From assembly GCF_944393015.1 (NCBI RefSeq), contig NZ_CALXYQ010000018.1, forward strand, positions 1-53,177: 53,177 bases of DNA. Direction: 5' to 3'. The notes under the pieces are model-generated. The model made no database searches and had not been told where the DNA came from. It worked only from the letters and a program-made list of their open reading frames with translations. Each line of letters begins with the position of its first letter. Position 1 is the first letter of the stretch. Below, one piece after another: positions 1 to 53,177 of this stretch. The stretch is from an uncultured Brachyspira sp. Lineage in GTDB: Bacteria; Spirochaetota; Brachyspiria; Brachyspirales; Brachyspiraceae. The translations under genes and the position numbers were made by a program.

Positions 1-71
1 CTGTTTGGTGCTCTTTCATCACCTTTTAATACTCTGTCGCTTCTTAAAGAACTATTTTCTCTGAAACTCAT
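1..71 (-). CDS. ilvD: Dihydroxy-acid dehydratase family, N-terminal fragment (cut by window edge)
   Basis: Only the first 23 or so codons are inside the window; the gene runs off the left edge. The reading from the ATG at 71 gives MSFRENSSLRSDRV followed by LKGDERAPNR. The pattern RSD...KG..RAP.R matches the start of IlvD/Edd-family [Fe-S] dehydratases, where RAPxRAML is conserved. IlvD makes 2-keto acids in branched-chain amino acid synthesis. A GGAG ribosome-binding site lies about 8 nt upstream. It is divergent from the chemoreceptor gene at 334. The fragment is too short to separate IlvD from 6-phosphogluconate dehydratase (Edd). Confidence 0.6.
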   Translation of the reverse strand, partial: MSFRENSSLRSDRVLKGDERAPN

Positions 72-274
72 AATTATTTCTCCATTTAATAAAATTGTTT
101 AAATAAACTTTTAAAAATATAATCATGCATTCTATTAGTAGAATGATAAAAAATCAAGCATTTTTTTGATTTTTTTATCATTAAATTTTATACGCTTGCA
201 TTTTTTATTTTTCTATTATATAGTATAAAATGTTAGGGTTTATTTCTTTGTCGGCCCTTATCATTATCTTAATA

Positions 275-320
275 AAAATTATTTTATTTTATTTCAATAA
301 TAATAAAATAAAATAATTTT
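275..320. repeat. Perfect 19-bp inverted repeat upstream of chemoreceptor gene
   Basis: Arms at 275-293 and 302-320 are perfect reverse complements made only of A and T, with an 8-nt loop. The repeat ends immediately before the ribosome-binding site (ATGGAG) of the gene at 334, so in mRNA it would form a hairpin next to the SD. A weaker A/T hairpin lies at 142-182. It could be a 5' UTR control or stability element. Chance is a concern in such AT-rich DNA, although perfect 19-bp arms are longer than the other hairpins nearby. Confidence 0.5.
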
Positions 321-333
321 AGATGGAGTTGCT

Positions 334-2268
334 ATGTTTAAAAAAGTCGGATTGAAATTTCAAATAACAGCCATTATATTAGTTCCTATTATAGTAATTA
401 TAATATTAGCGAATACCTTTATTATGTTGTATGTAGGTAAGATAACTAAAAATTTGTCGTATAAAATATTAGAAGAAACCTCATTAATAGAAGCTAATGA
501 TATAAAATTTAATATTCAAAAACATTTATATAGTGTTATGGGACTTAAAGTGAATATAGAAAATATATATAATAGAGGAATAAGAGAAAGAAACACATAT
601 AAACAATTAACTTCAGTATTTTTTAATAGCCTCCCTGATGATATAAATGGTCTTTCAATAGCCTTTGAACCTAATGCTTTAGATAATGACGCTGATTATA
701 CAAATACAGAATACAGACCTTCTAATGGAAGATTTAATTATTATATATCAAGAAATGGAGAAGCATATTTAGGAATAGATACTTTTAATGTAGATTATTA
801 TACAGAACCTAAAAGAACAGGAGATGTATATGTATCTGGAGTTTATAATTCTACTGTTAATACTGATACAGTTCTTTTTACTTTATGTATACCTATAATG
901 CCTCAAAATAAATTTATAGGCGTTATATATGTTGATATATTTGTTGATTCTGTTGTTGCTTTATTAGGAAATATTAATATATTTGAAGATACAACTGTTG
1001 CTTTGTATGATCAAAATGGTCTTTTGGTTTATGATAGTTATAATATGGATAATGTATCTAAAGATATTTATCAAGTATATCCTCATTATCAAAAATTCAA
1101 TGTTTTGGAAAATATCAGAAATGGTAAATCATTATTGATAGATGGATATAGTGATGTTTCTAAGGAAGAGCTTTTATATGCATTTACATCAATAGAGATT
1201 TCTAAAGGAGTTTATTGGTGTTTGGAATTAGCTTCTGCAAGAAATGTAGTATTAAAAGATAGTGTTATTATGATATATGTTCTTCTTGTAATTTTAATTG
1301 TTATACTAGCTATATTATTTATTCTTATACCAAATATTATAGGAAGAAAGGTATCAAATATAATAAATGCATTATCAAAAGATATTTTAGCTATGGCTGA
1401 AGGAGATTTAACTAGAGAAATACCTAAACATTTTGATAAGAGAAGAGATGAATGGGGTGATATAGCAAGAGGCTGGGATAAAGCTATGAAGAACTTTAAT
1501 AATGTAATAAATACTGTTAAAAATTCTGCAGAACAGGTTTCTACTGCTGCAAATGAAGTATTAATTGGAAACAATGATTTATCACAAAGAACAGAATCTC
1601 AAGCCGCTAGTTTGGAAGAGACAGCAGCATCAATGAATCAAATGGCTAGTGCTATTAAAGAATCTGCTGAAAATGTATCTACTAGTACAAATATGGTGTC
1701 AGAAGCTAAGGAAGATTTAGTTAAAGCCGGTAATATTGTAGAGGATAGTGTTAGCAAAATGAATGATGTTTATGAGTCTAGTAATAAAATTATGGATATT
1801 ACTAAACTTATAGAAGGAATCGCATTTCAGACAAATATACTTGCTTTGAATGCCTCTGTAGAAGCAGCACGTGCCGGAGATCAAGGAAGAGGTTTTGCTG
1901 TTGTAGCAAGCGAGGTAAGAAATCTAGCTCAAACTACTCAGGAATCTGTAAAAAATATTACTTCATTGATAACAGACAGTAATGAAAAAATAAATTTAGC
2001 TGCTAAAAGTGTTCAGGAATCAAAAGAAATATTTGATGAAATTTCAGATAAAATGGATAAAGCTTCATCTTTGATGGATAGAATAAATATAGCTGCTCAG
2101 GAGCAAGAAAGAGGAATAGAACAGATAAATATAGCTATAAATAATATGGATACTGCTGTTCAAAAGAATGCTGCATTAGTTACTGAGGCTACTTCTGCTT
2201 CCGAATCATTACTTAGTGAGGCTAATGAATTAGTGAGATCTATAGAATATTTTAAGTTAAAATATTAA
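334..2268 (+). CDS. Methyl-accepting chemotaxis protein (dCache-type sensor)
   Basis: A membrane chemoreceptor that passes ligand signals to CheA/CheW and so to the periplasmic flagella. The 644-residue protein has TM1 at about residues 10-32, a periplasmic sensor of about 270 residues resembling a Cache domain, and TM2 at about 312-336. A HAMP-like segment follows. The coiled-coil signalling domain carries the conserved hairpin tip around residues 493-530, including [18 protein letters not shown] and [13 protein letters not shown]. Gln/Glu-rich heptads on both sides are likely methylation sites. The start is supported by a GGAG SD. The ligand cannot be told from sequence. The gene is monocistronic and followed by a strong terminator hairpin. 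Confidence 0.95.
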
Positions 2269-2294
2269 TATTATAATTGTTATATATGTTTTAT

Positions 2295-2336
2295 AATATC
2301 CTAATGTTATATAAAAAAATATAATATTAGGATATT
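2295..2336 (+). terminator. Rho-independent terminator after chemoreceptor gene
   Basis: Arms AATATCCTAAT (2295-2305) and ATTAGGATATT (2326-2336) are perfect complements. A/T pairing extends inwards and a short T stretch follows. It lies 27 nt after the stop codon. Confidence 0.8.
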
Positions 2337-2353
2337 TTTATAATCAAGATATA

Positions 2354-2380
2354 TTGTTAAAAATGTTAGAATACTATAAA
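2354..2380 (+). promoter_or_regulatory. Candidate ferritin promoter
   Basis: TTGTTA (2354-2359), a 15-nt spacer, and TATAAA (2375-2380), 35 nt before the ferritin start. The -35 box is off consensus, so support is moderate. No Fur- or PerR-like palindrome was recognised. Confidence 0.4.
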
Positions 2381-2414
2381 ATAATGTTAGTTAAATCTAA
2401 AAAAGGAGTTTATT

Positions 2415-2930
2415 ATGCCTATAATAAAAGAAGAAACAGTAAAATTATTAAATGATCATTTAAATGAGGAGCATTATTCAGCAAATCTTTATTTTAATAT
2501 GGCTGGCTGGTGCGAAAAGCAAGGACTTAAAGGATGCAGCAAATTTTTATATAATCATTCAGCAGAAGAACATACTCATTTAGAAAAGTTTAGAGAGTAT
2601 ATTAATAAAGCTGGAGGACAGGCTATAATGGGAGAGATGAAAGCTCCTGAATGTAATTTCAATTCTGTTCAAGAGTTATTTGAGAAAGTAATTAAGCATG
2701 AAGAATATATTACTAGCTGTATTAATAAATTAGTTGGTATAGCAATGGACAATAAAGATTATGTTACTTTGAAGTTTTTAGAATGGTTTGTTGAAGAGCA
2801 GCTTGAAGAAGAAGAACTATTCAATGATATTATTAAAAAAATAAAAATATTAGGAAATTTGGAAGGAAGAAATCTTTATACTTTTGATAAGTTTGTAGGT
2901 AATTTGGATAGCGAAGAACATAACTCATAA
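2415..2930 (+). CDS. ftnA: Non-haem ferritin
   Basis: Iron-storage ferritin of the bacterial FtnA type. It oxidises Fe(II) at a di-iron ferroxidase centre and stores it in a 24-subunit shell in the cytoplasm. The 171-residue length is typical. Ferroxidase ligands are visible: Glu in LNEEHYSA near residue 17, the EExxH motif in HSAEEHTHLEKF near residues 50-54, and the EEQLEEEE segment of the fourth helix near residue 127. The SD AAGGAG is 9 nt upstream. In an anaerobe such a protein also limits oxidative damage, which fits the AhpD-like gene next to it on the other strand. Confidence 0.93.
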   Translation: MPIIKEETVKLLNDHLNEEHYSANLYFNMAGWCEKQGLKGCSKFLYNHSAEEHTHLEKFREYINKAGGQAIMGEMKAPECNFNSVQELFEKVIKHEEYITSCINKLVGIAMDNKDYVTLKFLEWFVEEQLEEEELFNDIIKKIKILGNLEGRNLYTFDKFVGNLDSEEHNS

Positions 2931-2989
2931 GGTATAATATAAGTACCTGTTTCATGGGTATTATTATTAATTAGAAAGTTGACAAAAAA

Positions 2990-3012
2990 ACAAGGAGAAT
3001 TATTCCCCTTGT
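2990..3012. terminator. Bidirectional terminator between ferritin and AhpD-like genes
   Basis: ACAAGG (2990-2995) pairs with CCTTGT (3007-3012), with further GAAT/ATTC pairing inside after one mismatch. The left flank is A-rich and the right flank T-rich, so it can terminate both converging genes. Confidence 0.8.
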
Positions 3013-3041
3013 TTTTTATTTTAATAATTATTTATAATAAA

Positions 3042-3599
3042 TTAATTATTTTTTGCTCTCCAAGTTTCTTTTTCAAACTCGCCTTGTATAGGTATCAAAG
3101 ATTCATCTAAATCTATTTTCAATACAGCATTGAAATTGTTAGTAGCCATCATTTGAGCAGCAAAACCAACTATAGTAACTATTTCAGAATCATTGAAATG
3201 TTTTTTAAGATTATTCATAAGTTCATCAGTTACGCCGTTAGGGTCTTTTACCATTTGCATACCTAATTGAGATAATAATTGTTCTTTCTCATCAAGTTTA
3301 AGATTTTTAGGATCATCTCCTATAGCTTTTAAATCTCTTATAAAGAATAAAGAACAAAGCATACATCCGTTAGTAGTAGAAACAGAATGTGCTAGTATCA
3401 TAGCAGCTCTTTTACCCACAACTTCTACTAATCTATCGAATGAAACATACCAACCCATAAATGCTTCATAAGTAGCGTAGTCATTTAATAATGCTTTTTT
3501 CATATTTGTAACATTGCCGCTTTTTTTTAATTGATAATCGAAAGCTTCTTTTACTTTTCCTTGAGCTTCCTCATATTCCATAAATTTAACTCTAGCCAT
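3042..3599 (-). CDS. Carboxymuconolactone decarboxylase / AhpD-like protein
   Basis: A 185-residue all-helical protein of the CMD/AhpD superfamily, whose members are often peroxide-linked thiol enzymes. The core signature is the CxxC pair at Cys79 and Cys82 (TTNGCMLCSLFF). In classical AhpD proteins a His follows four residues after the second Cys (CxxCxxxH). Here that position is Phe, so proton relay may differ or the protein may not be a peroxidase. The start has a strong AAGGAG SD. It converges on ferritin and shares its terminator. Being next to iron storage suggests an oxidative-stress role, but substrate and partner are unknown. Confidence 0.8.
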   Translation of the reverse strand: MARVKFMEYEEAQGKVKEAFDYQLKKSGNVTNMKKALLNDYATYEAFMGWYVSFDRLVEVVGKRAAMILAHSVSTTNGCMLCSLFFIRDLKAIGDDPKNLKLDEKEQLLSQLGMQMVKDPNGVTDELMNNLKKHFNDSEIVTIVGFAAQMMATNNFNAVLKIDLDESLIPIQGEFEKETWRAKNN

Positions 3600-3674
3600 A
3601 AATAACTCCTTATTTAAAATTATTAATAAAAATTTATGATTAATAGTTCTATATATTTTATAGCAAAAACAAAA

Positions 3675-5132
3675 TTATTCAAAGTCTTTTAAATGTCCTT
3701 TTGATACTTTTTTAAATGCTCTTAAATAATATTTTATATCGTCTAAATCTCTAATTGATAATACTTTATGCATTAAAAATTGAGGAGTAAAGCTAAGATT
3801 ATAAAGTTTTTGTATCCAACATTTTATTTTTTCTTCGCCTACATCGGTTTTCATGATAGCTGTACGCATATCATAATCTTCCCAATTTTCTGTAGTAAGC
3901 CAATTTTCTCTTTTACATTGATTAAATAATTCAGTACCAGGATACGGAATTATTATTGTAGCCTGCATAGTTTTAGCATAACCTTTTAGAAGAAGTTTTT
4001 TAGTAAGTTCATAAGTCTTTTCAATATCTTCTTCAGTTTCCCAAGGATAACCAAGCATTACTGTGATATGAGGTGAGAGTCCTGCATCGGAAGCTGCCTT
4101 ACAAGAAGGAAGTATCTCTTCAACTTTATTTCCTTTTATGAGTCTGTCTAATGTATTTTGACTTGCTGATTCTAAACCGAATAATAAAAATCTGAATCCT
4201 GCTTTTTTCATTAGTCTATATTCATCTTCATTACAAGCACCAAAACGCATATTACAGTCTATATTAACTTTTTTATTTAGCTTTTTATCTATCATATAAT
4301 TACAAAAATCATTAAGCCATTTCTTTACTGGAAAACAACCTGTATCGTCCATTATCTCTCTTATATTGTATTTATTATAAAGGAAGTCCACTTCATCAAT
4401 TACATTCTCAGCAGTTCTAGCACGGAAGTTTGTATATATACCAGTCCAAGAACAGAAAGTACATCTATGATGCCAGCAATCCCTTCCCGCCATTATATAA
4501 GTTCCTGGTATACGTTTGAAATTTCCATTATCATAGGCGTATCTTTGCCACTGAGTCAAATCTCTGTCTATGAATGGAATGCTTTTTAAATCATGTCTTA
4601 ATTCAAATAAGCCTGTATTTTTTATAGTGTTTGATTCTCTATAATATATTCCTTTTTCTAATTGAGCTTTGCCGTTTAAATATTCTATTAAATTTAAAAG
4701 CAAGAAATCATAATCACCGCCTGTAAGTAAATAATCAACTTTGCAATTATTCATAGTCTCTTCAGGCATAGCGGTAACATGGTCGCCAGCAATAACAACA
4801 ATCATATTTGGATATTTTTCTTTCAAATCATCAACTATTTTCCAAGCTTTATATATAACAGGGGTCTTCACTTCAAAGAATAATAAATCTGGTGTATTTG
4901 CTTCTAAATATTGATGCCATTGTTTAGTAGTCATATTTCTTGCAACAGCATCAATGAAATCCACATTGTATCCTGCATTTTTTATCATAGTTGCAGCAGT
5001 GGCAGGAACAACAGGATAAATATATGTAGGACTCTTGAACCATTGAAATTGTCTGTTCTGTGATAATAATGCTACTCCTCTGTCGCTTTCAAATGGAGGA
5101 TAGCCTATATATATTCTATTTATTTTATTCAT
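3675..5132 (-). CDS. B12-binding-domain radical SAM protein
   Basis: A 485-residue enzyme with the usual two-part layout. The N-terminal ~150 residues form a Rossmann-like cobalamin-binding-type domain (IYIGYPPFESDRG; AGDHVTAMPEE). A radical SAM TIM-barrel follows. The [4Fe-4S] cysteines lie in AGRDCWHHRCTFCSW, giving CX4CX2C spacing rather than the usual CX3CX2C; the codons were checked and this is what the DNA encodes. FGLESASQNTLDRL and PYPGTELF are family signatures. The canonical B12-binding DxHxxG motif is not obvious, so cobalamin may not bind. The SD is AAGG and a promoter lies 48 nt upstream. The product is unknown: lipid or pigment methylation or ring chemistry is typical of relatives. 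Confidence 0.85.
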   Translation of the reverse strand: MNKINRIYIGYPPFESDRGVALLSQNRQFQWFKSPTYIYPVVPATAATMIKNAGYNVDFIDAVARNMTTKQWHQYLEANTPDLLFFEVKTPVIYKAWKIVDDLKEKYPNMIVVIAGDHVTAMPEETMNNCKVDYLLTGGDYDFLLLNLIEYLNGKAQLEKGIYYRESNTIKNTGLFELRHDLKSIPFIDRDLTQWQRYAYDNGNFKRIPGTYIMAGRDCWHHRCTFCSWTGIYTNFRARTAENVIDEVDFLYNKYNIREIMDDTGCFPVKKWLNDFCNYMIDKKLNKKVNIDCNMRFGACNEDEYRLMKKAGFRFLLFGLESASQNTLDRLIKGNKVEEILPSCKAASDAGLSPHITVMLGYPWETEEDIEKTYELTKKLLLKGYAKTMQATIIIPYPGTELFNQCKRENWLTTENWEDYDMRTAIMKTDVGEEKIKCWIQKLYNLSFTPQFLMHKVLSIRDLDDIKYYLRAFKKVSKGHLKDFE

Positions 5133-5179
5133 AAATTAATTTGCCTTTATAATTATTAAATATTATGTTTATCTTTTTA

Positions 5180-5207
5180 ATTATACTTTAATTGACAAAA
5201 ATGTAAA
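5180..5207 (-). promoter_or_regulatory. Sigma-70 promoter for the radical SAM gene
   Basis: Read on the minus strand: TTTACA (5207-5202), a 16-nt spacer, and a consensus TATAAT (5185-5180), with the start codon 48 nt further on. The same 16-nt spacing recurs at other promoters in this window. Confidence 0.65.
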
Positions 5208-5394
5208 TAAAAAATTGCTTATATAATTTAATGTATAAAATATTTTATATATTAATTAGTAATTAATGAAAAAATGCGATGCATTTAGAGTTTAATAAAC
5301 TTAAAAAAATTCAATATATTATAAAATTATATATCAAATAAAAACTCTATTCTTAATAGTAAGGAAGTTGTTTAATGAAAAGAAATAATTTTCA

Positions 5395-6162
5395 TTATTC
5401 ATAATTTTCTTCTTTTTTATTGCTTATGTTTTTTAATATACTTTTTATTTCAAAAGGTGATAAATCTTTATTTCTTTCTTTTAATAGTGCCACTATACCT
5501 GATATGTGAGGAGCAGCAAAACTATTTCCTATCATCATCATATATGAATTATTTACCCAAGGTACTCTTATATATATTCCTCTAGCTAAAAATTCTATAC
5601 GATTAGTATCTCTGAAATAGAACTCATATTTATCATCACTTGCTATTGCCTCAACAGATATTACAGGTGATAATATAGAAGGTATGCTTGGTATTGGATC
5701 ATTATTAGCTGCTGCAACTAATATTCTATTTTCATAATATGCTCTATCTAATAGATTATAAAAATAACTGCTATAAGTTTGATTAGTTGTTCCTAAACTT
5801 AAATTTATAACATCCATATCATTTTCTATAGCCCATTCTAATCCTTTAAGAAATACATCTACTTTTCCTGATAACTTATTGCCTAATACTTGTATACTAT
5901 AAAGCTCAGCATCTTTTGCTATAGAATGTATTATACCTGCACAAGCAGTACCATGTCCATACTGATCAAAACCTTTATAATCTTTTAATACAACTTTATT
6001 GTTTTCATATTCTATAACAACTCCTCCTTTTATTACATCACTATCTTTGAATACATCATGTGAGGCTTCTATACCGCTGTCTATTATTCCTACTTTAACT
6101 CCTTTTCCTGTTAAAGATTTTAGGAATTCATCTTTATCCATATTAAAAATATTGGAACTCAT
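5395..6162 (-). CDS. Compact cytoplasmic subtilisin-like serine protease (S8)
   Basis: Subtilase with the complete Asp/His/Ser triad: Asp28 in VGIIDSGIEASH, His70 in YGHGTACAGI, and Ser214 in GNSFAAPHISG. The oxyanion-hole Asn is near residue 153 (AAANNDP). At 255 residues it is little more than the catalytic core. It has no signal peptide or recognisable propeptide and should act in the cytoplasm, like intracellular subtilisins or protein-maturation proteases. Its ATG has an AAGGAA SD and lies 3 nt after the stop of the upstream GAF-protein gene, so the two are probably co-transcribed and translationally coupled. The substrate is unknown; the GAF partner may be its regulator or target. Confidence 0.88.
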   Translation of the reverse strand: MSSNIFNMDKDEFLKSLTGKGVKVGIIDSGIEASHDVFKDSDVIKGGVVIEYENNKVVLKDYKGFDQYGHGTACAGIIHSIAKDAELYSIQVLGNKLSGKVDVFLKGLEWAIENDMDVINLSLGTTNQTYSSYFYNLLDRAYYENRILVAAANNDPIPSIPSILSPVISVEAIASDDKYEFYFRDTNRIEFLARGIYIRVPWVNNSYMMMIGNSFAAPHISGIVALLKERNKDLSPFEIKSILKNISNKKEENYE

Positions 6163-6165
6163 AAA

Positions 6166-6927
6166 TCATTTCCTTAATAATTTTTTCTCTAAATGGGATA
6201 GATAATTGCTTAAAAATAGTTTGCAGAAATTTAATTCTTTTTCATCTATGTCGCCTATTTTATTTAATATTTCAGCTATTTTTAAATTTTCTTTTAATAA
6301 TGGATTATTAGTATATGATGATAAATCTTGTTTGATTTCTTCTTTTTTATTATCTTCTAAATTTTTAATAGCAGATACAAAGATTTCTCTTATATTTCTA
6401 TCTGTATAATTATCTTCAATTACAATAGAAGCTATTTTAGCGAATGAGTATAAATGATGCATATCCAGTTGTGAGAAATGAGTATCATCTTTTTTATTTA
6501 TAACTTCTAAAACTCCAATAACATTGTCTTTTATTTTTATTGGAACTATTGCTATATCATCTATTTGTATATGTATGGTGTCTTCTGTGTCATGCAAAGC
6601 GGCACTTACAGATCTATACATTTCTTTATTTTTAGATACATCAGCTATATTCAAAGCTTGTCCTGATATAAATACATTTCCTGTTATACCTTTACCTATA
6701 GGTACTTTGAAATTTTCAACTTTTTCATTGTTTAGATTTTTATATGCTTTTAATTCTAGATATTCATTGCTATCATCTAATAATAGTAAATGTCCGGCTT
6801 CTGAATCTGTAATAGAAACAGCTGTCTCTATTATTTGATTGAAACATTCTTCTTCCTGCTTTGAAGAGGTAAGTAAAAGAGCAAAATCCATTTGCTTAAT
6901 CAAAGAAAAAAAATCTGACTTTTCCAT
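6166..6927 (-). CDS. GAF-domain protein, partner of the downstream subtilase
   Basis: A 253-residue cytoplasmic protein with one GAF domain at about residues 25-165 (GHLLLLDDSNEYLELKAYK; VPIGKGITGNVF; IAIVPIKIKDNVIGVLEVIN). GAF domains bind small molecules such as cyclic nucleotides or sense redox state. The C-terminal ~90 residues are helical and charged, with no recognised output domain. I place the start at 6927, where AAGG precedes MEKSDFF. A longer frame opens at 6984, but its first codons run through a strong hairpin and add an implausible hydrophobic leader. It is the first gene of the GAF-protease pair; ligand-dependent control of the protease is inference. Confidence 0.8.
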   Translation of the reverse strand: MEKSDFFSLIKQMDFALLLTSSKQEEECFNQIIETAVSITDSEAGHLLLLDDSNEYLELKAYKNLNNEKVENFKVPIGKGITGNVFISGQALNIADVSKNKEMYRSVSAALHDTEDTIHIQIDDIAIVPIKIKDNVIGVLEVINKKDDTHFSQLDMHHLYSFAKIASIVIEDNYTDRNIREIFVSAIKNLEDNKKEEIKQDLSSYTNNPLLKENLKIAEILNKIGDIDEKELNFCKLFLSNYLSHLEKKLLRK

Positions 6928-6958
6928 TTTATTATACCTTTTTATTAAAATACAAATC

Positions 6959-6988
6959 AAATATGCCCATAAAATTATGAGCATATTT
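6959..6988. repeat. 30-nt hairpin before the GAF gene
   Basis: AAATATGC (6959-6966) pairs with GCATATTT (6981-6988), and the inner CATAA/TTATG pairs after one mismatch. It sits about 31 nt upstream of the chosen GAF start. It may be a terminator for long read-through from the TIR gene, or a 5' UTR element of the GAF mRNA. Confidence 0.55.
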
Positions 6989-7484
6989 GAAATAAAAAAT
7001 ATGATTGATTTTCCTAGTACTATTTTTTATAGTATTTCATTATGTATATTTCAAAAGTCATTATATCACTATATTTAAAGAATTAAAACCATTAATAGTT
7101 CCGATTTTATATGTTATATATGCTATAACTTTGAGATTAATCTTTTATATATTTACATCTTTTTATTATAGTATATTTTATTGTGTCCATTATTTTTCTT
7201 TTGTAATTTTTTATATACAACCTTTTTTATATAAATATAACTGTTTACTCCTTTTATGATAATGATTTATTTATTTTTTATTTTTTTTATTATTAGCAAT
7301 ATTAAACTTGAGCATTGCATTTAATACACATATAATCATATTGTTATAATATATTTTGTATTTAATAAATTTTTAATAATATAATGGATATAAATTATTA
7401 ATTATCTTACATAAATAAATACGTAGTTTTTAAAGAAAAAGTGTTTTTTATGTATTGATTTTTAATTATATATTATAATAATTA
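6989..7484. other. Gene-free AT-rich spacer with 15-nt word shared with the TIR island
   Basis: About 500 nt with no credible gene; the open frames are low-complexity hydrophobic shadows. ATAAATAAATACGTA at 7411-7425 recurs exactly at 16813-16827. The two copies bracket the stretch from the SLOG/TrkA gene to the last TIR gene. The promoter of the GAF gene must lie here but no good match was found. Confidence 0.5.
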
Positions 7485-10400
7485 TCACTTTGTAATTAAA
7501 ATATTATTTTTATCATAAAAGTTTGTATAAGAAGTTCCGTTTGCATCATAATCTACTGTGTATTTAGCATATCCGAATCTGCTTGTAATAAGATTTCCAT
7601 CTAAATCATAAAAAACGCATTGAGTTATTCTGTTGTTTGAATCATATTCTCTATGAGATCTGGCATATTTGTCAACGCTGTCTATTATTAGATTATTATT
7701 TGTATCATAATGTCTTTCATTAACTAAATTACCGAAATTGTCATAATCAAATTCTACTTTATAAAATCTATTAGCTAAAAAAGTTGGATTATTATTAGTA
7801 TCATAAAATTCTCTGCTTATAATATTAAAACCTTTATCATCATATTTATTTATACGTTTATAATATCCGAAACTGTTGAGCATATTTTGATTATTTGAAT
7901 CATAATATGTAAGTTCATCTTCATTTGTAAATGGATTTCTGTATTTATATATTAAATATGCACATCCATATTGAATGTTTGTATTGATAACGAGTTCATT
8001 ATTAATGCCGGTAAAAATAGAAATTTTCTCTCCATTATTATTGCCTACATAACTGCTATGGTATCCGTCTACTAATACAGGATTGTTATTAACATCATAA
8101 TAAGATTCTTTTCGGAAGTTATTGCATTTTATTTCTTTGTTCTTGATTATATCTTTTATTTTTTCTAAAGGTATATCCTCGTATGTGATAGTGGATATAT
8201 TTTTTGCAATGTTTATAGGTTTTTCGTCTGTTCCTAAATATGTTATTTTGCTTCTTTTAGAATTATTATATTCGTATTTTAAACCAGCACATTTACCTTC
8301 ATCAAATACCCAATACTGAAATTTTCCGTTTGCCATATATAATTTATCATTTTCATCATAAAAAAGTATTTTAATTACATTTCCTTTTTCATCATAATCT
8401 CTTGTTAATCTGTGAAAACCATTAAACCATTTTTTTGAATTAATATAAAATGCTTTATTTTCATTATTGTCATAATATTTTTCTTCTGTAACTAGTCCTT
8501 GATTATTATATGTGTATTCGCTTATGGCATATCCGCTATTTAAATTTTTATAATTATTATTTTCATCTAAATAAATATTTTTTATTATATTGCCTTTCCT
8601 ATCATAATGTATAACATGAGAAGCATAACTGTCATATCCTAAATATTCATCACTATATATAAAAGCATTAATTAATTTATCTTTGGTATCATAATATGAT
8701 ATATTAGTTATTCTATTATAATTATCATACATTTTAATAGATTTATGATAATTTAATTCATTTAATATTTTATTTGTATTAATTCCATAATATGATATTG
8801 ATTTTTGATTAAAATTATTATCATATTCAGTTTTTATTATAGAGTAGCCTGAATTTATAGATGTATTTTTATCATTAATATCATAGTACATAATTTCTAT
8901 AATATTATCATTATTATCATATTTAATATTATAACTAGATGCTCCATTAGTATAATACGCTTTTCTATTACTTATATCATAATAAGATACTTTTATATTA
9001 TTGCCGAAATTATCATACTGAAAATTTCTTTTACAATAAGAAGCCCTAATATATTCATCTTCATTATTTAAATAATTTTCATATATTACATTTCCATATT
9101 TATCTAATTGATATGAGATAGATGAATATAATTTACTTAATGGAATAACTCTATTAGTTGTATTATCAAAATAAGACAGTTTTATTAAATTGCCATTTTT
9201 GTCATATTCTTTTTCTACATAAGAATATCCATAATCTAAAGAAATATTATATATAAGATTATTTTCTTTGTCTAAAAATTCTTCTTTTATTACATTGTAT
9301 AAATGATCATAGGTAAATCTAATTTTAAATATTCCGCTCCTATTAGCTTCATTTTTCATATCTATATTTATTCCATATCTTACTATATTCATACCATTAT
9401 TATCTACTTCATAACCTCTGCCGTAAAATCCTTCTTTATCTGATATAGGTGTATTCCAAGCATCTCTATAATAAAGTTCATTAGTAACGTATCCATTATC
9501 ATTATAAGAAACTTCATACCTTACTATTTCATTACCTCCAGATATAAAAGGAAGATTAAATTCATTTTGAAGTTCTATTATCTTTAAATCCGCACTATAC
9601 TCTCTAATCATAACTATTTTATTATTATGGTCTTTGCATACTATTCTCTTTACTCCGCCTCTAGTATCTATTTCAGGCAGCCATACACTTATATTAAAAT
9701 TATTTTCATCATCTCTAAGCCTGCCGTAACTGTTGACTCTTTTTACACTTTTTAAAATTCTTCTCTGTTCTTCAAATATGTATGTTACAGATCGTTTTGA
9801 ATATTGTGATTTACTGAGTTTTCCTACGCCTTTAGGTATTCCATATTGATATACAAAAGTATTGTAATAAGTAGTTTTTACTCTGTTATAGTCCCAAGTG
9901 AATAATAGGGCAGACATTAAAACTGCCGCTAATAAAGAGGCTATTAATAATTTATTTCTTAATTTTCTTTTCTCTCTCATTTTTTCTCTTTGTCTTAAAT
10001 CATCAAAATTGCAGGCTAATATACAAGATAATATTTTTAATAATCCTATTTGTTTGGTTTCTTTTTCTTTTTGATCATTTCTCTTTCGAACATCAGCGGC
10101 TAGAGGTTCTATCTTTTTAATAATTCCGTTTTCTATAGTATATGTTAATTCTTTATTAAAAGATTCATAAGGTTCGCCGTCTATTAATAAACCAATTATT
10201 CTATCGAAACGTCCAAGCTCTTTAAATATTTTTATTTCACGTTCAACCCAAACAGATTCAGGAGTATTTTTAGAACATATTACTACTAGATATTTAGAAT
10301 GTATCAATGCTTCTTCTATGCTTTTATTTAAATCAGAACTGCTTGGCAGCTCTTCTTCATCTCTGAATACTCTGCCTATTCTTGTAGGAAAGCCTTTTTT

Positions 10401-10529
10401 AACAAGCTCTTTAGGTACTCTCCAAGTTTCAAGAGATTCCAAAAGCCATTTAGCCCATTTCTTATCTTCTTCTAAATGTCTGTAGCTTATAAATACATCA
10501 TAATTATATATAACTTCTTTATCTGCCAT
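7485..10529 (-). CDS. TIR-domain membrane receptor with YD-like repeats, paralogue A
   Basis: A 1014-residue protein. The TIR domain covers about residues 8-135 (YDVFISYRHLEEDKKW; ICSKNTPESVWVEREIK). The Glu in SVWVERE is at the place of the catalytic NADase Glu of enzymatic TIRs. A very basic stretch (REKMREKRKLRNK) precedes one TM at about 193-212, so by the positive-inside rule the TIR is cytoplasmic and the ~800 C-terminal residues are outside. That part is many ~37-residue repeats with YDxxGNxI and YYDxN cores, resembling YD/RHS repeats without an RHS toxin core. Residues 1 to about 360 are almost identical to the gene at 10697. It has its own promoter but no clear SD. Ligand and NADase activity are unproven. 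Confidence 0.85.
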   Translation of the reverse strand: MADKEVIYNYDVFISYRHLEEDKKWAKWLLESLETWRVPKELVKKGFPTRIGRVFRDEEELPSSSDLNKSIEEALIHSKYLVVICSKNTPESVWVEREIKIFKELGRFDRIIGLLIDGEPYESFNKELTYTIENGIIKKIEPLAADVRKRNDQKEKETKQIGLLKILSCILACNFDDLRQREKMREKRKLRNKLLIASLLAAVLMSALLFTWDYNRVKTTYYNTFVYQYGIPKGVGKLSKSQYSKRSVTYIFEEQRRILKSVKRVNSYGRLRDDENNFNISVWLPEIDTRGGVKRIVCKDHNNKIVMIREYSADLKIIELQNEFNLPFISGGNEIVRYEVSYNDNGYVTNELYYRDAWNTPISDKEGFYGRGYEVDNNGMNIVRYGINIDMKNEANRSGIFKIRFTYDHLYNVIKEEFLDKENNLIYNISLDYGYSYVEKEYDKNGNLIKLSYFDNTTNRVIPLSKLYSSISYQLDKYGNVIYENYLNNEDEYIRASYCKRNFQYDNFGNNIKVSYYDISNRKAYYTNGASSYNIKYDNNDNIIEIMYYDINDKNTSINSGYSIIKTEYDNNFNQKSISYYGINTNKILNELNYHKSIKMYDNYNRITNISYYDTKDKLINAFIYSDEYLGYDSYASHVIHYDRKGNIIKNIYLDENNNYKNLNSGYAISEYTYNNQGLVTEEKYYDNNENKAFYINSKKWFNGFHRLTRDYDEKGNVIKILFYDENDKLYMANGKFQYWVFDEGKCAGLKYEYNNSKRSKITYLGTDEKPINIAKNISTITYEDIPLEKIKDIIKNKEIKCNNFRKESYYDVNNNPVLVDGYHSSYVGNNNGEKISIFTGINNELVINTNIQYGCAYLIYKYRNPFTNEDELTYYDSNNQNMLNSFGYYKRINKYDDKGFNIISREFYDTNNNPTFLANRFYKVEFDYDNFGNLVNERHYDTNNNLIIDSVDKYARSHREYDSNNRITQCVFYDLDGNLITSRFGYAKYTVDYDANGTSYTNFYDKNNILITK

Positions 10530-10583
10530 AATATTATATACTTTGAGATTTTAATAATTTAAAAGTTTTAATATACATGGCAG

Positions 10584-10611
10584 AGTATATCATAATTAAA
10601 AAAATTATCAA
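10584..10611 (-). promoter_or_regulatory. Promoter for TIR paralogue A
   Basis: Minus-strand TTGATA (10611-10606), 16-nt spacer, TATACT (10589-10584), 54 nt before the start codon. With the terminator at 10631 this makes paralogue A a separate transcription unit from the operon upstream. Confidence 0.55.
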
Positions 10612-10630
10612 TGTATATAAATAATAACAT

Positions 10631-10669
10631 AAAAAACTATTTACTGTATAATTAATTAAATAGTTTTTT
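10631..10669. terminator. Terminator between the two TIR genes
   Basis: Perfect 13-bp arms (AAAAAACTATTTA at 10631-10643 and its complement at 10657-10669) with a 13-nt loop and a T-rich end in the minus direction, 28 nt past the stop of paralogue B. Confidence 0.75.
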
Positions 10670-10696
10670 ATATTATTATTTATCTTATTAGTATAA

Positions 10697-13570
10697 TTAT
10701 TTTTTATCAGATATTAATTCATTGTTTATATCATAATATTTATACATACGATTATAATTATTATCAAAAAATTCTATACGTTTAAAACATTCAAAAATTT
10801 TAGATATAACAGGTTCATCATTAATTCCATAGTTTTCAAGAGTGTTGGAAAGATAATTTTTTATATATACAATTTTAAAAACGCCGTCATTATTCAGTAC
10901 AGGATTATTATTTATTCCAAAATTTTTAGAAACAGATATTGATATATTATTAGTATAAGAATATTCAGATATATTATAGGCATATTTGTATATGTTATTT
11001 ATTATTAATTTATTATTTGTATCACAGTAAATACGTATCGAATATTTATTGTTATTTCCGTAATATTCAGAATGATAATTTTCTTTTTTTAGAATTATAG
11101 GATTATTGTTTTTATCATAAAAAGAATTTTTTATGATATTCTTTATTTTTATATTTGCGTTTTTTATTAAATTAGTAATATATCCATAATCTAAATATTC
11201 ATATTTTATAATAGATAAATTATCATAAGCATTTATAGGTTCATCATTTATTCCATAATATGATTGTTTTATTAGCATAGAATTGGAATATTCATATTTT
11301 ATTTTAGAGGCATTTACTAATATATATTCAAATTCTCCAATTGAGTCGGATATATCTAAAGTTAATAACATTGGTTTATCATATATATCATAGAATGATT
11401 TTTCTATAATATTTCCTTTATCATCATACTCATATTTTGTTTTATGGGTGCTTACATAATTGTCAATTGTAAAAACATATTCTTTAGAATAAACAGGTTC
11501 TTCATTAATACCGTAATAACTTTCTTCTATTTTATATCCTTTTTCATCATAATTAATTTTTTTTACAGAATAATTTCTTTCATTTAGAATGAGATCATTC
11601 TTATCATCATAATAACTTTCTTCTATAATATTCCCTTTTTTATCATATTTTATTCTGCAATCTCCTCCTTTTCCCCAATAGCCGTTATTTAATATTAGTT
11701 TATTATTAGTATCAAAATATTTTTTATTGATTATTCTATTGTAATTATCATATTTATATTCTATCAAATGATATTCTTCTATTTGAGATACTGGTTCATC
11801 ATTTATATTGTAGTAGCTTTCTCTAATTAAATTATAATTATCATTATACTCTTTTTTTATAATAGCATACTGATTATATGTTGCTGTTAAATTATTGTTT
11901 TGATTATAATAACTTTCTTGAATTATATTGTCATTATTATCATATTTTATTTTATATTGATGATATTTTAATTCTGTTATGTATTTATTAGTATTATTAT
12001 CATAGAAACTTCCTTCTATAACATTACCTTTATCATCATATATCATATTATGCATGCAATATGATATTGATCTGTATACTTGCGGCTGTAAAAATAAATT
12101 ATTATTTTCATCATAGCTTGTTATATTAGTAATATTTCCTCTATTATCAATATTGTAAACTAAGGAGGCACTTCCAAAATAATTTGATTTTATACTTTGA
12201 TTGTTTTCATCAAAGAAAGATTTTTTTATTAAGTTGCCGTTTTTATCATAACTTTTTTCTATATATGAATAACCATAATTATTTCCTATATATATTAAAT
12301 TATTATTTTCATCAATAAATTCTTCTTTTATTAAATTGTAATTATTATCATAGTTAAATTGAAGTTTGTATATTCCTTCTTTATTTGCTTCTATATCACC
12401 ATTATAATTTATACCGTATTCAGAAGTAACAACTCCATTATTATCTACTTCATATATTTTGCCATAGAATCCGTCTTCATCTGATATAGGTGTATTCCAA
12501 GCATCTCTATAGTAAAGTTCATTAGTAACGTATCCATTATCATTATAAGAAACTTCATATCTTACTATTTCATTACCTCCGGATATAAAAGGAAGATTGA
12601 ATTCATTTTGAAGTTCTATAATTTTTAAATCTGCACTGTACTCTCTAATCATAACTATTTTATTATTATGGTCTTTGCATACTATTCTCTTTACTCCGCC
12701 TCTAGTATCTATTTCAGGCAGCCATACACTTATATTAAAATTATTTTCATCATCTCTAAGCCTGCCGTAACTGTTGACTCTTTTTACACTTTTTAAAATT
12801 CTTCTCTGTTCTTCAAATATGTATGTTACAGATCGTTTTAAATATTGTGATTTACTGAGTTTTCCTACGCCTTTAGGTATTCCATACTGATATACAAAAG
12901 TATTGTAATAAGTAGTTTTTACTCTATTATAGTCCCAAGTGAATAGTAGGGCAGAGATTAATACTATGAAAAGAGAAGAAGCTATTAATAATTTATTCCT
13001 TAATTTTCTTTTTTCTCTTGATTTTTCTCTTTGTCTTAAATCATCAAAATTGCAGGCTAATATACAAGATAATATTTTTAATAATGCTATTTGTTTAGTT
13101 TCTTTTTCTTTTTGATCATTTCTCTTTCGAACATCAGCGGCTAGAGGTTCTATCTTTTTAATAATTCCATTTTCTTCTGTATATGTTAATTCTTTATTAA
13201 AAGATTCATAAGGCTCACCGTCTATTAATAAACCAATTATTCTATCAAAACGTCCAAGCTCTTTGAATATTTTTATTTCACGTTCAACCCAAACAGATTC
13301 AGGAGTATTTTTAGAACATATTACTACTAGATATTTGGAATGTATCAATGCTTCTTCTATGCTTTTATTTAAATCAGAACTGCTTGGAAGCTCTTCTTCA
13401 TCTCTGAATACTCTGCCTATTCTTGTAGGAAAGCCTTTTTTAACAAGCTCTTTAGGTACTCTCCAAGTTTCAAGAGATTCCAAAAGCCATTTAGCCCATT
13501 TCTTATCTTCTTCTAAATGTCTGTAGCTTATAAATACATCATAATTATATATAACTTCTTTATCTGTCAT
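10697..13570 (-). CDS. TIR-domain membrane receptor with YD-like repeats, paralogue B
   Basis: A 957-residue sister of the gene at 7485. TIR is at about 8-135, with the same presumed catalytic Glu in SVWVERE. A basic stretch precedes one TM at about 193-212 (SSLFIVLISALLFTW), followed by ~740 predicted extracytoplasmic residues of Asn/Tyr-rich repeats such as YDDKGNVIEGSFYD. About eight substitutions separate the paralogues over the first ~250 residues, and half of these lie in the TM. After about residue 360 (NTPISD) they share only the repeat consensus. The SD is GGGAG. It lies 31 nt after the sigma-factor gene, so it is probably the last gene of that operon. The nearly identical N-terminus points to recent duplication or gene conversion. 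Confidence 0.85.
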   Translation of the reverse strand: MTDKEVIYNYDVFISYRHLEEDKKWAKWLLESLETWRVPKELVKKGFPTRIGRVFRDEEELPSSSDLNKSIEEALIHSKYLVVICSKNTPESVWVEREIKIFKELGRFDRIIGLLIDGEPYESFNKELTYTEENGIIKKIEPLAADVRKRNDQKEKETKQIALLKILSCILACNFDDLRQREKSREKRKLRNKLLIASSLFIVLISALLFTWDYNRVKTTYYNTFVYQYGIPKGVGKLSKSQYLKRSVTYIFEEQRRILKSVKRVNSYGRLRDDENNFNISVWLPEIDTRGGVKRIVCKDHNNKIVMIREYSADLKIIELQNEFNLPFISGGNEIVRYEVSYNDNGYVTNELYYRDAWNTPISDEDGFYGKIYEVDNNGVVTSEYGINYNGDIEANKEGIYKLQFNYDNNYNLIKEEFIDENNNLIYIGNNYGYSYIEKSYDKNGNLIKKSFFDENNQSIKSNYFGSASLVYNIDNRGNITNITSYDENNNLFLQPQVYRSISYCMHNMIYDDKGNVIEGSFYDNNTNKYITELKYHQYKIKYDNNDNIIQESYYNQNNNLTATYNQYAIIKKEYNDNYNLIRESYYNINDEPVSQIEEYHLIEYKYDNYNRIINKKYFDTNNKLILNNGYWGKGGDCRIKYDKKGNIIEESYYDDKNDLILNERNYSVKKINYDEKGYKIEESYYGINEEPVYSKEYVFTIDNYVSTHKTKYEYDDKGNIIEKSFYDIYDKPMLLTLDISDSIGEFEYILVNASKIKYEYSNSMLIKQSYYGINDEPINAYDNLSIIKYEYLDYGYITNLIKNANIKIKNIIKNSFYDKNNNPIILKKENYHSEYYGNNNKYSIRIYCDTNNKLIINNIYKYAYNISEYSYTNNISISVSKNFGINNNPVLNNDGVFKIVYIKNYLSNTLENYGINDEPVISKIFECFKRIEFFDNNYNRMYKYYDINNELISDKK

Positions 13571-13601
13571 ATTTCTGCTCCCTAATATGATATAAGAAAT
13601 T

Positions 13602-14246
13602 TTATATATTTTTATGGTTTAATTTAGTTATACAATCTTTTATTTTGTTGTTATAAGCTAATTTGATTTTTTCTAAAGTATGATCAGATATATTATATTT
13701 AGATTTTATATCTTTTATTTTTATATCTTTGTTTAAAAATGAAAATACATATTCTTTGTATATAATGAAACTATCATCTATATATTCATGAAGTCTATTT
13801 TTTACTTCTATTATATTAGATAGTTTTTCATTACACATATTACATTTACTGCATACAACATCCATACTTTGCTTTATTATGGCTTCAATAAATAAGAATA
13901 ATCCTTCTTTATATTCTTTATATAAATCATTTATTTCATTATCGGATATAGATAAATTTATGAGTTCATCATTAAATTCTTGTAATTCATATTTTCTATT
14001 TATTTTATTATTCTTTTTTCTAAAGAAATCATTTACTCTTGAATTAATCATTATGAATATGTAACCATCTATTTTATCATATCCATTTTTTTCAAACCCG
14101 TTTCCTATTTTATTTAATAACTCTACATATATTTCCTGCATAATATCATTAGCATCTTCATAATTACCAACTTTAGAGTATATTTTGTATATGTATGTTT
14201 TGTGATTTCTATCAATAGAATCAATTAAATCTAATATTTCCCACAT
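13602..14246 (-). CDS. ECF-like sigma-70 factor with CxxCxxC linker
   Basis: A 214-residue sigma-70-family protein. Region 2 spans about residues 20-95 (YEDANDIMQEIYVELL; YIFIMINSRVNDFFRKK), with the usual DAxDxxQExF-like core. A region-4-like helix-turn-helix is at about 175-210 (IKDIKSKYNISDHTLEKIK). The linker between them has Cys132, Cys135 and Cys138 (VCSKCNMCNEK), a CxxCxxC cluster that could bind zinc or sense redox state. No anti-sigma factor is adjacent. It sits 2 nt after the SLOG/TrkA/RyR gene and 31 nt before TIR paralogue B, so it is embedded in that operon. It may direct transcription of the island itself; the target promoter is unknown. Confidence 0.78.
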   Translation of the reverse strand: MWEILDLIDSIDRNHKTYIYKIYSKVGNYEDANDIMQEIYVELLNKIGNGFEKNGYDKIDGYIFIMINSRVNDFFRKKNNKINRKYELQEFNDELINLSISDNEINDLYKEYKEGLFLFIEAIIKQSMDVVCSKCNMCNEKLSNIIEVKNRLHEYIDDSFIIYKEYVFSFLNKDIKIKDIKSKYNISDHTLEKIKLAYNNKIKDCITKLNHKNI

Positions 14247-14248
14247 AA

Positions 14249-16735
14249 TTAATAATTTTTACCTATTTTATATTTTATAAATGAATTTAATTTTTTATTA
14301 TTAAAAAGTATATCCCGCATCTTATCCAGTAAATCATAGTTTACAATAAAATCAGTAGATAAACTTCTATTTGTAGAATTGTCATCTAATATGTAATATT
14401 TAGTTACAAATTCTTTATCATTATCATTTAAATCTTCTATAATCATTTGATATTCTTCATTGTTAATTGCTATAGGTATATCTATTAATCCCATAGAATC
14501 TTTATATAATTCTTCATTGGATAATTCATCAAATGGTACTAGTAAATTATGCAGTCTCATATGAGTTTTTATAAAATTCAAAGTTTCTTTTGTGTAATTA
14601 GAACTTATGCTGTCAAATCCAGATAATATTTTAGATACATACCATCTTTTATGTTCCAATCTTCTAAGTAAATCTATATCCCTTATTTCTTTTAATGGAG
14701 TGTGTTTTCTCTTGTCATTAAAATCTAATATTGATAATCCTATATAATCTAATTTGATATTGAGGAATCTTGCTGCATATCTGTTATCATTTTTTTCTCC
14801 TTCAGATAAACTATTCCATATTAGATTATTGTTTGCTGTCGGCATTTTACAATATTCAGAATGTATTTTTTTAGCTATTATATCTAAATCATCATATTGC
14901 AAAGAATAGTCTATAGAAGATAGATAATTCATAGAGGCAAATATATCTATTCCTACTTTATAGTATTTATTGTATAATTCAGGATTTGCTTCTAATATAT
15001 TTGTTTTTGAATCTAAATATACAAATATTTTTGGCTCATCTTTTAATGATAGATTCTTGAATAAAATTTGTCTAGTTTCTATTGCCCAATTCAATGAATT
15101 TTCTTCATTTTCTGCATAAATTAAACAAGAGGATAATTTTTCTAGTAGTTTAGCTATGTTTTCAGGTATTTCATTATTGATAAATGAAGGATAGTCTAAA
15201 AAATGCAAATTAGCTACTCTGCTTAATTCAGGAAGTTTATTTATTAATACATTATTATAAAATTCCTGATTTTTATCTACAAATATTAAATTAATATTAT
15301 TATCTTTACCCACTACAAGAAGTATTAATTCTCTTATTATTTCTATAACATTATTATTTACGCCAAAAATAAGTATTATAGGTTCTTTTCCTTCATTAAT
15401 GTGTATGTTTCTTATAACAGAATATTTAGCTATATTATCAATAAATAATCGTATAGCATTTTTCTTGAAAGAAGAAAATTTTATATAAACAGGGTCTCCG
15501 TCATAAGATATAGGCTTAATTTTTTCATAATTTTTATATTTATTATTGTCTTCTATATCTACAGTTAGTTCTATGTTATGATTAATTTTATATGTTCTAA
15601 TTATTTTAGAAGCTATACTCATAGTTTCTATATTTTTATCATCATTTTCTGAAATACAAAATATTTCATTGCATTTTAATATTCCTGCATTAAATAATGT
15701 AGAAGGCTGAGTATAATCACCTTTTAATTTTAATACTTTTTTATTGAAAATGTCTTTACTGTCTATTTCATCTTCATCGCATATAAGCACTATTTTTTTA
15801 TCTTTGGATATTCCATTAAGTACGCATAATGATTTAGTATTACAGCCACATATTATAGTGTGATTTTTAAAAAATATAGAAATTATAGTTCTTGTTATTA
15901 AATCTGAGAACAAGTTTTTAAGCATTTGAAACAATGCTCCGGCTAATGTTATAGGTGCTAAAAAACGTATGATATTAAGCAGCGGAGGTAATTGCTCCAT
16001 ATCAAAACTTGCTTCTAATTGGAATATTTGTAAAGTTTTATATAATGCAGTTAATATGCTGATATCTTCATTATACTCAGTTAAACAAAAATCTTTCCAA
16101 GCAATTATTCCAAGTATTGATATAAAAATAAAAGATATAACCCAAGCAACAGTCATACTAAAATAAGATGCTTTTTTATATATTTTTTCACCTATTATTT
16201 TTGAACATATATCGCTATTAATATTATTTAGTAAATTTTTTTTTATATCATCTAAATTTTTATTTACATCTATATTTAATATAAATGGGTTTTTATAGTA
16301 ATTTTCAAATAATAACGTTGGTATATTATAATTTTTTTTATAATTAGTATTTATATAATTTTCTATATTTATATTACTGTCTGTTATAAATATAGATATA
16401 TCTGTTTTATGAGATATCAATGATATTAATTCTTTATTTGTGATATTTTCATCAATAACAAAACTTGAATTAGCTTTTTTTAAAATAAAGTCTATATCTT
16501 TATTATCTTTTTCTATTTTGTTTTGAGTAATAATATCTATAACTATTTGATATTCTATAGCTAATTTAGATATAGCTATTTCTGTATCGGTATATAATGT
16601 GGTGTATAATTTTACCAATCTTTTAGGGTAAATTCTTCTTAAATGATTTATTATATAGGCAAAAGACTCTAATATTTTTTCTTTATCTACATCATTTGAT
16701 AGATCTGATATATATATAGTTATAGGGTGATTCAT
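14249..16735 (-). CDS. SLOG-like / 2-TM / TrkA-N / RyR-domain membrane protein
   Basis: An 828-residue protein whose parts suggest a ligand-gated channel-like sensor. Residues 1 to about 170 look like a divergent Rossmann-type (SLOG-like) domain; this call is weak. TM1 is at about 192-213 and TM2 at about 252-276, with a possible pore stretch between. A TrkA-N/RCK-type Rossmann domain starts near residue 292 (HTIICGCNTKSLCVL; LKGDYTQPSTLFNAG), and a second related region follows from about 415. A RyR domain lies at about 689-748 (LEHKRWYVSKILSGF; LLVPFDELSNEELYKDS). I chose ATG 16735 (AAGG SD) over an in-frame TTG at 16747. The sigma gene follows after 2 nt. RyR/TrkA-N proteins occur in prokaryotic nucleotide-signalling loci; ligand and ion are unknown. 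Confidence 0.72.
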   Translation of the reverse strand: MNHPITIYISDLSNDVDKEKILESFAYIINHLRRIYPKRLVKLYTTLYTDTEIAISKLAIEYQIVIDIITQNKIEKDNKDIDFILKKANSSFVIDENITNKELISLISHKTDISIFITDSNINIENYINTNYKKNYNIPTLLFENYYKNPFILNIDVNKNLDDIKKNLLNNINSDICSKIIGEKIYKKASYFSMTVAWVISFIFISILGIIAWKDFCLTEYNEDISILTALYKTLQIFQLEASFDMEQLPPLLNIIRFLAPITLAGALFQMLKNLFSDLITRTIISIFFKNHTIICGCNTKSLCVLNGISKDKKIVLICDEDEIDSKDIFNKKVLKLKGDYTQPSTLFNAGILKCNEIFCISENDDKNIETMSIASKIIRTYKINHNIELTVDIEDNNKYKNYEKIKPISYDGDPVYIKFSSFKKNAIRLFIDNIAKYSVIRNIHINEGKEPIILIFGVNNNVIEIIRELILLVVGKDNNINLIFVDKNQEFYNNVLINKLPELSRVANLHFLDYPSFINNEIPENIAKLLEKLSSCLIYAENEENSLNWAIETRQILFKNLSLKDEPKIFVYLDSKTNILEANPELYNKYYKVGIDIFASMNYLSSIDYSLQYDDLDIIAKKIHSEYCKMPTANNNLIWNSLSEGEKNDNRYAARFLNIKLDYIGLSILDFNDKRKHTPLKEIRDIDLLRRLEHKRWYVSKILSGFDSISSNYTKETLNFIKTHMRLHNLLVPFDELSNEELYKDSMGLIDIPIAINNEEYQMIIEDLNDNDKEFVTKYYILDDNSTNRSLSTDFIVNYDLLDKMRDILFNNKKLNSFIKYKIGKNY

Positions 16736-16812
16736 AATAACCTTCAATTAAGTGATTTTATAATATAATAACTCATATTTTAATATTAATTTATCTAAAA
16801 AATATTGCATAT

Positions 16813-16827
16813 ATAAATAAATACGTA
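16813..16827. repeat. 15-nt word repeated at the other end of the island
   Basis: ATAAATAAATACGTA, identical to 7411-7425. A third TACGTA lies at 17450-17455 upstream of the first island gene. Possible regulator site or chance in AT-rich DNA; TACGTA is the most specific part. Confidence 0.35.
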
Positions 16828-16836
16828 ATTTTGTTA

Positions 16837-17430
16837 TTATGTAGATTTTTTTATAATAAAAATTCTGTTTTTTTCATAAAAAATATCTTCTTGATTATAA
16901 TTTGAGAATAATGTATCTTTGAACATACATAATCTTTTTTTCTCTTTAGTTTTTAGGTTTATAATCCATAGTTCTAAAGAAATGTTTTCTATACATTCAA
17001 TATTTCCTGTAACATATATATTTGAATTATCAAAAGTTAAATATACAGGTAAATCTGAATCTATATAATTTAGTTTTACTGTTTTTTCATTCGGTAAATT
17101 TTTACTATATCCAACAACCTTATTTTCTTCATCTTCTTCTGCTTCATCGTATAATATAAAATTGTCATTAGGTATTGAAAAACATATAATATCATTTATT
17201 TCTAAATATTTTTCTAGATAGTCATGAGTAATATTTTTAATAATAGAATATTTTTCATCTAATAATTGATGATCTATATTGGATTCATTTTTCTTATTTG
17301 AAGAATCTAATATTATTTTATCAAACATTGTTAAATTTTTTTTGTTAATATTTTTTTGTATAAAAATATCTGTAAAATATTCCATTATTAATTCCTCTAT
17401 GTTTTTTTCATTTTCTTCATTTTCTAACAT
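16837..17430 (-). CDS. Unrecognised acidic protein, first gene of TIR island
   Basis: A 197-residue cytoplasmic protein that I do not recognise. The N-terminal third is helical and very acidic (MLENEENEKNIEELIMEYF). The C-terminal half looks like beta-strands (VYLTFDNSNIYVTGNIE; ISLELWIINLKTKEKKRL), perhaps a small beta-sandwich. There is no signal peptide, TM segment or Cys motif. The ATG at 17430 has a GGAAG SD; an in-frame TTG at 17442 is less likely. It precedes the SLOG/TrkA/RyR gene by about 100 nt on the same strand. As the first gene of the island it could be an adaptor or regulator, but that is position-based inference. Confidence 0.65.
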   Translation of the reverse strand: MLENEENEKNIEELIMEYFTDIFIQKNINKKNLTMFDKIILDSSNKKNESNIDHQLLDEKYSIIKNITHDYLEKYLEINDIICFSIPNDNFILYDEAEEDEENKVVGYSKNLPNEKTVKLNYIDSDLPVYLTFDNSNIYVTGNIECIENISLELWIINLKTKEKKRLCMFKDTLFSNYNQEDIFYEKNRIFIIKKST

Positions 17431-17487
17431 AACATCTTCCAATATATAATACGTAAATTATAAAAATAACCTTATTTTTTATTATAA

Positions 17488-17515
17488 ATTATCGGTATAT
17501 TTTTATACCTACCAA
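17488..17515 (-). promoter_or_regulatory. Candidate island promoter with palindromic spacer
   Basis: Minus strand: TTGGTA (17515-17510), then exactly 16 nt forming an inverted repeat (GGTATA-AAAA-TATACC, 17509-17494), then GATAAT (17493-17488), 58 nt before the start at 17430. A palindrome filling the spacer would be well placed for a repressor or activator. The rest of the 17431-17740 gap is featureless A/T. Confidence 0.45.
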
Positions 17516-17740
17516 TAATAATTATTTTTTATATTGTTCATTTTATTTTTTCTAGTATATTTATACTGTTATATATTTTTTTAATATTGAAGGATTATTA
17601 TATTATAATGCATATATTGATAAATAATATTATCAGGACTAATACTAATTTTATTAATTATAAAATTAAAATTATATTGTTTAAAAAATTATAATTATTA
17701 ATAAAAATAACTATATTATTTATTTTTATGATTTTTGCTA

Positions 17741-18271
17741 TTAAAAATTAACAGTGAAAATTTCTGTATAATTATAGAAATCGCTTGAATATAAAGTGAT
17801 AGAATTAGCTAAAAAACTTGATTGACTAAATTCTATTTCCTCAATATTCTCTTTTAATTTTTCATTATCATAAACTTTTTTAACTCTTGCTAATGTGATA
17901 TGAGATTTAAAATCTTTTTTATCATATTTAAGATTCTTTATATTATCTAAACTGCTTCTTAAATTTTTGACATAGTTTTTCAATTCTTCACTTACTGCTT
18001 TTACAAATATTACATTTATATCTTTGAATTTATTTGTAAAGTAAGAAATATTTTCGAAGTTTATATTAAATGGAGTAGGTGAGGAGTTTATTACTTCTTT
18101 TTTTATCAACTCTATTTGTTCTTCTTTTATGTTATCAAAGAATACTAATGTTATATGCATTTTATCTTTTGATACTTTTTTTAATTGGGCTATATTTTCA
18201 TTTATTCTAAGTATATTAGAATACTTATTTTTAATTTCTTGATTTAAGTTTAATGCTAAAAATGCTCTCAT
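17741..18271 (-). CDS. thpR: RNA 2',3'-cyclic phosphodiesterase (2'-5' RNA ligase family)
   Basis: A 176-residue member of the 2H phosphoesterase superfamily. It hydrolyses 2',3'-cyclic phosphate ends of RNA, and in vitro its relatives ligate tRNA halves. Both catalytic HxTx motifs are present: His39 (HITL in KMHITLVFF) and His124 (HITL in KSHITLAR). The N-terminal MRAFLALNLN matches the family start (RxFxAl). Length is normal. It is a single gene about 310 nt upstream of the TIR island in the same direction; no functional link to the island can be shown. Confidence 0.88.
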   Translation of the reverse strand: MRAFLALNLNQEIKNKYSNILRINENIAQLKKVSKDKMHITLVFFDNIKEEQIELIKKEVINSSPTPFNINFENISYFTNKFKDINVIFVKAVSEELKNYVKNLRSSLDNIKNLKYDKKDFKSHITLARVKKVYDNEKLKENIEEIEFSQSSFLANSITLYSSDFYNYTEIFTVNF

Positions 18272-18394
18272 ACTATTACAGCTCTATATTTAATGATTTT
18301 TGATATTTTATCTATTGTAATATATTTATAGAGAATTGTATTCTTTATTATATCTCTAGTAATTTTTTAATAATTAATTATTTAGAAAATATAA

Positions 18395-18979
18395 TTATAA
18401 ATCAAGACTCAATAATTTTGATATCATATCCATTGTAACATCTTCGTATAAAATCTTGTTAGGTACTACATTGCCATTAACCTGCTTAGAAGTTGTTTTG
18501 GATTCATTAGTATTTTCTTTTGCACTATTATCAATAATTTCTACAATCATACTGGCTTTATCTAAATATATTTTTTTATCATCATTATATTTGAATGTTA
18601 TATACATTTTTAGATTAGACATAACAGTATGCTCTACAGTGAAGAAATTATCTTTATAAACTATATTTCCAACAAGTCCTTCTGTTTGATTAAAACTTTT
18701 AAAAGCAATAGTTCCTATATAATTGTATTTATTGTTTTGTTCTATTTGAAACAGACTATAATAATACCAATAATTATTTTTCAATATTATCATTTCATAA
18801 GATGATTTATCTGTGAATCTGATTTTTCTAATAGCATAAACAGATAAATTTCTATTGTTTTTTAAATTACCATCATCTGTGAAATAATTTTTATTTATTT
18901 TCATAGGCTTATCATCAATATTTTGTGAGTAAAGATTAAAAGAAAATAATATAATAAACATTAATGCTAATCTTAGCAT
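18395..18979 (-). CDS. Secreted protein of unknown function
   Basis: A 194-residue protein with a clear signal peptide (MLRLALMFIILFSFNLYSQN), cleaved near residue 18. There is no lipobox Cys, so it should be periplasmic. The mature part alternates hydrophobic and polar residues as in a beta-rich fold (KIRFTDKSSYEMIILKNNYW), followed by a Ser/Thr/Asn-rich linker and a short C-terminal helix (ILYEDVTMDMISKLLSLDL). I do not recognise the family. Support for the gene is good: GGAGG SD and TTGACA promoter 31-59 nt upstream. It lies between thpR and flbB and appears monocistronic. Confidence 0.75.
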   Translation of the reverse strand: MLRLALMFIILFSFNLYSQNIDDKPMKINKNYFTDDGNLKNNRNLSVYAIRKIRFTDKSSYEMIILKNNYWYYYSLFQIEQNNKYNYIGTIAFKSFNQTEGLVGNIVYKDNFFTVEHTVMSNLKMYITFKYNDDKKIYLDKASMIVEIIDNSAKENTNESKTTSKQVNGNVVPNKILYEDVTMDMISKLLSLDL

Positions 18980-19009
18980 ATATAAAAACCTCCAATTATG
19001 ATAAATGAA

Positions 19010-19038
19010 GTTATACTCTATAAGCCTTTATTTGTCAA
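19010..19038 (-). promoter_or_regulatory. Sigma-70 promoter of the secreted-protein gene
   Basis: Minus strand TTGACA (19038-19033), 17-nt spacer, TATAAC (19015-19010), ending 31 nt before the ATG at 18979. Confidence 0.65.
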
Positions 19039-19064
19039 TATTGATTTTTAAGTTAAAATAAAAA

Positions 19065-19092
19065 AGCCGCTTCTAAATATTTAGAAACGGCT
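19065..19092. terminator. Terminator after flbB
   Basis: AGCCG-TTCTAAA (19065-19077) pairs with TTTAGAA-CGGCT (19080-19092) apart from one mismatch; the minus-strand 3' side is TTTTTATTTT. It lies about 20 nt after the flbB stop. Confidence 0.88.
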
Positions 19093-19113
19093 CATTATTT
19101 TTAATATAAAGTT

Positions 19114-19839
19114 TTATGCTCCCATATCCATTATGCCTTCATTAAGCATAGCATCATTATTCATCTCATCAGGTAAATAATTAGGGAAGTCATTAGGTGA
19201 AGAAGGTACTGTATTATTTCCAGGATTAGATCTTGCTTCATATTTCTCTAATATTCTAGCAGCTACATTAGGATCCATCAAACTCAAAAGATAAGAAGTT
19301 GTACTGTTTCTGCCTTCAGCAGCAGCTATAGAGTCCATTTCCAATAATACATCTATGATTAAGTCATCAGAACCATTAGCAGCCAATTGATTAAGTAATG
19401 CAACAGAATTTTGCGGAGGCATACTATTGATTTTATTAGCTAAATCTGTTAATACTAATTGATATTGAGAAGATTCATCCATAGTAGCCTGATAATTAGA
19501 CCAAGCATTTAAAAGATTTTGTCTGTCTTGTTCTATCAATTCAGATTGAGTATTCAATTCTATTGCTCTGCTTGCTATTAAAGATTCCTGAGCCTGCAAA
19601 TCTTTTTCTCTTAAGTTGAATGATTCTCTCATTTTGTTAAGATCTTCTCTTGCTAAAAGAGTCATATCTTCTACTCTAGGTTTTTGAGTGAATCTTGTTA
19701 AGAAGCCCGGTACATTAGGTGCTATTTTATTACGCATTAAAGTATAATAATTAACAACACCAAATATATCAAACATATATAATAGTGCTATAAATGCTAT
19801 TAAGTTTACTATAGTTAAAATTCCTATTTTTAATTTCAT
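19114..19839 (-). CDS. flbB: Periplasmic flagellar collar protein FlbB-like (MotE-like)
   Basis: A 241-residue protein with a single N-terminal TM anchor (about residues 5-27), then a coiled-coil at about 65-125 (LNKMRESFNLREKDLQAQES). A C-terminal MotE/MgtE-N-like helical domain covers about 130-200 (INSMPPQNSVALLNQLA; LLSLMDPNVAARILEKY). This layout matches FlbB, which in spirochaetes forms the base of the flagellar collar and is needed for stator assembly and filament orientation in the periplasm. The last 40 residues are Pro/Asn-rich. It stands alone between a TTGACA promoter and a strong terminator. A MotE-type magnesium/flagellar chaperone is the alternative call. Confidence 0.72.
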   Translation of the reverse strand: MKLKIGILTIVNLIAFIALLYMFDIFGVVNYYTLMRNKIAPNVPGFLTRFTQKPRVEDMTLLAREDLNKMRESFNLREKDLQAQESLIASRAIELNTQSELIEQDRQNLLNAWSNYQATMDESSQYQLVLTDLANKINSMPPQNSVALLNQLAANGSDDLIIDVLLEMDSIAAAEGRNSTTSYLLSLMDPNVAARILEKYEARSNPGNNTVPSSPNDFPNYLPDEMNNDAMLNEGIMDMGA

Positions 19840-19883
19840 AACCTTTAATCACCTTATTGCAATAGATAAATATATAATAACAT

Positions 19884-19910
19884 AATATAGAAAAAACAAT
19901 AATATGTCAA
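19884..19910 (-). promoter_or_regulatory. Sigma-70 promoter of flbB
   Basis: Minus strand TTGACA (19910-19905), 15-nt spacer, TATATT (19889-19884), about 45 nt before the ATG. It looks like a housekeeping promoter rather than a sigma-28 flagellar one. Confidence 0.6.
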
Positions 19911-20000
19911 CTAATATTTTGTTATCATAATTATTATCGTAATAATAAAATATTTAGTTATCATATTTTTTTATTATTTATATAAAAATATCATATAAAA

Positions 20001-20032
20001 AAGGCCATATATAAATAATTATATATGACCTT
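20001..20032. terminator. Terminator after acetate transporter gene
   Basis: AAGG-CATATAT pairs with ATATATG-CCTT across 20001-20032 with one C/A mismatch, A-rich on the left and T-rich on the right. It lies 22 nt after the stop at 20055. Confidence 0.78.
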
Positions 20033-20054
20033 ATTTTCTATAATATACTATATA

Positions 20055-20666
20055 CTATTTTTTGAATATTCCTAATGGCTTTCCAACAGGTAATACAACT
20101 CTTCCTAAGTTTTTATTTAATACTCCAGCAGCACATCCATAAAAACCTAATAAAGCAGCAGCAAGTTCAGATATTCCAGCCACAATCTGAGTTTCTTTAA
20201 CAGCTATACCAAAATAATTTAATGCCATAGCTACCAATAATACATCTACAGCAACAAATATAAGGAATAGAACTTTATGAGCTTCAGCAGCACCAAAAGT
20301 TAAAGGTCCTACAAGGAACAAATATCCTAAGCATACAACACCGAATTGTTTCATATCAAGAGAATTTTTCATATCTTCCCCAAATACGCCCACAGATATA
20401 AGCCATACAGAAGCTACTGCAAACCAAAATAATCCGAAAGAACCGAATACAGTTGCCCCGAATACATTTTCTTTTTTAAAGTCAATAATAGCGGCTACAA
20501 ATTGAGGAATACAGCCTAAAAATATAGCCCAAGGTATAAGACCTGATACACCTGTAGTGATACCCAATTTTTGTGTAGATGCTACAAATGTGATTACAGC
20601 AAGACCAAATAAACCAAACGGTGCTGGATCTGCTAATGTGTGTGTTACTTTTACTTCATTGTTCAT
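20055..20666 (-). CDS. satP: Acetate/succinate transporter, GPR1/FUN34/YaaH family
   Basis: A 203-residue inner-membrane protein with six predicted TM helices. The family signature near the N-terminus is ADPAPFGLFGLA (usual form NPAPLGL). The helix with AAEAHKVLFLIFVAVDVL is also typical. SatP-type proteins move acetate or succinate with protons and form hexamers. For an anaerobe excreting acetate the protein could serve export as well as uptake. Pro/Gly and Ala content is higher than in neighbours, as expected for a well-expressed membrane protein. It has a near-consensus promoter, a GGAG SD and its own terminator, so it is monocistronic. The substrate is inferred from the family. Confidence 0.88.
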   Translation of the reverse strand: MNNEVKVTHTLADPAPFGLFGLAVITFVASTQKLGITTGVSGLIPWAIFLGCIPQFVAAIIDFKKENVFGATVFGSFGLFWFAVASVWLISVGVFGEDMKNSLDMKQFGVVCLGYLFLVGPLTFGAAEAHKVLFLIFVAVDVLLVAMALNYFGIAVKETQIVAGISELAAALLGFYGCAAGVLNKNLGRVVLPVGKPLGIFKK

Positions 20667-20697
20667 GTAAATACTCCTATGCTCTATTTATTAACCT

Positions 20698-20725
20698 AGT
20701 ATAGAAAAATATTTTTACATGTCAA
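20698..20725 (-). promoter_or_regulatory. Strong sigma-70 promoter of the acetate transporter gene
   Basis: Minus strand TTGACA (20725-20720), 16-nt spacer, TATACT (20703-20698), 31 nt before the ATG. Confidence 0.75.
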
Positions 20726-20823
20726 ATAAATATACAAATAAATTCAAAATTTTTTACAAAAAGATGCAATTATTGTGATTTTTTATAATTTATATTAGAA
20801 AATAATGTATGAATTGTTTTTTA

Positions 20824-21975
20824 TCAATTAGTTCTTCTCAATATTATCATACTTATGTCATCTGATAATATATTATCTGAAAATGATTTTAATTCTTTTA
20901 TTATGTTATCTTTTATAACATTTACGTCTTTATGAGAGTTTTTTATAAATACATTTTTTAAAAGCTCATCTCCAAACATTTTACCGTCTTTATCAAATAT
21001 TTCATAAGCACCATCTGTGAATATAAATAATATATCATTATGATTTAGTTGTATCTTAGTTTCAGTGTATTCTATATCCTCTGTCATTCCAATTAAAGGG
21101 CCGCCTACATCAATTTCAAGTATTTCATCTTTTGATTTGAATAATGGTTTAGGCGATCCGGCAGATGAGCATATTAATTCACCTGTTTCATTATTATATG
21201 TAGCGTAAAATACGGAAGCGAATAAATTCTTATCAAAATTTTCTTCTATAAAAAATTGATTAAGCTCTTTTATGAAATTGGCAGGAGAAGTATTATGAGA
21301 ATTAGTTACGATATGAGAATCAAAAAAAGATTTTATTAGTATTGTAAGCATGCTAGCAGCCACACCATGTCCTGATACATCTGCTAAAAGTATAGAGTAC
21401 CAACCATCATTAATACTTTTTATTCCGCTGTAATCTCCTGATACTTCATTAGGAGCATAATGAAAAATAGATATGTCATTTTTAGGTATTGAAGTGTTTC
21501 CATAAGAAAGTATAGATTTCTGCAATTTTGATGCATATTCAATATCCTGTTTTAACATATTCATATACATTATATTAGATTCTATAACTTTTTTTAATCT
21601 TATATATGATTTAACTTTTGATAATAGAATATCTGTATCTAATGATTTTAAGAAGAAACCATCTGCACCGCATTCATAAGCTTTTAGAAATTCAGATTTG
21701 CTGTTAGTTGCTGTTAAAAATAGTATAGTAATATTTTTTAACATATTATCATTTTTTATATGCTGTGAAAGTCTGCATGCTCCGGCATTAGGAAGCATAT
21801 AATCAACTAGTATACAATCAGGTATTTTATCATAAGACATAGTAATAGCCTCATCATAGGATAAAGCTATATAGCATAAATATCCTGATTCTTTCAAAAA
21901 GTTTTGAATAAATTTAGCATAGTCTATACTAGAATCTACAATTAAAATTTTTTCTGTTAAAATATTATTTTTCAT
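20824..21975 (-). CDS. Response regulator with PP2C (RsbU/SpoIIE-type) phosphatase output
   Basis: A 383-residue cytoplasmic signalling protein. The receiver domain is residues 8-125 with phospho-acceptor Asp58 (CILVDYMLP), the Thr/Ser switch in FLTATNSKSE and Lys110 (GADGFFLK). After a short coiled-coil comes a PPM-type Ser/Thr phosphatase domain at about 165-383, with metal-binding Asp residues in VSGDYSG, DVSGHGVAASML, FTDGAYE and DDISMIIL. Such proteins dephosphorylate anti-sigma-factor antagonists in partner-switching. It lies 11 nt after rodA, so it is very likely the third gene of an mrdA-rodA operon. No anti-anti-sigma factor or histidine kinase is adjacent. A role linking signalling to elongation is inference. 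Confidence 0.9.
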   Translation of the reverse strand: MKNNILTEKILIVDSSIDYAKFIQNFLKESGYLCYIALSYDEAITMSYDKIPDCILVDYMLPNAGACRLSQHIKNDNMLKNITILFLTATNSKSEFLKAYECGADGFFLKSLDTDILLSKVKSYIRLKKVIESNIMYMNMLKQDIEYASKLQKSILSYGNTSIPKNDISIFHYAPNEVSGDYSGIKSINDGWYSILLADVSGHGVAASMLTILIKSFFDSHIVTNSHNTSPANFIKELNQFFIEENFDKNLFASVFYATYNNETGELICSSAGSPKPLFKSKDEILEIDVGGPLIGMTEDIEYTETKIQLNHNDILFIFTDGAYEIFDKDGKMFGDELLKNVFIKNSHKDVNVIKDNIIKELKSFSDNILSDDISMIILRRTN

Positions 21976-21986
21976 AATAACAACTT

Positions 21987-23303
21987 TTAATGAACATACC
22001 TTCTTGCTTCTACATTAAATATTAAACCTATTGATATGGAAAAAGTCCATATAGATGAACCGCCGCTGCTTATAAAAGGCAAGGTTAATCCTGTAATAGG
22101 CATCATTCCCACAACCATTCCTATATTAATAATAACATGGCATAAAAACATAGCTATTACTCCGGATACTATCAAAGCTCCGAGTCTATCCTTAGCAAAA
22201 TATGCAGCCATTGTTCCTCTTATAAATATAACAGCATAAGCCAAAACTACTAAAGCACTTCCGATAAATCCCCATTCTTCGCATATATTTGAGAATATGA
22301 AGTCATTTACCTGCTGCGGAATGAAGTTTAATTGTGACTGGCTTCCATTTAAAAATCCTTCCCCGAATAATCCTCCGCTTCCTACAGCTATAAGAGATTG
22401 TATTATATTATAACCGGAACTTAATCTAGTTAATTGAGGGTTCATAAATACTAATAATCTTTGCTTTTGATACTCTTTTAATCCTATGTCAAAAGTTAAT
22501 GCTGCTCCCATACATAAGAATAATACAAAGAAAGTAAATGCTAATAATCCCACATATTTACTATTCATATAGAAATTCAATGTAAGGAGTAGGGCAGATA
22601 CAAATAAAAATATTCCTGCCAAATAACCTATATATATTCTTTGAGATAAGAAGTTAAATAAAATATTGTCTATATCATCAGACATTCTTTTATATTCAAG
22701 GAACATAGGTATTGAAAGTCCTATAACGCCTATACTTATTAAAGCTATGATATATCTTGTAGGAACGCCTCCCACAAAAAGCATTATGAATACTATGAAA
22801 CAATATACAAGCACAGTACCCAAGTCAGGCTGAAGAAGTACTAAACCTATAGGTATTGAAATAAAAAGTCCTGCCAAAGCAAAATATTTTATTTCTTTTA
22901 TCTTATCTCCTATTTGATCCAAATAACCAGCTAAAAAGATTATAACAACTATTTTACCGAACTCAGAAGGCTGCATACCAAATAACCAGCTGCTGCTGCC
23001 GTTTACTGTAGTTCCTATTCCGGGTATTAAAACTAGAATAAGAACTCCAAGCATAGGTATATACAAAGACATTCTATGTTCTGCTAATTTAGTATAGTTT
23101 ATAAACATACTTATAAATATTAAAACTATACCAGTGGCACAGAAGAATATAAACTTTAGAAACATCCAGCTAGTTTTTCCGGATTCAGGGGAGTATGTTG
23201 AAGAATATACAGCAATAGCCCCCGCAGTCATCAAAAATATTACAGCTGCTAATATTTTCCAATCGAAGACAAATAATTTTTTTAATTCTTTTTTATCATT
23301 CAT
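21987..23303 (-). CDS. rodA: Rod-shape peptidoglycan polymerase RodA
   Basis: SEDS-family glycosyltransferase that polymerises lipid II into glycan strands during cell elongation, working with PBP2. The 438-residue protein has about ten TM helices. Signatures are LLQPDLGTVLVYCF (carrying the essential Asp), QSLIAVGSGGLFGEGF and MMPITGLTLPFISSGGSS near the C-terminus. Its start overlaps the end of mrdA by 8 nt, which implies translational coupling, and the phosphatase gene follows after 11 nt. A FtsW-type division enzyme is the alternative, but pairing with mrdA favours RodA. Confidence 0.93.
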   Translation of the reverse strand: MNDKKELKKLFVFDWKILAAVIFLMTAGAIAVYSSTYSPESGKTSWMFLKFIFFCATGIVLIFISMFINYTKLAEHRMSLYIPMLGVLILVLIPGIGTTVNGSSSWLFGMQPSEFGKIVVIIFLAGYLDQIGDKIKEIKYFALAGLFISIPIGLVLLQPDLGTVLVYCFIVFIMLFVGGVPTRYIIALISIGVIGLSIPMFLEYKRMSDDIDNILFNFLSQRIYIGYLAGIFLFVSALLLTLNFYMNSKYVGLLAFTFFVLFLCMGAALTFDIGLKEYQKQRLLVFMNPQLTRLSSGYNIIQSLIAVGSGGLFGEGFLNGSQSQLNFIPQQVNDFIFSNICEEWGFIGSALVVLAYAVIFIRGTMAAYFAKDRLGALIVSGVIAMFLCHVIINIGMVVGMMPITGLTLPFISSGGSSIWTFSISIGLIFNVEARRYVH

Positions 23304-25308
23304 ATTTTATCCTCTCGTCTTCTTCAGTTTTTTCTTCTTGTTTTTGCTGTTCTCCGTCAATATTTTCTAAAGTTTCTCCATTTTGCTGAGCTTCTGCCTC
23401 TGCTCTCATTTTTTCTCTTGCAAGTCTTATCTGCTGATAAATATATTGCATTCTAGCATAAATTACATTTCTAGCCTCTACAGCATCTTCTCCGCCTAAT
23501 ATAGAACGAAGCATTGCAGTAGCTATAGGGCCAGCAGTAGTACCGCCACCGCCGCCGCTATGTTCAAGCATAACTGTAACTGCTATCATATCATCAGTAG
23601 GTCTAGGATTATAAGGTCCAAATATTGTAACCCAAGTATGGTCTTTACCTTGTGCGTTTTGTGCTGTACCTGTTTTTGCTGCCAATTTAATATTAGGAGA
23701 CCAAGCACCATTTCTAGCAGTACCGCCTGTTACAGCCATTCTCATACCTTCTTTTACTACTGTAAATATATTCTTGTCTATATCTAATTTTTTGATTATT
23801 ACTTTATCATTATTGTATATAACTTCATCAGTTTGAGAACTTCTTATTTCTTTAACAACATGAGGTCTGTACATTACACCGTCATTTATTATAGCTGAAG
23901 TTGCCATATGAACAGCTATAGGAGTAGCAGACATATAACCTTGTCCCATAACGTATTGAATAGTATCACCGTCCCACCAATATTCTCCGATTTTTCTTCT
24001 TTTCCAATCGGCACTAGGAACAACTCCCACTTTTTCACCAGGTAAATCTATACCTGTAACATCTCCGAAACCTAACATTTCAGCATATCTTTTAATGAAG
24101 TTAGGTCCTAATTCATAAGCTAGGTTATAGAAATATGTATTGCATGAATACTGTATAGCTTTATACATATTTACATATCCATGCTGACCTGTACATCTGT
24201 AGAATCTATTTTCAAGAAGCATACCGCCGCCGCAGAATCTTGTTGTATTAACACCTATTCTTTTTTCAGTTAATGCTCCTACAGCTGTTACAAGCTTGAA
24301 TGTAGAACCCGGAGGATATCTTCCTCTTATAGCTTTATTCCAGAATGGATTTGCTGGGTTATTTATAAGTTCTGCATATTTTTGTCTGTCTATTTTACCT
24401 ATAAATATGTTAGGGTCATACCAAGGAGAACTTACCATAGCTAATATTTCACCTGTAGTAGGTTTTGATACTATTATAGTTCCTACCTGTCCTTTTATTA
24501 AATCTTCCGCATCTTTCTGTACTTTAGAATCTATACTTAATATAAGTTTTTTTCCCGGTATAGGTTTTCCTATTGCTGGAGTTATAGTTTCTTTTACTCT
24601 GTTCCTTGAGTCTACTATCCATTGTTCATAACCGTCTATACCTCTAAGTTCTTTATCATAGAATTGTTCAACGCCTTCTTTACCTATAACGCTGTTTCTT
24701 CTGTATCCTTCAGCCTGTTTGCTTTCAAATTCTTCTTGAGATATGTTTCCTATATATCCAAGTACATGCGTCATAGTTTCACCAAGAGGATAATGCCTAA
24801 TGGACTTACTTCCATAGTATACTCCAGGATATTCTTCTGATCTTTCAGCTAAATAACTCATCTGTGACATTGATATATTTTCTGATATCTCCACTGATTC
24901 ATAGCTGTTTTTTGATACTTTTTCCAAACTAGACTTTATATGTCCTAAATCTATATTAAATACTTTGGATACTCTGTATAATAATTCTTCTCTTTCAAAA
25001 TAATTTTTAGGTAAATAAACAGGTATCATATACATTGTGTATGCTTTTATATTTTCTGCTACTATAACACCATTTCTATCGTATATTTCACCCCTGTATG
25101 CATCTATAGGGATAATTTGTTCTTTATTGTTTCTTGCTAAACTGTCATAATGTTCATTTTGTATTATTTGTAAATAGAATAATCTTATCAATAATAAGGC
25201 TGCAACCAATATTGATATTATAAATACTACTATTAATCTTTTTCTATATTTAAAATCTTCGCTTATTATTTTTTTATCTTTATTTAATTCTATTTCTAAA
25301 AAATTCAT
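23296..25308 (-). CDS. mrdA: Penicillin-binding protein 2 (elongation transpeptidase)
   Basis: Class B PBP that cross-links peptidoglycan with RodA. The 670-residue protein has one TM at about 24-46, a pedestal domain, and the transpeptidase domain. All three catalytic motifs are present: Ser335-x-x-Lys338 (GSTFK), Ser388-Cys-Asn390 (SCN) and Lys545-Thr-Gly (KTGTAQ). The ~40 C-terminal residues are Glu/Gln-rich (AEAEAQQNGETLENIDGEQQ) and periplasmic. It overlaps rodA by 8 nt and is the first gene of a three-gene operon. A promoter lies just upstream. It is a potential beta-lactam target; no unusual active-site change is seen. Confidence 0.95.
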   Translation of the reverse strand: MNFLEIELNKDKKIISEDFKYRKRLIVVFIISILVAALLLIRLFYLQIIQNEHYDSLARNNKEQIIPIDAYRGEIYDRNGVIVAENIKAYTMYMIPVYLPKNYFEREELLYRVSKVFNIDLGHIKSSLEKVSKNSYESVEISENISMSQMSYLAERSEEYPGVYYGSKSIRHYPLGETMTHVLGYIGNISQEEFESKQAEGYRRNSVIGKEGVEQFYDKELRGIDGYEQWIVDSRNRVKETITPAIGKPIPGKKLILSIDSKVQKDAEDLIKGQVGTIIVSKPTTGEILAMVSSPWYDPNIFIGKIDRQKYAELINNPANPFWNKAIRGRYPPGSTFKLVTAVGALTEKRIGVNTTRFCGGGMLLENRFYRCTGQHGYVNMYKAIQYSCNTYFYNLAYELGPNFIKRYAEMLGFGDVTGIDLPGEKVGVVPSADWKRRKIGEYWWDGDTIQYVMGQGYMSATPIAVHMATSAIINDGVMYRPHVVKEIRSSQTDEVIYNNDKVIIKKLDIDKNIFTVVKEGMRMAVTGGTARNGAWSPNIKLAAKTGTAQNAQGKDHTWVTIFGPYNPRPTDDMIAVTVMLEHSGGGGGTTAGPIATAMLRSILGGEDAVEARNVIYARMQYIYQQIRLAREKMRAEAEAQQNGETLENIDGEQQKQEEKTEEDERIKYE

Positions 25309-25353
25309 AAATAAACCTTTTACCTTTTAAGAATTATTATTAATATTTACAAT

Positions 25354-25380
25354 ATTATATTAACAAAAAATTTTTATCAA
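25354..25380 (-). promoter_or_regulatory. Promoter of the mrdA-rodA-phosphatase operon
   Basis: Minus strand TTGATA (25380-25375), 15-nt spacer, consensus TATAAT (25359-25354), 45 nt before the mrdA ATG. The rest of the ~300-nt gap to gatC is plain A/T DNA and should hold the divergent gatC promoter, not clearly seen. Confidence 0.6.
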
Positions 25381-25609
25381 TAGTATAAATAACGGTATTT
25401 TTTAGTATATTTTTTACTTATTAATTTAATATTATGTTAATTAATTTTGAAAAATGATACATTGTTTTACATAAAATTTAAATAGCAAAAATATAAAATT
25501 TGTATTTTTTGTAAAGATAATCAATGATATTAAAAAAATATATAAACTATTGAAAAATTATTGATTATAGTATATTATGTTTATAATTATAATTTTTAAG
25601 GATATAATA

Positions 25610-25933
25610 ATGACTACAGACAGAGAAGAATTAGAAGCTCTTTTATATCAAACAAGATTAAGAATAGAAGAAAATCAAAAAGACGAAATGTTAGATAGAT
25701 TAAATAAAGACTTAGAGTTTATAGAAGGATTATTTGAAGTTAATGTTGATGGTATTGATCCTCTATATCATGTTATAGATTTACCTGAATATTTAAGAGA
25801 AGATGTTCAAGGTCCTACATTAGATAATGAAGTAATAATGGACTTATGCAGAAGCGGTGAATACGGTTATATCGTAGTTCCAGCAGTTCCTGCAGCTTTA
25901 GAAAACAGCGAGCATCAGGCTAAAAAATCATAA
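25610..25933 (+). CDS. gatC: Asp/Glu-tRNA amidotransferase subunit C
   Basis: A 107-residue protein matching GatC, the small subunit that wraps GatA and GatB in the amidotransferase that makes Gln-tRNA(Gln) and Asn-tRNA(Asn). Visible signatures are LNKDLEFIEGLFEVNVDGI, PLYHVIDLPEYLREDV and GYIVVPAVPAALE, in the order expected for GatC. I choose ATG 25610, preceded by AAGGA; an ATG at 25577 would add a hydrophobic leader not found in the family. gatA and gatB are not in this window, so the subunit is encoded apart from its partners. The signal peptidase gene follows after 37 nt and may be co-transcribed. Confidence 0.85.
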   Translation: MTTDREELEALLYQTRLRIEENQKDEMLDRLNKDLEFIEGLFEVNVDGIDPLYHVIDLPEYLREDVQGPTLDNEVIMDLCRSGEYGYIVVPAVPAALENSEHQAKKS

Positions 25934-25970
25934 AAAATTACTTTTAATTTACAGAGGTCATCAATTATAG

Positions 25971-26702
25971 ATGAATTATTCTTATGATAGAGAAGAATTA
26001 AAAAAAGAAAAACTTAATGCACTCAAAGCTGTATTAAAACCTTTTATCTTTATATATTATAGGAGCAATAGCCTGCTTTATAGGGTAGTTGCCAGATTGA
26101 TATTAGGCTTTATTATTGCTTTTGTTTTATTCGGTATTTTTACTTTGTTTATAAGAATTGATAGAATGAAAAGTTCTACAATGATGAATACCATAGAGCC
26201 TAATGAAATATTGATCACTTCTAAATTAAGATATGGTATTGCATTAAAACCTTTTGTTTCATCTCTTACCGGAAAAACTATTATATTTTCAAGACCTAAG
26301 AGGGGAGATATTGTATTTATGATAGATCCTAGAACTGAAAAAGAATTCTTTTTAAAAAGATTTGTTTCATACTTTGTTTATTTTGTAACTTTTGGAAATG
26401 TTAATATATCAAATACTAGGTATTTAATAAAAAGAGTTGTAGGGCTTCCAAATGAAACTATAGAGATAAGAAATAAGGTTGTTTATATAAACGGAGAAGT
26501 TCTAAATGAGCCTTGGGCTAATGTGGAATTTGACGGCAGGATATTAGATGCTGAAGTGTCAACAAGAGATAATTTCGGCCCTTATATCATAGGCTACAAT
26601 GAATATTTTGTACTTTCTGATAATATAGATTATGGTTATGACAGCAGAGATTTCGGTAATGTTCATTTCTCAAATATAGACGGAAAAGTTATTTCTAAAT
26701 AA
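25971..26702 (+). CDS. lepB: Signal peptidase I with Thr at the catalytic Ser position
   Basis: Membrane-bound S26 peptidase that removes signal peptides. The 243-residue protein has one TM at about 39-62. The family boxes are in order: box B KSSTMMNTIEPNE (residues 67-79), box C around RGDIVF, box D RYLIKRVVGLPNE with the general-base Lys154, and box E YDSRDFG. Aligned with the usual GSMxPTL, the nucleophile position is Thr70, preceded by Ser68-Ser69, and the usual Pro is Asn. Codons were checked (AGT TCT ACA ATG). Either Thr works as nucleophile, a neighbouring Ser does, or this copy is specialised. It lies 37 nt after gatC. Confidence 0.88.
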   Translation: MNYSYDREELKKEKLNALKAVLKPFIFIYYRSNSLLYRVVARLILGFIIAFVLFGIFTLFIRIDRMKSSTMMNTIEPNEILITSKLRYGIALKPFVSSLTGKTIIFSRPKRGDIVFMIDPRTEKEFFLKRFVSYFVYFVTFGNVNISNTRYLIKRVVGLPNETIEIRNKVVYINGEVLNEPWANVEFDGRILDAEVSTRDNFGPYIIGYNEYFVLSDNIDYGYDSRDFGNVHFSNIDGKVISK

Positions 26703-26743
26703 TAAAATATTTCTAAATCAATTTATATTATACCGAGTTTTTT

Positions 26744-27991
26744 ATGAAACTTAATTATACTCATACATTATATGCTAGTTATATAGGATATGTGAATCAG
26801 GCTATTATAAATATATTTCCTCCTCTGGTTTTTATAATGTTTCAGAAAGATTTTAATATATCATTAACTCATATAGGATTGCTTTCTTCTTTTAATTTTG
26901 CTGTTCAAATGATTATAGATTTTTTGGCAATTAAATTTATTGATAAGATAGGATACAGAATACCTATAGTAGCTGCACATATATTTTCAGCTTTGGGATT
27001 ATTTTTACTTGGCATACTTCCTTTTTATATTGAGCCTTATACTGCAATACTTGTATGCTTTTTTATTAATGCAATAAGCGGAGGATTAATAGAAGTTTTA
27101 GTTAGTCCTATTGTGGAGGCACTTCCTGAAAAACAAAAGACTAAAGCTATGAATATACTGCATTCATTTTACTGTTGGGGTTCTATGGCTGTAGTTATAT
27201 TTTCAACTTTGTATTTCAATATATTCGGCATTGAAAATTGGAGATATATGTCTATGATTTGGGCTATTATTCCATTTATCAATATATTTTTATTTGTAAA
27301 TGTGCCTCTTAATGTTTTGAAAACCCATGAAGATAATATGAATAGTGATAATATCGTTTCTATAAGGAAGTTATTATCTGTAAAAATAGTTTTAATATTT
27401 GTTATACTTATGATATGTGCTGGGGCAAGCGAGCAGTCAATAGCACAATGGGTATCATTATTTGCAGAATTAGGGCTTAATGTTAATAAGAATGTAGGCG
27501 ATATATTTGGTGCTTGTATGTTCGCATTCTGTATGGGTATGGTAAGACTTATTTATGGAATGAAGTCTGAAAGCATTAATATAGAAAAGTCTTTGATTGT
27601 ATCAGCATTTTTCTGCATTATAGGGTATTTTGTAACTGTGTTTAGTCCTTATGCATTTTTATCATTGATAGGATGCGGTATTTCAGGTCTATCAGTAGCT
27701 ATAATGTGGCCTTCGGTATTTTCTCTTGCTGCTAAAAATTATAATAGGGGAGGAACGGCTATGTTTGCATTGCTTGCTTTGGCCGGAGATGTAGGCTGTT
27801 CTATAGGTCCCGGTATTGTTGGGATTGTCTCAAATAATAGAAATATTTCTGACAGATTTAGTTTTGTATTGATTAATAGCGATTATATACAAGCAGGATT
27901 AAAAACAGGTATATTATTTGCTGTAATATTTCCTGTGATTATGTTTATAGTTTTAATATTATTCAAAAATAGAAAAAACAAATCCATATAA
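26744..27991 (+). CDS. Major facilitator superfamily transporter
   Basis: A 415-residue inner-membrane protein with twelve predicted TM helices. The loop after TM2 reads AIKFIDKIGYRIPIV, a loose form of the MFS motif G-x-x-x-D-R-x-G. The layout and internal similarity (VSPIVEALPEKQKTKAMN; WPSVFSLAAKNYNRGGTAMF) resemble the sugar/FucP-like branch of the MFS. The substrate cannot be assigned; a fucose or other sugar role would fit the fucose genes at the far end of the window but is only a guess. It starts 41 nt after lepB on the same strand. Its end converges on the broken lipoprotein gene. Confidence 0.85.
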   Translation: MKLNYTHTLYASYIGYVNQAIINIFPPLVFIMFQKDFNISLTHIGLLSSFNFAVQMIIDFLAIKFIDKIGYRIPIVAAHIFSALGLFLLGILPFYIEPYTAILVCFFINAISGGLIEVLVSPIVEALPEKQKTKAMNILHSFYCWGSMAVVIFSTLYFNIFGIENWRYMSMIWAIIPFINIFLFVNVPLNVLKTHEDNMNSDNIVSIRKLLSVKIVLIFVILMICAGASEQSIAQWVSLFAELGLNVNKNVGDIFGACMFAFCMGMVRLIYGMKSESINIEKSLIVSAFFCIIGYFVTVFSPYAFLSLIGCGISGLSVAIMWPSVFSLAAKNYNRGGTAMFALLALAGDVGCSIGPGIVGIVSNNRNISDRFSFVLINSDYIQAGLKTGILFAVIFPVIMFIVLILFKNRKNKSI

Positions 27992-28014
27992 TATTATTGT
28001 ATTTTAATTAAAAA

Positions 28015-29781
28015 TTAATTGACGACTTCAAATGTATAATGTGTACAAACTTTGTCAGGCATAAAATATGCATTTCCTTTATCCTTAATTATTTTTATCA
28101 TATCAGCTACAGCTTTGTAATAAAGAAAATAATAATTATACCTTTTATAATCTTCCATAGTTGGAGCTGTTTTTAGCATATTATAATATTTTTGAGAGAG
28201 GTTCAAAGCGTTTTCATATTGATTATTTATTTGAAATTCTCTGTCATAATCAGCTAAACGAACTATCTTATTATTGAAAGTAAATAAATTTCCGCCGCCG
28301 CTTTCCCAGCCTACAACCGAATTTATTTCATTTTTTGGTACTATGCTAACCCAATCTGATTCCTGAGCATTATTAGGATTTACTGAAGATACCTGTAATT
28401 GATAAGCACCGGATTTTTTTATATGTTCTTCTGTGATTGTGAAATTAGTTTCTAATTTATTAGCAGTTTCCATAATTTCTTTTATAGGAGGAATAGGGTA
28501 TGTGGTATTAAAAGTTCTGTAGTATTTTCCGTTAAGTTCTGTATATGAAGGCTCTAAAGGTGCAGCATTAGGCTCTTCATAACCTATCATATTATTTCTG
28601 AATTCAAAATTAGGATAAGAGAAAACATAACTTCTTATATCTGTAAGTTTATCAGAAGACGGAAGAGTATCTGCTTTCCAATTTATACCACCTTCTGTTG
28701 AAAAACATATATTTTGATATTTAATTGATGCTTCAGACGACCAATTTCCTGATTTTTCATTGTATACAAATTTATTATCACCAAAAAGACCTTGAGAGAA
28801 ATATAGCTTTTCATTATCAGTATGAAAATACATTGTAACTAATAGTTTTTCATTGTTATAGTCAGGAAAATAATTTGTAGTCCAATTCTTAGCATCGCTC
28901 ATATCTTTACCATAATCAATAATGTAATATTCATTGTTATAATAATCAAAAGGAGGTTTGCTAGGATCTCTATTTCCGTCTGGATGTTCATCAAAAATAC
29001 TTTTATATTTTGTATATAAAAATATTTTTTCTTTAAAATAAACAATAAAATATTCATCTGTATTTATGCCGTATCTTCCCAAAAAATTAGGATTTATATG
29101 ATTGGTATTAGGCATGTTATATTCTTTTGTAATAGGATTTAAATAATAATTCCAATTTATTAAGTCATCAGATTCTACATACTTAATATTTTCAATGAAT
29201 GATTTTATAATTATGAATGTACCTGACATACTATAATTTACTATATTACCTTTTTTGAAATCTGGATTGTAAATGCCTATAAATTTTGATGTTGTATATG
29301 CTTCAGATAATACTTTTACCTTATTTGGTTCTATTACTAGTTTATCGGAAATTAAATTAGTCCAATAATCAGCATCTTCAAGATCCATAAGAGGAGATAT
29401 GCTGCCAATTTTTGTTATTGTGCTTCCATCATTGGCTATTTTTAATAAAGCAGCTTTTCCTGTTTTTTCTAAACTTTTTGTATCAGTATCATATTGATAT
29501 TCATTTGTGGCAAGTACATACCATTCATTTTTATATTTAAATCTTTTAGCATAACCACCAAATACTGTTTTGTCGGAAACGATTTCTGGTTTTACTGTTA
29601 TTGGTTTTTCTTCTATATGGATAGGAGGAACAGGTACTGGAGTAGGTGTTGGATATTCTGTATTTGGAAATTATGTTGGAGGAGGTATATCGTTAGGACC
29701 TAGTAAATTTATTTTTTTGCACGATATTATTAATAATGTTATTGATAGTATTATTAAAACTAATATTAAGTTTCTTTTCAT
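28015..29781 (-). pseudogene. Lipoprotein with BNR-like region, interrupted by one in-frame TAA
   Basis: Reading from ATG 29781 (AAAGG SD) gives a lipoprotein signal peptide, MKRNLILVLIILSITLLIIS then Cys21 (lipobox LIISC). After residue 36 comes a TAA at 29673-29671. The same frame then continues without another stop for 551 codons: a Pro-rich linker (PTPTPVPVPP), then NEWYVLATNEY, and on to the end at 28015. Position 29388 is only the first internal ATG. Sequence such as FSTEGGINWKA resembles an Asp-box of sialidase-like propellers, but the family is not recognised. With one nonsense codon and no other damage, this is a recent null allele, a sequence error, or a read-through gene. A terminator separates it from trpB upstream. 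Confidence 0.8.
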
Positions 29782-29903
29782 AAAATAATGCCTTTATATA
29801 AGAGAAAAATAAATTATATACTAATATTTATCTCCTATATTCTAATTGTATATTATGGCTATTATTTTTTCAACTTCTATTATTGCCTTTAAATATAATA
29901 AAA

Positions 29904-29944
29904 ATAGGTTTTTGAATATTAAATAATAATAAACAAAAACCTAT
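29904..29944. terminator. Terminator after trpB
   Basis: Perfect 11-bp arms, ATAGGTTTTTG (29904-29914) and CAAAAACCTAT (29934-29944), with a T-rich tract on the minus-strand 3' side, 24 nt after the trpB stop. Confidence 0.78.
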
Positions 29945-29968
29945 AAACAAAAAAATATAATTGTGAGG

Positions 29969-31222
29969 TTAAAATTTGTGAATATCTATATTTTTCTCTA
30001 ATCTTTCTAATTCACTTTTTAAGAATTCTTTCCATTTATCAGGTCTGAAAATAGGCGATGTTATGAATATATCTTTATCTCCTCTGCCAGACATATTAAC
30101 TATGATGACATCATCTTTAGTGTACTGCTTCGCATATTCTATAGCTTTAGCACCGGCATGGGCACTTTCTAATGCAAATATAACACCTTCATTTTTTGCA
30201 AATTCTTTTACTGCATTTATCGCCTCTTTATCTGTGGCATGAGTAAATTCTATTCTTCCAGATTCTCCTAAATATGCAAGCTGAGGACCAACTCCAGGAT
30301 AATCAAGTCCTGCAGATATAGACATAGTTTCAGATATTTCTCCATCTTCTTTTAAAATGAATTTACTCATATATCCCTGAGCTGCTATATCTTTGGCATA
30401 AGGATTTGTCATTCTAATAGCATTCTCTCCAAGATTCATGCTTATTCCGCCGGCTTCTACAGCTATTAATTTTGGATTTTCTCTCTCTATAAAAGGCTCA
30501 AAAAAGCCTATAGCATTAGAACCGCCTCCAACGCATGCTATCAATGCTTTAACATTCAAATTCCTTTCCTGTATCTGTTTATCCAATTCTCTTCCTATTA
30601 CAGATTGAAAAGTCCTAACAATATCAGGATAAGGGCTAGGACCAACAGCACTTCCAAGTAAATAATGAGTATCTTTTAAATCTTTAACCCAATCTTCTAA
30701 TGCAGCATCAACGGCATCTTTAAGTCCGCGTCCTCCTTTAGTAACGGATACTACATTAGCTCCATATAATTCCATAGAAGCTACATTAGGCTGCTGTCTT
30801 TTTACATCCATTTCACCCATATAAATAGAACATTCAAGTCCTAATTTGGCACAGGATGCAGCGGTGGCAAGTCCATGCTGACCGGCTCCTGTTTCTGCTA
30901 TAATCTTCTTCTTACCCATCTTTTTTGCAAGCAATGCCTGTCCTATAGAATTATTAATCTTATGTGCACCTGTATGAGCAAGTCCTTCTAGTTTGACATA
31001 TATCTTTGCTCCGCCAATTTTCTCCGATAAATTCTTGGCATACATTAATGGTGTAGGTCTGCCTAGAAAATCAGATCTTAATTCTTCAAGTTCGCTTAAA
31101 AATTCTTTATCATTAATATAATGCAGGAAAGCCTCTTCCAATTCAATTAATAATTTTTCTAATGCTTCCGGTACGAATCTCCCTCCGAATTTACCGAAAA
31201 AACCTTTATCACTATTCTTCAT
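29969..31222 (-). CDS. trpB: Tryptophan synthase beta subunit, without adjacent trpA
   Basis: PLP enzyme that joins indole and serine to make tryptophan. The 417-residue protein has the TrpB signatures: FGGRFVPEAL at the start, Lys88 (HTGAHKINN) for the PLP Schiff base, Glu110 (AETGAGQHG), the phosphate-binding loop GGGSNAIG and a C-terminal NMSGRGDKD. It reads as a canonical TrpB1-type chain. No trpA or other trp gene is next to it; the gene has its own TTGACA promoter and terminator. A stand-alone TrpB could salvage indole made by other gut bacteria. Whether trpA exists elsewhere is unknown from this window. Confidence 0.95.
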   Translation of the reverse strand: MKNSDKGFFGKFGGRFVPEALEKLLIELEEAFLHYINDKEFLSELEELRSDFLGRPTPLMYAKNLSEKIGGAKIYVKLEGLAHTGAHKINNSIGQALLAKKMGKKKIIAETGAGQHGLATAASCAKLGLECSIYMGEMDVKRQQPNVASMELYGANVVSVTKGGRGLKDAVDAALEDWVKDLKDTHYLLGSAVGPSPYPDIVRTFQSVIGRELDKQIQERNLNVKALIACVGGGSNAIGFFEPFIERENPKLIAVEAGGISMNLGENAIRMTNPYAKDIAAQGYMSKFILKEDGEISETMSISAGLDYPGVGPQLAYLGESGRIEFTHATDKEAINAVKEFAKNEGVIFALESAHAGAKAIEYAKQYTKDDVIIVNMSGRGDKDIFITSPIFRPDKWKEFLKSELERLEKNIDIHKF

Positions 31223-31278
31223 ATATATAAAATCCTTAAATTAAAATATTTTTATAAGTAATAATACTTTATGTAGTA

Positions 31279-31306
31279 ATATTAACATGCATAAAAAAAT
31301 TGTCAA
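31279..31306 (-). promoter_or_regulatory. Sigma-70 promoter of trpB
   Basis: Minus strand TTGACA (31306-31301), 16-nt spacer, TAATAT (31284-31279), 56 nt before the ATG. No attenuator or leader peptide was seen in the leader. Confidence 0.6.
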
Positions 31307-31388
31307 TAGTGTTTTGATATAATTAAAGAATTTTATATAATTAAAAAATAGTTTATAATAAGATTATACTAATATTGGAGAATTATTT

Positions 31389-33428
31389 ATGCTGAAAGAT
31401 AGAATAGAAAATATGTTTATTCAGGCTAGATTTTATTTTAATTTAGAAAAATATTCCTCCGCACTTAGAATATATTTAAAGATAATAAATTGTTTTGAAA
31501 AAAATTGTGAAGGACTTGATACAAATTATGTAGACAGATATTTTGCAAGAAGCTGTTATAAAACTGCCTTGACATTATATTATTTAAACAGATATGAAGA
31601 AGCAATAGACTATTACAGTAAAGCTATAGAAATTAATCCATTATATGAAAAGGCTTTTATAAATAAAGGTATAATACTTGCCAAATTAATGGCATTTGAT
31701 GAAGCATTATATGCATTCAATATGGCATTGGAAATAAATGATAAATCTGAGATATGCTATTTTAATATAGGAATCATATATTCAAAATTGGAACGTTATG
31801 AAGATGCATTATTTTATTTTAACAAGGCTTTAGAGCTTGGATACGATTATGCTTATTTGAATGTTGCTATGGTTTTAGAGAAATTAGGAAGAATAGATGA
31901 GGCATTTAATATTTATGATAAGGCTTTTGAGATAAATAAATCTTTGGAAGTATTGTATTTAAATAAAGCAAGTCTGCTTATAAATATAAAAAGATATAAA
32001 GAAGCTATAGAATGTCTTGATAAGGCACTTTATATTTTAGATGAGAATAATTCAAAAGGCGATACCATAGTAAAAAATAAAGAGTATATAGAATTGAATG
32101 TTATGCAAAATGATACTATATATGACAGAATATATTTTTTAAAGTCAGAAGCATTGATAGGATTAGAAGAGTATGATTATGCTTTGACTTTACTTTTAGA
32201 TATTAAAGAATCAAGAAATGTTACCATATTTAATATAATATCAAGATTCATAGAATATATAAACATAGAAAAAATTATTGATATAGTGTTGAATGAAAAT
32301 AGTTTTTGGACTGAAGAAAAAGAGGAGTATTTTAATTTTATAGTGCGTGATATTAAAGATATATCAAAATTAAAAAAACTCTGGATACTTCAGTATATAT
32401 TTTTATATTTGGTTTCTGTAAAAGATGATGATAAAATCAATGAGATATCACATTATACAAGCATAGAAGTTTTTGATGATATGGCATTTGATAAGAGATA
32501 TGATAAATCAGATAATTCAAGGTACAATACATATTTAAAGAAAAATAGACTTAGAATGACAAGCATAAAAAATGCAAATGATCCTAAAGAGGGAAAGATA
32601 TTGATGCAGCTTCTTAGAAATAATAAGCTTAATTCTAAATATGGAAATATTAATAATTTTATAGCATTGCAGACATCATTCAGCAGATGCAAAGATTCTT
32701 TAACTATGTACAGATTATATGGTAAATATGATAATAAAGAGGGTACAGGCTGCTGTTTAGTTTTTGATAAATCTTTTTTTGATACTTCTTTTAATAATTT
32801 AAATAATAGCATACTATTTTCATTTTCTTATGATAAAAATAATTATTCCAATATAGAGTTTTATAATGAACAGACTTTACCTTTATATTTTGTTTTATAC
32901 TATAATTCTAAGAATAATGAAATAATATTTAATCCTTGTGAATCTGATTATGATAATATTATTATTGATTTGAATAAAGAATATGATGTTTGGAGTTATG
33001 ATAAAAAAGTTTATGATAAATTAAAAAATAATATAGGTTATATATTTAATTCTATATTTAAAATCATAAAAAAATTTAATTCAGAAGAATTATCATTATC
33101 GTATCAGCTTCTTATGAATATTCAGTATTTGATCAAGGATTCATCTTTCATAGAAGAGCAGGAGATGCGTATAATACAGCTTGTAGAATACGGCAGCAAT
33201 CCTTTACATATAGATGATGATATGAAGCGTTCTTATAAAAATTATCTTTATATATTTGATAATAAATCTTTGAAAGAGGTAATATTAGCTCCTAAAGTTG
33301 ATGATGCTGACTTCTTAGTAGAAAAGTTTAATGACAGGCTTGCAAAAGCTACAAGTATATATAATTCAAAAAATATGAAGAATAAATATAAAGTTAATGT
33401 TCATATATCGAATGCTCCTATATCTTGA
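31389..33428 (+). CDS. TPR protein with C-terminal DUF2971-like domain
   Basis: A 679-residue cytoplasmic protein. About six tetratricopeptide repeats cover residues 1-230 (YEEAIDYYSKAIEINPLYEK; FDEALYAFNMALEIN). A helical linker follows. From about residue 378 there is a DUF2971-like domain: LRMTSIKNANDPKEGK, then FIALQTSFSRCKDSLTMYRL and GTGCCLVFDKSFF. This matches the family pattern of NDP, then SLS...LM..YG, then G.CL.F. DUF2971 function is unknown; the TPRs suggest protein binding. The SD is GGAGAA. The consensus promoter of the next gene overlaps its stop codon, so the two can be transcribed separately. Confidence 0.75.
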   Translation: MLKDRIENMFIQARFYFNLEKYSSALRIYLKIINCFEKNCEGLDTNYVDRYFARSCYKTALTLYYLNRYEEAIDYYSKAIEINPLYEKAFINKGIILAKLMAFDEALYAFNMALEINDKSEICYFNIGIIYSKLERYEDALFYFNKALELGYDYAYLNVAMVLEKLGRIDEAFNIYDKAFEINKSLEVLYLNKASLLINIKRYKEAIECLDKALYILDENNSKGDTIVKNKEYIELNVMQNDTIYDRIYFLKSEALIGLEEYDYALTLLLDIKESRNVTIFNIISRFIEYINIEKIIDIVLNENSFWTEEKEEYFNFIVRDIKDISKLKKLWILQYIFLYLVSVKDDDKINEISHYTSIEVFDDMAFDKRYDKSDNSRYNTYLKKNRLRMTSIKNANDPKEGKILMQLLRNNKLNSKYGNINNFIALQTSFSRCKDSLTMYRLYGKYDNKEGTGCCLVFDKSFFDTSFNNLNNSILFSFSYDKNNYSNIEFYNEQTLPLYFVLYYNSKNNEIIFNPCESDYDNIIIDLNKEYDVWSYDKKVYDKLKNNIGYIFNSIFKIIKKFNSEELSLSYQLLMNIQYLIKDSSFIEEQEMRIIQLVEYGSNPLHIDDDMKRSYKNYLYIFDNKSLKEVILAPKVDDADFLVEKFNDRLAKATSIYNSKNMKNKYKVNVHISNAPIS

Positions 33429-33452
33429 CAAATATGTATTAATTATTATAAT
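33425..33452 (+). promoter_or_regulatory. Full-consensus sigma-70 promoter
   Basis: TTGACA (33425-33430), 16-nt spacer, TATAAT (33447-33452). It overlaps the stop codon of the TPR gene and lies 28 nt before the lipoprotein ATG at 33481. Confidence 0.85.
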
Positions 33453-33480
33453 CATGTAAAAAAATTATAAGGATTATATG

Positions 33481-33831
33481 ATGAAAAATATTATATTTTG
33501 TTTAGTTATTATTTTATCAATATTTACTTTTTCATGCGAGAAAGATAAAAGTGTAGTGGATAAAGCAACAGATGCTATAAATGAGAAAATAGACGATGCT
33601 TCAAAAGCTGCTCAGGACGGTATAAAAAAAGCTGGAAATGTTACAGATAAAACATTAGACAATGCTTCTAAAGCTGTTGAAGACGCTATGGAAAAAGTTG
33701 ATCCTTCTAAAGCGATTGACGAAGCTTCTAAATATATAGATGACGCTTCTAAATCTATAGAATCTGGTTTGAAAAAAGCTGCTGAAGGTCTTGATAAGGC
33801 AAAAGAAAGTTTTTCTAATTCAATTAAATAA
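33481..33831 (+). CDS. Small helical lipoprotein
   Basis: A 116-residue lipoprotein. The signal peptide ends in a lipobox (IFTFSC), so the Cys at about residue 19 should be lipidated. The mature part is an uninterrupted amphipathic helix with an 11-residue-like periodicity in Ala, Lys and Asp (KAAQDGIKKAGNV; DNASKAVEDAMEKVD), like LEA/apolipoprotein-type proteins or Lpp-like spacers. Of two adjacent ATGs the second (33481) has better SD spacing (AAGGA, 7 nt). A perfect promoter suggests high expression. It may be an abundant envelope lipoprotein or a stress protectant; no enzyme motif is seen. Confidence 0.8.
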   Translation: MKNIIFCLVIILSIFTFSCEKDKSVVDKATDAINEKIDDASKAAQDGIKKAGNVTDKTLDNASKAVEDAMEKVDPSKAIDEASKYIDDASKSIESGLKKAAEGLDKAKESFSNSIK

Positions 33832-33836
33832 TAAAT

Positions 33837-33922
33837 TAACGCACGGTAAGCATACTTATATATATAAATTATATTGTAATTTTTATTAAATTTATATTTA
33901 AGATTTCATTTTACGTGCGTTA
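33837..33922. repeat. 86-bp intergenic repeat with 9-bp inverted ends, copy 1
   Basis: Begins TAACGCACG and ends CGTGCGTTA, perfect inverted termini. The interior is A/T-rich with TATATTTAAGATTT near the right end. Copy 2 at 34179 has the same length, orientation and internal words. It starts 5 nt after the lipoprotein stop. Confidence 0.7.
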
Positions 33923-34178
33923 TGTAACATTTTAATTTTAAAAAAACTTGGGTGGGTGCTTTAAATTCTAAATAGATGATAAAGAAAAAAAGATAAAAAT
34001 TGCAAAGTAAATTAAAAAGCCTAGAGGGTGGGGAATGAAAATAAATTTTAAAACTTTATTTACATACCCCGCCCTTTATATTTTTTAGTTTATTTAAATT
34101 TTATAATATTTATTTATATTTAAAGTGTTAATAGTAAAAGCATTCCCGCCCTAGTTTTTATTATATTGAAAAATTACT
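33923..34178. repeat. Spacer between repeat copies with G-rich and C-rich boxes
   Basis: No gene seen. In this A/T background it holds GGGTGGGTGC (33950-33959), GAGGGTGGGGAATG (34024-34037), ACCCCGCCCT (34066-34075) and CATTCCCGCCCTAG (34141-34154). The second and fourth are near-complementary, so the whole unit could fold into a long stem. It looks like a multi-copy genomic repeat. Confidence 0.5.
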
Positions 34179-34265
34179 TAACGCACGTTATGATATAGTT
34201 AAATATGTAAATTGTATTATGATTTTTAACAAATATATATTTAAGATTTTATTCTGCGTGCGATG
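34179..34265. repeat. 86-bp-type intergenic repeat, copy 2
   Basis: Begins TAACGCACG and ends CGTGCGATG. Direct repeat of 33837-33922, with matching words such as TATATTTAAGATTT at the same offset and about 70-75 percent identity by eye. The right terminus has drifted from the perfect inverted end of copy 1. It ends 29 nt before the lptF/G stop. Confidence 0.65.
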
Positions 34266-34294
34266 AGAAGATATTAATTTTAATAACAATAGTT

Positions 34295-35548
34295 TTATTT
34301 TCCTCTGCTGAAGAAAGATTTTATCATAAGAAAACCGCCCATTAAAGCCAGAACTATATTTGGGAACCACATAGCAATAAGCGGGGGTACTTTTTTACCG
34401 CCTGCCATTAATTCTGCTGCAGTTATAAGTAAATAATATATAACAACTACTATTACAGATAATCCGAATCCAAATCCTTTACCGCTTCTTTTTCCTACTA
34501 TTCCTAAAGGAGCTCCTATTAAAACCATAAATAAACATGCTGCTGGTATAGAAATAAATTTATGAAATTCTACATAATAAAAATACGGTACAGCTTCATC
34601 TATAGCTTTTTCTCTCAAAGAAGTTAATTCTGATGAATTAGTTTGTATATACTCATTAGAAAATGAAGTTATATTAACAGTATTAGTATCTACATTATTG
34701 TAAGCATTCACTATCATTCCATTTATTTGTTCATCTACCGATTTGTTTGCTGCCGCTTTTGAATCATTAATTTTTTTCATTATTTGCCAAGAAGGCATTT
34801 CTCTAAGTCCTCTTTCATGTGATGTTAATGTACTTACATTTCTCACAATATTTATATCCATAGAATCAAATACAGTATAATCATTAGATACAAAACCATA
34901 GCTAGGCATCTCCTGTACAACACCGTCATATAAAGTTAAAGTTACTACTTGCGCATTAGCCTGATTATTTTTCCAAAGTCCGTATTTGGCAGTAATTACT
35001 CTTTTAGTATCTGACCTGTCATATATTACAACGTTTGACATACCTACATCATTAGCATATTTAGAACCTATTGATAATCCCATATCTTGAATTTCAGTGA
35101 ATTCCAATTTTCCAACAGCAATAGAAGGCTTAATATTTACCATGTATGAAATTAAAGTTCTGTACCTGTAATTAGATTCAGACATAACAACATTGTTAAA
35201 AAATAGTGAAAAACAAAATGTAATAGCGCCCAATATTATAATAGGCATATATATCCTCATATGAGGAAATCCCAAAGCACGCATTACTATTATCTCATTA
35301 TCTGAAGAAAGCCTTCCGTATCCTATAATGCTTGCCATAAGTATGGACATAGGTATTGTTATGGCAATATTAAAAGGAAGCATATATACAAATACTTCTA
35401 ATGACATTAATAAAGGAGCACCATTATTAACAATAAGTCTTATTAATTCAGGCAAAAGCTGTATTACAAATACAAACGTAAAAAATAAAATACCTGCGAA
35501 GAAAGGTCCTATAGTTTCAATTATAATATATTTATTAATTTTTTTCAT
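34295..35548 (-). CDS. LptF/LptG-family lipopolysaccharide export permease
   Basis: A 417-residue inner-membrane protein of the YjgP/YjgQ family. It has three N-terminal TM helices, a periplasmic beta-rich domain of about 190 residues and three C-terminal TMs (FISIPAACLFMVLIGAPLGI). The first cytoplasmic loop has GRLSSDNEIIVMRALG, a family signature near the coupling helix that contacts the LptB ATPase. With LptB it extracts lipopolysaccharide or lipooligosaccharide from the inner membrane. Only one such permease is here, and F or G cannot be decided. It starts 2 nt after the Yip1-like gene and ends the rnj-sppA cluster. Confidence 0.85.
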   Translation of the reverse strand: MKKINKYIIIETIGPFFAGILFFTFVFVIQLLPELIRLIVNNGAPLLMSLEVFVYMLPFNIAITIPMSILMASIIGYGRLSSDNEIIVMRALGFPHMRIYMPIIILGAITFCFSLFFNNVVMSESNYRYRTLISYMVNIKPSIAVGKLEFTEIQDMGLSIGSKYANDVGMSNVVIYDRSDTKRVITAKYGLWKNNQANAQVVTLTLYDGVVQEMPSYGFVSNDYTVFDSMDINIVRNVSTLTSHERGLREMPSWQIMKKINDSKAAANKSVDEQINGMIVNAYNNVDTNTVNITSFSNEYIQTNSSELTSLREKAIDEAVPYFYYVEFHKFISIPAACLFMVLIGAPLGIVGKRSGKGFGFGLSVIVVVIYYLLITAAELMAGGKKVPPLIAMWFPNIVLALMGGFLMIKSFFSRGK

Positions 35549-35550
35549 AA

Positions 35551-36114
35551 TTATATATAACTAATAATGCTTCCAAATATTAATATTCCCAATGATATGT
35601 AAGTTAAATAATCACATATTATAGGTGTAATTAAAACTAAAAATGCTTTAAATGAACTATCTATATTAAAAGAATGCTTTATATTATTAAACATCAATAT
35701 AATATAATATAGTCCTAATATAAAAAACATCGCAACTTGAATAAAGTAAAGAAATTTAAATCTGCTGAATAATAATGTTATAGGAAGTATAAATATAAAT
35801 ATACCATATATACCAAAACAATTATTAATAAATGTTTTTATATTATTAGTATTATTTTTAAAAAATAATGATACTGTTAGATTAATAACAGCGATTTTTA
35901 CTATATTGGATATTGCCATATATGCGGCTATTCCAAATGTCAATATTAATAAATTTAATATATTAGATCTATTATTAATAGTATATATTGCTGATATAGA
36001 TATACTCAAAGATGCTAATAAATATACTAAGAAAGAATATTCAAAAGTTATAGATTTTTTTATAGCCTCTTTAGGTTTTAATAAATAATAGTATATAGCT
36101 TCATGTAACTGCAT
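35551..36114 (-). CDS. Yip1-like integral membrane protein
   Basis: A 187-residue protein with about five TM helices and short loops. The N-terminal MQLHEAIYYYLLKPKEAIKK preceding the first TM resembles the start of Yip1/DUF1282-type proteins (family call moderate). Many Asn and Lys codons in the loops. The start codon overlaps the sppA stop in TAATG, so translation is coupled, and lptF/G follows after 2 nt. No catalytic motif is seen. Its place between a membrane peptidase and an LPS permease suggests an envelope role, nothing more specific. Confidence 0.65.
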   Translation of the reverse strand: MQLHEAIYYYLLKPKEAIKKSITFEYSFLVYLLASLSISISAIYTINNRSNILNLLILTFGIAAYMAISNIVKIAVINLTVSLFFKNNTNNIKTFINNCFGIYGIFIFILPITLLFSRFKFLYFIQVAMFFILGLYYIILMFNNIKHSFNIDSSFKAFLVLITPIICDYLTYISLGILIFGSIISYI

Positions 36115-37211
36115 TAATTTGCTCCATTATAATTTGGAATATAAATATACATAGGAACTCCAATATATTTAGTATTCATTATCTCTTCATAAGGGAAAGG
36201 AAAGCTTGATTTAGGCTTAATAGCTTCTGAAATATTTGAAAAGAACAAATTAAGTACATCATTTTTTTCTTTAGGCTTTTTTATTATATAAGGTTCTTCA
36301 TCTTCTATTCCGCCCATTTCTGCTGCATCTTTAACAGCATCATGCAAAGTTCCTATAGAATCTATAAGTCCTATTTCTAATGCTTTTTTTCCGCTGAATA
36401 CTCTGCCGTCGAATATATCTTCTCTATTACCTTCTATTTTATCACCTCTAGACTGTTCAACTACATTTGTGAATTGTCCTACAAATTCATCTGTCATATC
36501 CTGCCAATATGCAAGTTCATCTTCTCTAGGTGCTCTGAAAGGGGAGAGTGAATCTTTATTTCTTCCGCTTTTTATAGTGTACATCTTTATTCCATATTTA
36601 TCCATCAATTCGGATATATTAAAGAATTGGGATATAACACCTATACTTCCTGTAAGAGTAGATTCATTAGCATATATTTTATCAGCTATCATAGATATAT
36701 AATATCCGCCGCTTGCTGCCATTGATCTGAAAGAAGCTACTATTGGTTTAGGATATTTTTCTTTTAATTCTTTTAAATATTTTAAAGCTTCTTCGCATGA
36801 AGTTAAAGAACCTCCTGGGCTATCAACCTGAAGTACAATGGCTTTAACTTTTGGATGCTGTAAGTAATATTCAAAATCCGAAACAAGCTGTTCTGTTACA
36901 GAAGGATACTCTATACCTAAACCATTTTTTCTTTTGGTATGAGTTATTATTCCATTCAAATCTATTATTGCTATTCCTTCTTTTAAAACCGAATATGATT
37001 TTTCAGAAGAATTAATGTTTACTGATATATTTTTATTTTCACTTTTTAAAAATATGCTTGCAGCACCAACTATTATTGATATTATTATAAGTAATGTAAA
37101 TATTAACTCTCTTTTGCTGCTTTTTTCTTTTTTGATTTCAGTCTTTTTATCTGGGATGTATTCTTCTTCATTACTGTTTTCTTGATTCTCTTTTTCTTCT
37201 TCGTATGACAT
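36114..37211 (-). CDS. sppA: Signal peptide peptidase SppA (36K type)
   Basis: Membrane-anchored S49 serine protease that degrades cleaved signal peptides. The 365-residue protein has an acidic N-terminal tail (residues 1-30), a TM at about 35-56, then the protease domain. The Ser/Lys dyad is visible: Ser167 in SMAASGGYYIS and Lys219 in IKSGRNKD. LQVDSPGGSL and LTGSIGVI are conserved. Single-domain length matches the Bacillus-type enzyme. The start at 37211 has a strong GAGGAG SD lying inside the rnj coding region, and the first 109 nt overlap the rnj 3' end in another frame. The stop overlaps the next start (TAATG). Confidence 0.92.
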   Translation of the reverse strand: MSYEEEKENQENSNEEEYIPDKKTEIKKEKSSKRELIFTLLIIISIIVGAASIFLKSENKNISVNINSSEKSYSVLKEGIAIIDLNGIITHTKRKNGLGIEYPSVTEQLVSDFEYYLQHPKVKAIVLQVDSPGGSLTSCEEALKYLKELKEKYPKPIVASFRSMAASGGYYISMIADKIYANESTLTGSIGVISQFFNISELMDKYGIKMYTIKSGRNKDSLSPFRAPREDELAYWQDMTDEFVGQFTNVVEQSRGDKIEGNREDIFDGRVFSGKKALEIGLIDSIGTLHDAVKDAAEMGGIEDEEPYIIKKPKEKNDVLNLFFSNISEAIKPKSSFPFPYEEIMNTKYIGVPMYIYIPNYNGAN

Positions 37212-39013
37212 TTTTCTTTCTCCTCATCATTATTATTTTCTATTTCTATATTGTTTTTATCAACATTATTATTATTATTTTCATCATTACTGCTATGTGC
37301 TTGTTCTATATAAACATGATCCATATATAAGCATACAAATATTACAGGTTCTCTTCCTATTATTTGAATAAATTTTTTACGAAGAGCTTCCCTTACTTCA
37401 TATTTTATAGTAGAAGGAGTTCTTTTATTTCTGTTTAATAATTTTCTCACAGCTTCTATTGCTGAATTTATTCCTTCTTCTCTTAACTGCTCAGTTTTAT
37501 TTATAATTCTTTCTTTTTCTCCGCCTGTGTATGTAAAGCCCTTACTTTCCAAATCAACTTTTATATCGTATTGTCCTGCGGCATTTTTCTTTGCTACAAC
37601 ATTGGCAACTACCACTCCATTAAGTGATAATTGTTCTCTGTCATAGAATATACTTTCCTCTAAATCTCCTACGCCTTTTCCATCAACATATATATTTCTT
37701 ATATCTATAGGATCTGTGATTTTCGCTTCTAAAGTTTCATCTATTTCAAGTACATCTCCATTATAAAGAAGGAATCCTTTTGTATCTAAACCATTTAAAT
37801 TTTCAACTAATTTTATATGAGTGATTAAATGTCTTTTCTCACCATGTATAGGAATAAAATATTTAGGCTTTACTAATCTGTACATTAATTTTAAATCTTC
37901 GCTTGAAGCATGCCCTGATACATGAAGAAGTTTTTTATCCTCTCCAACCATTTTAGCACCAAGATCAAAAAGATTATTTATCATTCTAGTAACAGCCATT
38001 TCATTACCAGGTATAACGCTTGATGAGAATATAACCATATCTCCGTCTTCTACTTTTATATGTTTATGAGCCTCTGCAGCTATTAAAGATAGTGAAGAAT
38101 AAGGTTCTCCTTGAGTTCCTGTAGTTATGCATACTATTTTTTCCCTAGGATATTTGTTTATTTTATCTATTGGTATTACTATATCATAAAGATTTAAATA
38201 ACCCATATCCTGAGCAATTTTTGTGAATTTGATTAAACTTCTTCCAGAGAATGCCACAAATTTATTATTGACTTTTGCGGCAGTTACTAAATCTTGTATT
38301 CTTTCTATACTGCTTGCAAATACTGCAACAATAATCATTCCGTCTTCATAAGCGAATAGTGGAGTCATATTGTTTTGGACAACACTTTCACTCATAGAAA
38401 ACCCATCTCTCTGACAGTTTGTCGAATCTGCCAGCATAAGAAGAACACCATTTTCTCCGTATTCAGCAAATTTATAAAGATCTATAAATTTATCTGTTGT
38501 CGGGTTTAAATCTATTTTGAAATCGCCTGTATGTATTATAACTCCTAATGGAGTTGTTATAGCTATTCCAACTCCGTCAGGTATACTATGATTAACCCTT
38601 ATAAACTCTATACCAAAATTCATTCCCAATTGTATTTTATTTCTAGGCTCAACTTCATATAATTTTGTATCTTTGTATTCATTTTTATAATCATTTAATT
38701 TAGCTCTTAAAAAAGCCAAAGTAAGTCTTGAACCGTATATAGGAATATCAGGGAATTTTCTAAGGAAATGAGGTATAGCACCTATATGATCTTCATGCCC
38801 ATGAGTAAGTATAAGTCCTATGATATTTTTATCTTCTAAATATGAAGTATCAGGAATAACATAATCTATACCTAGCATATGGTATCTTGGGAACATAAAT
38901 CCGCAGTCTACTATTAAAAGTTCATTTCCATATTCTATAACAGTCATATTCATACCTATTTCTTGTACTCCGCCAAGAGGTATGATTCTTATTTTATCAT
39001 TATTATTATTCAT
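37103..39013 (-). CDS. rnj: Ribonuclease J
   Basis: Metallo-beta-lactamase/beta-CASP nuclease with 5'-3' exo- and endonuclease activity in mRNA decay and rRNA maturation. The 636-residue protein has the metal-binding motif LTHGHEDHIGAIPHF (His71, His73, Asp75, His76) and the beta-CASP region (LMLADSTNCQRDG; VSGHASSEDLK). The C-terminal domain is RNase-J specific (VREALRKKFIQIIGREPVI). The last ~65 residues are an unusual tail, first Asn/Asp/Glu-rich and then Lys-rich (KKKKRIKKTVMKKN), likely RNA-binding. That tail's DNA also encodes the start of sppA in another frame. It is the first gene of a four-gene cluster. Confidence 0.95.
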   Translation of the reverse strand: MNNNNDKIRIIPLGGVQEIGMNMTVIEYGNELLIVDCGFMFPRYHMLGIDYVIPDTSYLEDKNIIGLILTHGHEDHIGAIPHFLRKFPDIPIYGSRLTLAFLRAKLNDYKNEYKDTKLYEVEPRNKIQLGMNFGIEFIRVNHSIPDGVGIAITTPLGVIIHTGDFKIDLNPTTDKFIDLYKFAEYGENGVLLMLADSTNCQRDGFSMSESVVQNNMTPLFAYEDGMIIVAVFASSIERIQDLVTAAKVNNKFVAFSGRSLIKFTKIAQDMGYLNLYDIVIPIDKINKYPREKIVCITTGTQGEPYSSLSLIAAEAHKHIKVEDGDMVIFSSSVIPGNEMAVTRMINNLFDLGAKMVGEDKKLLHVSGHASSEDLKLMYRLVKPKYFIPIHGEKRHLITHIKLVENLNGLDTKGFLLYNGDVLEIDETLEAKITDPIDIRNIYVDGKGVGDLEESIFYDREQLSLNGVVVANVVAKKNAAGQYDIKVDLESKGFTYTGGEKERIINKTEQLREEGINSAIEAVRKLLNRNKRTPSTIKYEVREALRKKFIQIIGREPVIFVCLYMDHVYIEQAHSSNDENNNNNVDKNNIEIENNNDEEKEKCHTKKKKRIKKTVMKKNTSQIKRLKSKKKKAAKES

Positions 39014-39067
39014 TCATTAACTACTTTATATTTAAATTACTATAAACAAAATTCAAATTTATTTTTT

Positions 39068-39095
39068 ATTTTAACTATAATCGAAATTAAGTCAA
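39068..39095 (-). promoter_or_regulatory. Promoter of the rnj-sppA cluster
   Basis: Minus strand TTGACT (39095-39090), 16-nt spacer, TAAAAT (39073-39068), 54 nt before the rnj ATG. Confidence 0.55.
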
Positions 39096-39130
39096 GTTAT
39101 AATTTTTTATAGGAAATAGGTTTAAAAACA

Positions 39131-39162
39131 TAATGCGTAAACCTTATTAAGATTTACGCATT
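39131..39162. terminator. Terminator before rnj, after the propeller-like gene
   Basis: TAATGCGTAAA (39131-39141) pairs with TTTACGCATTA (39152-39162); minus-strand 3' flank is TGTTTTTAAA. It lies 26 nt past the stop at 39189. Confidence 0.78.
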
Positions 39163-39188
39163 AAAATATAGGTAGAAGATTATAATAA

Positions 39189-40811
39189 CTATTGTTGATT
39201 ATTTACTATTACGCCATTTTTTATTATAAAAATGTTTTTTCCGTCAGATACTATTGATAAAGCATCTTCTTGATTATTATCCATAGCTGATACATAATCA
39301 TATCCGCCGAATTCTCTTCTTACAGAGCTGTTTTTATTTAGTATAAAGTAATAATGTTTGCCTAGTCTTTCTGCTGTGAATGCAAATGAATCTCCTAAGA
39401 ACTTAAATGAAGTTATTTTGTTATAAGAAGGGCTTTCAAAGTCATTTGCTATTATATATTCTCTTTCATTCATAGAAGCATTATAAACTAAAGTATTATT
39501 TGTAGAGAAATATATATCATTTATTTTATCAAAAGTTCTAGGAAGTCTTTTTCCATTAACTACTAAGAATGATACATTATTTGTCTGAGCAGAGTAGGCT
39601 AATATTTTGCTGTCATCAGAATATTTATAATTATGTATCATATCATAATTAGTAGTCATATTACCGCCTACATATAGCTGCATAGTATTATTGCTATTAA
39701 TATTTATGAATACTAATGTTTTACCATCAGGAGAGAATGACATATTAGTTACTAAATTAAATTCTCCGTAATTTCTTCCATTAGCTATAACGCTTGTCAT
39801 AATAAATTCATTACTTATAATTGAATTTGTAGAATCTGCTGCAGCCGGAAGATTAGGTAATTCATTATATCTTATATTTGTAATTACATTTGTTACAATC
39901 ATTAAAGCTATAGTATTTGATTGTCCTTTTACTGTTACACCTTCTTCATTTGTATATACGCTGACATTTGAAAGATTATAATTAGTTATTGTTGTTGTAT
40001 TTGTTATAACTTCATTAGTCATATCATTAGTATTTGTAATGAAAGTATTTGACATAGAATCATTTGAGCTAATCATATTTGTTGAATTAGTATCCATTCC
40101 CGGTATAGCTTTTACTGCATAGGCTATACTATTATTATTGAATGAAGCTAAATCATCTACTAATCTGAAACCTTCACTGTCAGTGCTTCCTGTAAATATA
40201 ACAGCATTTCCTTCATTTTCTATAACATATACTATATTGTTTCCATCATTTGAGAATTTGAGTCTGTCTGCTTTAGCTGATACTTGTTTTTCTTCTCCAT
40301 TAATATTAACAAAATATTGTCCGTCTCTTGAGTAAGAAAAAGCATAAGAATTATCATTAATAACACTATCATATAATTCAGAATACTGAACTTTAGCTTC
40401 CCCGTTTATAACAGCTATTCCATAATTCATTAATCTAGTGAATATTATAGAATTGTTTCCTGAGTAAATTTCTCTTTCTATAGAATCGAATTCTTGTTCA
40501 ACATTTCCATATATTAAAACCCACATATCTTTACCAAGAGAAGTTTTTAACATAGTGGCAACCAAAGTACCATTAGGAAGTATTTTTATACTGCCTGCAT
40601 CTTTATAACCAGTTAATCTGGCATCTCTATATATTATATCAAAAGTTTTTCCAGAATTAGCAGTATTTTTTTCTATTATTACTGCATAATTAGTTTCTGA
40701 TAAAATATACGAATTATTTAGTTTTTCTCCGATTTGAAATGTGTATATTTGAGTGAAGCCTCTTGCACATAATAAAAGAAATACTATAGATATAATGTAT
40801 AACTTTTTCAT
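39189..40811 (-). CDS. Secreted WD40/PD40-like beta-propeller protein
   Basis: A 540-residue protein with a signal peptide ending near residue 20 (LLLCARGFTQ). It is built from repeated strands of the form FSPDGKTLVFININSNN, FSRDGQYFVNING or YSDDSKILAYSAQTN, the look of TolB/PD40-type propeller blades. Residues about 240-320 are a low-complexity Asn/Thr/Ser stretch (MISSNDSMSNTFITNTNDM) that seems to be an insertion between blades. No catalytic motif is visible, so a periplasmic or surface binding role is likely. It is monocistronic, with a terminator on its 3' side and an extended TATAAT-like box in the leader. Confidence 0.7.
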   Translation of the reverse strand: MKKLYIISIVFLLLCARGFTQIYTFQIGEKLNNSYILSETNYAVIIEKNTANSGKTFDIIYRDARLTGYKDAGSIKILPNGTLVATMLKTSLGKDMWVLIYGNVEQEFDSIEREIYSGNNSIIFTRLMNYGIAVINGEAKVQYSELYDSVINDNSYAFSYSRDGQYFVNINGEEKQVSAKADRLKFSNDGNNIVYVIENEGNAVIFTGSTDSEGFRLVDDLASFNNNSIAYAVKAIPGMDTNSTNMISSNDSMSNTFITNTNDMTNEVITNTTTITNYNLSNVSVYTNEEGVTVKGQSNTIALMIVTNVITNIRYNELPNLPAAADSTNSIISNEFIMTSVIANGRNYGEFNLVTNMSFSPDGKTLVFININSNNTMQLYVGGNMTTNYDMIHNYKYSDDSKILAYSAQTNNVSFLVVNGKRLPRTFDKINDIYFSTNNTLVYNASMNEREYIIANDFESPSYNKITSFKFLGDSFAFTAERLGKHYYFILNKNSSVRREFGGYDYVSAMDNNQEDALSIVSDGKNIFIIKNGVIVNNQQ

Positions 40812-40958
40812 AATAATTCCCGCTGCTAATATTTATATATTTTTTTATATATTCGGAACTATTATACTCTAAAATTAATAATTATGTATAATTATGTACT
40901 TAAAAAAAATAAAATTTTGACGAATATTTTTTAGAGTTATTTTAAATTTGGAGGATAT

Positions 40959-41381
40959 ATGAAATACGGCTATATAATTATAATCATTTTTGCTTTGCTT
41001 GTATCATGCAAATCTGCTGAAAAAACTGTTTCTGCCAATAATAATATCAATTTTAATGAAGGCTGGGTTAATGAGAATAAATTTATAGCCACTTCTATAG
41101 GATATCCTAATGGTTATGCAGTAACTAAAGATGAGATTGAAACAAGTGCTTTTAATGCAGCATTAGCCTTATCAAAGGTAAAAATAGAAAATGCTTTTGC
41201 TAAGGAACTTCCAAATAGAAAATATGAGAATGATGAATTAAAAAATATAATAGAAAAGTATATAAAAGTGGAATATTCTAGCTTTGTAGATGATAGATAC
41301 TGTCAAATAAAGACAACTGTAGAATATAATAATTTATTGGGACTTCTTAGAAACGGAAATATAAAAAAAATGTTAAATTAG
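40959..41381 (+). CDS. Small lipoprotein, function unknown
   Basis: A 140-residue lipoprotein with signal peptide MKYGYIIIIIFALLVSC, Cys17 being the lipidation site (LLVSC). The mature part has GWVNENKFIATSIGYP followed by helix-rich sequence with regular Ala/Leu (SAFNAALALSKVKIENAF) and a short beta segment near the end. The layout faintly recalls LPP20/DUF4810-type lipoproteins, but I would not name the family. The SD is GGAGG. It lies 71 nt upstream of the FMN-binding protein gene in the same direction; the two may be co-transcribed. Confidence 0.7.
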   Translation: MKYGYIIIIIFALLVSCKSAEKTVSANNNINFNEGWVNENKFIATSIGYPNGYAVTKDEIETSAFNAALALSKVKIENAFAKELPNRKYENDELKNIIEKYIKVEYSSFVDDRYCQIKTTVEYNNLLGLLRNGNIKKMLN

Positions 41382-41452
41382 TTTTACAAACTTTTTACTT
41401 TTTCTTACTTATAAAGTTTTAATAAGCAACTATATTAAAAAGGGTAAGATGT

Positions 41453-41809
41453 ATGAGTCTTAAAAAAGTTTTATTTTTGGTAGTTACAGTTCTTTTTGCT
41501 GCTAGCTTATTCCTATTTGCTCAAGGAAAAATTGACTTGGCTAAGATACCTGACGGTACATACTTAGGAAATTATAAAGCTACTTACAAAACAGCTAAAG
41601 GTGACTATCAAGCTAAAGTTACTGTTGCTGGCGGTAAATTAACAAAAGTTGTATTAACAAAATGTGCACACAGCACAGGTCCTGCAAGAGGAAAAGCTGC
41701 TTATGACAAAATGATCAAAGCTAACAACATCTATGTTGATGGCGTAAGCGGTGCTACTTGGGTTGCATTAGTAGAAGATGCTTTAACTAAATTAACTCCT
41801 GCTAAGTAA
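41453..41809 (+). CDS. Exported FMN-binding-domain protein
   Basis: A 118-residue protein with a signal peptide (cleavage near residue 24, LFLFAQG) and one FMN-binding domain of the NqrC/RnfG C-terminal type. The FMN site is VDGVSGATWVALVED, where in relatives the Thr of SGAT is esterified to FMN by the ApbE flavin transferase. It probably serves as a small periplasmic electron carrier, for instance for extracellular or fumarate-type reduction. Codon choice is less A/T-biased than in neighbours and a strong terminator follows, both consistent with high expression. No ApbE gene is in the window. Confidence 0.82.
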   Translation: MSLKKVLFLVVTVLFAASLFLFAQGKIDLAKIPDGTYLGNYKATYKTAKGDYQAKVTVAGGKLTKVVLTKCAHSTGPARGKAAYDKMIKANNIYVDGVSGATWVALVEDALTKLTPAK

Positions 41810-41838
41810 TTAAATTAATAAGAAATTCACTAACCCTG

Positions 41839-41864
41839 GCGTATCTAATATTTTTTAGATACGC
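41839..41864 (+). terminator. Terminator after FMN-binding protein gene
   Basis: GCGTATCT (41839-41846) pairs with AGATACGC (41857-41864), followed by a run of seven T. Confidence 0.92.
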
Positions 41865-41992
41865 TTTTTTTATCATATATATCTAAATAATTTTTTATAT
41901 ATTCTTTATTTAATCTATTGATAGTTTTGATATATTTATTATAATTTTTACAATTATTAATGTACTGTATTTGATGATAGGATTAATTTTAT

Positions 41993-42934
41993 ATGAGTTT
42001 GGAAAATAAGTTAAAATCTGCAATATTAGGACTTGCCATAGGAGATGCTTTGGGTGTTCCTTATGAATTTATATCAAGAGATATTATAAAAAATAATCCT
42101 TGTATAGATATGATAGGATACGGTACTCATAATAAAAAAGCTGGTACTTGGTCTGATGATACTAGTTTAACATTATGTTTACTTAATAATTTGAATAATA
42201 AAAATATAAATTATAATGATATTATGAATAGTTTTGCATTATGGTATGACAAAGGTCATTATACTGCAGACGGACATACATTTGATATTGGAATAACTAC
42301 AAGCGATGCTATAAATAATTATAAAAGCGGAAAAAATCCTATAAAATGCGGATTATCTAATGAATACAGTAATGGAAACGGCTCTTTGATGAGGATACTT
42401 CCTATTGCATTTTATATAAAAAAATATTTTGATAGTCAATTATTTGAAAATAGTGAAGTGATAAATATAATATACAATCTTTCTTCATTAACTCATTCTC
42501 ATAAAAGAAGTTTGATAGCTTGTGTAATATATACTGCAATAGCATTGAATTTAATAAATGATATGAATATTGAAGAAGCTATTAATAAAGCATTAAAAGA
42601 TTCTTCTGATTATTATGAAAATGAAAAAGAAATTAATAATTACAAAAGAATATTCGATTCTGATTTTAAAAAACTTCAAGAAACAAAAATAGAAAGCAGC
42701 GGATATGTTGTTCATACCTTGGAGGCTTCTATATGGATATTATTAAATACTTCAAATTATAAAGATGCTGTATTAAAAGCCGTTAATTTTGGAGATGATA
42801 CTGATACTACTGCGGCAGTTACTGGAGGACTTGCAGGTTTATACTATGGTATGGATAATATTCCAAGTAAGTGGATTGATACTTTAATAAATAAAGAATT
42901 GATAATAAATATTTGCTGTAATTTTTTTAAATAA
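41993..42934 (+). CDS. ADP-ribosylglycohydrolase family protein
   Basis: A 313-residue all-helical enzyme of the DraG/ARH family, which removes ADP-ribose from proteins or nucleic acids using two Mg ions. Metal-binding motifs are present: GTWSDDTSLTLC (Ser54-Asp55-Asp56) near the N-terminus and FGDDTDTTAAVTGGLAGLYYG near residue 265. IGDALGVPYEF at the start is also a signature. The target is unknown. A Pr6Pr-like membrane gene follows after 25 nt and a broken hicBA pair after that. In a genome with TIR proteins, an ADP-ribose hydrolase could bear on NAD-derived signals, but the TIR island is 25 kb away, so this is speculation. Confidence 0.9.
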   Translation: MSLENKLKSAILGLAIGDALGVPYEFISRDIIKNNPCIDMIGYGTHNKKAGTWSDDTSLTLCLLNNLNNKNINYNDIMNSFALWYDKGHYTADGHTFDIGITTSDAINNYKSGKNPIKCGLSNEYSNGNGSLMRILPIAFYIKKYFDSQLFENSEVINIIYNLSSLTHSHKRSLIACVIYTAIALNLINDMNIEEAINKALKDSSDYYENEKEINNYKRIFDSDFKKLQETKIESSGYVVHTLEASIWILLNTSNYKDAVLKAVNFGDDTDTTAAVTGGLAGLYYGMDNIPSKWIDTLINKELIINICCNFFK

Positions 42935-42959
42935 TTATATTTATTGGAGCTAATAGATT

Positions 42960-43601
42960 ATGACAAAAACTAATTTTTCTATAGTATATAAAATAATCAT
43001 AATTATAATTGGTGCTTTAGCGGTGCTTCATGGATTTTTCTATGATAATTTTAAACTTGATATAGAAACTGCATACTATTTCACATATCAAAGTAATATA
43101 CTGGTAATAACTTATTTTATTTTGGATATTATTAATATTATAAAGAAAAAAGAAACATTTTATCCAAGATTTAAAGGTGCAGTTACAACATCAATAACTC
43201 TTACATTTTTAATATATCATTTTTTGTTGAGTCCTACAGCAGAAGATTATAAAGGGGTTTTTTATATAAGAAATATTATACTTCATTATATAGTTCCAAT
43301 TATGACCATTTTTGATTATATAATTTTTGATAAGAAAGGCTTTTATAAAATAGTTGATCCTTTGATTTGGCTTATAATACCTATTATATATTTTACTTTC
43401 ATGCTCATAAGGGCTAAAGTAGGAAGTCCTTTTTCAAATGGGAGTTATTATCCTTACTTTATTGTTGATATAGATCAATACGGACTTAAAACTGTATTAA
43501 GAAATATATTTTTTATAGCTTTATTTTTTGTGTTCTTGGGGTATATAGGATATTTTGTTGACAGATTTTTTAATAAAGTGTTTAGTAAACATAATAAATA
43601 A
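42960..43601 (+). CDS. Pr6Pr-family integral membrane protein
   Basis: A 213-residue protein with six predicted TM helices. YYFTYQSNILVITYF in TM2 and the Trp/Asp-containing loop YPYFIVDIDQYG before the last TM are the signatures of the Pr6Pr (FAR-17a/AIG1-like) family. Bacterial members are uncharacterised; eukaryotic AIG1/ADTRP relatives are fatty-acid ester hydrolases with Thr and His residues, and the His in IYHFLL could correspond. It follows the ADP-ribosylglycohydrolase gene by 25 nt with a GGAG SD, so it is probably in the same transcript. Confidence 0.72.
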   Translation: MTKTNFSIVYKIIIIIIGALAVLHGFFYDNFKLDIETAYYFTYQSNILVITYFILDIINIIKKKETFYPRFKGAVTTSITLTFLIYHFLLSPTAEDYKGVFYIRNIILHYIVPIMTIFDYIIFDKKGFYKIVDPLIWLIIPIIYFTFMLIRAKVGSPFSNGSYYPYFIVDIDQYGLKTVLRNIFFIALFFVFLGYIGYFVDRFFNKVFSKHNK

Positions 43602-43625
43602 TTTTACTTTTTTATTTAATTTTAT

Positions 43626-43847
43626 ATGATTATAAATACTATAATAGAAAAAGATGAAAATGGATATTTTGCCTTTGTGCCAGAACTTAAAGGCTGTGTA
43701 AGTGAAGGTGAAACTTTTGAAGAAGTTAAGTCAAATATAAAGGAAGCTATAGAACTTTATTTAGAAAGTATGAGCGAAGATGAATTAAAGCAATTAGAAA
43801 ATAAAGACTATTCAATAACTCCTATAGAGGTTGCAGTTGAAAGATAA
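43626..43847 (+). CDS. hicB: HicB-type antitoxin, short form
   Basis: A 73-residue HicB-like protein: INTIIEKDENGYFAFVPEL then GCVSEGETFEEVKSNIKEA is the standard HicB/UPF0150 fold, a partial RNase H-like domain. It ends soon after that domain and lacks the C-terminal ribbon-helix-helix or HTH of larger HicB proteins, so it may not bind DNA. No SD is seen upstream. It precedes hicA and overlaps it by 11 nt; the usual order is toxin first. Because the toxin reading frame is broken, this may be a relic antitoxin. Confidence 0.82.
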   Translation: MIINTIIEKDENGYFAFVPELKGCVSEGETFEEVKSNIKEAIELYLESMSEDELKQLENKDYSITPIEVAVER

Positions 43848-44030
43848 ATTACCTAAATTAAACGCCAAAGAAGCTGAAAAACTTTTATTTGATAATGGTT
43901 TTATTTTAGATAGAGAAAAGGGAAGCCATAGAATATTAAAAAAGATAATAAACGAATGCTTATACCTTTTCATACTTCTAAAATATTGCATCCTAAAATA
44001 ATAAAAGAACTTTTTGATATTATAGAATAA
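43837..44030 (+). pseudogene. hicA: Frameshifted HicA-type toxin
   Basis: From TTG 43837 the frame reads KDKLPKLNAKEAEKLLFDNG, then DREKGSHRIL, a clear HicA N-terminus with the catalytic His in GSHRI. In that frame the family match is lost after the A6 run at 43938-43943. The next frame continues exactly as HicA: KKDNKRMLIPFHTS then KILHPKIIKELFDIIE, ending at 44030. Restoring one A (A7) would give one continuous HicA of ~65 residues. So it is a single-base deletion in a homopolymer: a real null mutation, a phase-variable tract, or a sequencing error. An intact copy would be an mRNA interferase paired with HicB. Confidence 0.85.
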
Positions 44031-44035
44031 TTTTT

Positions 44036-44070
44036 AAAGTGCCTGATTAAAAGCTGTAATCAAGCACTTT
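44036..44070. terminator. Bidirectional terminator between hicA and nuclease gene
   Basis: AAAGTGC-TGATTA (44036-44049) pairs with TAATCA-GCACTTT (44057-44070) with one mismatch, T-rich on both outward sides. Confidence 0.82.
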
Positions 44071-44102
44071 AATATTACTTAATTTTATTTATTAAATTCA
44101 TC

Positions 44103-45257
44103 TTATATGGCATTAATTATATCTATTATTTTTGCTGCCATATTTTCAGGAGTTTTTACTTCTAATGATTTTAATTCATTATTGATACCGAAATAATATC
44201 CATCTTCTCCATCATGCCAAGCTCCATCGCAGTGATTTTGTAATATTTTATACATTGTATCATTATCTTTATCTTCACAATAATAATATATATGTATATC
44301 TTCTTTTATTCTCTTTTTATCTGCAAAAGAATATCTTATGTATAAATTAAAATATTTACAGTTACAAATATCTTTAAATCCAATATGGTATGTATTTTCA
44401 TTATCAGTAATAATTTCTATATTTGTATATTTTTCTTTTAATTTAGCCACGAGATGTTTGTAAAAATCTAATTTTTTATTATATATTTCTTCACTTACAG
44501 CATCAAATAAGATTGCATATTCATTTATTTTATTTAAATCCATTTCTTTTTTAAAATCTTCATTTTTTTCTAAATGATTTTTTATAATTTCTTTTGACAT
44601 ATTTTTCTCCCTATTAATATTGCTTATTAAATATTCATTATCTCTAATCTGTATTAAAGCTGAATATAAAGATTGGTATTTTTTATTTGTTAAAGCTGGA
44701 AATTTTTCTATTATATCATTATTTAAAAAATCGCCTATATCTTCATGCGATAAACATATAAGCCTATTTTCTTTTAAAAGTTCTTCTTTTGCGTTGCTTT
44801 TCAAGGATTTTTCAGAAGGTTCTTTTCCGTCTCTTGTTAAATATATTATGAATGTATTTCCTTGATTCTCTAATAATTCTTTATAATATCTTTCTAATTG
44901 AGCTTCTTGGTCATCAGCATTTATTTTATTTTCTATGATTAATTGGAAAGAGGCATTTTTTATAAATAAATCAAGTCTTCCGCTTGATATTGCATATTCA
45001 TTAAACACTGATATATGAGTATTGTCTATATTACTAATATACTTTTCAGCAAATTTTCTTGCTATGTTTAAATCTTCATTATTAATTTTGACATTGAATT
45101 TTAATAGATTAAACAATAATATGCTGTTATTTACCTCATCAAAACTTTCTTTTATAGAATTTATGAGATTAATTTCAGGACTGATTTTTTCTTTAATATC
45201 ATTGAAAATACTTTGTTTTTCATTTAATACAAAGTCTAGTAGATTTTCTGCCGTCAT
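44103..45257 (-). CDS. PD-(D/E)XK nuclease superfamily protein
   Basis: A 384-residue cytoplasmic protein. Residues about 90-160 hold a PD-(D/E)XK core: SGRLDLFIKNASFQLIIENK gives the catalytic Asp and the ExK pair, followed by DDQEAQLERYYKELLENQG and FIIYLTRDG. This is the layout of the PDDEXK_4 family, often found near defence genes and phage remnants. The C-terminal ~170 residues are helical with a beta segment (NCKYFNLYIRYSFADKKR) and are unassigned. The SD is GGAG. No methylase or helicase is adjacent, so a restriction role is not supported; DNA repair or stand-alone defence is possible. Confidence 0.78.
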   Translation of the reverse strand: MTAENLLDFVLNEKQSIFNDIKEKISPEINLINSIKESFDEVNNSILLFNLLKFNVKINNEDLNIARKFAEKYISNIDNTHISVFNEYAISSGRLDLFIKNASFQLIIENKINADDQEAQLERYYKELLENQGNTFIIYLTRDGKEPSEKSLKSNAKEELLKENRLICLSHEDIGDFLNNDIIEKFPALTNKKYQSLYSALIQIRDNEYLISNINREKNMSKEIIKNHLEKNEDFKKEMDLNKINEYAILFDAVSEEIYNKKLDFYKHLVAKLKEKYTNIEIITDNENTYHIGFKDICNCKYFNLYIRYSFADKKRIKEDIHIYYYCEDKDNDTMYKILQNHCDGAWHDGEDGYYFGINNELKSLEVKTPENMAAKIIDIINAI

Positions 45258-45371
45258 TTATTATGCTCCTTTAATTTAAGAATATTATATTATATGCTTA
45301 AAATCAATATTATAAATAAAATATGTGCATAATAAAATCAATTACTATGCACAAAATAAAAACTGTTTGCT

Positions 45372-45626
45372 TTATAAAGCAGGTAAATGTCTTCCTTTAT
45401 TAGGACCATTTGGATGTCTGATACAATTATTGTTTGTTAAAGCTGATATTGAATTAGCTTTTGTTCCGCAATATTTACAGAAATATTCGGATTTTTCATC
45501 TCCTTCATAAAGTTTGTGTCTCCCTTTATTAGGACCATTTGGGTGTCTGATACAATTATTGTTTGTCAAAGCTGATATTGAATTTGCTTTTGTTCCGCAG
45601 TATTCACAGTAAAAATTTTGAGCCAT
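45372..45626 (-). CDS. Small protein with two tandem zinc-finger-like repeats
   Basis: An 84-residue protein made of two copies of the same ~40-residue unit, offset by 43 residues. Each unit reads CxYCGTKANSISALTNNNC, then IRHPNGPNKGRH, i.e. CxxC, then Cys and His ligands spaced as in a zinc ribbon. The units are identical over residues 10-37 and 53-80. At DNA level the copies differ at only a few synonymous sites. The function is unknown; a nucleic-acid or protein-binding zinc finger is likely. The SD is AGGAGG. The gene is divergent from 45836, and matching palindromes sit in front of both. Confidence 0.78.
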   Translation of the reverse strand: MAQNFYCEYCGTKANSISALTNNNCIRHPNGPNKGRHKLYEGDEKSEYFCKYCGTKANSISALTNNNCIRHPNGPNKGRHLPAL

Positions 45627-45683
45627 ATATAAAGCCTCCTGTATTTAATATTTATTTTATATTATTAACATAGCATATTACTA

Positions 45684-45698
45684 TGACAAAAATTGTCG
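45684..45698. promoter_or_regulatory. Candidate operator 1 in divergent promoter region
   Basis: TGACAAAAATTGTCG contains the perfect inverted repeat GACAA-AAA-TTGTC... centred on A/T. It overlaps a possible minus-strand -35 (TTGTCA) of the zinc-finger gene. It matches the site at 45774 at 12 of 15 positions. Confidence 0.45.
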
Positions 45699-45773
45699 CA
45701 AAATTTATTTATTATAAAAAAGTGATAAAAAAATTAAAAAAAAATTCTTCTATTTAATTTATATTCAAAAAAG

Positions 45774-45788
45774 TGTCAAAATTTGTCA
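45774..45788. promoter_or_regulatory. Candidate operator 2 in divergent promoter region
   Basis: TGTCAAAATTTGTCA, near-palindromic and like the site at 45684. It lies 48 nt before the ATG of the gene at 45836 and just upstream of a TATAAT-like box at about 45800. Confidence 0.45.
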
Positions 45789-45835
45789 TGTCCATAAATT
45801 ATAATTAAATTAAAAATTTAAAAGGACATAATCTT

Positions 45836-47002
45836 ATGGAAGAATTAAACAGACAAAATAAAAAATATATTATACAAGATAAAAACGATTACTATTATAC
45901 TAAACATTCATTAAATTATTTTTTAGAAGAACTTGATAAACTTATAAAGAAAAATAATATAGAAATAAAAGAAGAAGATAAACTCATAATAAATGATCAT
46001 CATAATTGTTCAGTATATACTTTTATAAGAGTATTAGAAAAATATTTAATAAGAATTAACTTTGAACAGTTTGTGCATCCTGACCCAGAAACTCAGAAAG
46101 ATTTATTGGATTGGGGTGAATATAAATGTTTATTAGAAAAGGATAAATTTCCAGATATTTATGAAGAGTATCATAATGATAAATTTCCTATACTAGATGA
46201 TGAGTTTTCAGAATTGCATGTGTATGTAGAAGATGATGGAATGTATGAATTATTAATTCCTTCTTGGCATTATGAATATGATTACGGTGAGTACAGAGAT
46301 TTTATAGAAAAAGAAGATGAAGAAGATTATAAAGAAAATAAAAAAGATAAAAAAGAAATGATTTCTGAAAAGTATAGGAAGAATGGATATATATATTTTG
46401 AAACTAAAGAATTAGTTGATGAGTTTTTTGAAAGCGGGGAAGTTGATTCAAGAACTTGGTCTAGCGAATGGGGAAGCGAAAATAAAAATGAAGCAATGAA
46501 GTATTTTGACGAAAGGCTTGATAAACATTGGGAAGAAGAATACCAAAGAGAATTGGATAAATACAATATCACAGATGATGATGACTGCATGAAAAGTTAT
46601 ATTATATATGATGAAGAAGATATTGATTATTATTTTGAAAATAGAGATTTATTTTCATTTCCATTTTTTATAACAGGATACAATGAATTATTTGAGCATT
46701 TTTATAAAAAGCTGATGAAAGACAGAGAAGAAGTTAATAATTCTATAAATGATGATATAAAAGAGAAATGCGACAAACTATTATATGATTATATTTTGGG
46801 TTATAGTCCTAATCATAGATTTGCTCCTAATAAAGCCCTTTATGTATTAAAAGAATATATCAAAGAAAATTACAAAGATAATTCCAAAGAGTATATTGAT
46901 TTGGCTTTAAGGTACATTATGAATTATACAAGACATTTAGACAGGGATAAACTTATAGAAAGATATTTTAAAGGTGATAATAGATTTTTATATAAGCTGT
47001 AA
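45836..47002 (+). CDS. Acidic protein of unknown function
   Basis: A 388-residue cytoplasmic protein that I do not recognise. It is rich in Asp, Glu, Lys and aromatic residues, with long acidic stretches (EYRDFIEKEDEEDYKENKKD). There are several Trp-containing segments (LIPSWHYEYDYGEYRDF; RTWSSEWGSENKNEAMKYF) that look structured. There is no signal peptide, TM helix or catalytic motif. The SD is AAGGA. A TPR protein gene of similar composition follows after 94 nt on the same strand; the two may form a unit and were perhaps acquired together. A divergent zinc-finger gene shares its promoter region. Confidence 0.6.
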   Translation: MEELNRQNKKYIIQDKNDYYYTKHSLNYFLEELDKLIKKNNIEIKEEDKLIINDHHNCSVYTFIRVLEKYLIRINFEQFVHPDPETQKDLLDWGEYKCLLEKDKFPDIYEEYHNDKFPILDDEFSELHVYVEDDGMYELLIPSWHYEYDYGEYRDFIEKEDEEDYKENKKDKKEMISEKYRKNGYIYFETKELVDEFFESGEVDSRTWSSEWGSENKNEAMKYFDERLDKHWEEEYQRELDKYNITDDDDCMKSYIIYDEEDIDYYFENRDLFSFPFFITGYNELFEHFYKKLMKDREEVNNSINDDIKEKCDKLLYDYILGYSPNHRFAPNKALYVLKEYIKENYKDNSKEYIDLALRYIMNYTRHLDRDKLIERYFKGDNRFLYKL

Positions 47003-47096
47003 TTATTTATACTGATTTATTATTTAAAAACCTCCCGTGAAGCCGTTTTTTGTACCTCTATATAATTAAAAATAATAAAAATATAGGAGCTACACT

Positions 47097-49244
47097 ATGA
47101 AAAAATCATACACTTTAGAAGAAATTGAAAATATAATAAACAAAGAGTTTTCTTATGAACTTGATGAAACTGATTCACTTGAAAAAGATTACAAGTCAGA
47201 TAATAATGAAAATGATGAAGATTATCAAAACAATGATGAGAATAATAATGAAAATATAATTGATCAAGTTATAGAGGTATTAAAAGAGTATATTAAAAAA
47301 GATAAAAATAATACAAAAGCTTTAACTTTATTAGGAAGGGCATATTATTCTAATCGGGATAACAAAAAAGCAGAAAAGCAGTTTAGAAAAGTTTTGTTAA
47401 TAAATCCTAATGATGACAAAGCATTATACTATAAGGCAGCCAATTATATATATTGTTTCAGTAGAAATGAAAACTATAATGAAGCATTAAAACTTATTAA
47501 AAAAGCTGTAGAATTAAATGCAAATGATTCAGCATATTGGTATATTTTGGGATATATTAATTATAAAAATGAAAATTATTATGCGGCAATAGAGTATGCT
47601 GAAAAAGCAGTTAAGTTAAATAAAAGTTATGTTTTTGATTATGATAATTATTTAGAATATTATCTTACTGTGATAGGAGAATCATATTTTAAATTGGGTA
47701 AATATGATGAAGCAATAGAAGTGTTTAAAGAAATAATAAAACTTCCTTTGCATGATGAAAGCGATTTTATGTATTTAGGATTATCATATTTTGAAAAAAA
47801 AGAATATGATAAGGCAATAGAAAATTATGAGAAGGTATTGGAAATTAATTATAGGTATTGGGGGGCAGAAAATATTAATCCAATAGATGCATTAGCTAAA
47901 TCTTATATGGCTTTAGGAGAATATCAGAAAGGAATTGAAGTATATAAAAAATATATAAAGAAAGATGTTTCAGGTTGTTGGCGTTCAATAAGAAGCGATT
48001 GTTATAACAAAGATATTGAAGATTATAAATATATGATAGAAGCATTTAATCAGCTTATAGAAGAAGAGCCTAGTAATTTTGAATATTATGATGAGTTAGA
48101 AACTATATATTCTTATGATTTGAATATATGTGATAAAGCGGCTAATGTACTTGAAAAATATTTACTGAATAATAAAGATAATATTAATTATAGAGTTTAT
48201 GGAACTTTAGCTGGTTTATATAAAAATATTTACAGATATGATGAAGCTATTGAAATGTGTAATAAACTTATGGAAATTAATGATTTTGATAGTTATTATT
48301 ATTCTCTTTTAGGACATATTTATCAAGAAATTAAAAATTATGATAAGGCTTTAGAGATGTACGAAAAATATTTGAATTTTGAATGCAGAAGCAGTGGAAA
48401 TGTTTATTGTAATATGACAAAATTATTGGGTTTATATGAGCAGATTTCAAAAAAGGATAAAAGAGATTTATTTATTAATAAAGCTATTAATTATTATATT
48501 GATAAGAATGATTATAAAGGATTATATAATTTATATTTGCATATAGGTGAAAAATATAAGGCTATTGAATATTATCAAAAATATATAAGTTTAGATGATA
48601 ATAAAAAATATGGGTATGATTTTACAGCTATTGCAGAAATTTATGAAAGTTTAGGAGAAAAGGAAAATGCAGAAGAATATTATAAAAAAGCAATAGAGAT
48701 TTATGAAAATGAAAAAGATAAAAATTCTTGGGATTTAGAGAGTATAGGAGATTTATATAATTCTATAGGTAATAAAAACAAAGCTATTGAAGCATATAAA
48801 AAAGCTATAAAACTTGAAATAAAAAGTGCTAGTAGTATGTTCAGAAGAGAAAACAGATGGGAGAGAAAAGAATTTAAAGGTTATTATTCAAGAAAGATAG
48901 GCGATTTATATATGAAAATAGATAATAAAAATAAGGCATTAAAGTGTTATAAACATGCTGTTTCATTAGAACCTAATCGTGAAGAGTATTATATATCAAT
49001 TGCTGAAGTTTATAATGATCTTAATGAAAAAGACTTATCAAAAGAATATTATCAAAAAGCTATAGATATTGATAAAAAATATTTTGAGACTCGTCCATAT
49101 AGATGTGATACTTTAAAAGAAATGGCTGAATTATATTTAAAAATTGATGATAAAGAAAATGCCAAAGAGTGTTACAAAAAAGTTTTAGAAATCAATATTT
49201 ATGATAATGAAGCAAAAGAATGTTTAGAAAAATTGAATATATAA
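47097..49244 (+). CDS. Large tetratricopeptide repeat protein
   Basis: A 715-residue cytoplasmic protein that is almost entirely TPR: about 14-16 degenerate 34-residue units, e.g. YDEAIEVFKEIIKLPLHDES, YDKAIENYEKVLEINYRYW and KNKAIEAYKKAIKLE. The first 60 residues are an acidic Asn/Asp-rich leader (NNENDEDYQNNDENNNEN). There is no catalytic domain, signal peptide or TM. It is a scaffold or protein-binding platform; its partner may be the acidic protein encoded just upstream. The SD is AGGAG. The consensus promoter of the next gene begins 5 nt after its stop. Confidence 0.85.
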   Translation: MKKSYTLEEIENIINKEFSYELDETDSLEKDYKSDNNENDEDYQNNDENNNENIIDQVIEVLKEYIKKDKNNTKALTLLGRAYYSNRDNKKAEKQFRKVLLINPNDDKALYYKAANYIYCFSRNENYNEALKLIKKAVELNANDSAYWYILGYINYKNENYYAAIEYAEKAVKLNKSYVFDYDNYLEYYLTVIGESYFKLGKYDEAIEVFKEIIKLPLHDESDFMYLGLSYFEKKEYDKAIENYEKVLEINYRYWGAENINPIDALAKSYMALGEYQKGIEVYKKYIKKDVSGCWRSIRSDCYNKDIEDYKYMIEAFNQLIEEEPSNFEYYDELETIYSYDLNICDKAANVLEKYLLNNKDNINYRVYGTLAGLYKNIYRYDEAIEMCNKLMEINDFDSYYYSLLGHIYQEIKNYDKALEMYEKYLNFECRSSGNVYCNMTKLLGLYEQISKKDKRDLFINKAINYYIDKNDYKGLYNLYLHIGEKYKAIEYYQKYISLDDNKKYGYDFTAIAEIYESLGEKENAEEYYKKAIEIYENEKDKNSWDLESIGDLYNSIGNKNKAIEAYKKAIKLEIKSASSMFRRENRWERKEFKGYYSRKIGDLYMKIDNKNKALKCYKHAVSLEPNREEYYISIAEVYNDLNEKDLSKEYYQKAIDIDKKYFETRPYRCDTLKEMAELYLKIDDKENAKECYKKVLEINIYDNEAKECLEKLNI

Positions 49245-49249
49245 AATTT

Positions 49250-49277
49250 TTGACAATTATATTTTTGTTAGTATAAT
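49250..49277 (+). promoter_or_regulatory. Full-consensus sigma-70 promoter upstream of ggt
   Basis: TTGACA (49250-49255), 16-nt spacer, TATAAT (49272-49277). The start codon is 106 nt downstream, so the mRNA has a ~100-nt leader holding a hairpin. Confidence 0.85.
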
Positions 49278-49293
49278 AAAATATATACATAAT

Positions 49294-49353
49294 AGACTTG
49301 CTGTAAAGCTAATATTATAAAACATTATTTTTAAGAAGTTTTGCTGCAAGTCT
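49294..49353 (+). promoter_or_regulatory. Hairpin in the ggt leader
   Basis: AGACTTGC (49294-49301) pairs with GCAAGTCT (49346-49353), with more imperfect pairing inside. It lies within the predicted ggt 5' leader, ending 30 nt before the start. A related stem word (AAGACTTGCT) occurs in the terminator after ggt. It could be an attenuator or transcript-stability element, but there is no T-run after it. Confidence 0.4.
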
Positions 49354-49383
49354 AATATTTAAAATAAAGTATTGGATTTTATT

Positions 49384-51003
49384 ATGGATTTTTATGATAA
49401 TACTTATTCATCTAAAAGAAATGTAGTTTTTGGAAAAAATATAGTTTCTACAAGCAATATACTAGCTTCTCAGGCGGGACTTGAAATATTAAGGAAAGGT
49501 GGAAACGCTATTGATGCTGCAATTGCAACAGCAGCTGCACTTACAGTTGTTGAACCTACTTCAAACGGTTTGGGAGGCGATGCTTTTGCTATAATCAATT
49601 TTGAAAATAATTTGTATGCTATCAATGGAAGCGGATTTTCTCCAAAGAATTTAGATGTTGATAAAATATTGTCGCTTAATCTTGATCAAATACCTACTTA
49701 TGGACTTTTGCCTATAACGGTTGGAGGGATACCTGCAACTTGGGCAACACTTGTAAAAAAGTTCGGTAAATTAAAACTTATAGATGTGCTTGAGCCTGCT
49801 ATTAAATATGCTAATGAAGGTTATGCTGTTCAGCCTCAAGTTGCTCTCGATTGGAAAGAATCTTATTATGTATATTTAAAAGAATCTGATAAATTAAAAA
49901 AAGAAGAGTTCAGATATTGGTTTGATACATTTACTTTCAATGGAAGAACTCCGGAACTTGGTGAAATAGTTACATTTCCATATCATGCAAAAACTTTAGA
50001 AGATATAGGAAACACAAATTCAGAATGTATTTATAGAGGAGAGTATGCTGAAAAGATAGATGCATTTATGAAAAAGTATGGAGGATATTTATCTAAAGAG
50101 GATTTAAACGAATATTATCCTGAATTTGTTACTCCTATAACAACCAATTACAGAGGATACGATATTTATGAGATACCTCCTAACGGACATGGCATTACAG
50201 TATTAATGGCTTTAAATATTTTATCTCATTTTGATTTAAAAGATTTGACACCATTAGAAAGTACTCATTATAAAATAGAGGCATTGAAATTGGCATTCAT
50301 AGACACAAAAAAATATGTTGCTGATATTTATCACATGAAAACTTCTATTGAGGAAATGCTTTCAAAAGAATATGCTATGAAAAGAGCTTCATTAATAAGA
50401 GTAAATAAAGCATTAAAACCTATAAATCATATATTCTCATCAGGCGACACTGTTTATCTAGCAACTGCAGATAGTGAAGGAAATATGGTTTCTTATATAC
50501 AAAGTAATTACTGTGCATTCGGTTCAGGTATAGTTATTCCAGAAACAGGAATAGCGTTACAAAATAGAGGAGCTAATTTTTCACTAGACCCTAATTCAGA
50601 TAATTTTATAGCCCCACATAAAAAGCCTTATCATACAATAATACCGGCATTTATATGTAAGGATTCAAAACCTTATGCAGCTTTAGGTGTTATGGGAGCT
50701 TTCATGCAGCCTCAGGGACATTTACAGGTTATGAGTAATTTAATAGATCATAATTTGAATCCTCAAGCGGCATTAGATAAACCTAGATGGCAATGGGTAG
50801 GGGAGAAGAATATTGAATTAGAATATAATTTTGATGATATATTATTTTCAGAGCTTTCATCATTGGGACATAATATTACTAAAAAGCCTCATATAACAAA
50901 TTTCGGATATTTCGGAAGAGGACAAGTTATACTAAAGAATGATAATAATGTTTATTGTGCAGGATGTGATGGAAGAACCGATTCTGGAATTGCAGTATTT
51001 TAA
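49384..51003 (+). CDS. Gamma-glutamyltransferase family protein (YwrD-like, cytoplasmic)
   Basis: Ntn-hydrolase that hydrolyses or transfers gamma-glutamyl groups, e.g. of glutathione. About 539 residues from the ATG at 49384; an in-frame TTG at 49372 is less likely. The protein has LRKGGNAIDAAIATAAALTV and SNGLGGDAF at the start and ANEGYAV in the large-subunit region. The presumed autocleavage/catalytic Thr356 is in SSGDTVYLATADSEG, and GAFMQPQGHLQVMSNLID follows further on. No signal peptide is present, unlike the periplasmic GGTs of many bacteria, so it resembles the YwrD-type cytoplasmic branch. It has its own promoter and terminator. The substrate is not determined. Confidence 0.88.
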   Translation: MDFYDNTYSSKRNVVFGKNIVSTSNILASQAGLEILRKGGNAIDAAIATAAALTVVEPTSNGLGGDAFAIINFENNLYAINGSGFSPKNLDVDKILSLNLDQIPTYGLLPITVGGIPATWATLVKKFGKLKLIDVLEPAIKYANEGYAVQPQVALDWKESYYVYLKESDKLKKEEFRYWFDTFTFNGRTPELGEIVTFPYHAKTLEDIGNTNSECIYRGEYAEKIDAFMKKYGGYLSKEDLNEYYPEFVTPITTNYRGYDIYEIPPNGHGITVLMALNILSHFDLKDLTPLESTHYKIEALKLAFIDTKKYVADIYHMKTSIEEMLSKEYAMKRASLIRVNKALKPINHIFSSGDTVYLATADSEGNMVSYIQSNYCAFGSGIVIPETGIALQNRGANFSLDPNSDNFIAPHKKPYHTIIPAFICKDSKPYAALGVMGAFMQPQGHLQVMSNLIDHNLNPQAALDKPRWQWVGEKNIELEYNFDDILFSELSSLGHNITKKPHITNFGYFGRGQVILKNDNNVYCAGCDGRTDSGIAVF

Positions 51004-51065
51004 AATATATTTTTAAGTTTCTTTTTTATATTAAAGCAGTAGAGAATTTTTATTTAATTTATAAT

Positions 51066-51095
51066 AGCAAGCCTTTAAATTAATAAAGACTTGCT
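51066..51095. terminator. Terminator between ggt and fucU
   Basis: AGCAAG-CTTT (51066-51076) pairs with AAAG-CTTGCT (51085-51095) with one mismatch, followed by TTTTAT. Serves both converging genes. Confidence 0.82.
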
Positions 51096-51112
51096 TTTAT
51101 ATTTTGGAGATA

Positions 51113-51550
51113 TCATTTTTTGTCTGGAAAAATTACGCCTTTTTTGAGTATAATATTTGCATATATTTCAAGTTCGCTTGTAGCTACAATAGCATAAACA
51201 TTTTTACATCTGTCATAATATGCAAATCTCTCCAAATATTCATAATTTACTTTTTGATGTTTTCCAATAATGTCTTTATATTTAGCCCATACATCAGGTT
51301 CTCTTCCAAAATCAGCATTAGGCTGCATCAATACAACAGGGCTTTCTACAAAAGTATCTAAAGGAAATAATGGCATTATTGCTTTTAAAACTGTAGGTAT
51401 ATCTATACCATCAAGTCTTATTATTTTTTTTGCATTGTAATCATAAGAAGGGAAATTACCATCCGCAAATAATATTTCACTTCCATGACCCATTTCACAT
51501 AATATTTTTAATAATTCAGGAGAAACAACAGGATCTATTCCTTTTAACAT
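51113..51550 (-). CDS. fucU: L-fucose mutarotase
   Basis: A 145-residue RbsD/FucU-family protein that interconverts alpha- and beta-L-fucose. Family motifs are all present: MLKGIDPVVSPELLKILCEM, GHGSEILFADGNFP with the catalytic His, the ER..YYDRCKNVYAIVATSE segment with conserved Tyr, and YANIILKKGVI at the end. Length is typical. It lies 85 nt downstream of fucI on the same strand, with a hairpin between them that may lower fucU expression relative to fucI. Together they form a fucose catabolism block, sensible for a gut bacterium exposed to mucin sugars. No fucose kinase or aldolase gene is visible in the window. Confidence 0.9.
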   Translation of the reverse strand: MLKGIDPVVSPELLKILCEMGHGSEILFADGNFPSYDYNAKKIIRLDGIDIPTVLKAIMPLFPLDTFVESPVVLMQPNADFGREPDVWAKYKDIIGKHQKVNYEYLERFAYYDRCKNVYAIVATSELEIYANIILKKGVIFPDKK

Positions 51551-51582
51551 ATTTAAATCCTTTAATTTAATTTTAATAAAAA

Positions 51583-51614
51583 TCCCATTTAATATTGTTA
51601 CATATTAAATGGGA
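51583..51614. terminator. Terminator-like hairpin between fucI and fucU
   Basis: TCCCATTTAATAT pairs with ATATTAAATGGGA (13-bp perfect arms, loop of 6), with ATTTTTATT on the minus-strand 3' side. It would cut or reduce read-through from fucI to fucU. Confidence 0.7.
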
Positions 51615-51635
51615 GTAAAAAAAGATTGTATATAG

Positions 51636-53177
51636 TTACCTAGTTACTTTTCCAAATAAAGGTCCAAAATGTTTACAAGCTCTGAAATCAGCACCTTCTA
51701 AATCTTTTGTACCAAATGCTTTCCAAGCTTTAGGTCTGAATATTCTATCTTCACTAACATTATGCATGCTTACAGGTATACGTAACATAGAAGCTAATGT
51801 AATTAAATCAGCACCTATATGTCCATAAGCAGCAGCACAGTGGTTAGCACCCCAATCATTCATTACAGAATAAACATCTTTGAAAGAGTCTTTACCTGTA
51901 AGTATAGGAGCAAACCAAGTAGTAGGCCAAGTAGAGTCAGTTCTTTTGTTAATAGGATCAAATATACTGTCATCAATATTAACAGCATAACCTTCAGCCA
52001 CTTGAAGTACAGGACCATAACCTTTAACTAAGTTAAGTCTGATTATAGTCATTGGCATTTCACCTTTAGTTAAGAAAGTAGATGAGAATCCGCCTCCTCT
52101 GAAATATTCTCTGTTAGCAGGAGAGAATTGAGTTGCATCAAGACATTTTTTAGCTTCTTCTTCAGTGATATTCCAGAATTCTTTTAAAGCAGGATTTCCA
52201 TTAACTTTTTCTTCACCAGTCCAGTCTAAAGATGCAGCACCTGAATTGATTAAGTGAATAATACCGTCTTTAGCTTTTCCAGTAAGTTCTTTTCCTGTAA
52301 CTCTTTTAACTGCTTCAGGACTCCAATAAGTTCTAACGTCAGCAAATAATTGAGATTTACAAGTTAATAAATGAGCGAATAGCATAGAAAGACCATTCAA
52401 AGAGTCATTTTCAGTAGCAACAACATAAGGTTCTCTTATACCGTTCCAGTCGAAAGATGAGTTAAGAATAGCTTCAGCAAAGTCGCCGTTAGGCATATAG
52501 TCAGTCCAATGTCTTTGACCTTGGAAACCGCCAACTATAGCATTGTGTCCTTGTGCTTCTTCTATATATCCCATTTCAGCTAATTTTGGATTACCTACCA
52601 TCAAATCACGCATAATCATAGCCATTTTAATAGAAGTAGCCCATTCTTTTTCTTTTTCCTCATCAGAAGCTTTTACTTTATTGTTATCAGCACCGAATTT
52701 GCATTGTTTAGCCCATTCCCAAGCTTTTTTGAATTCTTCTTTATCATAGATTTCTAATTCTAATCTTCTTTTGATTTCACTCATATCTACAAATTCAGTT
52801 CTCATTCCTAAATAGTCAAGTAAGAATTCAGCATCAACCATAGAACCCATGATACCCATAGCAACATAACCCATACTTATGTATGATTGATCTTTCATAG
52901 TAGCAACAGCAAGACCAGCTCTTACGAATCTAAGTATTTTTTCTTTAACGTCATCAGGAACATTTTCATCGCCTGCATCTTGAACATCTTTACCATAGAT
53001 AGAGAATACAGGAAGTCCTAATTGAGTATGTCCAGCATCAGCAGCAGCCAAGTAAACAGCGCCAGGTCTTTCAGTACCATTGAAACCCCAAATTGCTTTA
53101 GGTATAGCAGGAGTCATATCAATAGTCTCAGAACCATAACACCAACAAGGTGTAACAGTAAGAGTTAATTTAACATT
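51636..53177 (-). CDS. fucI: L-fucose isomerase, 5' end outside window
   Basis: Mn-dependent ketol isomerase converting L-fucose to L-fuculose. The frame stays open to the right edge: upstream of the Met at 53117 it reads [12 protein letters not shown], the conserved FucI sequence, so that Met is internal and the gene is partial. At least 513 residues are present of about 590. Other signatures are [29 protein letters not shown], and [20 protein letters not shown] with the metal-ligand His region near the C-terminus. fucU follows. Codon use is richer in G/C than in neighbours, as expected for a well-expressed catabolic enzyme. Promoter and regulator lie outside the window. Confidence 0.95.

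Follow-up and report, generated by a model that had tools for sequence, protein, structure and literature searches.

Two TIR receptors and a predicted RyR-domain RCK channel on a mobile Brachyspira island: a candidate Thoeris-like signalling system

Gene content and extent of the island

The window analysed here is the whole stretch of 53,177 nt from an uncultured Brachyspira sp. (GCF_944393015.1, contig NZ_CALXYQ010000018.1, forward strand). It carries an island (5262..17655, no strand assigned) of seven genes, which encode a subtilase, a GAF-domain protein, two TIR receptors, an ECF-like sigma factor, a RyR-domain channel, and an acidic protein. The first-pass annotation had proposed five minus-strand genes in a row as the unit. 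These five were confirmed as ORFs (7485-17442), and the two reported intervals are correct to the nucleotide, at 2 nt for RyR-sigma and 31 nt for sigma-TIR B. However, the unit is larger (about 5.2-17.65 kb), with edges marked by empty sites in sister genomes; two further genes of the same island, for GAF (6166-6984) and subtilase (5395-6162), had been missed. The left edge lies between about 5208 and 5262, and the right edge at about 17655. In the empty site of genome G007, the DNA corresponding to 5208 directly abuts that corresponding to 17655. In G009 and G025, a single 178-aa flavin-reductase-like gene replaces the stretch from 5261 to about 17740. The seven genes travel together as one mobile island, which is gained or lost as a unit, and the island is patchily distributed across the 26 genomes of the genus. 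The search for tRNA and Rfam features found none, and the PADLOC search of the island gave no model covering the gene set, only matches to generic TIR and subtilase models. Viral carriage was considered and rejected: no relative of the channel or of TIR B was found among the viral contigs, and the channel was unmatched in the phage records.

All seven genes lie on the minus strand. The subtilase (S8; 5395..6162; Peptidase_S8, E 3e-33) contains the triad motifs (D28, H70, and S214) and has no obvious export signal. Next to it lies the gene of the GAF-domain protein (6166..6984; GAF_2, E 4e-13). The sigma factor (13602..14246) had been named in the first-pass annotation, and a Pfam match to Sigma70_r2 (E 2e-5, just above the cut-off) agrees with it; the ECF superfamily models fell below the cut-off, and region 4 was unmatched. 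This gene was seen only in this genus's version of the system. The acidic protein (16837..17442, likely ATG start at 17430) was recognized as an ORF with orthologues; its family is unassigned, and nothing matched it in Pfam, PADLOC, or PHROG. The sigma, subtilase, and GAF genes all have orthologues (for GAF, strong ones) in one identical set of 6 of the 26 genomes, and an acidic-gene orthologue is present in five of these six island genomes, the sixth being masked by N. Two genomes (G002 and G021) keep the sigma, GAF, subtilase, and acidic genes, with the TIR absent and the channel reduced to a remnant; these four genes may therefore act independently. The candidate sigma-dependent promoter motif TTTACGTA was rejected, its match count in the window being equal to chance expectation. 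This sequence precedes the acidic gene in several genomes, and the channel gene has a near-copy upstream.

TIR A (7485..10529) and TIR B (10697..13570) each consist of a TIR domain, one TM helix, and YD/RHS-like repeats. Their TIR domains (residues 12-120; 10170..10496 in TIR A and 13211..13537 in TIR B) matched both TIR_2 (E 6e-12 and 5e-12) and ThsB_TIR (E 3e-8 and 2e-7, above the cut-off) in Pfam, which confirms their first-pass identification as TIR proteins. A catalytic-type Glu (E98 in TIR A) lies within the WVEREI motif, and its column is invariant across nine aligned TIR partners. Judged from this conservation, the receptors are likely to cleave NAD and so produce a messenger. The TIR part of the receptors is constant and the repeats are fast-changing; the repeat region of TIR A (7488..9512) is divergent from that of TIR B. 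The TIR B repeats contain beta-hairpins, and Foldseek matched them to RHS proteins. These repeats are named by type only, because the TM-scores to RHS/teneurin are low and AlphaFold modelled TIR B poorly as a whole (pLDDT 39.5), with only about residues 540-690 usable. The TIR family is present in 4 of the 26 genomes. An apparent TIR-chemoreceptor fusion in another genome (G016, locus L022) was discarded as an artefact, whose frame crosses a 3,975-base N run.

Domain architecture of the channel

The channel gene (14249..16747, likely ATG start at 16735) is predicted to encode an unassigned N-terminal region, a TM1-pore helix-TM2 unit, two Rossmann domains, and a RyR domain. According to the model, residues 178-279 (15911..16216) form TM1, the pore helix, and TM2. 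The TrkA-N domain proposed in the first-pass annotation was recovered as a TrkA_N/RCK match in Pfam (residues 298-387; 15587..15856; E 2e-7). A second Rossmann/RCK-type domain (residues 457-605; 14933..15379) was assigned from the model and structure comparison. The fold comparison identified CASTOR/DMI1 rings (Z 17), MthK (Z 16), and GsuK (Z 15), with the matches strongest over the RCK part. These model-based comparisons support an RCK-gated-channel-type fold (CASTOR/DMI1/GsuK-like). A K+ filter of the TVGYG type is absent from the pore region of the aligned candidate channels.

The N-terminal alpha/beta region (residues 1-175; 16223..16747) was earlier called SLOG. This assignment was unsupported: the region had no Pfam match, hhalign with shallow alignments gave no match, and the model is of low confidence there. 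The region is also absent in most relatives.

The RyR domain region (residues 640-765; 14453..14830) was assigned from relatives and profile comparison. No direct RyR match (PF02026) above the Pfam cut-off was obtained for the window protein; the initial RyR call is borne out through profile comparison and through collinear homologues, in which RyR was matched by Pfam at 1e-4 to 9e-3. Among the aligned relatives, 5 of 18 gave a RyR match (E up to 0.01, best 4e-11). Profile comparison also linked the domain to a canonical RyR profile (96% in hhalign, with E 9e-9) and to solved RyR domains, with E values of 1.6e-6 for a RyR1 chimera and 0.003 for a bacterial one. The VIA list obtained with the entire channel contains no RyR domains, but this absence does not exclude such domains. 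Together, these sequence comparisons support RyR homology of the channel C-terminus. The phage protein RyDEP (PF02026) is a small anti-Thoeris hydrolase or sponge, and there is evidence that such domains bind 2'/3'cADPR (PMC13232231). By alignment, rather than by a solved structure, its cADPR-binding residues H75, W78, H100, and D117 (the RyDEP/RyR3 ligand set) correspond to H699, W702, H733, and D750 of the channel, with matching spacings of 3 and 17. Across 16 channels, three of these four ligand residues do not vary, nor does the second His.

TIR-channel linkage and its possible meaning

Within the genus, the TIR and a full-length channel gene share one distribution, being present in an identical set of 4 of the 26 genomes. 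Outside the genus, homologues of both also co-occur: a second spirochaete and several lineages of Bacteroidales have the TIR next to a two-TM/RCK/RyR channel homologue, and channel-TIR neighbours were found in 12 of 24 scanned loci. In a Bacteroidales sample (149 genomes), the channel was present in all ten genomes with this TIR subclass (p 2.8e-12), as defined by a profile seeded with channel-linked TIRs. This co-occurrence and the empty site show that the gene pairing goes beyond chance. TIR-channel linkage is well supported in two phyla, and the coupling of the TIR to the RyR/TrkA membrane protein, first suggested from the window alone, is now well supported as a functional linkage. The presence of the pair in distant bacteria points to a little-described immune-type circuit.

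A possible circuit would run as follows. The YD/RHS-like repeats of the membrane-anchored TIRs may detect a cue outside the inner membrane. The clustered TIR domains, in which the Glu is conserved, would then cleave NAD and release a messenger of the ADP-ribose type, for example a cADPR isomer. Given the conserved ligand residues and the co-occurring genes, this messenger might bind the two-TM/RCK channel at its C-terminal RyR domain. As its fold suggests, the RCK ring would open the pore, and the ion flux would lead to a cell signal or death. The GAF, subtilase, sigma, and acidic proteins might be regulatory additions in this genus's version. We give roughly even odds (about 0.5) to a Thoeris-like TIR-based signalling system, most likely in conflict or immunity, with a ligand-gated ion channel as its effector; its ligand, ion, and anti-phage role are putative. 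Against this reading, roughly half of the channel loci elsewhere lack a TIR, STAND, or SLOG neighbour. A stronger version is proposed tentatively, at somewhat less than even odds: that a widespread bacterial immune circuit exists in which an ADP-ribose messenger produced by the TIR acts directly to open a RyR-domain channel, as a prokaryotic counterpart of cADPR and the ryanodine receptor. In this genus it would be joined by a sigma factor, a GAF protein, and a protease, and the receptors would keep their TIR module constant while their outer repeats diversify.

It is unlikely, though with appreciable weight, that the island serves envelope or stress sensing instead of immunity. In that case, the TIRs would respond to a cue from the surface or the host, the channel would adjust ion balance, and the sigma, GAF, and subtilase proteins would form a protease-controlled transcription switch. 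RCK channels are commonly linked to K+ and osmotic control, and the RCK fold matches agree with such a role, as does the persistence of the sigma, GAF, subtilase, and acidic genes in G002 and G021, where the TIR is absent and the channel is a remnant. However, the patchy distribution of the island and the fast-changing receptor repeats fit a conflict system better, and so do the STAND, DUF4062, and SLOG-like or standalone RyR genes that neighbour relatives.

It is distinctly less probable that the RyR domain is an enzyme, which would end the signal by destroying the TIR product rather than gate the channel. H699 and D750 do correspond to the catalytic pair H75/D117 of RyDEP. Nevertheless, of 8 tested phage relatives 7 do not cleave, although six bind (PMC13232231), and the fusion with a pore and RCK domains points to gating by a ligand. 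Buffering or clearing would be a more fitting task for the standalone RyR genes next to Bacteroidales channels. The least likely reading is of two separate systems sharing islands, in which the TIR kills alone by NAD loss and the channel answers an unrelated ligand: several channels have no TIR nearby, and many Bacteroidales TIRs have no channel, but the identical distribution within the genus, the genome-level association in Bacteroidales, and the repeated adjacency in divergent lineages argue against it.

If the ligand-gated channel circuit is correct, an ion-channel effector class would be added to TIR signalling, and the phage RyR sponges and hydrolases would gain a likely further host target. 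The old question of whether cADPR-type molecules act directly on the RyR domains of channels would become testable in bacteria, and gut Bacteroidales with the same TIR-channel pair would be workable models.

Comparison with known systems

No description of the TIR plus RyR-TrkA pair, the seven-gene island, or the empty site was found in the literature searched. The survey of nucleotide-centred conflict systems by Burroughs et al. 2015 reportedly connects nucleotide-linked domains, TIR and SLOG among them, with conflict systems, and it may already list prokaryotic RyR-TrkA proteins.

The island resembles Thoeris in having a ThsB_TIR/TIR_2-type TIR and a separate effector with a domain of a cADPR-isomer-binding family. 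However, ThsA (SIR2-SLOG or Macro) is absent here, with no SIR2, SLOG, or Macro match, and the candidate effector is the RyR-domain RCK channel. The island TIR is also a predicted membrane receptor with outer repeats, and sigma, GAF, subtilase, and acidic genes are added. RyDEP likewise has a RyR domain with the matching ligand residues and spacings, whereas in the island this domain forms part of a host channel, encoded beside the TIR gene. The predicted TM1-pore helix-TM2 unit followed by two Rossmann domains is similar to CASTOR/DMI1, GsuK, MthK, and Slo, and GsuK structures contain ADP or NAD. In contrast to these RCK channels, the island protein has no TVGYG-type filter and carries a C-terminal RyR domain and an extra N-terminal domain. 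The RyR repeat domain is shared with the animal ryanodine receptors and with 3nrt, a putative bacterial ryanodine receptor, to whose type the standalone RyR genes beside Bacteroidales channels belong (E 1e-43). The pore and architecture of the animal receptors are unrelated, and only the repeat domain is common. Nevertheless, the proposed circuit resembles the animal signalling by cADPR and the ryanodine receptor.

Gene content and movement of the island

The first-pass annotation had described five minus-strand genes as one unit (7485-17430), and their coordinates and gaps were both reproduced. These genes do belong together, but the real unit contains seven (about 5.2-17.65 kb), with a GAF gene and a subtilase gene in addition. 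At orthologous loci the order is acidic gene, channel, sigma factor, TIR gene(s), GAF, and subtilase. Both receptors, TIR A (7485-10529) and TIR B (10697-13570), have the TIR-TM-repeat architecture first noted: each matches Pfam TIR_2 and ThsB_TIR, and contains a single hydrophobic helix (about residues 193-215) and YD-like repeats spanning 600-700 residues. Because a basic stretch precedes the helix, the sequence suggests that the TIR domain lies inside and the repeats outside the inner membrane. The ECF-like sigma factor was matched in region 2, with no match beyond it. Catalytic motifs are present in the subtilase, which shows no obvious export signal; control of another island protein by proteolysis is thus a guess. 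The source genome is AT-rich. AATTTACGTAT-like sites lie 5' of the acidic and channel genes (17449-17459 and 16821-16831, respectively); the former is kept in several genomes, and the frequency of such sites in the window is not above chance. About 24 kb from the island, an ORF (41993-42934) appears ADP-ribosylglycohydrolase-like by eye, and is possibly unrelated.

Strong orthologues of the sigma, subtilase, and GAF genes each occur in the identical 6 of 26 genomes of the genus (pair p 4e-6). The acidic gene was found in five of these six; in the remaining genome, that place is masked by N. The full-length channel gene is present in four genomes, including G015, whose copy has an internal stop, and TIR in the identical four. 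Genomes G002 and G021 lack TIR and keep the channel gene only as remnants (its two ends and a short piece, respectively); their loci (L024:7906-9643 and L025) retain the acidic, sigma, GAF, and subtilase genes. This state is either decay or a trimmed system.

In the PheT tree, the six island genomes are spread over about four lineages. In genome G007, window base 5208 is joined directly to base 17655; in two relatives (G009 and G025), only a flavin-reductase-like gene lies between the island flanks. The seven genes, from the subtilase through the acidic protein, are therefore gained or lost together. Two genomes (G008 and G016) divide the set between two loci but keep it, and in other lineages the channel part adjoins PheS/PheT. 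The island genes share 90-94% DNA identity with those of G015 (TIR lower), against 84-87% over most of the flanking DNA, which hints at transfer. The channel, sigma, GAF, and subtilase genes are under purifying selection, with dN/dS mostly 0.04-0.2.

Between TIR A and TIR B, the first 300 residues are 96-99% identical (dS 0.04-0.24), and the part beyond residue 400 is 29-47% identical (dS 0.8-1.4). TIR B compared with its G015 orthologue falls from 86-96% to 42-59% past residue 500. Recombination or gene conversion is likely; the pattern across 7485-13570 looks as if homogenisation of the 5' part had been accompanied by exchange of the repeats. Fast-changing outer repeats on a constant signalling part would suit a receptor for variable cues.

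The channel and its RyR region

The TrkA_N domain proposed for the 832-residue membrane protein (14249-16747) was matched in Pfam. In the AlphaFold model (pLDDT 64 on average, 70-90 over most of the core), a long predicted TM1 leads through a pore helix to TM2, followed by two Rossmann domains and then by an RyR region that is helical. The top structural matches were the gating rings of CASTOR/DMI1 (Z 17), followed by MthK (Z 16) and GsuK (Z 15). No TVGYG-type filter was found in the pore region of the aligned channels. A SLOG domain had also been proposed; the unassigned first 175 residues gave no support for it, with neither a Pfam hit nor an hhalign match in shallow alignments.

The RyR assignment holds through relatives and profile comparison, but not by a direct match, as Pfam RyR does not match the window protein. 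Distant collinear homologues do match it. The profile of the channel RyR region also matches the profile built from standalone RyR proteins of bacteria; these proteins belong to the same family as 3nrt and the animal RyR repeats. Alignment of 16 diverse channels revealed 14 invariant residues, including the stretch E-H-x-R-W-N-x-E, an H further on, and a D 17 residues past that H. The phage protein RyDEP contacts its ligand through H75, W78, H100, and D117, with spacings of 3 and 17 (PMC13232231); the counterparts in the window channel are H699, W702, H733, and D750. An RyR-like match in Allochromatium (L057:5428-6879) has an unexpected context, amid ABC-transporter-type genes.

TIR-channel linkage outside the genus

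The TIR-channel pairing recurs in Spirochaetales and Bacteroidales. In a Spirochaetales MAG (L043), the channel is followed 31 nt on by a TIR-TM-propeller gene. A collection scan gave 24 more channel loci, chiefly Bacteroidales; 12 of these have TIR genes, all near the channel and often with a 100-residue RyR gene intervening, and seven of the 24 form one group of near relatives, so the counts are not independent. Since the scan was similarity-based, 149 Bacteroidales genomes were sampled separately. RyR-region channels occur in 15 and strong TIR-subclass matches in 10, all 10 falling within the 15 (p 2.8e-12, ignoring shared ancestry). When every TIR match is counted, 13 of 39 genomes overlap with the channel (p 3e-7, likewise ignoring ancestry). 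As the TIR profile was seeded from channel-linked TIRs, the association shown is with this subclass, not with TIRs at large.

Among the 15 unselected channel loci, TIR is adjacent in three (L159, L160, and L172) and more distant in the same cluster in two (L168 and L166); a standalone RyR gene occurs at eight. The L168 cluster (3739-11546; Bacteroidales) is a fuller version of the TIR-RyR-channel network, in which an RyR channel and an overlapping SLOG-like gene are accompanied by TIR and by a STAND-type protein that carries RyR twice. On Sinorhizobium plasmids (L046:4360-8942), a DUF4062-STAND-TPR frame, whose annotated start is internal, has a 4-nt overlap with a TrkA-RyR channel gene. A spirochaete RyR channel (L044:7065-10826) adjoins a TPR-S protein that combines a SLOG-like stretch with a cyclase domain; hence, a different nucleotide-messenger enzyme may in some cases take the partner role. 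Roughly half of the channel loci overall lack a TIR, STAND, or SLOG neighbour.

Proposed mechanism and comparison with known systems

The composition of the gene set, its island behaviour and co-occurrence, the conservation of key residues, and the purifying selection are established; the steps of the working scheme that follows are proposed. The receptors would sense a cue outside, NAD would be cleaved, and the messenger would then be bound by RyR; the pore might open, resulting in a signal or death. The system may have an anti-phage function. No description of TIR with an RyR-TrkA channel was found in the literature searched; Burroughs et al. (2015), the survey closest to the subject, lies outside that literature and may already have predicted part of the pairing. 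None of the known-defence models covers the gene set. The island lacks ThsA, which Thoeris has, and is therefore not classed as Thoeris, but the two would be similar in their outline of working.
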